DNA of 52,632 nt from Sedimenticola selenatireducens (lineage in GTDB: Bacteria; Pseudomonadota; Gammaproteobacteria; Chromatiales; Chromatiaceae), in contig NZ_VMNH01000029.1 of assembly GCF_007625115.1 (NCBI RefSeq), forward strand, positions 1-52,632, given 5' to 3'. A program made the translations under genes and the position numbers. This document shows, one piece after another, positions 1-52,632 of this stretch (position 1 is its first letter; the number at the start of each line of letters is the position of its first letter). The notes below the pieces were generated by a model. The model was not told the DNA's origin. It ran no database searches and was given only the letters and a program-made list of their open reading frames with translations.

Positions 1-16
1 CGTTACTATTGATCAT

Positions 17-77
17 GAGGGTTACCTCTTTGTGTTTCGATTGAAAGTTCGCACTTCCATCAAAACTGGTAACCCTC
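17..77. repeat. 10-bp inverted repeat with long loop
   Basis: GAGGGTTACC (17-26) is perfectly complemented by GGTAACCCTC (68-77) across 41 nt and is followed by a T-rich stretch. A smaller AAGT/ACTT hairpin nests inside the loop. It could be the terminator of a gene left of the window or a regulatory site. The GTTACC/GGTAACC arms resemble the palindrome before the symporter gene near 20.6 kb. Function is not established. Confidence 0.4.
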
Positions 78-138
78 TCTTTTTCAAGCGAAGTGTCAGA
101 TCAAGTCTGAACTACTACAATTAATGATGGAGTTGGAT

Positions 139-579
139 ATGAAAGAACTGGTCGGTGGTTGTGATTGCGGTAATATTACCTTTACTATCGTCTCCGCCTT
201 AGACACGCGATCAATTAATCCACGCGCCTGTGATTGTGATTTTTGCGTCAAACATGGCGCTGCATACTTTTCTGATGCCAACGGACAACTGAAAGTTCGC
301 GTCAAGGATCAAACGAATCTGAGTGAATATCATCAAGGAAGTGGAATAGCTACCTTTCTTGTATGCAAACAGTGTGGCGTTCTAGTTGGTGGTTGCTATG
401 AATCAAATAATCAGCTTTATGCTGCGGTTAACAGTAGGTCTGTAAGCAGGGAAGTTCACTTTGGATTAGATGTGGTCGCTTCTCCAAAGGTGCTAACGGA
501 TGATGAGAAGACTCAACGTTGGCGTGACTTATGGTTTTCACATGTTGAGATTGATTATGAGAGTGACTCGTTAGAATGA
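139..579 (+). CDS. GFA/CENP-V-fold zinc-binding protein
   Basis: A 146-residue protein of the GFA family (glutathione-dependent formaldehyde-activating enzyme-like fold). It shows the spaced cysteine set of that family: GGCDCGNITF at the N-terminus, CDCDFC near residue 32, and CKQCG near residue 75, consistent with zinc binding. Many members have no proven formaldehyde role, so substrate is unknown. I chose ATG 139 rather than ATG 124 because GGAG lies six bases before it. It stands alone, with a hairpin after its stop. Confidence 0.85.
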   Translation: MKELVGGCDCGNITFTIVSALDTRSINPRACDCDFCVKHGAAYFSDANGQLKVRVKDQTNLSEYHQGSGIATFLVCKQCGVLVGGCYESNNQLYAAVNSRSVSREVHFGLDVVASPKVLTDDEKTQRWRDLWFSHVEIDYESDSLE

Positions 580-588
580 TTTTTTTGC

Positions 589-624
589 TAGGTGATGCGG
601 TCTTAGTAAAATCACCTATTATTT
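589..624 (+). terminator. possible terminator after the GFA gene
   Basis: TAGGTGAT (589-596) and ATCACCTA (611-618) form an 8-bp perfect stem with a 14-nt loop, followed by TTATTTAT. The stem is AT-rich and the U tract is interrupted, so it would be a weak intrinsic terminator. Confidence 0.4.
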
Positions 625-664
625 ATAATGGCCTGAATCTTCTTTAACTGCAGGGTTAAACCTT

Positions 665-1279
665 ATGTTCACCACAGAATTTCTTATCACATCACTGATT
701 ATTGTGATGCTGCCAGGAACCGGTGTGATCTATACTGTTTCAACGGGACTCTTTGTTGGGCATCGTGCCAGTCTGGCGGCGGCAGTAGGCTGTACCTTCG
801 GCGCGCTACCCCATCTGCTGGTGAGTATCCTTGGGCTTTCTGCTATTTTGCATTTGAGTGCAGTGGCGTTCCAGATACTCAAATATCTTGGAGCGCTCTA
901 TCTGCTCTATGTCGCCTGGTCGATGTGGCGGGATACCGGCAATCTGACGATTGATGAGAAACGTTGCAAGCGTGGCATGTTGAATATTGCTGTCAAAGGT
1001 TTCCTGATTAATATACTCAACCCGAAACTCTCCATGTTTTTTATCGCATTCCTTCCCCAGTTTGTACCCTTGGGTTCGCATACACCGATCATGGATTTAA
1101 GCCTGTTGAGTGGGATATTCATGCTGATCACCTTAGTAGTGTTCATCGGATATGGTCTGTTTGCCGGTACGGTGCGGGACTATGTGATTCATTCACCCCG
1201 TGTAATCAGTCGTCTACAGCGTAGTTTTGCTGTGGCCTTTGCTGCATTGGGTGCAAAACTGGCGCTGGCTGAGCGGTGA
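665..1279 (+). CDS. LysE/RhtB family amino-acid exporter
   Basis: A 204-residue hydrophobic protein with about six predicted membrane segments, the usual size of LysE/RhtB exporters. The opening has the family pattern LPGTGVIYTVSTG, followed by a glycine-rich second helix and a central NPKLSMFFIAFLPQF segment, which matches the conserved NPKxxxFF...PQF motif. Such proteins expel amino acids or analogues across the inner membrane; the substrate cannot be told from sequence. The stop codon overlaps the GTG start of the next gene (GTGA), suggesting translational coupling. Confidence 0.92.
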   Translation: MFTTEFLITSLIIVMLPGTGVIYTVSTGLFVGHRASLAAAVGCTFGALPHLLVSILGLSAILHLSAVAFQILKYLGALYLLYVAWSMWRDTGNLTIDEKRCKRGMLNIAVKGFLINILNPKLSMFFIAFLPQFVPLGSHTPIMDLSLLSGIFMLITLVVFIGYGLFAGTVRDYVIHSPRVISRLQRSFAVAFAALGAKLALAER

Positions 1280-1776
1280 CCCCACTGTACTATTTTGCCT
1301 ATGGCTCGAACATGTCGACCCGGAGACTCGGCGAACGTATTCTCTCTGCACGGCCACAGACTGTTTCAACCTTGACTGGGCATCAACTCTGTTGGCATAA
1401 ACTGGGTCGAGATGGTTCTGGTAAGTGTGATGCCTTCTACACGGGTGAAGCGCATCACCATGTAATTGGTGTGTTGTATGCCATTGACCAACAGGAGCAG
1501 CCTTTACTGGATCAGTTCGAAGGTGTGGGTGCTGGCTATGAGGTCGCCACAGTAACGCTCGTATTGCCAAGCGGGGAACAACAGCAGGCTTTCACGTATC
1601 GCGCCACACACATAGATCCTACTGTCTTGCCTTTCAGCTGGTACAAGGCACATGTTCTCCAGGGTGCCCGAGAACATCACTTACCCACTGCGTACATTGC
1701 CCAACTGGAATCAGTCGATGCCATTGATGATAGTGATCGACCACGCCATACTCGCGAGCTGCTGATCTATCGTTGA
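1276..1776 (+). CDS. gamma-glutamylcyclotransferase family protein
   Basis: A 166-residue protein of the AIG2/GGCT family. The diagnostic YFAYGSNM substrate-binding loop is at residues 6-13, and an acidic residue in the QFEGVGAGYEV segment near residue 80 fits the catalytic glutamate position. Members release 5-oxoproline from gamma-glutamyl peptides or amines. The start is GTG, overlapping the stop of the LysE-type exporter by four bases, so the two are probably one transcript, perhaps linking amino-acid or peptide turnover with export. The downstream gene is convergent, 22 bases away. Confidence 0.88.
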   Translation: MTPLYYFAYGSNMSTRRLGERILSARPQTVSTLTGHQLCWHKLGRDGSGKCDAFYTGEAHHHVIGVLYAIDQQEQPLLDQFEGVGAGYEVATVTLVLPSGEQQQAFTYRATHIDPTVLPFSWYKAHVLQGAREHHLPTAYIAQLESVDAIDDSDRPRHTRELLIYR

Positions 1777-1798
1777 GAGCAGCCGCTCGCGCAAAGGT

Positions 1799-3271
1799 CT
1801 AACGCTTACCCATGATGGAGCCCAGCACACCACGTATGATCTGTCGTCCAATCGTGCTGCCGACTGCCCTTGCCGCACTTTTGAAGAACGACTCCATCAC
1901 CCCTTGGCGGTTACTTCCACTGCTCTTCTTCTCTTTGGCGAGTTCCTTCTCACGTGCCTTTTCGACTTCTTCTGCTTGTTGCGCCTCGGCCTGCTGGGTG
2001 GCGCGTTCAGTGAGAATCTCATGGGCGGACTTGCGATCGACGGCGGTGTCATAGACGCCAGCCACCAGTGATGTGGATATAATGGTTTTACGCAGGGCGG
2101 GTTTGATTGGACCGATCTGACTTTCGGGCGGGCGAATCAGTGTGCGCTGGACAACCTGGGGGCGTCCTTTTTGATCCAGGGTGGAGACCAGCGCTTCGCC
2201 CAGACCCAGTTCGCTGATTACCTGTTCGGTATCCAGTTTTGGATTGTCCCGGAATGTTTGAGCGGCCGCACGAAGGGCTTTCTGATCCTTGGCTGTATAG
2301 GCACGCAAGGCGTGCTGAACACGATTGCCTAATTGGCCCAGAACGCTGTCTGGGATATCCAGTGGATTCTGCGTGACGAAGTAGACACCAACCCCTTTGG
2401 AGCGAATCAGCCGCACTACTTGTTCGATCTTATCCAGCAGTGCCTCTGGCGCATCATCAAACATCAAATGTGCTTCATCGAAAAACAGCACCAGTTTGGG
2501 TTTATCCTGGTCACCTACTTCAGGGAGCTGTTCAAACAGCTCGGAGAGGAGCCAGAACAGGAAGGTGCTGTAGAGTTGCGGCGAATTCATCAGCTGATCG
2601 GCTGCCAGGATATTGATGACGCCCAGACCGTTGTCATCGTTCTGGATCAGATCCTGAAGATTGAGGGCCGGTTCACCAAACAGCTTCTTACCACCTTGGT
2701 CTTCCAGGGTAATGAGTCTCCGCTGGATGGCCCCTACGCTGGCGGCGGATACATTGCCATAGAGGGTACGGAAATCGGCGGCATTTTCAGCGACAAACTG
2801 CAGGATTGAGCGTAGATCCTTGAGATCCAGCAGCAGCCAGCCATTCTCGTCGGCAACCCGGAACACCAGCGCCAGAACCCCTTGCTGGGTATCGTTCAGA
2901 TTGAGTAGGCGTGCCAGCAAGAGAGGGCCCATGTCTGAGATGGTGGTCCGAACCGGATGACCCTGTTTGCCAAAGATATCCCAGAAGGTGACCGGAAAAC
3001 CCTGGAAATTGAAATCGTCCAGCGGCATTTGATCCAACCGTTCCTTGACCTTTGGATGGGGTTTTCCGGGCTGGGAAAGTCCGGAGAGATCGCCTTTAAC
3101 ATCGGCCAGAAACACCGGGACACCGAGTCGACTGAAGGATTCAGCCAGCCCCTGTAGGGTGACGGTTTTTCCTGTGCCCGTTGCGCCAGCAATCAGGCCG
3201 TGTCGATTGGCCATGCGCGGCAGCAGGCCAACATCGCTCTCGCTGCATCCGATGTAGATCATCTCATCCAT
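1799..3271 (-). CDS. HerA/DUF853-type ATPase
   Basis: A 490-residue P-loop ATPase of the DUF853 (YjgR-like, HerA-related) family. Walker A GATGTGKT is near residues 27-34, and Walker B LVLFFDEAHLM is near residue 255. A C-terminal helical, charged tail rich in Ala, Glu and Lys precedes a basic end. The family resembles DNA-translocating HerA ATPases, but the physiological role of bacterial members is poorly defined. The frame is open up to 3502, but that extension overlaps the DUF2207 gene. ATG 3271 has a strong AGGAG seven bases upstream and begins with the family sequence MDEMIYIG, so I use it. Confidence 0.9.
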   Translation of the reverse strand: MDEMIYIGCSESDVGLLPRMANRHGLIAGATGTGKTVTLQGLAESFSRLGVPVFLADVKGDLSGLSQPGKPHPKVKERLDQMPLDDFNFQGFPVTFWDIFGKQGHPVRTTISDMGPLLLARLLNLNDTQQGVLALVFRVADENGWLLLDLKDLRSILQFVAENAADFRTLYGNVSAASVGAIQRRLITLEDQGGKKLFGEPALNLQDLIQNDDNGLGVINILAADQLMNSPQLYSTFLFWLLSELFEQLPEVGDQDKPKLVLFFDEAHLMFDDAPEALLDKIEQVVRLIRSKGVGVYFVTQNPLDIPDSVLGQLGNRVQHALRAYTAKDQKALRAAAQTFRDNPKLDTEQVISELGLGEALVSTLDQKGRPQVVQRTLIRPPESQIGPIKPALRKTIISTSLVAGVYDTAVDRKSAHEILTERATQQAEAQQAEEVEKAREKELAKEKKSSGSNRQGVMESFFKSAARAVGSTIGRQIIRGVLGSIMGKR

Positions 3272-3330
3272 TCCTATACTCCTGACGGCGTTTATTCTTG
3301 ATGAGGCTACTCTATCATCAAAATAGCGCT

Positions 3331-5262
3331 TTACCAGCCGCCACCGCCACCGCCACCGCCTCCACCGCCAGAGGAGCCCCCTCCGCCAGATGATCCACTG
3401 CTGCCGGAGGATGAACCCGGCGCGCTGGATGAGGCTGATATGGCAGAACCCATGGCGCTGCCCATCGCGGTGGTGAAGCCGGTCAGGTTGTGGTTGTTCC
3501 AACTGCGACCGCTGTACCAGCCAGGGTGGTAGGTTCCACTTTCTTTACCGGCGGCAGCCAGTACACCACTGAACCGCTCTGCCCACTGTTGTTCAACATC
3601 CAGCGCAATGGCATAGGGGAGATAGGCCTCAAACAGTTCCGCAGTCTTTTTAAGCGGGTGTTTAAAATTGAGTTCTTCTTGCTCGGCAACGCCCAGATAG
3701 AGACGGAACCCTTCCACCTGCTGTAACAGTTTCTGCCCGGCCAGTGTCGGTGCCTTAAGCCACTCATAGAAGAGGAAGTTGATCGCTACTGCAACCAATA
3801 AAACCAAGGTAAAAGGAAGCGAGATGGCAAAGGTAAGCATGCCAATACCAAACAGTTCGCCGGCAAAAAAGGGTAGCGCGAAGAGTGTGCTAAAGATCGC
3901 CTTGGCATAACCCAATGCCCTTGATTGATGCGCACTACGCCAGGCTTGGAACACACCCAGCGCCAGCTTGTAGACCGCGAAAGTCCAGAAGGTGAGCCAG
4001 ACCATCATAAAGCCGCCGATTGCTAAAGCCTCTTCAGATTCAGAGGTAAGGAGGCCACTTGCCAATAAGGCCAGCGTGATTAGAACGCCAGGGACGATAT
4101 AGCCGCTATTGGTGAGGAAATAGATCTTCTCATAATCCCTTTTCAGGGCGTTTTTATGTGCTTTAAGGGCCTTGCCCAGGCATACATGATTCTTCTGTTT
4201 CAGATCGATTGAGCCGCTGCGTCCGCTAAACAGTGCACTGGCTATGGCGGCTTCACCCGGTGCCAGTTGTGGTGTCTCGCCGGTTTTAGTCAGGCTGAAG
4301 GTGCCGTATTGACTCTCCTTGATGGTGAGATAACCCTTTACTGCCATATTGATGATGGCGGCGCCAAAGGTCTGATCGTCATAACCCATCTTGCGCACAA
4401 AGCGCATGGAGGCGGGTGAGTAGCCTTTAGCTGGCTCATAGAGTGGAATAATGGCCTGGCTTTGTGGGTCGCGTCCCACGCGAACCCAAGCGACCAGGTA
4501 ATAGGCCAGCAACAGGAGCAGTCCACCGCCCGAGATGAGCAGGCCCTGGTTATCCGCCAGGAACCAGGCCAGTTTCTGTTCTTTGTCAGGCTCCAGCACA
4601 TGCCCTTTCGGCCAGGAGACGACAAGGGTCAGTCCATGAGCGGTTGGCAGCGTGTGCGTTGTCGCGATCAAGGCATCGCCATCCCCGGTTACTTCTGCTC
4701 TGTAGTCTTGCCCCTTAGCACCGAATGCCCCGGTATAACCCTCCACCTGAATCACATCAGCAGAAACCGTATGAGGTAGCTGAACCCGTGCGGCGGCCTT
4801 ATGAATGGGGAAGGCCCAACCGTTGCCGGTGACATTCCAGTAAAGTTCGTCATGTTGTTCAAAAAAACCGAGTTGACGCCGTGTTGTGTAACGCAGGGTA
4901 TAGCGGTAGTTACCCGGTTTTAGTAGGACATTCTTGTTGCCGATATAGATGCGGATACCGTTAGGCTGTTTTTCAGTGTGATAAGGTTCAGATTGGCCAT
5001 CTCTGCGTACTTCCAGCAGTTTGAAATCGACCCGGTATCGGGTTCCCAGTCTGTCTTTGTAGTCGGTCGGGAAATCTCTGAATATGCCGCGGCGGATAAT
5101 ATCACCCTCTGCCCGCACCTCAATGGTCTCTTCCACCACCATGCCGCCATCTTGCCGGATCTGTATGTCGCTGAAGTAGTCCAGAATCGCCTCACTGGCG
5201 AGGCTGTTCTGGCAAAAGAAAAGCAGCGTAATGACAATCCATTGTTTGAAGAACACGGGCAT
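3331..5262 (-). CDS. DUF2207 membrane protein
   Basis: A 643-residue envelope protein. A signal peptide (residues 1-22, ending NSLAS) leads into an extracytoplasmic DUF2207 beta domain (to about 240). A membrane segment near 245-265, a cytoplasmic stretch, a cluster of hydrophobic helices (about 390-500) and a low-complexity tail follow. The tail is a Ser/Gly-rich run ending in poly-Gly and Trp, encoded by CCACCG-type repeats; such tails are normal in this family. The start overlaps the lemA stop as TAATG, indicating translational coupling. LemA-DUF2207 pairs are common, with no agreed function beyond the cell envelope. Confidence 0.9.
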   Translation of the reverse strand: MPVFFKQWIVITLLFFCQNSLASEAILDYFSDIQIRQDGGMVVEETIEVRAEGDIIRRGIFRDFPTDYKDRLGTRYRVDFKLLEVRRDGQSEPYHTEKQPNGIRIYIGNKNVLLKPGNYRYTLRYTTRRQLGFFEQHDELYWNVTGNGWAFPIHKAAARVQLPHTVSADVIQVEGYTGAFGAKGQDYRAEVTGDGDALIATTHTLPTAHGLTLVVSWPKGHVLEPDKEQKLAWFLADNQGLLISGGGLLLLLAYYLVAWVRVGRDPQSQAIIPLYEPAKGYSPASMRFVRKMGYDDQTFGAAIINMAVKGYLTIKESQYGTFSLTKTGETPQLAPGEAAIASALFSGRSGSIDLKQKNHVCLGKALKAHKNALKRDYEKIYFLTNSGYIVPGVLITLALLASGLLTSESEEALAIGGFMMVWLTFWTFAVYKLALGVFQAWRSAHQSRALGYAKAIFSTLFALPFFAGELFGIGMLTFAISLPFTLVLLVAVAINFLFYEWLKAPTLAGQKLLQQVEGFRLYLGVAEQEELNFKHPLKKTAELFEAYLPYAIALDVEQQWAERFSGVLAAAGKESGTYHPGWYSGRSWNNHNLTGFTTAMGSAMGSAISASSSAPGSSSGSSGSSGGGGSSGGGGGGGGGGGW

Positions 5263-5804
5263 TAGTGGATCTCCGGTGGATCGGCCTCTACCACGCTCTC
5301 CAGTTCAAAGAAGCGGGCGGGTTTGAATTTAAAGGCGCGGGCGAGGATCAGGTCTGGAAAAGAGTCAATGCGTACGTTGAGGTTGCGTACGGCCCCATTG
5401 TAGTAACGGCGTGCATACTGAATATGGTTTTCGACGTCACTGAGTTGTGCAAGCAGATCAAGAAATTGCTCGCCGGCCTTGAGGTCAGGATAATCCTCTG
5501 CGATTAGCAACAGGGATCTTACCTGGGTACTGAGCTCAGACTCCATGCGTGCACGTTCCAGGGTTTCGGATGTGGCCGCAGCGGTCTGGCGCAGATGGGT
5601 GATATGGCTGAGGGTATGCTGCTCATAGTCGGCATACACCTGAACAGCTTGTACCAGTTTGGGTATCAGATCGTGCCGCCGTTTTAATTGGACGTCGATA
5701 TCACTCCATGCCGCCAGCACATGGTTTTTATCTCTGACCAGTTTGTTGTAGAGAATGACTGCCCATATAAGCAGCGGCAGTAATATCAGTAGAGTAATTT
5801 CCAT
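5262..5804 (-). CDS. lemA: LemA family protein
   Basis: A 180-residue LemA-fold protein. One N-terminal membrane helix (residues 2-19) is followed by a coiled helical domain with the family signature: YNKLVRDKNHVLAAWSDID, then QLKRRHDLIPKLVQAV, and a later ARRYYNGAVRNLN. These proteins are anchored in the inner membrane with the helical domain outside. The exact function is unknown. It is the first gene of a lemA-DUF2207 pair with overlapping stop and start; the HerA-like gene follows 60 bases later on the same strand and may be co-transcribed. Confidence 0.93.
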   Translation of the reverse strand: MEITLLILLPLLIWAVILYNKLVRDKNHVLAAWSDIDVQLKRRHDLIPKLVQAVQVYADYEQHTLSHITHLRQTAAATSETLERARMESELSTQVRSLLLIAEDYPDLKAGEQFLDLLAQLSDVENHIQYARRYYNGAVRNLNVRIDSFPDLILARAFKFKPARFFELESVVEADPPEIH

Positions 5805-5957
5805 TATAGCTTTGATCCCGTCCGTTATTGATTATTGTAGCGGGCACCGGCGGGTGACACAGTGAGGATTTCGGCTCAGTGTGCGATCTCTTTAGCAGTA
5901 ATACCCTATTTTTAAGGATTATAGGTTGATAAGGTGATTCATCAATACCCTGAATAA

Positions 5958-7478
5958 TCAGCTGAACCGCAGCTCAAAGCCCCGGTTACTCAGTTGCTTT
6001 GCCTCTTGCTCAAGTTCAGCACATGGGAGTGTATGCGTAGTGAGCCATTCATCAGGAAATTTGAGTTTAATCTGATTGTCAGAAACCTTGATTTTCAACT
6101 CGACCGAGGTGGTTTCGGAGCGTGACCGATGCAGTAGCACGGAGAGTCTTAGTAGAATGCAAAGTCTGAGCGTTGGTAGTGCAATATCCTGGGGCAACTC
6201 ACTAAACACATCGAATGGGAATTTTCGTCTATGGCCGCGAATGAGGGCTGAGAGTACGCGCTGTTCCTGGCGAGAAAAACCCTGCATATCGGAATTGGCG
6301 ATCAGGTAGGCACCGTGTTTATGGAATTGGCTATGGGAGACTGTCAGGCCAATTTCATGCAGGCGGGTGGCCCAGCAGAGCATGTCGATGTATTCCCCTT
6401 CATTCAATTGCCAAGCCTCAGCGACCTCAGCAAACAGTGAGCGTGCTGTCTTCTCTATGCGTCTGGCATGCTCCATGTCAACGTCATAGCGACGACACAG
6501 GGTACGGACGGTGCTCTCCCTGACATCTTCGTACTGGGTACGGCCGAGCATTTCATAGAGCAACCCTTCCCGTAGCGCCTTGTCAGAGACGCGTAGTTGC
6601 TCTATCCGGAGTGCCTTGAATACCGAGCGTAATACCGCTACACCACCTGGGAATACGGCCTTGCGCTCATCGCTCAATCCTTCCAGTTGCAGCTTTTCAA
6701 TATGTCCGATCTCGATCAGTATATCGCGCAGTTTTTCCAGGGCTGAGAAACTGATGCCTTCTTGTCCATCGGTCCAGCCCGCCGCTTGAACCACTTTGTT
6801 AATCGCCCGGATAGTGCCGGAAGCACCGACCGCCACCTCCCATCCTGCGCTACGGTATTCATTCTTGACTGGTAACATCTCCAGCGCCCCGGAAAGTTCA
6901 GCCGACCGCATGGCTTCTGCCGTTATCGCACCTTCGTTAAAGTGCCAGCGTGTCATGTTGACACAACCCATGTGGATGCTTTCAGTACGTCGGGGCTGGA
7001 ATCCGTCACCTACAATCAGTTCGGTACTGCCACCGCCGATATCGATGACCAGGCGGCGTTCATTGCCGGCGGCCAATCCATGGGCTACACCCAGATAGAC
7101 CAGGCGGGCCTCTTCACGACCGGCGATGATCTCGATCGGATGGCCGAGCACCGCCTCTGCTTCGGCCAGAAAGCGCGTGGAGTTGCGTACCTGCCGCAGA
7201 GCACTGGTACCTACAGCGCGGACACTGCCGTGTGGGAGTGATTTAAGTCGTTGACCGAAGCGTTTGAGACAATCGAGTGCGCGCGCCTCAGTCTCGGGTG
7301 ATAGATCCTTGTTTTCGAGTAATCCACCGCCCAGTCGAACCATCTCGCGTAGCCGGTCGACTACCTGAAAATTGCCGTTGTCTACCTTGGCTACAATCAT
7401 GTGGAAACTGTTGGAACCCAGATCAACCGCCGCAACAGTATCTGAAAGTGTGGGGATGTTGGCGCTATATCGCAGCAT
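5958..7478 (-). CDS. ppx: exopolyphosphatase / pppGpp phosphohydrolase family
   Basis: A 506-residue Ppx/GppA protein, full length for the long Ppx form. The ASKHA actin-like fold is shown by AVDLGSNSFHMIVAK (residues 18-32), GTSALRQVRN near 109 and IDIGGGSTELIVG near 145. A C-terminal HD-like helical domain includes the WATRLHEIGL segment. It hydrolyses inorganic polyphosphate and possibly pppGpp; sequence alone does not separate Ppx from GppA, though length favours Ppx. sixA lies upstream on the same strand, 155 bases away. No ribosome binding site is obvious before the ATG. Confidence 0.93.
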   Translation of the reverse strand: MLRYSANIPTLSDTVAAVDLGSNSFHMIVAKVDNGNFQVVDRLREMVRLGGGLLENKDLSPETEARALDCLKRFGQRLKSLPHGSVRAVGTSALRQVRNSTRFLAEAEAVLGHPIEIIAGREEARLVYLGVAHGLAAGNERRLVIDIGGGSTELIVGDGFQPRRTESIHMGCVNMTRWHFNEGAITAEAMRSAELSGALEMLPVKNEYRSAGWEVAVGASGTIRAINKVVQAAGWTDGQEGISFSALEKLRDILIEIGHIEKLQLEGLSDERKAVFPGGVAVLRSVFKALRIEQLRVSDKALREGLLYEMLGRTQYEDVRESTVRTLCRRYDVDMEHARRIEKTARSLFAEVAEAWQLNEGEYIDMLCWATRLHEIGLTVSHSQFHKHGAYLIANSDMQGFSRQEQRVLSALIRGHRRKFPFDVFSELPQDIALPTLRLCILLRLSVLLHRSRSETTSVELKIKVSDNQIKLKFPDEWLTTHTLPCAELEQEAKQLSNRGFELRFS

Positions 7479-7633
7479 GTCAGAACATTTTTATGACAAA
7501 CGGGACCGGCATGCTACCACTGGGCTTGTCTGATTGAAACTGTGCTGTTTATGCTGTTGCGGATAGTGCTGTAAACGGTAGATGGGTGTTTTTCTACACA
7601 GATGTGGTTTGCTTTCTTGATCAGCATGGCCAT

Positions 7634-8140
7634 CTAACCGCCTAAGCTGCGTAACTGTCTTGGGGGGAGCAGCCAGATCAGCTCAGCAGAGGCGGCTTTG
7701 GGGCTGCCTTTAAACTGTAGCAGACAAGCGGCTCCGCGTTTGAGTTGCAGGAAGCTGAAATGAGAGCCATTGGTGTACCATGAGATCAACTCTGACAAAT
7801 CCGGCTCATGGCCGACCAGGAGGACAGTGCTCTCCGGGGGGAGATCAGAAAGGAGGCTGGTCAGTTTTGCCGGATCTGAGCCAGGGTTCAGTTGTGGAAT
7901 CGACTGACGTGTGGCATCGGGATAGCATTCGGCAATCTGATCGGCTGTCTGTATGGCCCGTACCAGCGTGCTGCTGAGGATATATTCCGCCTTAGGTTCC
8001 AGTTTCTTGAGCCCCTGACGAGATTGCTGAACTCTTTTGATACCCCTCTCCGTCAATGGACGGAGTGTATCGTCTTTGCTGATCTTGGCAAATACTGCGC
8101 GATCTTGAGCTATGGCGTGTCGGATGATGATTATTTTCAT
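7634..8140 (-). CDS. sixA: SixA-type phosphohistidine phosphatase
   Basis: A 168-residue histidine phosphatase (phosphoglycerate-mutase fold). The catalytic IIIRHAIAQD motif is at residues 4-13. An SSTLVRAIQTA segment carries the second conserved arginine, and VGHEPDLSELI near residue 110 holds the second catalytic histidine. The small size matches SixA, which removes phosphate from histidine-phosphotransfer domains and from the nitrogen phosphotransferase system in E. coli. It is divergent from the Nudix gene and followed by ppx. Confidence 0.88.
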   Translation of the reverse strand: MKIIIIRHAIAQDRAVFAKISKDDTLRPLTERGIKRVQQSRQGLKKLEPKAEYILSSTLVRAIQTADQIAECYPDATRQSIPQLNPGSDPAKLTSLLSDLPPESTVLLVGHEPDLSELISWYTNGSHFSFLQLKRGAACLLQFKGSPKAASAELIWLLPPRQLRSLGG

Positions 8141-8305
8141 AGTGATTATTATGGCAAATCCGATTGAACCGTGAAATTACGTTAGAATATAAGATTACAC
8201 CTGTTTTCTGCTTCATGGCACCGGTTTGTCGGATTAAGCTATTGGGCAGTGAGTGGTGTGAGTATCGTATTTGTATGTGACGTCTTAATGATCGTGGTCA
8301 AGTGT

Positions 8306-8878
8306 ATGAATTTTTGCAGCCAATGTGGCAGTCGTGTGGAAACCAAAGTGCCTGAAGGCGATAACCGGCCAAGGCATATCTGTATTGATTGCGGGGTTAT
8401 TCATTATCAGAATCCTAATGTTGTAACCGGATGTATCCCCGAGTGGGAAGGTAAGGTGTTGCTCTGCCGTCGGGCTATCGAGCCACGCAGAGGCTATTGG
8501 ACCCTGCCTGCGGGCTTTCTTGAGAATGGTGAATCCACTCAGGAAGGTGCGTTGCGCGAGACTGTAGAGGAGGCCAATGCCCGTGTCTTAGTGGGACCCC
8601 TTTATACCCTGTTCAGCCTGCCTCACATCGATCAGATCTATATGTTATTCAGGGGCCCGCTGCAGGATCTTGATTATGGCCCAGGTGTGGAGAGTCTGGA
8701 GGTAAAGTTGTTTTCAGAAGAGGAGATACCCTGGGATGACCTGGCCTTTCAGGTGGTCGCTGAGACGCTGAAATACTATTTTGAAGATCAGCGTCGGGGT
8801 GAGTTCCGTTTGCGCTCTGGCGTCATTGAGAGACTTCCAGGAACAGAGCGTCGTTACCGCACTACCTTGCATGAGTAA
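8306..8878 (+). CDS. Nudix hydrolase with zinc ribbon
   Basis: A 190-residue protein beginning with a zinc ribbon (FCSQCG at residues 3-8 and CIDCG near 27), followed by a Nudix domain. The Nudix box reads G-x5-E-x7-RE-x2-EE (GFLENGE...RETVEEAN, near residues 70-92). This layout matches NudC-like and YfcD-like Nudix proteins that cleave nucleoside diphosphate derivatives; the substrate is undetermined. The frame is open from GTG 8249, but ATG 8306 starts directly at the conserved zinc ribbon, so I use it. No strong ribosome binding site supports either choice. Confidence 0.88.
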   Translation: MNFCSQCGSRVETKVPEGDNRPRHICIDCGVIHYQNPNVVTGCIPEWEGKVLLCRRAIEPRRGYWTLPAGFLENGESTQEGALRETVEEANARVLVGPLYTLFSLPHIDQIYMLFRGPLQDLDYGPGVESLEVKLFSEEEIPWDDLAFQVVAETLKYYFEDQRRGEFRLRSGVIERLPGTERRYRTTLHE

Positions 8879-8890
8879 GCCGGTATCCTG

Positions 8891-9709
8891 TCAAGAAGGA
8901 TCGTAGACCAACCGCACATTGGTGGCGATCAGCCCGTCATCAACATCACTCTCCTTGAGATAGAACTCGACGACGGTCTCGCGGTTCAGCAGTAATTCAG
9001 GCGTTACGTCATCTGCCAGTTCATTGATATGGCAGAACACGCTTTCATAGGGTGAATCGTTCTCTCGTGGATCAGTAATCCATAGATTAGGTGAGATCTC
9101 CCGGATGAAGCGGAGAAACCCATAACCCTTATCCTGGAACCATTTGGTACAGACACCGCGAACACATGAGCCTGGCTTTCCCCATTCATTTCTGGGTTCG
9201 TAAGAAAACGGCAATAGATCAGGTATCAGGTAGCCGCGATAGAAGGCGTCGGCCTGTCGCTGCAACTGTTTGGATACGTTATTAAAACCCAGTAATTCGA
9301 CCCTACACCCCCTGTTCTGTAGTGCCGTAACCACTTGAAGAAAATCACCATCCCCTGTCACCAGCAGTATCAAGTCCAGATTTTCTACCTGCAACATGGC
9401 ATCTACTGCCAGATCAAGATCGGCATTGGCCTTGGTAGTAACAGTCCCTTCATCATCAACATAACGCTTGACCTGTTTGACGATGATTTTCCAGCCGAAA
9501 TCACGCACCATCTGTTGATAGATGTACGATTTTTTTGCGTATTCAGAATCATTCTTGGCGCGCTCCTGATCGAACGCCAGATAGGTATTCAAACGCAACA
9601 AGGTTCCGCCATCCCGCGCAGCAAAGCGTCTGAGTATGTCATAGCGTAGCTGATACCCACCGTTAAATTTAATGTTCTCGGCATCAACAAAAACGCCTAC
9701 CTTTAGCAT
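8891..9709 (-). CDS. NYN/LabA-like protein with C-terminal cold-shock-like domain
   Basis: A 272-residue two-domain protein. Residues 1-165 form a PIN-like NYN (DUF88/LabA) domain, with VGVFVDAENI at the start and LLVTGDGDFLQV at 115-126 carrying the acidic metal-binding residues. Residues 185-270 read as a cold-shock OB fold: TKWFQDKGYGFLRF matches the RNP1-type motif, followed by VFCHINEL and a closing IATNVRLV, with an insertion of about 20 residues after the first motif. NYN domains are predicted RNases, so this is probably an RNA-binding nuclease. The gene is convergent with the Nudix gene. Confidence 0.88.
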   Translation of the reverse strand: MLKVGVFVDAENIKFNGGYQLRYDILRRFAARDGGTLLRLNTYLAFDQERAKNDSEYAKKSYIYQQMVRDFGWKIIVKQVKRYVDDEGTVTTKANADLDLAVDAMLQVENLDLILLVTGDGDFLQVVTALQNRGCRVELLGFNNVSKQLQRQADAFYRGYLIPDLLPFSYEPRNEWGKPGSCVRGVCTKWFQDKGYGFLRFIREISPNLWITDPRENDSPYESVFCHINELADDVTPELLLNRETVVEFYLKESDVDDGLIATNVRLVYDPS

Positions 9710-9766
9710 GTTCAGATTCTAATACCTCGATTTCGACTGGAAGCGCTGTTAGGCGGTTATTTTACA

Positions 9767-12106
9767 TCAAACTGCCAGTTCCTGTGTGAGTGGCTCAGTG
9801 AGATTCGGTGCTGGTTCTGGTTGAATATAGCGTGAATTAAGCCCTTTCAGGTACTGAATGATGATCCCTTGGGTGTTACCGATATTCTCATTCAGGATGC
9901 CGTGTCGATTGGATTGGATCATTTCAATGCTCTTTTCCGTACTACTGATCTTGTTATAGACACGATTGACGCTGTCAGGCACCACAGCCGGATCTCCGTC
10001 GGCCTGCATCAACAGGGCAGGGCAGTGAATGTCGGGTAACCGTTTGGTTAATTGGGTGACCATCAAGCGTAATTCAAACAGTGAATGGAGCGGCATCGTA
10101 CTGTAGTTGATATCAGGATGCTCAGTGTCATTGGGTCGAAACGGCATGATCCCTTCATAGGACGGTAACCAGCTCATGAGTTTATTGGCGTGATGTACCA
10201 GGGGCACGAAAATCATATTTTTATTGCGGAACTTTACCGGTGTGGATACGGCCACAACACCGGCAAGCCCATCCGGTTGCTCGGCTGCTTGCAACAATGA
10301 TAATGCCCCACCAGTAGAGAATCCAACCAGACAGATATCTTCGCAATAGCACTGCATTATTCGGTACGCACGCTGAACGGAGGCGAGCCATTCTTTCCAG
10401 CGCCGTTCACGAAGATCCCAGGGTGAGGTGCCATGCCCTTTTAGTCGAGGCGTGATGACCGCAAATCCAAGATGCCCCAGTTTTTCAGCAAAGGACTTTA
10501 CCTCTGCGGGTGTGGCGAGAAAACCGTGTACCAGTACAATGCCTAGAGGGTTACGGTTTTGAGGCAGGATGAGTATAGGCTCACCGCTTTGAGTGGCGGT
10601 CTCCTTGTTATTGATCTCCTGATGCCTCGGTTTTGAAAACCGGGCTTTGTCCCAGTGAAAACTCTGCAGCTCATCGTCAAAGAGATGGGCCGCCATCTGT
10701 TCTGGTGTGATGCGCTTGGCATGATTGATGGCATGGTCAATCATTTGCACCAACCCGGCTACCGGGCGTGCTTCATTGGCGTATACCTCGATCATATTCT
10801 CCAGTCGAATCTGGTCGAACTCGTGGTCCTTGCATAGTTTGGGCATGAACAGATAGTGATCGTCGACATGCTCAATCAGTTCGAGTTGCGCTGCTGTCAT
10901 GAAAAATTGATCCAGGCCTGCGCATTTTTCGGCGGTCAGCTCACCGTAACAATCGGCATCCTGAAGACTGCGGTGTAGGTTGATGTTTGAAATCTTCTGG
11001 GCCGATTTAACCGCGAGGTAGAGTATGCGATGGAACAGCTCGCTATTGATGGCGGTCTGTTCCTTTTCAAGCAGGTTGTAGATGATTAAGGAGGCCAGGT
11101 GACTGAGGTTGATAGTTACCTCGCTGTAGATGGCCTTCATATAGTCGTTACGCAGGCGCAATGCATTGTGCCGTAGGCGACTGTTCAGTAACCGATGTTT
11201 GATACTGGGATGGGGTTCTTGCTTACTTAATAAATCATCCAGAGATTTCATCTCTGGGGCCAACTGTTTCACAATCGGTTTGACCCACCAACTCCAGTAA
11301 TCACGGCTATTAAGGATATCGCCCAGATGTATATCCATGTCGGTATTTTTAAGGAGGATATTCCCCTCAATTAGTAACTCTTCAGAGAGACGGCGGCTAA
11401 TGCCTCTGTTCATCAATTCGAAGCCACTGTGCAGCAGATTATCGCTGACCCGCATGGGATAGAATGTAATGTTGGCCGGGACAATTGTGGAGGGGCGTTC
11501 CCCCACTTGTTGGAGCAGTTTGGGGTCATCAAACTCCAGTCGTTGCATCCAATGGTCAATCTGGCATTGATCATCCGTTTCAAATGCGAGCTGTATGGAT
11601 TGTTTGAGTATGTCGACGGCCAGTGACAGTACGGCAGCCCCTGTGTGATGCTTCCTGCGTTCCAGGGCAGTACGTGAATAGATGCTGTAGCGCCCCCGCT
11701 GATCTTGTGAGCGGCGGTCTTTCACCATGCCGCCCTCAGGGAAGATGATCACTTTGCGTCCACGAAGGATCTCTTCTGCCAGAAAGGCAATCAGTCTTGG
11801 GTGATTGTTGGGGACTGCACCTACACTTAGCAGGTAGTTAGTCAGTGTGGCATCGCCTTCAAAAAACTCACTGGCGGCTACTGAGCGGCAATAGGCACCA
11901 CACTCTTGGTAGATAAGATATTGTGGGATAAAGGTTTCGAAACGGGCAAAGTGATTGAACAGGAAGATCTCACCTTGAGCGACCTGTCCTCGGTCGTGAT
12001 GCATCTTTATGTTAACACTCAACAATCTTTTTATCGTCGAGAAGATGCGTACTGACCACTCATAAGTGGAGACATTAATCTTTACTTCGCCCTGCCGATC
12101 ATTCAA
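9767..12106 (-). CDS. PlsC-like acyltransferase fused to alpha/beta hydrolase
   Basis: A 779-residue fusion. The N-terminal third has glycerolipid acyltransferase features: LFNHFARFET (motif I, H-X4-E instead of the usual H-X4-D) near residue 50 and IFPEGGMVKD near 120. A helical middle region of no known fold follows. From about residue 520 there is an alpha/beta hydrolase: VLVHGFLATPAE (oxyanion loop), GFSTGG (nucleophile Ser), QADGDPAV (acid) and NRHGIL (His). It probably acts on lipid acyl chains, but the substrate is unknown. The start is TTG 12106, preceded by AGGGGGT at good spacing; no in-frame ATG fits better. Confidence 0.85.
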   Translation of the reverse strand: MNDRQGEVKINVSTYEWSVRIFSTIKRLLSVNIKMHHDRGQVAQGEIFLFNHFARFETFIPQYLIYQECGAYCRSVAASEFFEGDATLTNYLLSVGAVPNNHPRLIAFLAEEILRGRKVIIFPEGGMVKDRRSQDQRGRYSIYSRTALERRKHHTGAAVLSLAVDILKQSIQLAFETDDQCQIDHWMQRLEFDDPKLLQQVGERPSTIVPANITFYPMRVSDNLLHSGFELMNRGISRRLSEELLIEGNILLKNTDMDIHLGDILNSRDYWSWWVKPIVKQLAPEMKSLDDLLSKQEPHPSIKHRLLNSRLRHNALRLRNDYMKAIYSEVTINLSHLASLIIYNLLEKEQTAINSELFHRILYLAVKSAQKISNINLHRSLQDADCYGELTAEKCAGLDQFFMTAAQLELIEHVDDHYLFMPKLCKDHEFDQIRLENMIEVYANEARPVAGLVQMIDHAINHAKRITPEQMAAHLFDDELQSFHWDKARFSKPRHQEINNKETATQSGEPILILPQNRNPLGIVLVHGFLATPAEVKSFAEKLGHLGFAVITPRLKGHGTSPWDLRERRWKEWLASVQRAYRIMQCYCEDICLVGFSTGGALSLLQAAEQPDGLAGVVAVSTPVKFRNKNMIFVPLVHHANKLMSWLPSYEGIMPFRPNDTEHPDINYSTMPLHSLFELRLMVTQLTKRLPDIHCPALLMQADGDPAVVPDSVNRVYNKISSTEKSIEMIQSNRHGILNENIGNTQGIIIQYLKGLNSRYIQPEPAPNLTEPLTQELAV

Positions 12107-12300
12107 GTCGGTACCCCCTGGAATAGTAAAAATGTATGCGCTATGTTGTCGCTTTTCTGGGGTGTAGTCAGGTTCGATCCAGACCCCTATATTATGAAAG
12201 TATAGGCATTACTAAGACGAGTGTCTGCAATTGTTTCATTCGCAGGTAGGTTCTGTGCTACTAACTGGTTTAGTGTCGAAAACAAGGCATAAGTTCCAAT

Positions 12301-12336
12301 AAAAAAGGCAACTCAGTCACCCGAGTTGCCTTTTTT
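12301..12336 (-). terminator. intrinsic terminator of acs
   Basis: GGCAACTC (12307-12314) pairs with GAGTTGCC (12323-12330) around an 8-nt loop, flanked by A6 on the left and T6 on the right. It works in either direction; it lies 18 bases past the acs stop, so termination of acs on the minus strand is its likely job. It isolates the fusion gene from the acs block. Confidence 0.9.
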
Positions 12337-12353
12337 GTCAGCGTGTTTAGCGC

Positions 12354-14294
<1,941 letters not shown>

Positions 14295-14323
14295 AACATG
14301 TCTCCTTTTCTTTAAAATACAGT

Positions 14324-14339
14324 GACCAATGACTTGGTC
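14324..14339. promoter_or_regulatory. inverted repeat in the acs leader
   Basis: GACCAA-TGAC-TTGGTC is a perfect 6-bp inverted repeat 30 bases before the acs start codon, in the 125-bp gap between acs and the exonuclease gene. It could be an operator or a leader hairpin. I see no sigma-54 -24/-12 pair in this gap. Confidence 0.35.
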
Positions 14340-14419
14340 GGTTTCTCTCTAAAATAAAAATGTTCTCAGCTCTTTTCTCACATTAGGGATGTGTCGTCAT
14401 CTCCAACGGAAAACAGATA

Positions 14420-15148
14420 CTAAAAATGCCCCAATTCATATTGACGGTGAATGAGTTTGTTCACCGGGTTGTTATATTCCACCAGCACTTTAGCCAGTCG
14501 CTTGAATACCTCTGCCGTGATCATGGCATCACCTCGGGCAGTATGACGGCCCTCGATCTCAACCTGAGTGTAATCGGCTACCTCCTCCAGTGTATAGTGC
14601 CCAACCCGTCCGGTATGGACAAGGTAAAGCAGCATGGTATCTAACCATGGATGTTTCAGGTGGCAAAGCAACTCCTTCTGCAGGATTTTGTTGAGAAACC
14701 GGATATCAAATCCGATGTGATGCCCAATCAGTACACTCTCTCCAATAAAGTCCCCAATCTCCTGCATGACCTCTTCAATTAAAGGTGCATCGCTTACATC
14801 ATCATCATTGAGATGATGGATTCGGGTTGATGCTTCCGGAATACTTCTGCCCGGGTGTATCAGTGTGTTGAATTCCCGACCGGTCAACTCCAAACCCTGC
14901 ATTTCGAGCAGTGAAATAGAGCAGATCTCATCCCCTGCATAGGCCTGTAAGCCTGTCGTTTCAGTGTCAACTACTACAAACCGCGTCTCTTCAATCGGTT
15001 TGTTTACTAGCTTTTTTGGGTTCACAGAGAGCAGGCGTTGATGCAGCGCCAGCATGCCTGGATCTGCAAGCAGTGCCCCTTTGCTCAGGGTACGCCTGAA
15101 ACCTGCATGAATTTTCCCCAGTAACTCTCCGAGCTGTTCACTCGCCAT
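14420..15148 (-). CDS. DEDDh 3'-5' exonuclease (DnaQ/PolC-like)
   Basis: A 242-residue exonuclease of the DnaQ superfamily. After a 50-residue N-terminal extension come VVVDTETTGLQ (ExoI, with the D-E pair), IHHLNDDDV, IGHHIGFDIRFLN (ExoII) and HTARGDAMITAEVF (ExoIII; His and Asp of DEDDh). It lacks polymerase and clamp-binding domains, so it is a stand-alone proofreading-type or repair exonuclease rather than the polymerase III epsilon subunit itself. It lies directly downstream of the cNMP-CBS-nucleotidyltransferase gene on the same strand, a pairing seen in other proteobacteria. Confidence 0.9.
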   Translation of the reverse strand: MASEQLGELLGKIHAGFRRTLSKGALLADPGMLALHQRLLSVNPKKLVNKPIEETRFVVVDTETTGLQAYAGDEICSISLLEMQGLELTGREFNTLIHPGRSIPEASTRIHHLNDDDVSDAPLIEEVMQEIGDFIGESVLIGHHIGFDIRFLNKILQKELLCHLKHPWLDTMLLYLVHTGRVGHYTLEEVADYTQVEIEGRHTARGDAMITAEVFKRLAKVLVEYNNPVNKLIHRQYELGHF

Positions 15149-15278
15149 ATCATATTAGCTTTTGCTGTTCAGCCTGCAATTTCCCTGCTATCTGTAGTTT
15201 TTATCGCCGCTCGCAAGCGGGGCAGGGGTCAGCACCCCTCATTGTAGTCAGTGCCAGCTTGAGCCACTCCTCTCTCAT

Positions 15279-17159
15279 CTAGAATATATCAGTTGCGTAA
15301 TCATCCTGTAATTGTTCCTGAAACCGTTTCACAGCCCGCATGGCCATACGCAAGGTACTGCGCGACTGTGGGGATAGGCGTTCCGGATTGATCAGCTTGT
15401 TCAGTTCGTTGTTTGCCTTTGCCTGCTTGATTTGATGCGTCAACAACAAATCCAATAACTCCTCAAAAGCCTCCTGAACGGAGTCCTTGAAGTCAGTTGA
15501 GAGCTTTCCGACGCGCATGAGCGCATTCAGTCTATCGGTGGTGTTCTGTGCAGCGATGCCATTTTGCAATGCGAAAATGCGTGCGGCATCGGCAATGATA
15601 CGTAAACCGTTACGTTTGATATCGATATACTCACCCTGCTCATCTTTCATAGTAACCAATTGGTTGAAGAATCCGATAGCGGGTTTTCCCTCGGCATCAT
15701 GGTCTGACATCATTTTTAATAGCCGTGGTTTGTTTTTTATCTCAGCCAGGGCGTGACGACGCAGTTCTGTGGTGAGGGCATCATCGCCATACAGGGTATC
15801 AAAATCAAAAACCACATTGGACCAGCGCGCCGCCTTTTCTGTGGGCTGATTGACGATATGGCTAATCTGTTGTTTCCATTTCGACAGGGTTTTGTTGTAG
15901 AGCGGGTTACGCGCCATGATGGCGCCGGGGCAGAGTGGATAACCGACCAAATCCAGATTCAGATTAAGGCGGTTGCAGAAATGATCAAACCACTCCTTTA
16001 CTTCTTTCTTTTCGCTGATCGGGGTGTCATCAATGATGATGCCGTTGTCCTGATCTGGGTTGAGTAGCATCTCCAGGCGTCCCCCCGAACCCATAATAAG
16101 TACCGTGAATCCTACTGGTGCTTTGCCAAGATCTTTTGTCTCCATCCAGCGCAGTGTCAATTCCACCACCCGTCTTTGAGCGATCAGGTGATACTCGCTG
16201 AGTAATCTCACTGCACTGCTGGGGCGGTGATTGGTCTCCTGAATATCAATGGCTGCATCAACTAGCTGTGGCATCAACTTGGCCAGCTCTTTTATCGTAT
16301 CGGCTTCTCTGAAGCGATTGGTCAGCGTGCTGGGGCGGGATATCAGAATACGCAAAATATCGGTTTGCGAGACAATACCCACCGGAATTTGGTCATCCAA
16401 AACAATCAGGTATTCTACGCTATGCCGTCTCATGATCTCTTCGGCTTCCCATAAGGCCGTTTCCGGATCAATCACGCGAGGTGTTTCAAAAGCGATATCG
16501 ATTACCCGATTACCTGGGTCGGCGTTGCGTAGCATGACGGCTTCAGCGAGTCCTGCATAAGTGAGTACGCCGCGAAGCAAGTCCTTGTCATCGGTTACCA
16601 CGATGCTGCCAATCTTCCGCGCTTTCATTATGTCGAATGCTTCGCGTAGACTGGTCTCCGGTGTACAGGAGATAACCGGGGTGTGCATCACTCGCGTGAC
16701 TGGGTGCGCTAATACGCCGGTAGAAATAGAGCGATCAGGACTGCGTTCACGGAGCTTGGCGGCAATGACTCTGTTCAACACGTTGAACAGTTCAGGGTGT
16801 TCTTCTTCAAGGGCCTTGAAGCGATCTTCATGTATGGCAAGGATCACTGACTGATTGGTGGCTATGGTTTTTGTGGTGTAATCATTCTTATCCAGGTAAT
16901 TGGCCAATCCGATTAGATCGCCTGGAAGCACGGTATCCTGGCGTCCAGTTGGGCGATGCATGACGACCGTACCATCGAGCAGGATATAGATCTCTTTTTT
17001 GTAAGGCTCACCAGGACGAAACAGTGCAACACCTCCGGGCAACACTCGCTTGCTTGCACAGTTCACCAGCTCTTTCAATGTTCCGATGGGAACGTCTTTG
17101 AAAGTGCGTGTGGCAGCCAGTATCTGCTCGGTTGTCAGTGTTGTCCGTTTGTTTTCCAT
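15279..17159 (-). CDS. cNMP-binding/CBS/DUF294 nucleotidyltransferase-like protein
   Basis: A 626-residue signalling protein. Domains in order: a cyclic-nucleotide-binding fold (about 20-140; ...LLDGTVVMHRPTGRQ...), a CBS pair (about 155-290; MHTPVISCTPETSL and VIDPETALWEAEEIM), then a DUF294 nucleotidyltransferase-like domain. Its GSGGRLEMLLNPDQDNGII segment fits the G-S-x-x-R-x-E...D-Q-D pattern and keeps the acidic pair. A helical DUF294 C-terminal domain follows. It is probably a cytoplasmic GlnD-like nucleotidyl transferase tuned by a small ligand; the target is unknown. Its place in the acs-symporter block suggests a link to carbon uptake. Confidence 0.9.
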   Translation of the reverse strand: MENKRTTLTTEQILAATRTFKDVPIGTLKELVNCASKRVLPGGVALFRPGEPYKKEIYILLDGTVVMHRPTGRQDTVLPGDLIGLANYLDKNDYTTKTIATNQSVILAIHEDRFKALEEEHPELFNVLNRVIAAKLRERSPDRSISTGVLAHPVTRVMHTPVISCTPETSLREAFDIMKARKIGSIVVTDDKDLLRGVLTYAGLAEAVMLRNADPGNRVIDIAFETPRVIDPETALWEAEEIMRRHSVEYLIVLDDQIPVGIVSQTDILRILISRPSTLTNRFREADTIKELAKLMPQLVDAAIDIQETNHRPSSAVRLLSEYHLIAQRRVVELTLRWMETKDLGKAPVGFTVLIMGSGGRLEMLLNPDQDNGIIIDDTPISEKKEVKEWFDHFCNRLNLNLDLVGYPLCPGAIMARNPLYNKTLSKWKQQISHIVNQPTEKAARWSNVVFDFDTLYGDDALTTELRRHALAEIKNKPRLLKMMSDHDAEGKPAIGFFNQLVTMKDEQGEYIDIKRNGLRIIADAARIFALQNGIAAQNTTDRLNALMRVGKLSTDFKDSVQEAFEELLDLLLTHQIKQAKANNELNKLINPERLSPQSRSTLRMAMRAVKRFQEQLQDDYATDIF

Positions 17160-17220
17160 GCGCTCTTTTAGACTGTTATTCGGTTTTTGATTTTCCTGCG
17201 TTGTTGCTGATCAGGAAAAA

Positions 17221-17442
17221 ATGCTATTTTTATCAGCGGGCGTTTACCTTTTTCTTACTATCGATATGGGCGTTAATGTGATTGATTGGATCTTTCTGTT
17301 TGTTACAGGTGTGATTGCCTATCATGCATTAACGCATCGCAATGAGGATGGTGAGAACGATACGGGGCATCAGTTGTTTGGTGCCATCGCGTTGTTGTTT
17401 TTCTCGCGCGTCCTGTTTGTCGATATCCTTAAGCTGTTCTAA
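17221..17442 (+). CDS. small two-helix membrane protein, unknown
   Basis: A 73-residue ORF encoding two hydrophobic helices (about 2-32 and 50-70) with a charged, His- and Asp-rich loop between them (HRNEDGENDTGH). AGGAAAAA directly precedes the ATG, which supports translation. It lies alone on the plus strand between two minus-strand genes, divergent from the DUF294-type gene. I do not recognise a family. It could be a real small membrane protein; chance ORFs of this length with a good ribosome site do occur. Confidence 0.5.
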   Translation: MLFLSAGVYLFLTIDMGVNVIDWIFLFVTGVIAYHALTHRNEDGENDTGHQLFGAIALLFFSRVLFVDILKLF

Positions 17443-17465
17443 ATATTCCTCTCAGTGGTTCTCGG

Positions 17466-18161
17466 TTAATCCAGTTTATACGATCGCTGTTTTGCATCTT
17501 CCTCTGGTAACCGTAACAGCCGTTCGTCTGCCGGTTTTGCTAACTGCTCTTTCAGGTAGCGCGCCCGATCTGCTATTGAAGGCGGCTTCTCCGGTTGATT
17601 GCGCATGAATCGGGTTAGAAAGCCGGGGCCTTCTTGGATTTCCGGAGCCAGCTTTAGTGACATCTGATAATCAGCCAATGCACCAGGATAGTCCGCCAGT
17701 TGGTCTTTCAATATCCCGCGGTTGGCATGGGCGACACCGACAGCTCTACGATTCGCGTCGTTGATACCCTTGTTCTGCTCTTGCTTTATTGATTCATCAT
17801 ATAAGGCAAGTGCAGTCTGCAATCTGGTCGTTGCCGCTTGGCGAACTGTCGCGGCTTTCATCGCGCTGTTAGCCTGTTCTAGCTGGTGCGCTTCAAGTAG
17901 TTGTTGTAATCCCATGCGCATGAGGGACTGTGCTTTGCCACGTAATGCGCCCGTATTGTCGGGATTTCGTTCATAGGCCTTGTCGAAAGCGGCAAGTGCC
18001 TTGTCGAACGCGCCATCTTCCAGATAACGCCCCGCAGCAGACAGTTCATGTGCGTCAGGCCCCGCATCTCTGATTTCAGTGTCGTAATAGGTCCAGCCTA
18101 TCCAGGCCGTTGTCAAAGCAACGGCAACTCTGATCAAGGCGCGATAGTGGGTATCACCCAT
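17466..18161 (-). CDS. TPR-repeat membrane-anchored protein
   Basis: A 231-residue protein with one N-terminal membrane helix (residues 8-25) followed by tetratricopeptide repeats. Clear repeats are at about 40-75 (AGRYLEDGAFDKALAAFDKA) and 140-180 (ANRGILKDQLADYPGALADY). The C-terminal 50 residues are charged and Pro-rich. It is likely a periplasmic or cytoplasmic scaffold. Its ATG lies inside the last codons of the upstream 81-residue gene (8-base overlap), so the two are translationally coupled and probably belong to the symporter operon. Confidence 0.8.
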   Translation of the reverse strand: MGDTHYRALIRVAVALTTAWIGWTYYDTEIRDAGPDAHELSAAGRYLEDGAFDKALAAFDKAYERNPDNTGALRGKAQSLMRMGLQQLLEAHQLEQANSAMKAATVRQAATTRLQTALALYDESIKQEQNKGINDANRRAVGVAHANRGILKDQLADYPGALADYQMSLKLAPEIQEGPGFLTRFMRNQPEKPPSIADRARYLKEQLAKPADERLLRLPEEDAKQRSYKLD

Positions 18162-18399
18162 TACCTGTGTTGCTCAACCACAGGTTAAAAATCCAGGAGA
18201 AAAACAGAACAAGGCCAAGGCTGATAAACCGTGCCCTGATCTTCTGCCCACGCAGGGCATTGCTGTCCAGTGTGCTCCCTTGTTTATGCTGTAACCGCCT
18301 GACACTGATTACCCAAATCAGATTACTGACAGGGAAGAACAGCATTGCGGCCAATAAAATGAACCAGAAGTAGAAAGATGCGTTCATGGTCTGATTCAC
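18154..18399 (-). CDS. small membrane protein in symporter operon
   Basis: An 81-residue protein with two hydrophobic helices (about 10-31 and 57-75) separated by a basic loop (RRLQHKQGS...RGQKIRAR). I do not recognise a named family. It sits 24 bases after the sodium:solute symporter and overlaps the TPR gene, so it could be a symporter accessory subunit, as small DUF4212-type proteins are for some relatives; this is inference from context. The start is GTG 18399 or ATG 18387; neither has a strong ribosome site. Confidence 0.65.
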   Translation of the reverse strand: MNQTMNASFYFWFILLAAMLFFPVSNLIWVISVRRLQHKQGSTLDSNALRGQKIRARFISLGLVLFFSWIFNLWLSNTGNG

Positions 18400-18423
18400 A
18401 ACTCACAATTAATCAATTAACTA

Positions 18424-20409
18424 TCAACCGGGTTTATCGATATCCAGTTGTATGTCACCAATATCTTCGTGCAGGGCCACGACCTCTTTGTGGGGAATGG
18501 TTGAAAGCTCCATCTTGTAAGCAAGTAGCCACATCATCCCCACGCCCAGTAGCCACCAAAGAAGTTGCCAGGCCCAGATGGAGGGCATGCCAAATGTCCA
18601 GGTCTCGGCGTTGGTGGGGTCACCAAACACCCAGTTACCAATGACCGCGCCAGGACCTATGCCAAAGAAAAACCATGTCAGTGTAGCGATCCAGGCGACA
18701 GGGATCAGCCCACGCTTTTCTGGAGAGAGCGAGGCGTGATCACGCAAGAAATTGTGGAAGATCATCCGGTGTTCATGCTCATTCTGTTTTTGCGTCATAG
18801 CAGAGATGATCAGCGCCAGGGAGAAGTTGAATAGTATGCCCCAGAATGCTGAGTGGAGTGTCATCGGCCAGCGACCCCAAGGCATATACTGTGCGCCGAT
18901 GCTTTCGGTCAGCGTTACCGCAATCAGTCCGGCGATAAGCCCGACAGTGATTCCCTGTCTTGTCAGATAGGGCCACCAGCAGACGGCAATCAGCGCCGGC
19001 CACATCTGGAAGCCGTAAGCCACTGCCAGCCCACCTAACAGCACCAGCGCGTCACTGGATGTCGAGGCAACTACCAGGGCAGCCAAGACAATCAGGATGA
19101 CCCCCAGCCGACCATACATCTTTTGTTGTGCGTGACTGGCATTTGGAATAATAAACCGCTTCAGCAGGTCACGGGTCAACATGCCACCGGCGGTCGACAT
19201 ATAAGCAGAGCCGGTTGACTGCATGGCGGCCAGGGCGCAAACAGATAGCAGGCCTACCAGCCAGGGTGCCGTTTCCGACATGAGGTAGACCAGTTGCGGA
19301 ACCAGCATGTCGCCTTTGCCCTCGGACTGCATGATATCGAGCCCACCCAGGCCTGTGCCCATGACGTTGTTGACCAGGTCTGGAAATTTGGCCATAAACT
19401 CAAGATCGGCGCCAAGAAAGTGTGCTCCGATGCCCTGAATTGCGGTGAAGAACACCAGGATAAAACCGATTACAAAAGAGGAGGCCCATACCTGTTGTGG
19501 TGCAAAGGGTTCTGGGCTTTTGTTGCCAAATGCCCACATCGAGAAGGCTGGGGCTGATTGAATGCCCATCAGCCCGAACATGTAGGTGAGGACCATAAGG
19601 CCTGTCCAGGCGCCGCCAATAGGGGCGCTGTCAGTGCCTAGTCCAGCGCCAAACTGGATCACTCCCGGTATGGCAATATAGGCACTGTAGCCATCCGGTG
19701 TGGTTTGGCCAAACATGGCCTTTCCTGTAACGGGATCAATCTGGGAGAGTGCCGCAATCCCTTGGTTGAGGTTTGCAAAGCCCCCCACCGCGTGCATAGC
19801 GATGAGGCCAATCACAACGATTCCGCCACCCAGCAGGATAGCTTGTGCGGAGTCAACATAGGCCACTGCCCGCAGACCACCTGAGGCAACATAGATAATG
19901 ACTACCGTAGAGAGTAGCCACATGCCGACATTGGTGCTCAGCATGTTATCGGTAAGCACATTAAACAGGAAGCCGGAGGCGCGCAGTTGAATGCCCAGAT
20001 AGGGGACAGAGAAGATCAGGGCTACCAGAACGACCAGGATACGGATCAGGTCTGAGCGAAAATAGTAAGCCAGCATCTCGCCTGGCGTGATAAACCCAAA
20101 GCGCTTGCCCAGCATCCATTGTCGCTTGAGGAAAAGTACGCCCGTAAAGGGGATGGTGATTGCGTAGAAAGAGGCGTAGGCGTACTGGAACCCATCCCGG
20201 TAAATCAAACCTGGGTGTCCCATGAAGGTCCAACCAGAAAAAGAGGTTGCCGTGGCGGCGAGTATAAATACCCACAGTGAAATTTGCCGGCCGGCTACAA
20301 AATAATCACTGGCGGTTTTGGCCGACAGCGCCCCCTTTATGCCCCAAAAGATACAGTAGGACCAATATAGCGCAACGAATACAAACAACCAGACAACCTT
20401 CGCGTCCAT
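18424..20409 (-). CDS. sodium:solute symporter (SSS family)
   Basis: A 661-residue inner-membrane transporter of the SSS/SLC5 family with about 13-14 predicted helices. Early conserved segments are SDYFVAGRQIS (residues 36-46), ATATSFSGWTFMGHPG near 55-70 and a GxxxRAVAYVD segment near 195. The C-terminal 80 residues add a cytoplasmic stretch with a Trp-rich segment. The family includes acetate, proline and pantothenate carriers; with acs nearby a short-chain carboxylate is a reasonable guess. It has its own leader: a sigma-54 promoter about 107 bases before the start and palindromes upstream of it. Confidence 0.93.
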   Translation of the reverse strand: MDAKVVWLFVFVALYWSYCIFWGIKGALSAKTASDYFVAGRQISLWVFILAATATSFSGWTFMGHPGLIYRDGFQYAYASFYAITIPFTGVLFLKRQWMLGKRFGFITPGEMLAYYFRSDLIRILVVLVALIFSVPYLGIQLRASGFLFNVLTDNMLSTNVGMWLLSTVVIIYVASGGLRAVAYVDSAQAILLGGGIVVIGLIAMHAVGGFANLNQGIAALSQIDPVTGKAMFGQTTPDGYSAYIAIPGVIQFGAGLGTDSAPIGGAWTGLMVLTYMFGLMGIQSAPAFSMWAFGNKSPEPFAPQQVWASSFVIGFILVFFTAIQGIGAHFLGADLEFMAKFPDLVNNVMGTGLGGLDIMQSEGKGDMLVPQLVYLMSETAPWLVGLLSVCALAAMQSTGSAYMSTAGGMLTRDLLKRFIIPNASHAQQKMYGRLGVILIVLAALVVASTSSDALVLLGGLAVAYGFQMWPALIAVCWWPYLTRQGITVGLIAGLIAVTLTESIGAQYMPWGRWPMTLHSAFWGILFNFSLALIISAMTQKQNEHEHRMIFHNFLRDHASLSPEKRGLIPVAWIATLTWFFFGIGPGAVIGNWVFGDPTNAETWTFGMPSIWAWQLLWWLLGVGMMWLLAYKMELSTIPHKEVVALHEDIGDIQLDIDKPG

Positions 20410-20515
20410 TGGTCGTATTCCCCCTCATGAGTGAGTTTTAAAGGATATTTTAATTTTGTTATTTGAGTTTAGATCATCATCACGACGACTTATACCCAAA
20501 TGCTCCCGCTATTAT

Positions 20516-20530
20516 GCGAGAAACGTGCCG
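20516..20530 (-). promoter_or_regulatory. sigma-54 promoter of the symporter gene
   Basis: On the minus strand this reads CGGCACGTTTCTCGC. Compared with TGGCACG-N4-TTGC it keeps the -24 GG and -12 GC at exact spacing and matches 9 of 11 consensus positions. The predicted start is near 20505, leaving a leader of about 95 bases before the symporter ATG. An NtrC-family activator with the GAFTGA loop is encoded immediately upstream. Confidence 0.75.
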
Positions 20531-20576
20531 TTAATTAAAGCTATTCAGCTCAAGGGTTTGTGTAATTTCCTTGCGG

Positions 20577-20631
20577 CCTGTTACCTTTCTTCGTTACTAA
20601 TGGTAACGACCCTGGGTGATTCGGTAACAGG
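20577..20631. promoter_or_regulatory. palindromic activator-site cluster upstream of the sigma-54 promoter
   Basis: Two nested perfect inverted repeats: CCTGTTACC (20577-20585) with GGTAACAGG (20623-20631), and CGTTAC (20592-20597) with GTAACG (20603-20608). They supply four GTTAC/GTAAC half-sites, 47 to 101 bases upstream of the -24 element on the minus strand, where NtrC-type activators bind. CbrB sites in Pseudomonas are, as I recall, TGTTAC/GTAACA palindromes. Confidence 0.65.
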
Positions 20632-20659
20632 AGAAGCCGTCTGGTTTTTCAGATTTCAA

Positions 20660-22015
20660 TCAACGACTACTTTTTTTGGTCCGGGGAATACCAAAGCGTT
20701 GCCTTCTTTCCCAAAGCGCCTTGCGACTGATGCCCAGTCTCTTGGAGAGTTCGGTTTCTGTCATCTGATCTTGATTCTCCAGGACAAACTGTCTGAAATA
20801 CTGTTCCAGTGAAAGTTCTCCCGTTGGTGGGGTGGCTGCGATGGGCAGGGTTCCTGCGGAGTGGGTGCTTTCAATGGCGAGTAGATCAGGGGTGATGATG
20901 TCCTCCTCACACAGAATGACCGCCCGCTCAAGGGCATTCTCCAGTTCTCGGACATTGCCGGGCCAAGTGTAGGTGCTGATGGTTTCGATAGAGGCTTGGT
21001 TGAGCGTCATCGGGGCCCGATTGAGTTGTTTGCGTGTCTTCTCAAGAAGAAATATAGCCAGATCAACAATGTCACCTCCACGCTCTCTCAGGGGTGGCAG
21101 ATTGAGCTCCACGACACGGAGACGGAAATAGAGGTCACTGCGAAATTCGCCTTCCTGTACCCGCTGTTTGAGATCACGGTGGGTTGCGGCTATCAGTCGT
21201 ACGTCAACGACCCGAGACTGTTCGGAGCCAACACGGCGAATCTCTCCGTTTTGCAAGACGCGGAGCAGTCTGGCTTGGGCGGCAAGGGGTAGTTCACCTA
21301 TCTCATCCAGAAACAGTGTGCCGCCTTCTGCCGCTTCGACCAGACCTGTCCTGGATGAGTCGGCGCCGGTGAAGGCCCCTTTTTCATGGCCAAACAGTTC
21401 CGATTCAATCAGGGTTTCAGGAATAGCCGCGCAGTTCACGGTGATGATGGGGGCATCTTTGCGTAAACTCTGTTCATGCAGTGCCCTGGCAACCAGTTCC
21501 TTACCTGTACCAGACTCTCCGAGGATCAGTACCGTGCTATCTGTTGGGGCGACCTTGGTCACCCTTCGACAAACCTCCTGCATGGCGGGGCATTTTCCTA
21601 CCATACCGTCGACCGGGTAGGATTTGTCCAGTTCGGATTTCAATACTTCCGTTTTTCGCCCCAATTTCTCCTGCTTCAGGGTACGCTCAATCAGCAAGAC
21701 CAGTTCATCATGGTCAAAGGGTTTAGCGATGTAGTCGATGGCGCCCTTTTTCATCGAGTCTACAGCGGAGCGTACGCTGGCGTAGCTGGTCATGATCAGT
21801 ACAGGAACACCGGGTGCACGGTGTATGACCTCAGTCCCGGGAACACCCGGGAGACGGACATCGGTGAGTATTAGATTGAAACTCTGCAGATCATATTTTG
21901 ATTCTGCCTCTTCAACCGATTCTGTCGCACTCACCTTGTAACCTCTGCGGGTTAGCAGTCGCTCAACGGCATCGCGGATGACGGACTCATCTTCAATGAT
22001 TAATATTTGGCTCAT
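20660..22015 (-). CDS. NtrC-family sigma-54 response regulator, CbrB-like
   Basis: A 451-residue three-domain regulator. The receiver domain has the phospho-acceptor Asp52 ([10 protein letters not shown]), the acidic pair near 8-10, Thr76 and Lys98. The AAA+ domain has Walker A GESGTGKE (166-173), the sigma-54 contact loop GAFTGA (213-218) and Walker B GGTLFLDE (231-238). A Fis-type helix-turn-helix lies at 418-451 ([20 protein letters not shown]). It should activate sigma-54 promoters when phosphorylated by the upstream kinase. Its ATG overlaps the kinase stop as ATGA. The symporter promoter just downstream is a likely target. Confidence 0.93.
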
Positions 22016-24963
22016 GGTTTTTTCTTATCCAGGTGTTGCGGTAGCTTGATAATGACACGGGTACCCACACCGGGCGCCGAGTCAATTGCAATGCTGCCAT
22101 TGTGTTCTTCAATAATTTTTCCAACCATAGGCAGTCCCAGGCCGGTTCCTTTTCCTGCCTCTTTGGTGGTGAAAAAGGGCTCAAAAATCACATCGAGTGC
22201 CTCTTCTGGAATGCCTTCCCCTTGGTCCATGACCTCTATCTGAATTTCGTCATGAGAGGTGAAGGCGAATATTTCAACGCTATCACCTGGCTCTGAGGCG
22301 TCGCAGGCATTGGTGAGCAGGTTGACCATCACTTGGGCCAGACGCTGACGATCTCCCTTCATGAGCAACTCTTCGGGGCAGCTATTGCTAAATTCGACAT
22401 GCTTGCCGGCACGCGTGAGGCCAACCAGTTGAATGGCCTCTTCCATGATGCTGTTGAGGGTGAAAGTTTCAAAATTGAGACCGATTCGCCCGCTGCGGCT
22501 GTAGCTCATCAAAGAGTGGACAATGCTGCTGATACGACGGGTCTGTTGCAGGATTGCCTCGATACTCTCCTGTGTTGTCTCCTCGTCCCGCTCTTCCAGG
22601 AGATTCTGCGCCAACGAGGCGATGCCCGAGACAGGGTTGCCAATCTCATGGGCCACACCGGCGGCGAGTTTTCCAATAGAGGCCAGGCGGTCACTGTGGG
22701 CCAGCTCGGCCTCCAGGGTCTCCAGATCGGTCAAATCTTCTAGAAGCAGAACCAAACCGCTACGTGGACCGGTCTGGAATCGAGGTAGGTCAGGATCAAG
22801 AATGGCCGCTTTGTGCAGGTTATACCAGTGCGGGCTGTTGTTGATTGGGACTTCCATATGGTGAATATGCTCATCTTGGGCCAAGGCAAATCCGGCCAGG
22901 AGTTCTCCCCAGGGGGCGGTTAAGGAAGAGAGTTTACGTCCCGTAGCCTCGCTGCTCGGTACGCCACTCATCACTTCCAGCGCCAGATTCCAGGTCACGA
23001 CGGTGTGATCCGGATCTACCGCACAGACGCCAAGCGGCAGATCAAGCAGCACCTGCCGGTGATAACGGCGCAGCGCATCAAGATCCGCGGTCAGACCCTT
23101 CAACTTACTGCGGGACTGTTCCATGCGCTCTTCCATGTGTCGAATCGAGTCGGCGAGAGCGGTTTTAGCATCGCCATCAACCTTGAGCTGCTGGTTGATG
23201 ATCATGTGGGCCATGGCAGGTCCCACCAGACCGGAGAGGTTTAGCTCTATGCGTTGTCGGAGTCGCTTGAGTTCTCTAGGGCGTGTTTCGCTGCGATCCA
23301 GGTCAAGATCTTCCAGGGCTTGATTGACCTCCATTTCTGCCGCCTCGCGCCCTAGCATCACGGCAAGGCCCTCGGAAAACTGGGCCGGGGAAGCGGCGGT
23401 CAGCGTACCATCGAGCGGGATCATGATGGCTACTTCGCTGCGACAGGCGAGTGCCGTCTCCTCCTCTTCCGGAGACTGCCTAGTGATGAGAGAGATAATG
23501 ACAAACAGCAGGCTATTACAGGCGAGAGACCAGAAGGTTGAGAATTGCCATTGGTCGAGGCCGGCGGTATCGCGCATCGCGGGAAGATCGATGCCGGTCT
23601 CAATAAACCCGGATTTTTCCAGTAGCGGTAACAAAAGGGTTATTACCCAAATAGTGAAACCGCCCAACAGACCGGTAATAAAGCCTTCACGGGTGGCGCG
23701 GCGCCAATAGAGCAAACCCACAATGCCAGGAAGGAACTGGGCAACCGCAACGAATGAGATCAGGCCCAGCTGAACCAGGCCCTGATTGTGTTCGAGTACC
23801 TCATAGAAGATGTAGCCGGCAAAAATGATCAATCCGATGAGTAGTCGCCGACCCCACAGCAGCCATCGATAGATATCTACCTTTGGATCCGGATAGCTGG
23901 CGGGTAACAACAGATGGTTCAGGCACATGGATGAGAGTGCCAATGTTGAGACAATCACCATGGCACTTGCCGCCGAAACCCCCCCGATGAAGGCTAGAAC
24001 CGGTAACCAGGAGGGCCCCTTGCTGAGGGTGATGCCGAGGACGTAATAGTCCGCATCCATATCCAGTTGGAGGTATTCACCGGCCCAAAGAATCGGCGGG
24101 ATGGCCAGGTTCAACAGTAGCAAAAAGAGCGGGAAGGCCCAGCTTGCAGTAGCCAAAGATCGAATCGACAGATTCTCTGTAAAGGTCATGTGGAACTGTC
24201 TGGGCAGTAAAAAGGCCGCACAGAACGACAGGAATAGCAAGGTTGTCCAGGGGCCTTCCCGTACCGGTTCATAGAGTTTGCGGAGTGCTTCTGGGTGGTT
24301 TTCCAGGTACTGGTTTAGCTCGCCCGGTCCAGAAAAGACACCAAAAATTGCAAAGTAGCCTACCGCCATCATTGCAACAATCTTGACTAGGGATTCAAAG
24401 GCAATCGCGGCTACCAGTCCACGATGCTTCTCTCGAGGGGAGATATGGCGGGCACCGAAGAGGATGGAAAACAGGGTCAGCATGCCACAGAAACCGAGTG
24501 CTAGCGTCTGCGGGATCTCATCGTGAGTGAGTACCTGGATTGAGGTGGTCACCGCACGGATTTGCAGTGCAATATAGGGCAGTGATCCAAGCAGCATAAA
24601 CAGGGTAACCAGAACCCCCCCAAGCTGGCTTCGATAGCGAAAAGCCAGTAGATCTGCCAGAGAAGTGAGCTGATATTCTCGGGTTAGACGTAACAGGGGT
24701 TGCAGGAGTACCGGGCTCAGAATAAAAGCAAGCGTGACGCCGAGATAAACCGTCAGAAACTGATAGCCCTCGCGCTGGGCAAAGCCAACACTCCCATAGT
24801 AGGTCCAGGAGGTGGCGTAGACGCCCAATGAGAGCACATAGACCGGTGCATTATCGGTCCAGCGATCCGGTACAAGGCCACTGTCCGTGACGTAGGCAAC
24901 AAAGAAGAGCAGTAGCAGATAGAACAGACTGGCTCCGAAGAGGATCTCCAGATCATAAGTCAT
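22012..24963 (-). CDS. SSS-symporter-fused sensor histidine kinase, CbrA-like
   Basis: A 983-residue kinase whose first 490 or so residues form a 13-helix sodium:solute symporter domain. A STAC-like linker (about 520-610), a coiled coil, a PAS domain (about 655-740) and a complete kinase core follow: H-box [12 protein letters not shown]-box [19 protein letters not shown] and [12 protein letters not shown]. This is the CbrA layout, in which transport or substrate sensing is tied to phosphorylation of the NtrC-type partner. ATG 24963 is used rather than the codon at 24993, because it begins the conserved hydrophobic start and has AGGAAA upstream. It overlaps the small upstream gene. Confidence 0.93.
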
Positions 24964-25153
24964 GCTGCGAATATTTCCTGTGCAGCCAGGCACCTAGCAC
25001 GATAAGCAACAACCAAAGTGCGTAGGGGACCAGCCAGTGAGCGCGGTCAGCGGCCCACCACACGGTCAGTGGTGAGGCGAACAGAAACAGGCCAAAGAGT
25101 GCCAGGATCAGTGCACTCTCTCTTAACCTGATAGGATCGGGGTGTTTTTGCAT
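24953..25153 (-). CDS. small membrane protein upstream of CbrA-like kinase (CbrX-like)
   Basis: A 66-residue protein with two hydrophobic helices (about 13-32 and 40-58) and a charged end (HRKYSQHDL). Its last codons overlap the kinase start (CATGACTTATGA), an arrangement expected to couple translation. Pseudomonas carries a similarly placed small ORF, cbrX, before cbrA; I infer equivalence from position and size, not from alignment. A 23-bp palindrome lies 15 bases before the ATG. The ribosome site is weak. Confidence 0.75.
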   Translation of the reverse strand: MQKHPDPIRLRESALILALFGLFLFASPLTVWWAADRAHWLVPYALWLLLIVLGAWLHRKYSQHDL

Positions 25154-25167
25154 CAGATAAGGGTATC

Positions 25168-25190
25168 AGTTGTTACTATTAGTAACAACT
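25168..25190. promoter_or_regulatory. 23-bp GTTAC/GTAAC palindrome before the kinase operon
   Basis: AGTTGTTACT-ATT-AGTAACAACT is a perfect palindrome with 10-bp arms. Its core GTTAC-N5-GTAAC has the same spacing as the inner repeat upstream of the symporter gene. It lies 15 bases before the CbrX-like start, close enough to act as an operator. It could also act on the divergent plus-strand gene at 25401. Confidence 0.65.
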
Positions 25191-25194
25191 TTAT

Positions 25195-25211
25195 GCGGGT
25201 TTTTGACCCGC
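25195..25211. repeat. short GC-rich inverted repeat
   Basis: GCGGGT-TTTTG-ACCCGC is a perfect 6-bp inverted repeat immediately beside the 23-bp palindrome. There is no run of T after it in either direction that would make it a normal terminator. It may be part of the regulatory region between the divergent genes. Confidence 0.4.
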
Positions 25212-25400
25212 AGCAGGGGGGCGTGTGCTTGTCTTAGTTACCTATGGAATAGATTACACCACCTAGGACTTTGAAATGACTGACTTTGATATAAAGCGCA
25301 GGCAAGGCGTATGATCCTGGGGATATAGATAACAAAGTGCAGTTTCAGTAGCAATTGCCTATAAAGATGGGCTGCTACGGATAAGAGGAGAGGGGAATCC

Positions 25401-25784
25401 ATGAATCCTGAGAAGGTGGTATTTGGCTTTTTTATTGTGCTGGCGCTCACGCTCAATTTTGGTTTTTTTGTGGGCGAGATCGACAACCCAGACCATCATC
25501 ATCTGTATGAGCTGTTTGCCGTGGTGATCGTGAATCTTGTTGCCACCTTGCTCAAGTTTGGTGACCGCACCCAGATGGGTGCAGTGCTGCTGGCTACCAG
25601 TCTGGTTGCGGTACTGCAGCTCCTTGCGGCGGCTCTGGTATGGGCTGCAGCGGAGCATATTTCAGCTACAGGCCTTACGCCGCCCGTGATGGCCAGTATT
25701 GTCTCGTTGTCGGGTGGGGCCATGCTGGCCAATGTCATCTCGGTCGTGCTGCTGGTCATTGAAACAGTGATGTTGCGGCGTTAA
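25401..25784 (+). CDS. DUF6394-type membrane protein
   Basis: A 127-residue protein with four hydrophobic segments (about 6-25, 36-52, 60-86 and 96-123) and an early DNPDHHHLYELF stretch. It fits the DUF6394 family, small proteins encoded beside potassium-channel genes in many gammaproteobacteria. Function is unknown; the 14-base gap to the K+ channel gene indicates one operon and suggests an accessory role in ion transport. AGGAGAGGGGA lies upstream of the ATG. Confidence 0.8.
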   Translation: MNPEKVVFGFFIVLALTLNFGFFVGEIDNPDHHHLYELFAVVIVNLVATLLKFGDRTQMGAVLLATSLVAVLQLLAAALVWAAAEHISATGLTPPVMASIVSLSGGAMLANVISVVLLVIETVMLRR

Positions 25785-25798
25785 AACGCGCCCAGATT

Positions 25799-27520
25799 AT
25801 GCATAGCATCTACTTTTTGATTTTTCGACGTATGCGTCAGCCCTTGCTGACGTTGGTGTTGACCTATGCGGTGGCTATTCTGGGATTGTCACTGATACCT
25901 GGCCAGGATAATGCGGGCAATATTTGGCACATGGACCTGTTCCATGCCTTCTATTTTGTCAGCTTTATGGCGACCACGATTGGTTTTGGTGAAATCCCAT
26001 ACCCGTTTACGGATGCGCAACGCCTTTGGGTCACCGTCTCGCTCTATGCTACGGTGGTGGTCTGGATCTACTCCATTGGTACCTTGCTGGCACTGATTCA
26101 AGACAAGACCTTTCAGCAAGCCATGACTGAGGGTAAGTTCACCAAGCGTGTGAAAAGGATGCGTGATGCCTTCTACCTGGTCTGTGGCTATGGCGAAACG
26201 GGAAGTGCATTGGTTCATGCCCTGACAGAGCGCGATCATTCGGTGGTGGTTATTGATATCAATCCGGATCGTGTCAATATCCTGCAACTTGAGAATCTGC
26301 GTCAGTATGTGCCAGCCCTGGAGGGTGATGCGTCACGACCAATCCATCTTTTAGAAGCCGGATTAAAACACCCCCTCTGTCATGGGGTGGTGGCGCTGAC
26401 CAATGTCAATGAAGTGAATCTGAAGATTGCCATCACCAGTAAATTGCTTCATCCGGAAATTAAGGTGATCTGCCGTTCTGATTCCCATGATATCGAAGCG
26501 AATATGGCCTCTTTTGGCACCAACCACATCATCAACCCCTTCGATACCTTTGCCAACCATCTGGCTACAGCCCTGCAAGCGCCTGGACTCTATCTGTTGC
26601 ATGCCTGGCTCACTGGTGAGCGTGGTTTTCCTCTTGAAGAGCCTATCTATCCCCCTGCCAGAGGCCGCTGGATTGTCTGCGGTTATGGCCGATTTGGTAG
26701 GGCGATTTGTCGCCGTCTGAAAGACGAAGGTATTGAGCCTGTAGTCATTGAGGCCATGCCGGATGTCACGGGGATGCCTTCGGGAGATTATGTTTTAGGG
26801 CGTGGAACGGAGGCTAAAACGCTGCTGGAGGCAGGAATAGAACAGGCTGTTGGCTTGGTCGCAGGAACGGATAATGATGCCAATAATCTCTCGATTATCA
26901 TGACTGCCAGAGAGCTACGCCCTGATCTGTTTGTCATACTGCGCCAAAATCAAAAAGAAAATCAATCGATTATTGATGCGGTAAAGGCTGACATGGTGAT
27001 GCACGCAAGCGCCATTATTGCCAACCGGATTCGGGTGCTACTGGGCACGCCATTGCTTTATCAGTTTACCAGTTTGGCACTGCATGAGAGTGATCAGTGG
27101 GCCTGCGAACTGGTGAGTCGAATCAGTGCAATGGTAACTACTGAGGGTCCCTCAATCTGGGAGATCTCCATGACCCACATCAATGCATTGGCTGTCTGTG
27201 GTGCCCTGGAGCAAGGTCGACAGGTTAAATTACAGCATCTGCTGGCAGATCCAAGGGAACGGGAGCGGTCACTGTCCTGCATCCCGCTGTTGCTGAAACG
27301 GGGTGATCACCGCATCATGTTGCCGAATGCTGATACGGTACTTAAATCGGGAGATCATCTGTTATTCTGTGGGAGGCACACCTCACGCGATGGTATGGAG
27401 TGGGGGCTGCAGAATATTCATGCGCTGAATTACATCCTGACGGGTGAGTCCGCGTCGGGGGGGTGGTTCTGGCGTTTATTGAAGCGCAGTGGAGTCGTCG
27501 CGACAGAGAGCAAGTCATAG
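25799..27520 (+). CDS. two-pore-helix potassium channel with two RCK domains
   Basis: A 573-residue K+ channel-type protein. It has two or three N-terminal membrane segments and a pore loop ending in the selectivity filter TTIGFGE (near residues 60-66). Two TrkA-N/RCK Rossmann domains follow: VCGYGETGSALVHAL near 113-127 and VCGYGRFGRAICRRL near 294-308, each with GxGxxG. A TrkA-C-like end with beta-rich segments (about 470-545) may bind a ligand. Such channels admit K+ under nucleotide or cation control. It follows the DUF6394 gene. Confidence 0.9.
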   Translation: MHSIYFLIFRRMRQPLLTLVLTYAVAILGLSLIPGQDNAGNIWHMDLFHAFYFVSFMATTIGFGEIPYPFTDAQRLWVTVSLYATVVVWIYSIGTLLALIQDKTFQQAMTEGKFTKRVKRMRDAFYLVCGYGETGSALVHALTERDHSVVVIDINPDRVNILQLENLRQYVPALEGDASRPIHLLEAGLKHPLCHGVVALTNVNEVNLKIAITSKLLHPEIKVICRSDSHDIEANMASFGTNHIINPFDTFANHLATALQAPGLYLLHAWLTGERGFPLEEPIYPPARGRWIVCGYGRFGRAICRRLKDEGIEPVVIEAMPDVTGMPSGDYVLGRGTEAKTLLEAGIEQAVGLVAGTDNDANNLSIIMTARELRPDLFVILRQNQKENQSIIDAVKADMVMHASAIIANRIRVLLGTPLLYQFTSLALHESDQWACELVSRISAMVTTEGPSIWEISMTHINALAVCGALEQGRQVKLQHLLADPRERERSLSCIPLLLKRGDHRIMLPNADTVLKSGDHLLFCGRHTSRDGMEWGLQNIHALNYILTGESASGGWFWRLLKRSGVVATESKS

Positions 27521-27752
27521 CTCGATGATGGTACTGTTGGGTAGGTATGAGATGAATTTTTTTCTCTATCTTATGCGGTGTGGCCGGGCAAGATAGGTTA
27601 GGATGAGGCTTCGTCCCGGGTTGAAAATAATTAAAAAAGATCTGGGAGCGTGCTCTGTTGGGCGCGAGAAGGGAAGCGTATAAAATCAACTGGAGCGGCA
27701 CTTCAGGCCGATACCAGAGAGCGTTTATCAGCTTGTTATACGGAGACATTCC

Positions 27753-28310
27753 ATGCATTATCTACTGGAGAAGCTACACCGAGACCATCGAAATCTCGAG
27801 AAGATTCTTGATCTGCTAACATCTCAGCTAGACCATTTTTTGGCAGGACGGGAGTCTGATTTTGATCTAAAGATCGAACTGCTGGAGTATATGGAGGCGT
27901 ATGCTGACCAGGGACATCATCCACTGGAAAATGTCATTTTTACCATCGCTAAGCCACTGGTTGGAGAGCGTGCAGAACTGATGGATCGGCTGATGACACA
28001 GCATCAGATGTTAGGGCAACTCACGCGCACTTTCCGCAACTCTTTAGAGAATATTTTTCAGGGCGGCGTCATGTCGCGGGATGAACTGGAAGTGCAGGGA
28101 CGGGAGTTTATTGCGCTGCAGCGGCAGCATCTTTCGCTTGAGGAACAGGAAGCCTTTCCGATGCTGGATGAAATACTCCAGGAAAGTGATTGGGCGAAGA
28201 TTATTGAGCAATCACCCAATCACGATGATCCTGTGTTCGATAAGCCGGATAAATTACGTTTTCAGACACTCTTTGAGTATCTTAGCAAAGCGGAGCATAA
28301 CGGGGAGTAA
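27753..28310 (+). CDS. hemerythrin-like domain protein
   Basis: A 185-residue four-helix protein of the hemerythrin/HHE family. Candidate di-iron ligands are the His in LLEKLHRDHRN (residues 4-14), the DQGHHPLENVIF segment (residues 52-63; H-H and E), H90 in MTQHQM and the H-x-x-x-E pattern of RQHLSLEEQEAFP (near 129-139). Members bind O2 or sense oxygen or nitric oxide. It precedes the sulfide:quinone oxidoreductase gene, with two hairpins between them. The 232-base gap before it holds AT-rich sequence but no gene. Exact role unknown. Confidence 0.85.
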   Translation: MHYLLEKLHRDHRNLEKILDLLTSQLDHFLAGRESDFDLKIELLEYMEAYADQGHHPLENVIFTIAKPLVGERAELMDRLMTQHQMLGQLTRTFRNSLENIFQGGVMSRDELEVQGREFIALQRQHLSLEEQEAFPMLDEILQESDWAKIIEQSPNHDDPVFDKPDKLRFQTLFEYLSKAEHNGE

Positions 28311-28329
28311 GCAGGGAATCAGGAAGCCA

Positions 28330-28377
28330 CTGACAGCGTCAAAAAGAACGTATTGTCAGCCCATCAGGAGTGATGGG
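28330..28377. repeat. two adjacent hairpins between hemerythrin and SQR genes
   Basis: CTGACA (28330-28335) pairs with TGTCAG (28354-28359), and directly after it CCCATCA-GGAG-TGATGGG (28360-28377) forms a 7-bp hairpin. Neither is followed by a U run, so this is more likely RNA processing, rho-dependent termination or an operator than an intrinsic terminator. Confidence 0.4.
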
Positions 28378-28459
28378 AATTAACAAGTAACCACAGGTGC
28401 TTAGGGATTGAGCGTATTTGTAGAGTCGGCATCAGGCAGGTGGAGAGAGCGAGAAATAA

Positions 28460-29758
<1,299 letters not shown>

Positions 29759-29780
29759 GCAGAAATTGTTTGATTAAAAG

Positions 29781-29805
29781 AGCCCGGTCATTACCGGGCT
29801 TTTTT
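29781..29805 (+). terminator. intrinsic terminator of sqr
   Basis: AGCCCGGT (29781-29788), a CATT loop and ACCGGGCT (29793-29800) form an 8-bp GC-rich stem followed by T5, 22 bases past the sqr stop codon. Confidence 0.93.
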
Positions 29806-29906
29806 AATGGAGGAATCGTAAGTTCACGCTTCGCGACGGGATTCTTTTAGTACCGATTCCACGTGTTGACAGCATAGTTATCCTGCTGACGCTTGTGTGG
29901 GATGAT

Positions 29907-30938
29907 TCAGTCTGGTTGCCAAAGGTGCAATTTAACCAGTTTGGTCAGCGCATCAATATGTTCATTACTGCTATTCAATGCCGGAATATAGTTGTACTCC
30001 TTGCCGCCGGCTTCTAGAAAATAGTCTCTATTCTCTTCGCCAATCTCCTCAATAGTCTCCAGGCAGTCTGCCGGAAAACCGGGGCATGCCACATCCACTC
30101 GCTTGATACCCTCGACACCCCACTGCCTTAGTGTTTCATCGGTATAGGGTTTCAACCAAACCTGATTGCCAACACGCGATTGAAAGCTGATGCCCCATTG
30201 TTCATCTGCAAGTCCCAATGTCTGGGCGATGAGTCTGGCGGTCGTGTTGCATTCACGTCCATAGGGATCGCCCTTGTCTTCATAGCTCTGTGGAATCCCA
30301 TGAAAGGATAGCAGGAGTCGGTCCGGTTGCCCTTTCTCCCGCCAGTAAGCGCTAATACTGCGTGCCATAGCGGCTATGTAAGCCGGGTCATCATGATAGT
30401 GGTTGATGAAACGTAACTCGGGTAACCAGCGCCACTCTTGGAGAACACGACTGATCTCATCAAATGTTGATGCGACGGTGGTGGCGGAGTATTGAGGATA
30501 GAGGGGCAGTACGAGTACACGACGAGCATTTCTGCGTCGCAATGTCTCGAGGCCTTCCGCTATGGAGGGCTGACCGTAACGCATGGCCGTAACTACAGTG
30601 ATGGGTGTGCCAATCTCCGTCTGGAGTGATAGCTCAAGTTTCTCAGCAATGTGTTTGGTGTGATACAGCAGGGGGGAGCCTTGCGCCGTCCATATTTTTC
30701 GATAGGCCTTGGCAGAGCGAGGAGGGCGTATCCGAAGAATAACGCCATGCAGTATCAGCCACCAGAGTAAGCGTGGGGTCTCGATAACACGGGGATCGCT
30801 TAGGAATTGCTTCAGATAACGCCTGACATCACCTGTTGATGTGGAGTCGGGAGTGCCGAGATTGGTTAACAGTATCCCGGTACAGGCCGGTTTGGTATTG
30901 TCTGGTTCAGGTCCGGAAAATTGCATCAGTCGCTTCAA
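29907..30938 (-). CDS. hemH: ferrochelatase
   Basis: A 343-residue ferrochelatase (339 if started at ATG 30926), which inserts Fe2+ into protoporphyrin IX, the last step of protoheme synthesis. It shows LLTNLGTPDS at the N-terminus and LLSFHGIPQSYEDKGDPY near residue 200, with the catalytic His. PADCLETIEEI near residue 270 holds the conserved Glu. TTG 30938 has AGAGG five bases upstream; ATG 30926 is the alternative. It is divergent from xerD and convergent with sqr. Confidence 0.95.
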   Translation of the reverse strand: MKRLMQFSGPEPDNTKPACTGILLTNLGTPDSTSTGDVRRYLKQFLSDPRVIETPRLLWWLILHGVILRIRPPRSAKAYRKIWTAQGSPLLYHTKHIAEKLELSLQTEIGTPITVVTAMRYGQPSIAEGLETLRRRNARRVLVLPLYPQYSATTVASTFDEISRVLQEWRWLPELRFINHYHDDPAYIAAMARSISAYWREKGQPDRLLLSFHGIPQSYEDKGDPYGRECNTTARLIAQTLGLADEQWGISFQSRVGNQVWLKPYTDETLRQWGVEGIKRVDVACPGFPADCLETIEEIGEENRDYFLEAGGKEYNYIPALNSSNEHIDALTKLVKLHLWQPD

Positions 30939-31101
30939 GTTGCCTCTGTTAATCCTGTGTATGATCCATCATTAGCGGTACATGGTGCAACGGTGAAGTT
31001 GAGGCGAGCCCTGAGTGATTGCTGATGGTCACGAGAAACTGTAGTTCCGTGTATGATGCTCTACCAAGGTTTGATCTGTGGCAGAATAGGATTTGAGAGA
31101 G

Positions 31102-32004
31102 ATGACGGTCGCAGTTGATAGCGCTTCGATTGAGCGTTTTGCCGATGCCCTCTGGATGGAGCGTGGGCTCAGCAAGAATACCTTGATGGCTTACCAGTCT
31201 GACCTGAACAAGTTGGCCGTCTGGCTTCAATCTGCGCATCAAAAAGAGCTCCTTTCAGCGAGACGGGAGGATCTGCTTGAGTACCTGGCGGTGATGTCTA
31301 AGGCTGGAAAAAAGGCGCGATCCAGTGCCAGGATGCTCTCCTGTGTCCGGCAGTTTTATCAGCATGCACTGCGCGAAGGCTGGGTGAAACAGGATCCATC
31401 TGCACTCATTGATGCCCCTAAACTGGGACGTCCCCTGCCCAAATCGCTTACCGAGCAGGAGGTTGAATCACTGCTGGAGGCGCCGGATATTGATGATGCG
31501 GAGGGATTCCGGGATCGTGCGATGCTGGAAGTGCTTTATGCCACAGGGCTACGGGTGTCTGAGTTGGTGGGATTGAAATTTAACCAAGTAAGTCTTAATC
31601 AGGGGTTGGTCAGAGTCATCGGCAAGGGTGGCAAAGAACGTCTGGTTCCGTTGGGTGATGAGGCGGTGGATTGGCTTACCCGGTTCTTAAAATCTGCGCG
31701 CTTCGACTTATTGGGGCAGCGGGTCTGTGAAGCGCTGTTTCCCACACGGCGTGGTTCAGGTATGACCAGACAGGCCTTTTGGTATCGCATCAAGAAACAT
31801 GCGGCGACTGCAGGTATCAGCAAACACCTCTCCCCCCATACATTGCGCCATGCTTTTGCTACCCACCTGCTCAATCATGGAGCCGATTTACGCGTGGTGC
31901 AGATGCTGTTGGGGCATAGTGACCTCTCTACAACCCAGATCTATACACATGTTGCCCGTGAACGCCTGAAGAGTCTGCATCAGCAGCACCATCCCAGGGC
32001 CTGA
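31102..32004 (+). CDS. xerD: site-specific tyrosine recombinase XerD
   Basis: A 300-residue tyrosine recombinase, the XerD size. An N-terminal SAM-like DNA-binding domain (about 5-95; ERGLSKNTLMAYQSDL) precedes a catalytic domain. Catalytic residues are visible in ATGLRVSELVGL (Arg), GKGGKERLVPL (Lys), HTLRHAFATHLL (His, Arg), LGHSDLSTTQIYTHV (His, nucleophile Tyr). With XerC it resolves chromosome dimers at dif. The context, xerD followed by yajQ and a dsbC homologue, fits a housekeeping XerD. ATG 31102 is preceded by AGGAT at nine bases. Confidence 0.95.
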   Translation: MTVAVDSASIERFADALWMERGLSKNTLMAYQSDLNKLAVWLQSAHQKELLSARREDLLEYLAVMSKAGKKARSSARMLSCVRQFYQHALREGWVKQDPSALIDAPKLGRPLPKSLTEQEVESLLEAPDIDDAEGFRDRAMLEVLYATGLRVSELVGLKFNQVSLNQGLVRVIGKGGKERLVPLGDEAVDWLTRFLKSARFDLLGQRVCEALFPTRRGSGMTRQAFWYRIKKHAATAGISKHLSPHTLRHAFATHLLNHGADLRVVQMLLGHSDLSTTQIYTHVARERLKSLHQQHHPRA

Positions 32005-32075
32005 TTTGAGCACTACTTTATCACCTGAATATGGTAGCCTTTGTCGGCTAATCAGGATTAGAGAGGAGTGACTCA

Positions 32076-32558
32076 GTGCCTTCATTTGACATCGTATCTG
32101 AAGTGGATATTCAAGAAGTTCGCAACGCCGTTGATCAGGCGAAGCGCGAGGTGTCTACACGGTTTGATTTCAAAGGGACTAAATGTTCCTTTGAGCAGAA
32201 TGATGCTGAAATTACCTTGAAAGGTGAACAGGAGTTCCAGCTCAATCAGATGATGGATATCCTTCGTCAGAAGCTGGTCAAGCGTAAGGTGGATTTGGCC
32301 TGTATGGATATCAAGGATCCTGAATCAAGTCTGAATGCGGCCATTCAGAAAGTCGTGATCCGGCAGGGAATTGAATCAGACACCGCCAGAAAGATGGTGA
32401 AGATGGTCAAAGGGGCCAAGCTTAAAGTTCAGGCCCAGATTCAAGGTGATCAGGTGCGAGTTACGGGTAAAAATCGTGATGATCTTCAGCAAGTCATCGC
32501 CCTGTTTAAGAATGCTGACTTTGATCTTCCGCTGCAATACATAAACTTCAGGGATTAA
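32076..32558 (+). CDS. yajQ: YajQ family nucleotide/c-di-GMP-binding protein
   Basis: A 160-residue YajQ (DUF520) protein: two ferredoxin-like folds with the starting signature MPSFDIVSEVD, then STRFDFKGT and a second repeat at about 90-160 (KLKVQAQIQGDQVRVTGK). Members bind nucleotides and in Xanthomonas bind cyclic-di-GMP. The start is GTG 32076 with AGGAG seven bases upstream. It lies between xerD and the DsbC-type gene, three bases before the latter, so it is likely co-transcribed. A large c-di-GMP turnover protein is encoded 9 kb away. Confidence 0.94.
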   Translation: MPSFDIVSEVDIQEVRNAVDQAKREVSTRFDFKGTKCSFEQNDAEITLKGEQEFQLNQMMDILRQKLVKRKVDLACMDIKDPESSLNAAIQKVVIRQGIESDTARKMVKMVKGAKLKVQAQIQGDQVRVTGKNRDDLQQVIALFKNADFDLPLQYINFRD

Positions 32559-32561
32559 TTT

Positions 32562-33320
32562 GTGTTTGAAAGGTGTCGGGTATTCCAGTTAATAATATTC
32601 ATAAGCCTGATCGGCATCTTTCCGGTGACGGTTACAGGGCAGGCAGGGAAACTCGATGTTGAGCATCTGCGGCAGAGCCTCACTCTGTTGCTGCCTGGCG
32701 TGACCCCCGAGAGCATTTCACCAACCCCTATCCCCAATATATTCGAAGTCGTTATTGAGTCGCGGTTGGTCTATGTTACGGGTGATGGGCGATATCTGTT
32801 CGAAGGTGAGATCGTTGATCTTGAGAGACAGGCAAACCTCACCTCGCCTCGTCTGAAAGAGGTGACCTTGCTAGCCATTGAACAGGTGGGTGAGGAGAAC
32901 ATGCTGATCTTTGAACCGGCCGAGAAGACCAAGCATACCTTAACGGTATTCACCGATATTGACAGTGCCTATAGTCGTAAGCTTCAGCAAAATATTGCTG
33001 AATATACTCACAGGGGTATACGCATTCGCTATCTCTTTTTCCCGCGTGCAGGCGTGAATAGCCCATCTTATGCGAAGGCGGTGACCGTATGGTGTTCGGA
33101 TAATCGACACAAGGCGATAACGCGGGCCATGTCAGGTGAGTCGTTGGAGTCTATATCTTGTCCCAATCCAGTGGATGATCATCTCCAGTTGGGTAGCCGA
33201 CTTGGGGTTTCTGGAGCGCCTGTTTTGGTGTTGGAAAATGGTGAAATGTTGCCCGGCTATGTGGATGCAGAAAAGCTGTATGAGATATTGAGCAAGATGA
33301 AGACCCTGCAAAAACAGTAA
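32562..33320 (+). CDS. DsbC homologue lacking the catalytic CxxC
   Basis: A 252-residue periplasmic DsbC/DsbG-type protein: a signal peptide (residues 1-26), an N-terminal dimerisation domain (about 30-95) and a thioredoxin-fold domain (about 125-245). Where E. coli DsbC has TCGYCHKL, this has DSAYSRKL: Ser135 and Ser138 replace both catalytic cysteines (AGT codons). The structural disulfide pair is kept as Cys178 and Cys200, as is the cis-Pro loop GVSGAP (Pro220). It cannot work as a thiol isomerase by the usual mechanism; a chaperone or dimerisation role is possible. GTG start with AGGGA nine bases upstream. Intact frame; no sign of decay. Confidence 0.92.
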   Translation: MFERCRVFQLIIFISLIGIFPVTVTGQAGKLDVEHLRQSLTLLLPGVTPESISPTPIPNIFEVVIESRLVYVTGDGRYLFEGEIVDLERQANLTSPRLKEVTLLAIEQVGEENMLIFEPAEKTKHTLTVFTDIDSAYSRKLQQNIAEYTHRGIRIRYLFFPRAGVNSPSYAKAVTVWCSDNRHKAITRAMSGESLESISCPNPVDDHLQLGSRLGVSGAPVLVLENGEMLPGYVDAEKLYEILSKMKTLQKQ

Positions 33321-33489
33321 CCCCTCTCTGATGTACCCTAGAATTTCTATTCTGAAGTTAACAAAGTGTGGATTAGGTACACACTTTTCATGACTAAATT
33401 CACATGCATTTCCTGAAATGTGCAGTCGTTTACAGATTAATCATGCTGACTGCCTGAAGATTCAAGTCTTGCGCGTAAGCTGCCGATAC

Positions 33490-33533
33490 CACTGTCATGG
33501 ATAGACAGTGTCACGCCAAGAGGATGATCTTGG
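33490..33533. repeat. paired inverted repeats before the PP2C gene
   Basis: CACTGTC-ATGGATA-GACAGTG (33490-33510) and CCAAGA-GGATGA-TCTTGG (33516-33533) are perfect 7- and 6-bp inverted repeats 30-70 bases before the PP2C ATG. They could be leader hairpins or operators. No U runs follow. The rest of this 244-base gap shows no gene. Confidence 0.4.
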
Positions 33534-33564
33534 TTATTATGGCTTGGATCAAGATTAAAATGAT

Positions 33565-34314
33565 ATGAATGTAATGCCCATTAATGCTGTTGCCTACTCC
33601 GATAAAGGGCGGGTAAGAGAGATCAATGAGGATAACGTGGCAGTGCTTGAAGAGCACGGTCTGGTGATTTTGGCCGATGGTATGGGTGGTTACAATGCGG
33701 GTGAGGTGGCCAGTCAACTGGCTGTGGAAAGTATCACCGCAAGCTTACTTCCGCACTATACTGAGAGTGAGCTGATCCCATCAGATCAGATGATTTCTGC
33801 AGCTGTTAATGCAGCCAATGAAGCGATCCTCTCCATGATGATGGCTACCCCTGAGTATGACGGCATGGCGACTACCGCTGTTATGGGGCTGTTTCATGGC
33901 GATAAGATCTATTATGGGCACGTGGGTGATTCTCGCCTTTATCGATTGCGGAATGGAAGGCTGGAACAGTTAACCAAAGATCATTCGATGGTACAGGCCC
34001 TTGTGGACGAGGGAATGTTCGTCTCTATTCAGGAGGCGCTGGATGCCGGTGTTAAAGGCAATATCCTGATTCGTGGGCTGGGTATCAATGAGGTGGTTGA
34101 GGTGGATGTTGGTGCCAGCGAAATAGCCTCGGGAGATATCTATCTTTTCTGTTCTGATGGTTTGAGTAACATGGTATCTGATCAGGTGATGCAGAAAATT
34201 TTTATCGAATCGAAAGGCGAAATAGGACTTGCTGCCAAACAGTTGCTGGATAAGGCGCTGGATAATGGCGGCCTAGACAACGTAACGTTGGCAGTGGTGT
34301 GCCCTCAATTATGA
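33565..34314 (+). CDS. PP2C-type Ser/Thr protein phosphatase
   Basis: A 249-residue PPM/PP2C phosphatase of the Stp1/PrpC type. Metal-binding and conserved motifs are GRVREINEDN (residues 13-22), LADGMGGYNAGEVA (35-48), VGDSRLYRLR (near 118), FCSDGLSNMVSD (near 195) and LDNVTLAV at the end. It removes phosphate from Ser/Thr residues in the cytoplasm. An FHA-domain gene follows 38 bases later, and FHA proteins read phosphothreonine; no Ser/Thr kinase lies in this window. The ribosome site is weak. Confidence 0.93.
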   Translation: MNVMPINAVAYSDKGRVREINEDNVAVLEEHGLVILADGMGGYNAGEVASQLAVESITASLLPHYTESELIPSDQMISAAVNAANEAILSMMMATPEYDGMATTAVMGLFHGDKIYYGHVGDSRLYRLRNGRLEQLTKDHSMVQALVDEGMFVSIQEALDAGVKGNILIRGLGINEVVEVDVGASEIASGDIYLFCSDGLSNMVSDQVMQKIFIESKGEIGLAAKQLLDKALDNGGLDNVTLAVVCPQL

Positions 34315-34352
34315 TTTCATTGCAACCTGTTGACAGAGGACCGGGAGTGACG

Positions 34353-35015
34353 ATGGAAAAGCTGGTTATTAATAAAGAGAGTGTCTTGGTTGATGAGATC
34401 GCTGTCGATAAGCAGATCGTTAGCATTGGACGGGACGCCGATTCTGACGTTCAACTTAATGATCCCTCGGTCAGTCGTAATCATGCAAGCATCCGGCGTA
34501 TCTACACGGATCTTTATATTGAAGATCTGGGTAGCACCAATGGTACACAACTGAATGGCCGGTCCATTACCAAGCACGTTCTCAAAGCGGGGGATCGTTT
34601 GGTTATTGGAACTTATCATATTGATGTGGTGGCAGAGGTTGAAGAGGAAGAGGACGATCTGGATAAGACGGTTGTTATTCAGCCTGCAGCGGTTGCGGCG
34701 GCTCGTAAAAAGCATGCCAAAACTGCCCGTAAATTGCTTCCGAAAAGTGCCACTCTGAGATTTTTCAGAGGACCCAACAAAGGCAATATGGAACGCATTG
34801 ACCGCTCCCTCTTTACCATTGGAAAACCGGGAGAAAATGTGGCAGTCATCGCGCGGCGCCCTCAGGGGTTTTATCTTTTACATATCGGCGGTTCCAGTTT
34901 TCCTCGAATCAATAACAAAGAGATTGATTCCAAGGGGGGTGTCCAACTGCAGGAGGGAGATGTCCTCGAAGTAGGTGACTTCATGGCCGAGATATCTTTT
35001 GCCCAAGAGGCATAA
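34353..35015 (+). CDS. FHA-domain protein
   Basis: A 220-residue protein with a clear forkhead-associated domain at about 20-95: VSIGRDADSDV, SRNHASIR and LGSTNGTQLNG carry the conserved Gly-Arg, Ser-x-x-His and Asn-Gly residues that bind phosphothreonine. A variable acidic/Ala-rich linker follows, then a second FHA-like region at about 140-215 (FTIGKPGENVAVIARR, INNKEID) without the SxxH motif. ATG 34353 has GGGAG five bases upstream and is preferred to the codon at 34299. It partners the PP2C gene and is followed by a strong terminator. Confidence 0.9.
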   Translation: MEKLVINKESVLVDEIAVDKQIVSIGRDADSDVQLNDPSVSRNHASIRRIYTDLYIEDLGSTNGTQLNGRSITKHVLKAGDRLVIGTYHIDVVAEVEEEEDDLDKTVVIQPAAVAAARKKHAKTARKLLPKSATLRFFRGPNKGNMERIDRSLFTIGKPGENVAVIARRPQGFYLLHIGGSSFPRINNKEIDSKGGVQLQEGDVLEVGDFMAEISFAQEA

Positions 35016-35030
35016 TTCCCAAAAACCATA

Positions 35031-35061
35031 AAAAAGCCCAGCCAGTAGGCTGGGCTTTTTT
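35031..35061. terminator. bidirectional terminator between FHA gene and mutS
   Basis: GCCCAGCC (35036-35043), AGTA loop and GGCTGGGC (35048-35055) with A5 before and T6 after. The flanks (ACCATAAAA/TTTTATGGT) extend the palindrome. It can end both the plus-strand FHA transcript and the minus-strand mutS transcript, whose stops lie 15 and 20 bases away. Confidence 0.95.
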
Positions 35062-35081
35062 ATGGTTAGCACCACAGTGAT

Positions 35082-37661
35082 TCATGGTGATGCTTTAAAA
35101 AGTGACTTCAATCGATAGAGTTCATCCAATGCCTGGCGCGGTGTCAGTTCATCCGGGTTGATTTCTGCGAGTGCTTCCAGTGCTGGAGAAAGCGCAACGG
35201 GTTCAGCTTCTGCGGTAAACAGAGAGAGCTGAGTGGTACTCTGATCTGAATGTCTCTGTGCGGAGAGTTCTAACTCTCGTAAGCGTTGTGCGGCACGCTT
35301 GATGATGTTGGGCGGTACGCCTGCCAGGGCAGCAACCTGAAGTCCATAGCTCTGATTGGCGGGGCCTTCACGGACGGCATGTAGAAAGACAATCGACTCG
35401 CCATGCTCCACGGCGTCGAGGTGTACATTGGCGATGCCGGGGTACTCTTCAGGCAGCGTGGTCAGTTCAAAATAGTGTGTGGCAAACAGTGTAAAGGCGC
35501 GGATATGAGTGGCCAGCTCTACGCCACAGGACCAGGCCAGGGAGAGACCATCAAAGGTGCTGGTACCCCGACCAATCTCGTCCATCAGCACCAGGCTGTT
35601 TTCCGTGGCATTGTGCAGGATGTTGGCTGTCTCCTCCATCTCAACCATGAAGGTTGAGCGTCCTCCGGCGAGGTCGTCTGAAGCCCCTATGCGGGAGAAG
35701 ATCCGATCAATAGGTCCAATACGGACTGATTTTGCAGGGACAAAACAGCCTGCATAGGCGAGGAGCACGATCAAGGCAGTTTGACGCATAAAGGTCGATT
35801 TACCGCCCATATTGGGGCCAGTAATGATCAATATCCGCCGGTTCTCTTCAAACTGAACGCTGTTTGCGACAAAGGGTTTGTCACTCACCCGTTCGACGAC
35901 CGGATGTCGGCCATCCTCAATCTGAATGCCGGGTGTAGTATCCAGGTTGGGCTGATTGAGTCGTAAACTCTCTGATCGTTCGGCAAAATTGCTGATGACA
36001 TCCAACGCTGCCAAAGCGTTGGCACAGTTTTGCAGGGGCGCAATGACCGACAAAAGCGTTTCGAGCAACGTCTCGTAGAGCCACTTTTCCCGGGTCAGTG
36101 AACGTTCTTTGGCGGAAAGCACCTGATCTTCGAATTTTTTTAATTCTGGCGTAATAAAGCGTTCACTGCCTTTTAGCGTTTGCCGGCGCACATAGTCATC
36201 GGGAACCTGATCTGATTTACTGCGGCTGATCTCTATATAGTAGCCATGTACCCGGTTGTAACTGACTTTAAGCTGGGGAATGCCCGTACGTTCTTTTTCT
36301 CGCGTCTCCAAGTCCAGCAAGAATTGATCGGCGTTTTCTGAGAGCGCCCTTAACTCATCCAATTCATCGTCATAACCTGTTGCCAGGACCCCTCCGTCGC
36401 GGATCAGCATGGGGGGGTGCTCGATGATCGCCTTTTTCAGCAGTTTTACGGTGTCGGGATGGGTTCCGCTCTCTGTCGCAAGTTGCTGTAAGAGCGGTGC
36501 ATCCAGATCAGCCAGTTGCGCTTGAAGTTCAGGTAGCTGATCGAGAGAGTCACGCAATGTTGCCAAGTCGCGGGGCCGGGCACTCTTCAACGCTATCCGT
36601 GCGAGAATCCGCTCAATATCACCGATACCTTTTAGGCTCTCCTGTATTGCAGGAAACGCCTGTTGTTGCAGTAGCTGGTTGATCGCGTCATGACGCGCTC
36701 GAACCTGATTCACTGCACGCAAGGGGCGATTGATCCAGCGTCGCAGCAGTCGACTCCCCATGGGTGTTGCGGTGCGATCGAGAATACCTGCCAGGGTATG
36801 TTGGGGCTGTCCTGAGAGGCTGTTGTCCAGCTCCAGGTTACGGCGGGTGGCAGCATCAATGATGATGGCATCTTCCCGACGTTCCACCGAAAGTCCGCGG
36901 ATGTGTGGCAGAGCGCTCTGCTGAGTGTCGTTAACATATTGCAGCAGACAGCCTGCCGCGATAATGGCGATGGGAAGATCGGCACAGCCAAACCCCCCTA
37001 GATCACGGGTACCAAATTGCTTGGTCAGCAGGCGTTCTGCGCTCTCATGGTCAAAGTGCCATGCGGGACGGCGCGTGGTGCCGCCAGCGGGTATGACGCC
37101 CTCTGGAAGGGTGTAATCCTCCATCAGCAGAAGTTCTGCTGGACGTAGGCGCTCCAGTTCCCCCGCCAATGCTTCGCAACCGATGAGTTGCTGAACGACA
37201 AAACGCCCACTGCTGAGATCAAGCGTCGCCAGACCCAGAGTCTGATTGTGTTCATAAAGGGCGGCTAGCAGATTATCCCGACGCTCTTCAAGCAGGGCAT
37301 CATCCGTGACGGTTCCTGGGGTAACGACACGCTGTACCTTGCGCTCAACCGGCCCTTTGCTGGTGGCAGGATCGCCAACCTGCTCACAGATGGCGATTGA
37401 TTCACCCTGTTTTACCAGCTTGGCGAGATAGCCTTCGGCGGCGTGGTAAGGAATGCCCGCCATCGGAATAGGTTGCCCGGCAGATTGCCCCCGCTTGGTC
37501 AGCGTTATGTTCAACAGTTGTGATGCGCGTTCGGCATCACTGAAGAAAAGCTCATAAAAATCCCCCATGCGATAGAACACCAGCATGTCAGGATAGTCGG
37601 CTTTGATGCGCAAATACTGCTGCATCATAGGTGTATGAGAAGGGGGTGTATTGTTGCTCAT
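35082..37661 (-). CDS. mutS: DNA mismatch repair protein MutS
   Basis: An 859-residue MutS, full length. The mismatch-contact motif [11 protein letters not shown] is near residue 30. The connector, lever and clamp domains follow, with [20 protein letters not shown] in the clamp region. The ATPase domain has Walker [11 protein letters not shown] near 620, [12 protein letters not shown] (Walker B/signature) and THYFELT. It recognises mispaired bases with MutL. Here it faces the FHA gene and shares its terminator. The ATG has a weak ribosome site. Confidence 0.97.
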
Positions 37662-37696
37662 CAGTGTGTAGTTGGGTGCTGAGAGTTATTCGGTAT

Positions 37697-37969
37697 CTAT
37701 TCGAAGTTATAGTGCTTTTCTACAGCTTTGAGCACTTTCCAACTACAGGTCAGACCTGCCGGGAAAGTAACCAGATCGCCCCTGCCAAATGTCTGGGGTT
37801 CTCCGCCATCGGGTGTGACAATGACCTGTCCACGTAAAAAATAGCAGACTTCAGTGCGGTCATAATGCCAGGGGAATTCGGAGATCTCTTTCTCCCAAAT
37901 CGGCCACTCAAATACGCCGAGAATTTCAAGTTTTGCTGGTGATGCTTTGTGTTCGCAGAGGATTTCCAT
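37697..37969 (-). CDS. small cupin-domain protein
   Basis: A 90-residue single-domain cupin of the Cupin_3 (DUF861) type: WEKEISEFPWHYDRTEVCYFLRG in parts, with the metal-site pattern H-x-x-x-E (HYDRTE) and DLVTFPAGLTCSW as the second cupin motif. The reaction is unknown. The frame is open further upstream, but ATG 37969 has GAAGG upstream and begins at the conserved MEIL segment. It lies 35 bases before mutS on the same strand and is divergent from pncC. Confidence 0.85.
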   Translation of the reverse strand: MEILCEHKASPAKLEILGVFEWPIWEKEISEFPWHYDRTEVCYFLRGQVIVTPDGGEPQTFGRGDLVTFPAGLTCSWKVLKAVEKHYNFE

Positions 37970-38083
37970 TGCAACCTTCAGACTAGATGATACAGGGCTG
38001 CACAGTGTAGCCGAAAAGACCCGGCTGGTCAGGTTCCAAGTTGGGGTTTTGCTGGGCAGGGCTTTGGGCTTGCACATGACAGA

Positions 38084-38587
38084 ATGAAACCAGATACTGT
38101 TGGGATGAGTGAATCACCCGAAAAAATAGCGCAGCAGATTGCGGATGGACTACTGGAGGCTGGGTTAATGCTGGCTACAGCAGAGTCCTGCACGGGTGGC
38201 TGGGTTGCAAAGGTTTTGACCGATATTGCTGGAAGCAGTGAGTGGTTTGATCGCGGTTTTGTGACCTATAGTAATACCGCCAAGCAGGAAATGTTGGGTG
38301 TGAGAGAGCAGACGCTGTCCGAACAGGGGGCGGTGAGTGAAGCAGTTGTTAAAGAGATGGTGGTCGGTGCCTTGGCAAGTAGTGGTGCTTCACTGGCGCT
38401 CTCGGTCAGTGGCATTGCCGGGCCAGGTGGTGGGAGCCTTGAAAAGCCGGTTGGCACGGTCTGGTTTGCTTGGCAGCGAACAGGTGGGCCCGTTCAAGCC
38501 GCGTGTCATCACTTTTCCGGTGACCGTGATAGCGTGCGTCGGCAGGCGGTAATCGTGGCATTGAAAGGGGTGTTGGCGCTGCTTTAA
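38084..38587 (+). CDS. pncC: CinA-family nicotinamide-nucleotide amidohydrolase
   Basis: A 167-residue stand-alone CinA C-terminal domain, the PncC size. Conserved segments are ATAESCTGGWVAKVLTDIAG (residues 31-50), RGFVTYSNTAKQ, SGIAGPGGGS and KPVGTVWFAW. It deamidates nicotinamide mononucleotide for NAD recycling. The start could be ATG 38105 instead; neither has a strong ribosome site. The order mutS-pncC-recA is usual in gammaproteobacteria, but here a DUF3422 gene on the other strand separates pncC from recA. Confidence 0.93.
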   Translation: MKPDTVGMSESPEKIAQQIADGLLEAGLMLATAESCTGGWVAKVLTDIAGSSEWFDRGFVTYSNTAKQEMLGVREQTLSEQGAVSEAVVKEMVVGALASSGASLALSVSGIAGPGGGSLEKPVGTVWFAWQRTGGPVQAACHHFSGDRDSVRRQAVIVALKGVLALL

Positions 38588-38613
38588 TGCGATCTTGCCC
38601 TTCTTTTTTAATG

Positions 38614-39924
38614 TTAGCTCGCTTCTTCCTTTCCATGGCCAGCAAGCCGTTTCAATCGCCGCACAGCAAAAAATACGACGGTGATTATGATGGGTATGGC
38701 GATGCCGGTGCCCAGCTCAACATTTACACCGACACCGGCTGATTTGAGTGCCTTTAATCCATAGCCGGTTAGTCCCAGCAGATAGTAACTCAGGACCACT
38801 ACAGAGAGTCCTTCAACAGTCTCCTGCATCCTCAGTTGCAGATGGGCGCGCCGATCCATTGATTTGAGCAGATCTTTTGTCTGGCCTTCCATGCTTACAT
38901 CAACCCGAGTTCGTAAAAGATTGGAAGCACGGGTGATTCGCTTAGCTAATGTTTGTATGCGTTGATTGACAGATTGGCACGTGTGCATGGCGGGGGCCAG
39001 TCGGCGCTCCATAAACTCATGTAGCATCTGAACGCCTTGAATCCGTTCCTCCCGTAGATCATCCAGTCGCTGATGGATGATGTCGTAGTAAGCAGCTGCG
39101 GCGCTGAAGCGATAGCTGGTGCTGGATGAGATCTGCTCGAGTTCAGCCGCCAATCCAGTCAACGCTTCCAGCGCCTGATGCTCGTCTTGCAGATTATCGA
39201 TGTCGACGATCTTGCCGGTCAGGTTGTTTAGAGCTTGATCTAATCGGGTAAGGGTCTGCCCGTATCGTTGGGCCAGGGGAAACGCTAGTAATGCCAGTAT
39301 CCGGTACTGTTCCACTTCACAGAGTCGTTGGATTAACCGTCCTGCCTGACGGCTGCGCAGGGTGTTGTCTTGCACCAGGAAACGGCTGAATCCATCCGCG
39401 TGAATATGGAAATCTGTCCAAACTTCGGCGGCTCCACCAGCTACCTGCGATCCGGTAACGGTATTGCTGGCGAAATGGGTGGCCAGCTCTTCAATGTCAC
39501 TTTTTGGGTAATCGCGCGGAATGAGGGCCACATGGATAGCCGCGAGCAGCTCACCGGGTAGATCTTTCAGCCACTCTTTTGGAATCAATTCAATGGCCGT
39601 ACTTTGAAAGGGCTGCTTGAAGGGTGCGGCATGAAAAAACGTATAGGTGGAGAATTCAGTGTGGCGTTCCCATTTAAGTCGGAATATTCCCATGTCTGCA
39701 CTGTAATGTCTGGCAGATGCAGTAGGGGGCGCGACATCAAATCGTTCACACAAGGCGCTGATCATCGTTCTTTCACTGGATAACAGCGACTCGTCGGATA
39801 AAATCGCCAAGTGGCTGGCCTGAACAGGTGCAGTCAGCAGCTCGTAGGGGCGGGCATGGACTTCATTGGCCAGCTGAGTGCGCAGCGGGTGATGGGGAAT
39901 GCCTACAGTTGCGTCTGGTAACAT
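38614..39924 (-). CDS. DUF3422 membrane protein
   Basis: A 436-residue protein of the DUF3422 family. It begins with the family-typical HPLRTQLANEVHARPYELL. A long soluble helical domain with coiled-coil character (about 200-380) is followed by two C-terminal hydrophobic helices (about 374-395 and 402-425), so it is anchored at its C-terminus in the inner membrane. Function is unknown. It is convergent with pncC and divergent from recA. Confidence 0.88.
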   Translation of the reverse strand: MLPDATVGIPHHPLRTQLANEVHARPYELLTAPVQASHLAILSDESLLSSERTMISALCERFDVAPPTASARHYSADMGIFRLKWERHTEFSTYTFFHAAPFKQPFQSTAIELIPKEWLKDLPGELLAAIHVALIPRDYPKSDIEELATHFASNTVTGSQVAGGAAEVWTDFHIHADGFSRFLVQDNTLRSRQAGRLIQRLCEVEQYRILALLAFPLAQRYGQTLTRLDQALNNLTGKIVDIDNLQDEHQALEALTGLAAELEQISSSTSYRFSAAAAYYDIIHQRLDDLREERIQGVQMLHEFMERRLAPAMHTCQSVNQRIQTLAKRITRASNLLRTRVDVSMEGQTKDLLKSMDRRAHLQLRMQETVEGLSVVVLSYYLLGLTGYGLKALKSAGVGVNVELGTGIAIPIIITVVFFAVRRLKRLAGHGKEEAS

Positions 39925-40160
39925 ACGCTCAATGCCTTGTGATGCCGGTTATGGAAAATGAAGATCCCATTGTACCTGTATTGATTGAGTAAATCGGCCA
40001 GTGGAGCGGGTTGATTCTATACCAAAGACCAGATTCGAAAAAAATAACAAATATTGGCAAACTGACTCATGACTTGAGCTTCAGTCTATGCAATAATGGA
40101 GAACATCAAGAGAACATTTCGGCTAGCAGGGAGCTGCCGATCTTCAACCGGGGGAACACT

Positions 40161-41195
40161 ATGGACGATAATCGCAAAAAAGCTTTGGGTGCTGCACTGA
40201 GCCAGATTGAGAAACAGTTTGGAAAGGGTGCCGTTATGCGGATGGGTGACGGTACGGCTATACGGAATATTGAAGCCATATCAACAGGTTCACTGAATCT
40301 GGATATTGCGCTAGGGATAGGGGGTGTTCCTAAAGGACGTGTGATAGAGATCTATGGCCCTGAATCATCAGGCAAGACTACGCTCTCGCTGCATATCGTG
40401 GCTGAATCCCAGAAAAAAGGGGGGACAGCAGCATTTGTCGATGCCGAGCATGCACTGGATCCGCAGTACGCTGAAAAACTGGGCGTCAATGTCGATGAGC
40501 TGCTCGTCTCCCAGCCTGATACCGGCGAGCAAGCGTTGGAAATCACCGATATGTTGGTGCGTTCTGGTGCCGTGGATGTTGTCGTAGTGGACTCGGTAGC
40601 GGCACTTACGCCTAAGGCGGAGATCGAAGGTGATATGGGAGATACCCATGTAGGTCTGCAAGCACGTCTCATGTCCCAGGCGCTACGTAAACTGACGGCT
40701 AACATTAAACGCTCTAATTGTATCGTGATCTTCATTAATCAAATACGCATGAAGATTGGCGTCATGTTTGGCTCACCAGAGACCACAACAGGTGGCAATG
40801 CACTCAAATTCTATGCCTCGGTGCGGTTGGATATCCGCCGGACAGGTGCGATCAAGAAGGGTGATGAGGTTGTGGGTAATGAGACCAAGGTGAAGGTGGT
40901 CAAGAACAAAGTCGCCCCGCCTTTTAAACAGGTTAATTTTGAGATTCTCTATGGGGAAGGCATCTCACGTGAAGGGGAGCTTATTGATCTCGGCGTACAG
41001 TATGGCTTGGTTGATAAATCGGGCGCCTGGTACAGCTACAACGGTGATCGGATTGGTCAGGGCAAAGATAATGTGCGGAATTTTCTAAAGGAGAATCCCG
41101 ATATCGCACAGCATCTCGAAGATCAGATTAGAAATCAGGCTTTCCCAAAGGTAGATGTTGCAGCCGATACTTCAGAGGTCGAGATAGAGGCCTAG
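40161..41195 (+). CDS. recA: recombinase RecA
   Basis: A 344-residue RecA. It has the N-terminal [19 protein letters not shown], Walker A GPESSGKT near residue 66, VVVDSVAAL (Walker B), the L2 loop region [20 protein letters not shown] and an acidic C-terminal tail. It forms filaments on single-stranded DNA for homologous pairing and LexA cleavage. I take ATG 40161, with GGGGAA upstream, rather than the open frame from 40011, because it begins at the conserved N-terminus. No canonical CTGT-N8-ACAG LexA box is visible upstream. recX follows directly. Confidence 0.98.
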
Positions 41196-41196
41196 C

Positions 41197-41646
41197 GTGT
41201 CAGAGTCGGCTGAGTTGGAGCAGGCGGCTATCCGCCTGCTTACAAACAGAGAGCATAGTCGCGCCGAACTGCGTAGAAAGTTACAGGCCAGAACGGAAGA
41301 TAGGGTTTTGCTTGGTCAAGTGTTGGATTCACTTGAGTCGAGTGGTTATCTGAGTGATGAGCGTTTTGCCGAGCAGTATGTCAGCTATCGAAGGAAGAAA
41401 GGCTTCGGTCCTGTACGCATTCGTATTGAGTTGCAAGAACGTGGTATCTCCCCTGATCTTGTTAATCGCTATGCGGATCCAAGTGATGAACAGTGGTTTG
41501 AATGGCTCGGCGAATGTTGTCGCCGTAAGTTTGGTGATTCTCTTCCAGATAATTTCAAAGCCCAAGTAAAATGTGCTCGCTTTTTAGAATACCGTGGCTT
41601 CCCTTCTGAGCTTATTCGCAGTTATCTTTGGGGAAATGATCTATAA
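41197..41646 (+). CDS. recX: regulatory protein RecX
   Basis: A 149-residue RecX, typical length, made of three-helix repeats: AIRLLTNREHSRAELRRKL, the central SSGYLSDERFAEQYVSYRRKKGFGP and the C-terminal KCARFLEYRGFPSELIRSYL. It binds RecA filaments and limits recombination. GTG 41197 lies one base after the recA stop, so it is co-transcribed and probably translated by reinitiation at a lower level. Confidence 0.95.
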   Translation: MSESAELEQAAIRLLTNREHSRAELRRKLQARTEDRVLLGQVLDSLESSGYLSDERFAEQYVSYRRKKGFGPVRIRIELQERGISPDLVNRYADPSDEQWFEWLGECCRRKFGDSLPDNFKAQVKCARFLEYRGFPSELIRSYLWGNDL

Positions 41647-41768
41647 GTTTTCTAGGGCGTTATTGACGGATTTACGTGCCATAGTTTATCTCGGGGTAGT
41701 AAGATCGTACTCAAGCGGCCAATCACTGGTATGTTTTGCCCGATCCCCTCAATTTTCCGCATAATTTA

Positions 41769-41826
41769 TTCAAACTTCCAACGCTTATAACTATACTCAT
41801 TCTATCAGCGAGTGATCATTATCACT
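41769..41826 (+). promoter_or_regulatory. sigma-70-like promoter with operator-like repeat
   Basis: TTCAAA (41769-41774), a 17-nt spacer and TATACT (41792-41797) resemble -35 and -10 boxes. AGTGAT-CATT-ATCACT (41811-41826), a perfect 6-bp inverted repeat, lies just after the expected start near 41804. This would suit a repressor site controlling the PAS/GGDEF/EAL gene at 41860. Confidence 0.5.
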
Positions 41827-41859
41827 TGATGAAACCCTGTTAAGAATGAGGAAAATGGC

Positions 41860-44800
41860 TTGCGCTTACCTTCACTGTCACTCGAACAGTATAAAGAAAT
41901 CATAGAAACTACATTGGATGGTGTTTGGCTGCTGGATATTGAGGGGCACACTCAGTTTGTTAATCAGAGTGTAGCTTCCATGCTCGGGTACAGTCAGCAG
42001 GATATGCTCGGAAGACCTCTGGGTGAATTTATTGAGATCTCTGCACGCGGCCAAGCACTGGTTTGTCTTGCTCGCAGCAAGGCAGGACATAAAGAAGAGC
42101 GCGAGTTTTGTTTTATTCGTAAGGATGGAACGTCGTTATGGGCGCTGTTTATTTCCGCACCACTGTTTGAGCAGGGTGTTCTTACGGGTACTGTTAATCT
42201 CGTTATTGATTTCACAGAACGCAAGATGCTTGAGCAGGCAGCTCAGGCCAGTGAAGCACTCTATCGTAGAATCTTCAAATCTGCTGGTGTTGGTATCCTG
42301 GAACAGGATGTGTCTGCGCTGCTTCGATGGTTTGATACACTTGATCAGAAGGCAATACAAGAACCAGAGCGTTTCTTCGACAGTAATCCACAGCTTCTTT
42401 CGGTCGCTGCATCCAAAATCATTGTCACCCGGGCCAACCCTGCAGCGATTGAGTTGTTTCATGCGGAAAATGAAGCTCAATTGTTAGGGCCCATTCATCG
42501 GCTTTTTCCAGAAAGCAGCTATACATCGTTCAAAAAAGCACTTGTTGGATTCATGCTCGGCTCCCGAAAGATTGAAGTCGAGATTTTACTACACAGTTTT
42601 ACCCGACAGTTTATCCAGGCGTTAATCAAGATACAGGTGCCAGAGGATAAATCTGAACCCCTTCTTTCAAACGTGATTGATATAACTACTCGTGTTGAGC
42701 TGGAAGGCGCTCTTCGGCAAAGCGAAGAAAGATTTCGGGATTTTGCCGAGACGGCGGCCGACTGGTTCTGGGAGATGGATCATGACTTACGTTTTGTCTA
42801 TCTTTCTGGTCGCGTTGAGGAGGTGCTGGGAGTTCCACCCTTGGAATTGATCGGTAAAACGCGTAAGGAGGCACACAATACTCAGTCGTATATTGATGAT
42901 GGGTGGCGACAACATTTGCTGCGAATGGAGGCGCATGAACCGGAACTCTCAGTAGAAGTGAATTGGACGAGACCCGATGGGGACTCCCGCATTATTCGCC
43001 TCAACGGAAAAGCGCGATTTGGCCCCGCTGGTGAGTTTCTCGGTTATCGTGGTGTGGGGACAGATTTAACGGGTGTTAAGGAATTAGAACATGCCCAATT
43101 GAAAGATGCGGCATTTCGTAATGCGGTCATCGAAAAGGCGGCTGAAGGTCTGTGTGTTTGTTATCCAGTGGAAGATTTCCCGTACCTTCACTTTACGCTC
43201 TGGAATGATCGAATGAGTGAGATAACAGGATACACTCGCGAACAAATTAATCAGAAGGGTTGGTATCAATCGCTCTACCCTGACCCTGAACAACAGGCTC
43301 GAGCCATTGAGCGCATGGGTAGAATGCGCCAGGGAGATGACCTGCGGGGAGAAGAGTGGTCAATCACGCGTGCGGATGGTGAATCCTGTGTAATCAGTAT
43401 TTCCACTTCAGTTATACCGTCGCAAGATAAAGCGCCACAAGTATTGGCTCTGATTCAAGATGTCACGACTAAGCGAAAACAGCATGATGCTATTCTTGAG
43501 ATTGCTAAGGGTATCTCATCAGAGAGTGGCGTGGGTTTCTTTAGCACACTATTGCAAACGCTGACCCCGGCGCTAGGTGGTTTTTATTCATTTTTGGGGA
43601 TGCATGATGCTGATAGCAAAAACCGAGTGCATTCCTTAGCGGTCTATAACCCGGAGGGGAGTGAAGAAAGCTTTAGCTATTCGCTTGAAGGAGGGCCTTG
43701 TGCCGAGCTTCTTCAGGGTGAGTATTGTATCTATCCAGAGCATGCCTGTGATCTTTTTCCTAACGATACCACTTTAGTGAAGTATTCTGCAGAGGGTTAT
43801 GCTGGGGCGCCATTGGCAGATTCACATGGTGAGCAACAGGGACTCCTGGTTGTGCTCTTTAAGCACCCAATTGAGAATCCACAATATGTAGAGTCAATTC
43901 TACGTATCTTTGCAACACGTATATCCTCAGAACTTGAGCGTAATCAAACGGAACAGAGGCTTCTTGAAGAACGGAAGCGTTTTCAGGATTTTGCTGAGGT
44001 GGCATCAGATTGGTTTTGGGAGATGGATGCCGATTTACGTTTCAGCTATTTCTCTGATCGACTTGAAGAGGCCATTGGCGTTCCGGCTGATATGTTTATT
44101 GGAAAATCTCGTAAGGACTTGCTGGTTGAAGGGTACGATAAAAGTATGTGGGATGAACATCTTGCTCAGCTAGAAGCGCATCTTCCCTTCAGCGATTTTC
44201 AGTACAGTATTAAACGTCCAGATGCGCAGAAAATATACGTCAGAGTAAGTGGAATTCCCCTGTTTGATTCGACAGGAAAATTCAAAGGATACCGTGGGAT
44301 TGGTTATAACCTGACCTCTGAAGTGGAGGCGCGGCAGGCCGAACGGCGTCTGCAGAACCGGTTGCATGATGCGATTGAGAGTGTCCCCGGCGGTGTCATT
44401 CTTTTTGATAATAATGATCAAATGATTCTCTGCAACAGTGCTTATCGTAAGGCTGTAAAAGAAATCGGTTCAATGCTCAAGCCCGGTTTGTCTTTCCGGC
44501 AACTGAATCATGCCCTGGCAACAGTCGGACTGGTGGATCTGGAAGGCGTGTCCGTTGATGACTGGGTAGAAAAACGTGTGCGTATGCATAAGGAAAGAAA
44601 GCCATTTATCTTAAAGGTCAAGAATGATCGCTGGATTGAAGTGATGGAGTTTCCGACGCAGGAGAAAGGTACATTAGTCATTCGAATGGATATCACTGAT
44701 CGAATGAGAGCGCAGAAGGCACTCAAGGCAAGTGAGAGTCGGTATCGAACGCTCATTGAACAAGCAGCCGATGGACTGATTGTTACAGATAAACAAGGTG

Positions 44801-46782
44801 TGATCACCGATTGTAATCGATCACTTCAGGTTATGTTGGGGTATACGGTGGATGCTTTGTTGAGTCACCGTGTTGATGAGTTCATTGATTCTGCTGACTG
44901 CGAGAGCTATGAAAAGCAACGTAGCGAGGTACATCGAAAAGGCTCGTTAATTATACAGCGCAAAATGATCCGCCGTGATGGTTCGGTTCTCCCCGTTGAA
45001 GTGAGTGCTCGCGCATTACCTGATGGAGGGATTCAGGCGCTTGTAAGAGACATATCTGAGCGGTTGTTTTCGGAAGAACGCTTACGGCTTTCGGCAACAG
45101 TATTTGAGAGTACACGAGAAGGTGTGTTGATCACTGATGTGAATGGAAAGATTACTGCTGTAAATACAGCCTTCACTGATATTACCGGATACACCGAAGC
45201 GGAAGTCTTTGGGAGAGATCCAAGTATGTTTAAATCTGGAAAACATACGGATGCGTTTTATAGCGAAATGTGGGCCGCCATTGATAGTGCTGGTTATTGG
45301 CGGGGTGAAATTTGGAATCGCCGGAAGAATGGCGAAATTTATCCAGAATGGGAGACTATTAGTACGGTAAGGGATGAACGTGGCAGGTTGACTAACTATG
45401 TGGCAGTCTTTTCTGATATCAGTGATATCAAAGAATCAGAAAGCCAACTTGAATATCTGGCTCACCATGATCCATTAACTGAGCTTCCCAATCGTCTACT
45501 TTTTACCGCCCGGCTTGATCATGCGCTTGAGCGAGCAAAGCGGGATGGTACTTGCCTGGCCGTGTTGTTTATTGACCTGGATCTTTTTAAAAATATCAAT
45601 GATAGTCTGGGGCATCCTATTGGTGATGCACTGCTTCAAAAAGTAGCCTCTCGACTGAAGGGGCAATTACGTGATGAGGACACCGTTGCTCGTCTGGGAG
45701 GGGATGAATTTACGGTGCTACTTGAGCAACTCACTAATCAAGAGCGTGCGGGTAATATAGCTGCCAAGTTAGCGCTAAGCCTAAATGATCCATTCATTAT
45801 CGAAGAACATAATCTGCATATTGCTGCCAGCATTGGAATCAGTATCTATCCGAATGATGGCGATACAGCGGCTACACTGCTCCGCAACGCAGATGCGGCG
45901 ATGTATCAGGCGAAAGCCCAAGGACGTGACGGCTATCAATATTATACGGAAGAGATGACTTCATCTGCAGTGAAACGAGTATTGCTGGAGAATAGTCTTC
46001 GCCAAGCCATTGTCCTGGATCAATTTGTGGTCTATTTTCAACCAAAGATTTCACTGGTGGATGGCAAGCTCATTGGCTCGGAGGCATTGGTGCGCTGGCT
46101 GCATCCTGATATGGGGTTAGTGCCCCCAGATAACTTTATCCCCTTGGCAGAAGACACCGGGCTTATCGTCCCCATTGGGTCATGGGTATTAAACACGGCT
46201 TGCAGACAAATCAAACAGTGGCGTGAGAAAGGACTTGAAACCGGGACGGTAGCGGTCAATCTTTCAGGGCAGCAGTTGCAACGTGGAAATTTAGTGGAGA
46301 CGGTAAAGCAGGCGCTGAAGGATTCAGGACTGGCTGCCTCTTTATTAGAGTTGGAGATTACTGAGAGCTTCCTTATGGATCAGGCCGACAAAGCCATAGG
46401 GGTGTTGAGTGAACTGCGTGCGCTTGGTGTTACATTATCTATTGATGATTTTGGTACCGGTTACTCTTCGCTTTCCTACTTAAAGCAACTGCCCATTAAT
46501 AATCTGAAGATTGATAAGTCATTCGTCAGGGATATTCCGCAAGACCCGAATGACGAGGCGATCGCACGCGCTATTATTTCTCTGGCAGGAAATCTACAGT
46601 TGGATGTTATCGCGGAGGGCATCGAGACTGAGGAGCAGTTGGCTTTTTTACGTCGGGAAGGGTGTGAGCTGGGACAGGGTTACCTCTTCAGCCCGCCTAT
46701 CCCGGCAAAGGATTTTGAGGTCTATATGCAACGGAAAATGGAAGCGTTTATAACTACAGGCTCAGCGAAGTCTGTTAGGTGA
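41860..46782 (+). CDS. multi-PAS/GAF diguanylate cyclase-phosphodiesterase
   Basis: A 1640-residue soluble c-di-GMP protein with no obvious membrane segment. Sensory modules in order: PAS at about 8-120, 130-280, 290-405 and 415-535; GAF at about 544-690; PAS at about 707-825, 835-950, 960-1070 and 1078-1190. GGDEF domain 1198-1350: Gly1280-Phe1284 read GGDEF, with an RDED inhibitory site five residues earlier. EAL domain 1370-1625: EAL at 1408-1410 and DDFGTGYSS. Both catalytic motifs look intact. The PAS modules at 290 and 707 are near-duplicates (DWFWEMD). TTG start with GAGGA upstream; no ATG fits. Confidence 0.93.
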   Translation: MRLPSLSLEQYKEIIETTLDGVWLLDIEGHTQFVNQSVASMLGYSQQDMLGRPLGEFIEISARGQALVCLARSKAGHKEEREFCFIRKDGTSLWALFISAPLFEQGVLTGTVNLVIDFTERKMLEQAAQASEALYRRIFKSAGVGILEQDVSALLRWFDTLDQKAIQEPERFFDSNPQLLSVAASKIIVTRANPAAIELFHAENEAQLLGPIHRLFPESSYTSFKKALVGFMLGSRKIEVEILLHSFTRQFIQALIKIQVPEDKSEPLLSNVIDITTRVELEGALRQSEERFRDFAETAADWFWEMDHDLRFVYLSGRVEEVLGVPPLELIGKTRKEAHNTQSYIDDGWRQHLLRMEAHEPELSVEVNWTRPDGDSRIIRLNGKARFGPAGEFLGYRGVGTDLTGVKELEHAQLKDAAFRNAVIEKAAEGLCVCYPVEDFPYLHFTLWNDRMSEITGYTREQINQKGWYQSLYPDPEQQARAIERMGRMRQGDDLRGEEWSITRADGESCVISISTSVIPSQDKAPQVLALIQDVTTKRKQHDAILEIAKGISSESGVGFFSTLLQTLTPALGGFYSFLGMHDADSKNRVHSLAVYNPEGSEESFSYSLEGGPCAELLQGEYCIYPEHACDLFPNDTTLVKYSAEGYAGAPLADSHGEQQGLLVVLFKHPIENPQYVESILRIFATRISSELERNQTEQRLLEERKRFQDFAEVASDWFWEMDADLRFSYFSDRLEEAIGVPADMFIGKSRKDLLVEGYDKSMWDEHLAQLEAHLPFSDFQYSIKRPDAQKIYVRVSGIPLFDSTGKFKGYRGIGYNLTSEVEARQAERRLQNRLHDAIESVPGGVILFDNNDQMILCNSAYRKAVKEIGSMLKPGLSFRQLNHALATVGLVDLEGVSVDDWVEKRVRMHKERKPFILKVKNDRWIEVMEFPTQEKGTLVIRMDITDRMRAQKALKASESRYRTLIEQAADGLIVTDKQGVITDCNRSLQVMLGYTVDALLSHRVDEFIDSADCESYEKQRSEVHRKGSLIIQRKMIRRDGSVLPVEVSARALPDGGIQALVRDISERLFSEERLRLSATVFESTREGVLITDVNGKITAVNTAFTDITGYTEAEVFGRDPSMFKSGKHTDAFYSEMWAAIDSAGYWRGEIWNRRKNGEIYPEWETISTVRDERGRLTNYVAVFSDISDIKESESQLEYLAHHDPLTELPNRLLFTARLDHALERAKRDGTCLAVLFIDLDLFKNINDSLGHPIGDALLQKVASRLKGQLRDEDTVARLGGDEFTVLLEQLTNQERAGNIAAKLALSLNDPFIIEEHNLHIAASIGISIYPNDGDTAATLLRNADAAMYQAKAQGRDGYQYYTEEMTSSAVKRVLLENSLRQAIVLDQFVVYFQPKISLVDGKLIGSEALVRWLHPDMGLVPPDNFIPLAEDTGLIVPIGSWVLNTACRQIKQWREKGLETGTVAVNLSGQQLQRGNLVETVKQALKDSGLAASLLELEITESFLMDQADKAIGVLSELRALGVTLSIDDFGTGYSSLSYLKQLPINNLKIDKSFVRDIPQDPNDEAIARAIISLAGNLQLDVIAEGIETEEQLAFLRREGCELGQGYLFSPPIPAKDFEVYMQRKMEAFITTGSAKSVR

Positions 46783-46834
46783 CAATGGTTTCGGAGTAGC
46801 CGCAAGCAAATAGGGGGGGGCTAGGTGGCGATTG

Positions 46835-46866
46835 ACACAGGCCACTCGATTGTAAATGGCCTGTGT
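46835..46866. terminator. hairpin between convergent genes
   Basis: ACACAGGCCA (46835-46844) and TGGCCTGTGT (46857-46866) form a perfect 10-bp stem with a 12-nt loop between two converging genes. It lacks a U run, so it may block 3' decay or act as a U-less terminator for either gene. Confidence 0.5.
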
Positions 46867-46882
46867 GCTATTGATCGACGAG

Positions 46883-47401
46883 TTATTTAAGTTCTACCGC
46901 CATACTCTTCTTATGTTCTTTCTCGTAGATCTCATCCATATTCTGAACCTGACCTGTCAGCAATTCTTCCTCAATCGCATCTCGTACTTCGACAATAATG
47001 ACATCCATGTTAATAGTGACGCCGGCCAGAGGCGGATTGGCGTCGACTACGACACTGTCGTCGTCCACCTTGACAATGGTGACCAGGATATCGATGTCAT
47101 CTCTGCGGGTTTTGAATTGACTGCCGACAACAATTTCGCCTTCAACTCTGAATTTATCACGTGGGATTATTTTGATCAGTCGCTCATCGGTCGCACCATA
47201 GGCTTGCTCCGGTGGAAGGGTAATCTGCACTCTTTCGCCGATCGACCTGTTTTCGAGGGCCTCCTCCAGCGCTGGGAATATGCCCCCTTTACCCTGGATG
47301 AATGAGATTGTGTCGCCATTATCCGATGTATCCAGCAGATTCCCGAGTGGGTCTGTCATGGTGTATTCAATGGTGACTACTTTATCCTGACTGATTTGCA
47401 T
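46883..47401 (-). CDS. slyD: SlyD-type FKBP peptidyl-prolyl isomerase
   Basis: A 172-residue SlyD-like isomerase. The N-terminal FKBP fold starts QDKVVTIEYTMTDPLGN with LDTSDN after it, then IPRDKF in the inserted-flap region and VVVDANPPLAGVTINMDVIIV near 120-140, matching the SlyD NHPLAG motif with Pro for His. The tail lacks the histidine-rich metal-binding end of E. coli SlyD. It speeds proline isomerisation and acts as a chaperone. ATG 47401 begins the conserved domain with AAGG upstream; the longer frame to 47476 is not supported. It is divergent from alaS. Confidence 0.9.
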   Translation of the reverse strand: MQISQDKVVTIEYTMTDPLGNLLDTSDNGDTISFIQGKGGIFPALEEALENRSIGERVQITLPPEQAYGATDERLIKIIPRDKFRVEGEIVVGSQFKTRRDDIDILVTIVKVDDDSVVVDANPPLAGVTINMDVIIVEVRDAIEEELLTGQVQNMDEIYEKEHKKSMAVELK

Positions 47402-47622
47402 GTGCTTGCCTTGGTGACTCGTTATAGAAAGGCCATAATACGGTGGAACGCGGTGTTGTCCAAGTTGAAGCGGCATTCGGGAATTGTTTTCGCGTATAAA
47501 AAGCGCGTCATACGGCGGACTTTAATTGTCCTGACAGAACGATTTCCGTAGAATTGCAGGTGACAACACCGAAGCTTCTGCCTAATATCCACCATTTCTT
47601 TAATCTGAATAGCCTAGCCTGT

Positions 47623-50229
47623 ATGAAGACCAGCGCCGAATTACGCACCGCATTTCTGAATTTCTTTAAAGAGAATGGCCATCAGGAGGTTGCCAGTAGC
47701 TCACTGGTGCCCCATGACGACCCAACTCTGCTGTTCACTAACGCTGGCATGGTCCAGTTCAAGGATACTTTTCTGGGAAGGGAGAAGCGCGACTATGTTC
47801 GGGCGACCACCTCACAGCGCTGTGTCCGGGCTGGTGGTAAGCACAATGACCTGGAGAATGTAGGCTATACCGCACGCCATCACACCTTCTTTGAGATGCT
47901 GGGCAATTTCAGCTTTGGTGACTATTTCAAACGTGAAGCGATTCAATATGCCTGGGATTTTCTGACGAAAGAGTTGGGTTTGCCGGAAGAGAAGCTTTGG
48001 GTGACAGTGTTTGAAGAGGATCAGGAAGCAGAGGATATCTGGCTCAAGGAGATGAAGATTGATCCTGATCGCTTCTCGCGCTGCGGGGCCAAAGATAATT
48101 TCTGGTCTATGGGTGATACTGGTCCCTGCGGTCCCTGTTCCGAGATCTTCTATGATCACGGTCCTGAAATCTGGGGTGGGCCTCCGGGATCACCAGAAGA
48201 GGATGGTGATCGCTATATCGAGATCTGGAATCTGGTGTTCATGCAATTCAACCGGGATCAATCCGGTGAGATGACACCGCTACCCCGCCCTTCAGTCGAT
48301 ACCGGCATGGGGTTGGAACGACTCGCGGCCGTGCTTCAACACGTCCACAGCAACTACGAAATCGATCTGTTTCAGAATCTGATCAAGGCCGCTTCAGAGA
48401 TCACGGGTTGTGCAAATCTTGAAGAGAAATCCCTTCGGGTCATTGCTGATCATATTCGTTCCTGCGCCTTTTTGATTGTTGATGGCGTGCTACCTTCAAA
48501 TGAAGGACGTGGTTATGTGTTGCGGCGAATCATTCGTCGGGCTATTCGTCACGGCTACATGCTGGGTAAAAAAGATCCTTTCTTCCATAAACTGGTAGCA
48601 CCACTCAGTCAGGAGATGGGGAGTGCCTATCCTGAACTGCCTGCGATGGCCGATCAGGTAACCCGAGTACTGCGGCTGGAAGAGGAGCGTTTTGCCGAAA
48701 CTCTTGAGCAGGGTATGAAGATACTGGATTACACAATCGGAACCCTTGAAGGCAAACAGATCCCTGGTGATACGGTTTTCAAACTTTATGATACATATGG
48801 ATTTCCTACTGATTTGACGGCGGATATTGCTCGCGAACGTGAGCTGACACTGGATATGGAAGGGTACGAGCGTGCGATGGAGGCACAGCGGGAGCTTGCT
48901 CGGGCAGCCAGTCAGTTTGGAAATGTCCAGCAGGTTGAAATAAACCTCGATGGCGCAACTGAATTCACAGGTTATGACAAGCTAGAGAGCAAAGCGACCG
49001 TGATTGCGCTATTCCAAGAGGGTAAGTCTGTCGAGACGCTGGGTGACGGTGAAGAGGGTCTTGTGATTCTTGATCGGACGCCGTTCTATGCGGAGTCCGG
49101 TGGTCAGGTCGGTGATGTGGGTGAGCTGGCTTCCGGTGAAACCCGCTTTATTGTGATGGATACTCAGAAACAAGGCGGTGATGTCTTCATCCACCGGGGA
49201 AAATATAAAGGTGATTCTCTCCGTATCGGCAGTGAGGTTATCGCACAGGTCGATGAACATAAACGTGAAGCTACCGCGCTCAATCACTCCGCCACACATC
49301 TGATGCACGCCGCCCTTCAGCGTGTGTTGGGTGATCATGTTCAGCAGAAGGGTTCTCTGGTAAACCCGGAGCGTCTGCGTTTTGACTTCTCGCACTTTGA
49401 GCCTGTCAGTCGTGAACAGCTGAAAGAGATTGAGCGCATGGTCAATGAACAGATTCGGGAAAACCACATGGTTCAGACCCGTATTATGTCTCTGGAAGAC
49501 GCTAAAGCAAGCGGTGCGATGGCACTGTTCGGTGAAAAATACGGCGATAATGTCCGGGTTTTGCGCATGGGAGATTTCTCCACGGAACTGTGTGGCGGTA
49601 CGCACGTAAAAGCAGTTGGCGATATCGGCTTGTTCAAAATCACGTCGGAAACGGGAATTGCATCAGGTGTTCGCCGTATTGAAGCGGTCACTGGTGCCGC
49701 GGCGCTTCAATGGGTTGAAGAAGATGAAAATCGGCTGCAACGCGTGGCTGACCTGGTTAAATCCGGCCGTGATGACGTGGCTGAAAAGGTCGCCCAGCTG
49801 GTTGATCGCAGTCGTCGATTAGAAAAAGAGCTGGAGCAGTTGAAAGGCAAGCTCGCGAGTGCGGCGGGGAGTGACCTGGCCAGTAATGCCGTTGAAGTAG
49901 CGGGTATCAAGGTCTTGGCAGCAAAACTTGATGGCGTGGATCCAAAATCTCTGCGTGACACAATGGATCAGCTCAAGAACAAGTTAGGCAGTGCGGTCAT
50001 CCTTCTTGCGGCTGTCAGTGGTGATAAAGTGAGTCTGGTCGCGGGCGTTACGAAAGATCAGATTCCTGCTTTGAAAGCGGGCGATCTGGTTAAATTTGTT
50101 GCTGAACAGGTGGGTGGCAAGGGGGGCGGTCGACCCGACATGGCCCAGGCTGGCGGTAATGATCCTTCAGCCCTTCCTGCGGCGTTGGCATCTGTAGAGG
50201 GATGGGTCAAGGAATCCCTTGGCGCGTAA
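47623..50229 (+). CDS. alaS: alanyl-tRNA synthetase
   Basis: An 868-residue AlaRS, full length. The class II catalytic core is at residues 1-460, with [20 protein letters not shown] (motif 2 region) and TGMGLERL (motif 3). The editing domain has [11 protein letters not shown] and CGGTHV as zinc ligands. A C-Ala oligomerisation domain at the end contains [13 protein letters not shown]. It charges tRNA-Ala and edits mischarged Ser or Gly. ATG 47623 starts the conserved [15 protein letters not shown]; the frame is open to 47554, but that extension is not conserved-looking. Confidence 0.98.
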
Positions 50230-50372
50230 TCTCAATCACAAGCTAGAAATACGGTGTGGTTTGTTATGAAATCATGGAAACCGCCTGTTTTTTGTTGTTT
50301 AATTAGCGCCCTTTGGATGCCTAGCCAGACGGCTGGGTGAAGCGCATAACTGGAAAGCGAGTAGCAGAATCA

Positions 50373-51605
50373 ATGGCCTTGATCGTACAGAAATACGGTG
50401 GCACATCTGTCGGAACTATCGAACGGATTCAGGCTGTGGCCGAAAAGGTTGCAGCGGTGCGGAATCGTGGCGACCAGGTGGTCGTCGTTGTGTCCGCTAT
50501 GTCTGGAGAGACCAACCGACTGATTTCCTTGGCAAAAGCGATAGAAGAGCACCCCTCTAATCGTGAGATGGATGTGCTTGTTTCTACGGGCGAGCAGGTA
50601 ACGATTGCGTTGCTCTCCATGGCATTACATAAAATTGGCTGCCCCGCTAAGTCATATACAGGTGGTCAGGTACATATTCTGACTGACAGTGCTTACAGCA
50701 AGGCACGCATTCAGGATATCGACGACATTAAAGTCAGGTCCGACCTGGAGTCAGGTTGCGTTGTCGTCGTTGCTGGGTTTCAGGGTATCGATGAGCAAGG
50801 CAGCATCACTACGCTGGGTCGTGGTGGTTCTGATACTACGGCTGTTGCGCTTGCCGCAGCACTGAAGGCGGATGAGTGTCAGATCTTCACTGATGTGGAT
50901 GGTGTTTACACCACTGATCCTCGAGTTGAGCCCAAAGCCCGACGCATGAGCAAGATTTCGTTTGAAGAGATGCTGGAAATGGCCAGCCTCGGATCTAAGG
51001 TTCTACAGATTCGAGCGGTGGAATTTGCCGGTAAATATAATGTACCCCTACGCGTACTCTCGAGTTTTGAAGAGGGCGAGGGAACCTTGATCACCTTTGA
51101 GGACAAGGGTATGGAAGACGCAAAAATTTCAGGTATCGCATTTAACCGTGATGAAGCCAAACTGACCATCCTGGGTGTGCCGGATCAGCCGGGTGTTGCC
51201 TACCAGATTTTGGGGCCGATCTCGGCAGCCAATATCGAAGTAGACATGATTATCCAGAATATTGGTCAGGATGAGACGACCGACTTTACCTTTACCGTAC
51301 ATCGAAATGATTATGACAAGGCTGTATCCATATTAAATGATGTGGCAACGAGCCTGGGTGCACGTGAAGTGATCGGTGATAACGCGATTGTAAAGATCTC
51401 CCTGGTGGGCGTTGGCATGCGTTCGCATGCAGGTATCGCGAGCTCCATGTTCCAGGCGCTCTCAAAAGAGGGGATCAATATCCGCATGATCTCAACCTCA
51501 GAGATTAAAATATCTGTTGTCGTTGATGAAAAGTACCTGGAGCTGGGTGTCCGAGCTCTACATGAGGCCTTTGACCTTGCAGCAGAACCAGTAAAGATAG
51601 GCTAA
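50373..51605 (+). CDS. lysC: aspartate kinase
   Basis: A 410-residue aspartokinase, the length of single-function enzymes. The N-terminal kinase domain shows IVQKYGGTSVG (residues 4-14), STGEQVTIALL, FTDVDGVYTTDPR (about 171-183) and LGSKVLQIRAVEFA. Two C-terminal ACT domains (about 265-335 and 345-405; VGVGMRSHAGIASSMFQAL in the second) give feedback control, usually by lysine with or without threonine. It starts the aspartate pathway to lysine, threonine and methionine. ATG 50373 begins the conserved domain; the open frame from GTG 50337 is less likely. Confidence 0.97.
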   Translation: MALIVQKYGGTSVGTIERIQAVAEKVAAVRNRGDQVVVVVSAMSGETNRLISLAKAIEEHPSNREMDVLVSTGEQVTIALLSMALHKIGCPAKSYTGGQVHILTDSAYSKARIQDIDDIKVRSDLESGCVVVVAGFQGIDEQGSITTLGRGGSDTTAVALAAALKADECQIFTDVDGVYTTDPRVEPKARRMSKISFEEMLEMASLGSKVLQIRAVEFAGKYNVPLRVLSSFEEGEGTLITFEDKGMEDAKISGIAFNRDEAKLTILGVPDQPGVAYQILGPISAANIEVDMIIQNIGQDETTDFTFTVHRNDYDKAVSILNDVATSLGAREVIGDNAIVKISLVGVGMRSHAGIASSMFQALSKEGINIRMISTSEIKISVVVDEKYLELGVRALHEAFDLAAEPVKIG

Positions 51606-51853
51606 AGTTTACTTATACGGAGCGAGTTGTTCCGTCTATCAGTTTGGTAATGCCTTAGGAGTCTGCAGTATAGTCTTTATATTCCCTTTATTTCTCAAAG
51701 GGTTAACTGATAGAATTCCACCGCTCTTTCACCACATCTCCTGTGGGGTAAGTGCTTGGTTGGCGGCATTTTGATTACTGACGTGACGATGGAGATCGTC
51801 AAAGCGGAAGTAATTTGGATGTCACAGTGGAAATATAACAGGGAGATAGGACG

Positions 51854-52045
51854 ATGTTAATTTTGACACGCCGTGTAGGTGAGACCCTGATGATCGGTGA
51901 CGAAGTGACTGTAACGGTGCTAGGCGTCAAAGGTAATCAGGTACGAATTGGTGTTAATGCCCCACGTGATGTAACAGTGCATCGTGAAGAAATTTACGAA
52001 CGCATCAAACGTGAGCAGACAGACCAGGAAATAGCAGACGAATAG
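51854..52045 (+). CDS. csrA: carbon storage regulator CsrA
   Basis: A 63-residue CsrA/RsmA. It starts [20 protein letters not shown] and has [20 protein letters not shown] (residues 37-56); Leu4 and Arg44 regions important for RNA binding are conserved. It binds GGA motifs in mRNA leaders to control translation. GGGAG lies upstream of the ATG, and that leader itself contains GGGAGATAGGA, so autoregulation is possible. It follows lysC, the usual gammaproteobacterial order, and precedes the position where relatives have tRNA-Ser. Confidence 0.97.
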
Positions 52046-52060
52046 ATCTTTCTGCTATAG

Positions 52061-52089
52061 CGGGGCCGTCCAGGCCCCGTGATATCACG
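52061..52089 (+). terminator. hairpin after csrA
   Basis: CGGGGCC-GTCCA-GGCCCCG (52061-52079) is a 7-bp GC hairpin 15 bases after the csrA stop. It is followed by the palindrome CGTGATATCACG (52078-52089) but no U run. It may end the csrA transcript inefficiently, letting some RNA reach the repeat array. Confidence 0.5.
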
Positions 52090-52202
52090 CTTCTATTCAA
52101 TCGGGTGACCTTGTCGTCAGGTGTAAATTATTGTTTAAAATAGGGTGCATCAGTTACCCGATTTTAAGTGAATTCTTAGAAGCAATACGAAAAAAAATGG
52201 GT

Positions 52203-52208
52203 TAGAAT
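52203..52208 (+). promoter_or_regulatory. possible -10 box upstream of repeat array
   Basis: TAGAAT followed by the GC-rich ACGGCC resembles the -10 box and discriminator of tRNA promoters. No convincing -35 box lies 16-18 bases upstream; TTAGAA (52176-52181) is 21 bases away. Weak support only. Confidence 0.3.
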
Positions 52209-52229
52209 ACGGCCTCTTTTTGGTACAGG

Positions 52230-52245
52230 TGTTCTGTCCAGAACA
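52230..52245 (+). repeat. hairpin at the left edge of the array
   Basis: TGTTCT-GTCC-AGAACA is a perfect 6-bp hairpin directly before the diverged first repeat unit. It is not present in the later units, so it marks the array boundary. Confidence 0.5.
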
Positions 52246-52324
52246 AAGGAGGGGGGTGCAAAGCACTGAATAACGCGTGCCCCTCTATGATCCGTGAGGA
52301 TCATTAAAGCGTGTAGAAAGATTA
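52244..52324 (+). repeat. diverged partial unit of the 142-bp array
   Basis: Eighty-one bases match the right part of the 142-bp unit in exact register (GGTGC at 52255 against 52397). Differences are scattered, but the stems survive: GTGC-AAA-GCAC is kept (one outer pair becomes G-T), and ATGATCC/GGATCAT is unchanged while its loop changes from GTAA to GTGA. The tRNA-Ser segment expected at its left end is absent. It looks like an older copy. Confidence 0.8.
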
Positions 52325-52346
52325 GGAGAGCTGGCCGAGTGGCTGA
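52325..52346 (+). pseudogene. tRNA-Ser 5' fragment, copy 1
   Basis: The 22 bases from GGAGAGC to GGCTGA match the acceptor strand, positions 8-9, D-stem and D-loop start of a bacterial tRNA-Ser. A normal gene would continue AGGC; here the sequence departs into hairpins. No anticodon arm, long variable arm, T arm (GGTTCGAAT) or 3' acceptor strand (GCTCTCC) follows within the unit, so it cannot form a tRNA. Confidence 0.8.
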
Positions 52347-52466
52347 CAAGATCGTAAGCGATCTTGAACGTCCGAAGGACGGCCCCAAAGGGGTGAGGTG
52401 CAAAGCACCGAATAACGCGTGCCCCTGCATGATCCGTAAGGATCATTAAAACGCGGGAACAAATTA
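52325..52466 (+). repeat. 142-bp array unit 1 (tRNA-Ser 5' end plus five hairpins)
   Basis: After the tRNA fragment come five perfect hairpins: CAAGATCG-TAAG-CGATCTTG (52347-52366), CGTCC-GAA-GGACG (52369-52381), CCCC-AAA-GGGG (52383-52393), GGTGC-AAA-GCACC (52397-52409) and ATGATCC-GTAA-GGATCAT (52429-52446). About 58 of 142 bases are paired. The unit closes with ACGCGGGAACAAATTA before the next copy. No protein frame is conserved, since 142 is not a multiple of three. If transcribed it would be a highly structured RNA. Confidence 0.9.
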
Positions 52467-52608
52467 GGAGAGCTGGCCGAGTGGCTGACAAGATCGTAAG
52501 CGATCTTGAACGTCCGAAGGACGGCCCCAAAGGGGTGAGGTGCGAAGCACCGAATAACGCGTGCCCCTGCATGATCCGTAAGGATCATTAAAACGCGGGA
52601 ACAAATTA
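52467..52608 (+). repeat. 142-bp array unit 2
   Basis: Identical to unit 1 in 141 of 142 positions. The sole change is A to G at 52544 (unit 1 position 52402), in the three-base loop of the GGTGC/GCACC hairpin. The unit again opens with a 22-base tRNA-Ser 5' fragment and lacks the remaining tRNA. Near identity implies recent duplication or ongoing gene conversion. Confidence 0.92.
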
Positions 52609-52632
52609 GGAGAGCTGGCCGAGTGGCTGACA
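52609..52632 (+). repeat. 142-bp array unit 3, cut by window end
   Basis: The last 24 bases repeat the unit start, including the CA after GGCTGA that departs from a true tRNA-Ser. The array therefore continues beyond the window, and this copy also looks truncated. The total copy number and whether a complete tRNA-Ser ends the array cannot be seen. Confidence 0.85.

Follow-up and report, generated by a model that had tools for sequence, protein, structure and literature searches.

The repeats of the Escherichia coli tyrT locus and the rtT RNA have, to our knowledge, gone without an accepted explanation for decades. A small-RNA role for E. coli rtT RNA in amino-acid limitation or the stringent response has been suggested, and the RtT RNAs of Actinobacillus have likewise been proposed to work as small RNAs. 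At tyrT and tyrV the repeats read GGTTCGA, then CTCGAGCG..GAGTA, then ATCCTTCC, and thus hold the same hairpin series as the locus described here, placed in the T-loop of a tRNA (GGTTCGA^ATCC, with ^ marking the junction). For Actinobacillus, passages of one report place RtT RNAs upstream of tRNA-Asn and tRNA-Lys genes and describe the detection of RtT-family RNAs on Northern blots (PMC4986893), and a passage of another links rtT-like sequences to BIMEs (PMC2965389). Among the open-licence papers listed by the searches, we recognised no description of units split in the D-loop or of insertion of such an element into tRNA loops. Here, we analyse an array of serine tRNA fragments from Sedimenticola selenatireducens and read it, with a probability of about 65%, as the tandem amplification of a tRNA-Ser(GCU) fragment that carries in its D-loop a hairpin DNA element of the rtT-core kind, which is or once was mobile.

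The window, that is, the whole stretch of 52,632 nucleotides that was analysed, is an entire contig (G000:C5) with a single array found by TRF, at 52244-52632 (period 142, 2.7 copies, 94% matches). A 22-nt tRNA-Ser start recurs at 52325, 52467 and 52609 with an exact spacing of 142 bp, and a single base separates the two full units over their 142 positions (52402, A/G). Ahead of them, in register, a partial unit is identical to its counterpart in unit 1 at 67 of 81 positions, so both the period and the diverged leading unit of an earlier, sequence-only reading hold. Unit 3 already runs into the first two bases of the element (GGCTGACA), so at least three units begin in the window; the contig ends within the array, which makes the unit count a lower bound. 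The features are as follows.

51854-52045, + strand: csrA, the 5' neighbour of the array; its 63-aa translation is probably CsrA.
52178-52219, + strand: promoter-like block (AGAAGCAATACGAAAAAAAATGGGTTAGAATAC.GCCTCTTT) in the interval between csrA and the array; near-invariant in seven aligned genomes.
52244-52324, + strand: diverged partial unit with the 3' part of the element, the anticodon-side piece, the hairpin and the leader, lacking the tRNA 5' piece; matched against unit 1.
52325-52466, + strand: unit 1, 142 bp, from TRF and unit comparison.
52325-52346, + strand: tRNA-Ser positions 1-22 of unit 1, with the D-loop end GGCTGA; no difference from the 5' end of the intact tRNA-Ser(GCU) of contig C11.
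52347-52414, + strand: four-hairpin element of unit 1, 68 bp, C..GAATA; from a match to model R1, covariation and a sub-threshold RF02902 match.
52415-52428, + strand: resumed tRNA-Ser of unit 1, ACGCGTGCCCCTGC (AGGCGTGCCCCTGC in the intact gene), up to the anticodon; from comparison with the intact tRNA.
52429-52466, + strand: hairpin GATCCgtaaGGATC of unit 1 and tRNA leader; from sequence and folding.
52467-52608, + strand: unit 2, 142 bp, with its element at 52489-52556; from the R1 match.
52609-52632, + strand: start of unit 3, truncated at the end of the contig after the tRNA 5' piece and two bases of the element; from unit comparison.

Contig C11 of the same genome begins within a unit, 77 bp 5' of an intact tRNA-Ser(GCU). 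The second serine tRNA of the same genome, Ser(GGA), has a matching architecture and likewise lies at contig ends (C33, C4); its units are arranged as in the Ser(GCU) array, with an element that is different but alignable. Other genomes of the genus have matches at the equivalent locus. Soon 3' of the intact tRNA-Ser(GCU) on C11 lies an integrase-like reading frame (L005), recognised by eye and probably part of a genomic island. Elsewhere in the window, positions 19-212 match Rfam psRNA2 (RF02349) at 65.6 bits against a cut-off of 65.

Each unit runs from tRNA positions 1-22 (..GTGGCTGA, in the D-loop) into the 68-bp element (CAAGATCG..GAATA), then into the resumed tRNA up to the anticodon, and closes with a hairpin and the leader of the unit that follows. 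Judged by comparison with the intact gene, a unit is a tRNA-Ser copy split in its D-loop rather than a tRNA start followed by a spacer. The sequence-only reading had described the unit as a 22-nt tRNA start with hairpin-rich sequence after it; the tRNA-Ser 5' end and the hairpins were right, and the resumption of the tRNA 3' of the hairpins was missed. Its view that the array has no coding frame fits the + strand, on which the open reading frames reach just 51 and 36 aa, but the minus strand has an open frame of 102 aa that may or may not be coding. Across copies the element measures about 65-80 bp and follows the pattern C-H1-GARCG-H2-CCC..GGG-H4-GARTA. The letters GAACG, CCC..GGG, GAG and GARTA are conserved at unrelated tRNAs in many genera; the stems vary in sequence and length from copy to copy.

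Kinship with rtT was assessed with R2, a covariance model of 22 D-loop units that has no T-loop rows and keeps five to six tRNA flank positions at each end. R2 finds all four E. coli rtT repeats (23.7-30.8 bits, E of 2e-5 to 8e-4 in the 52 kb searched). It also has matches in 17 of 19 loci searched, including T-loop, MITE-borne and in-gene copies (2 of the 19 loci hold units of the model), and at E≤0.01 it finds nothing in the other two, L029 and L045. The array had been thought to be without a described equivalent, with rtT set apart as carrying the opposite tRNA end. The opposite end is real, the units here being built on the tRNA 5' part and split by the element in the D-loop; the separation from rtT falls with the R2 matches and with those of the Rfam RtT family (RF00391) in the same genome, which reach 57.0, 55.9 and 46.0 bits at three places on contig C26, above the gathering cut-off of 45 bits. 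These RtT loci hold tRNA-Tyr and tRNA-Gln(CTG), with the copies downstream of the tRNA; a further match, at tRNA-Gln(TTG), is sub-threshold.

A match of the array itself to a known Rfam family, which the same reading had named as evidence against it, did not appear above threshold. In positions 52100-52632 of the window RF00391 has no match at E≤10, and RF02902 (AaHKsRNA22) scores 34.5 and 33.4 bits on the window units (E about 1e-4), below its cut-off of 39.8. At the Ser(GGA) locus of the same genome RF02902 reaches 39.3 bits, again below the cut-off, and at the Ser(GGA) locus of a relative, G003, two D-loop units score 43.5 bits each, above it, and a third scores 33.5. The window array is best read as a D-loop variant of the rtT kind; since it stays below the threshold of RtT and is built on the opposite end of the tRNA, we do not file it as a member of RtT.

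The wider distribution was searched with R1, a model of 14 D-loop and 6 T-loop rows whose flank positions (GGCTGA/TTCGA at one end, ACGCG/ATCC at the other) bias its matches towards tRNA contexts and GA junctions. R1 scores 84.5 bits on unit 1 (52341-52419), itself a row of the model, and 86.5 bits on unit 2 (52483-52561). It has matches in 23 of 32 genomes of a near set at E≤0.001, and in 87 of 229 genomes and 78 of 196 genera of a class set at E≤1e-6, the own genome being included in both sets. We examined 146 copies, which are the matches outside the own genome among those listed for the class search. A tRNA gene lies within 600 bp of 101 of these 146 listed copies, against an expectation of about 2% that assumes 50 tRNAs in 3 Mb; 12 more lie at contig or locus ends, and 33 have no tRNA within 600 bp. 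Sorted strictly and with no row dropped, the 146 listed copies comprise 57 in T-loops, 9 on the 5' side, 36 that are T-like and 44 others. The 57 T-loop copies belong to Gln (19), Ser (18), Arg (13), Glu (2), Pro (2), Val, Thr and Tyr (1 each), and all nine 5'-side copies among the matches listed are at tRNA-Ser (seven in the D-loop, two in the anticodon loop).

An exact pattern, a serine 5' piece running into the element, picks out 58 stretches, with titles that include Marinobacter, Sedimenticola, Haliea, Lysobacterales, Porticoccaceae and Halothiobacillus and one Candidatus Polarisedimenticolaceae. A tRNA-Ser follows downstream at a distance of at most 600 bp in 43 of them, another 13 come within 400 bp of the end of the stretch, and 2 fall in neither group; a csrA match (tblastn) is found within 2.5 kb upstream in 35 of the 58, and at least two exact unit starts in 6. 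At one locus of G003 (L010), repeats follow tRNA-Ser and tRNA-Arg on the 3' side and a unit stands on the 5' side, so a single tRNA can carry repeats on both sides. Three loci of G010 and G019 (L117, L118, L123) hold the element only, in head-to-tail arrays with a spacing of about 67 bp, and no tRNA was found in these stretches. With a phage origin in mind, one pattern scan was run on viral_contigs; it gave 2 contigs, and ARAGORN found no tRNA in either locus. Two IMG/VR contigs (L353, L354) hold element copies at which no tRNA was found, with a common left flank that has CTTACnCAnGTAAGTGA.

The junctions point to a target rule. Left junctions end in GA in 138 of the 146 matches listed and right junctions read GA[AG][TC][AC]{1,2} followed by A in 126, both counts being biased because R1 contains those letters. 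A view of filled and empty sites comes from a MITE-like dispersed repeat, in which the element sits at GGCCGGA^ATCCAGG and the empty form reads GGCCGGAATCCAGG. Filled sites (left junction, at most 3 mismatches) number 30 in G006, 10 in G001 and 2 in the own genome, and empty sites (at most 2 mismatches) number 30 in G006 and 21 in G001. Both junctions were read in filled copies, and empty copies were read too, so that in G006 and G001 the element is precisely present or absent at a fixed target, the sites compared being paralogous ones within one genome. The filled copies may have spread as a composite. In G001 and G006 this MITE-like repeat (for example at L151, L152 and L157) has ends like GAATGGCACTTACTTAAG, and some copies hold a second short insert (ATCCTTAGGTCCGTAA..).

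Further sites follow the same rule. At L230 the anticodon loop of tRNA-Ser(CGA) houses the element in three units, at CTCGA^AA, and in G158 and G169 (L196, L197, L226, L227) in-frame copies of 72/75 bp sit at GTGGA^ATCC in four protein-gene copies, every copy seen having the insert. We looked for the D-loop motif G[GT]YYGAA in 170 distinct tRNAs from the fetched loci, a sample picked for lying near the element, and it occurs in 80 of 88 serine tRNAs and in 0 of 82 others; its confinement to serine tRNAs in this sample would explain why the 5'-side copies are at tRNA-Ser. The GA^A target leaves the preference of T-loop copies for Gln, Ser and Arg unexplained. Antisense matches of at least 7 nt to the tRNA flank occur in 23 of 77 parsable T-loop units with a full left flank (of the 146 listed), compared with 4% in an other-isotype control; at the D-loop loci 29 of 58 are parsable and 22 reach a 5-nt antisense match, where shuffles predict 31%. 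Inverted tRNA copies, being a minority feature, were rejected as a universal part of the unit. As for a mobiliser, an element copy was found in 2 of 20 Y1-transposase loci (RAYT and other Y1 types pooled), which leaves a Y1/RAYT transposase unsupported in that role.

Within the genus, the block at 52178-52219 is near-invariant in the window's genome and in six of eight relatives. A sigma-70 consensus scan did not call this block, and a scan for terminator-like sites found none within the array. The block may act as a promoter; given its conservation, the array, lying between it and the tRNA, is probably transcribed as a tRNA leader. Full units at the locus number at least two in the window's genome, one each in G002, G003 and G008, and zero in G001 and G006. 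G001, G002, G003 and G006 also hold a partial unit, which in G001 and G006 is all that remains. Copies at the equivalent locus in four relatives with full units are 82-92% identical, whereas the two serine loci of the own genome share 73%. Orthologues are thus more alike than the serine loci within one genome, which indicates that the serine-locus insertions are old and leaves recent movement there unsupported.

Several observations would suit a conserved structured RNA, in which the units are co-transcribed with the tRNA, freed by tRNA processing and act as small RNAs. The 142-nt unit folds with z = -5.7 (0 of 200 shuffles equally good), the conserved block stands upstream of an array free of terminator-like sites, and RtT-family RNAs of Actinobacillus give Northern signals, as noted above. 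The stems covary, with double-sided changes in 14 of 23 stem pairs in alignment A1 and 22 of 23 in A3 and a covariation score that 0 of 500 shuffles reach in either, A3 being fitted to the structure and the shuffles ignoring relatedness. In 147 of 189 elements it is the sense strand whose fold is the more stable, which leans towards RNA. However, the strong tolerance of G.U over C.A expected of a selected RNA is not seen in A1 or A3. Without the outer pair of the third hairpin, A3 has 23 G.U against 23 C.A, beside 97 other mismatches (47 against 32 with that pair), and A1 has 12 against 10 (23 against 11 with it), a comparison limited by misalignment, which inflates all mismatch kinds; tRNA acceptor stems, as a control, give 18 G.U and 0 C.A in 165 tRNAs. 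Predicted G.U fractions are 4.9 and 5.9% on the two strands of the element, 8.5 and 5.4% for tRNAs and 10.8% for shuffled elements. Because G.U is about as frequent as C.A and the strands have similar G.U fractions, the stem pattern favours upkeep as DNA palindromes over selection as RNA. In addition, just a partial unit is left at the locus in G001 and G006, the stems change in sequence and length, and the element also sits within a MITE-like repeat and a reading frame. We thus regard a structured RNA, one of the earlier suggestions, as unlikely; such an RNA may well be transcribed, but the substitution pattern does not favour RNA selection. Among the four roles proposed from the sequence, the mobile repeat is the best supported.

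The nearly strand-symmetric pairing would also suit neutral repeat dynamics without mobility, in which slippage or unequal recombination multiplies tRNA fragments and quasi-palindrome correction sharpens their hairpins; so would the near-identity of units within the array and the inverted tRNA-flank copies that adjoin the element in a minority of the T-loop units. Such dynamics seem improbable, since unrelated tRNAs in many genera share a four-hairpin core and its conserved letters, which needs one element that was inserted or copied, as do the filled and empty sites. The idea of a CsrA sponge, prompted by the neighbouring csrA, was considered and not adopted. Another possibility is a leader that would slow or tune tRNA-Ser maturation through extra 5'-half copies acting as decoy or misfolding partner. 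In the predicted fold of the G003 leader with its tRNA (358 nt), the unit 5' piece pairs with the 5' piece of the intact tRNA, including five of seven acceptor-strand bases. However, this is one static predicted minimum-energy structure whose share of the ensemble is negligible. Of the strictly sorted copies among the matches listed, most sit in T-loops on the 3' side (57, as opposed to 9), and unit number within the genus ranges from zero full units upwards, so that a decoy leader would be highly improbable. An assembly artefact, for which the contig end inside the array would speak, has next to no chance of accounting for the array, because the D-loop unit recurs in independent assemblies (43 of 58 loci with tRNA-Ser at most 600 bp downstream, 6 of 58 with at least two exact starts) and in a genome of just two contigs, G003.

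Under the preferred reading, an amplified tRNA fragment with a mobile hairpin element, the element would be a non-autonomous mobile element, present or past, that inserts at (Y)GA^A. Insertions into a tRNA gene would survive only next to an intact copy, which would give the layout of fragments beside an intact gene, and unequal recombination would alter unit number and homogenise the units. Transcription would start from the conserved block downstream of csrA, and the array would form the 5' leader of pre-tRNA-Ser, to be cut off by RNase P. We give even odds to the broader proposal that these elements form a class of very small mobile hairpin DNA elements, so far unrecognised and widespread among Gammaproteobacteria, which insert at (Y)GA^A and gather in tRNA loops (the T-loop, the serine D-loop and the anticodon loop of Ser(CGA)), in MITE-like repeats and, in frame, within protein genes. 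If so, the E. coli tyrT/rtT repeats would be insertion fossils kept as DNA palindromes, not as selected RNA. With copies in three kinds of tRNA loop (D, anticodon and T) as well as in MITE-like repeats and a reading frame, a one-locus oddity would become a family with a testable target rule, and two Rfam families, RtT and AaHKsRNA22, would be linked. The proposal also carries a caution, in that covarying stems here may stem from DNA palindromes instead of RNA function.

Set beside known systems, the array is closest to RtT/rttR (RF00391), with which it shares a multi-hairpin core between the halves of a split tRNA loop (GA^A), a tandem arrangement and a place beside an intact tRNA. In rtT the repeated tRNA piece is the 3' part, the T-loop houses the element and the units lie downstream of the tRNA; in the window that piece is the 5' part, the D-loop houses the element and the units lie upstream. 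AaHKsRNA22 (RF02902) of Aggregatibacter is filed by Rfam as an sRNA, and its model partly matches D-loop units; no paper came up under that name in the open-licence literature searched. The Rickettsia palindromic elements, which the present one may resemble, are also small palindromic inserts that occur in frame within protein genes, but they belong to another host group, and the present element has a preference for tRNA loops and forms tandem arrays beside tRNAs. With REP and BIME sequences it has in common that they are short, palindromic and dispersed, and it differs from them in its four hairpins and its tRNA-loop site.
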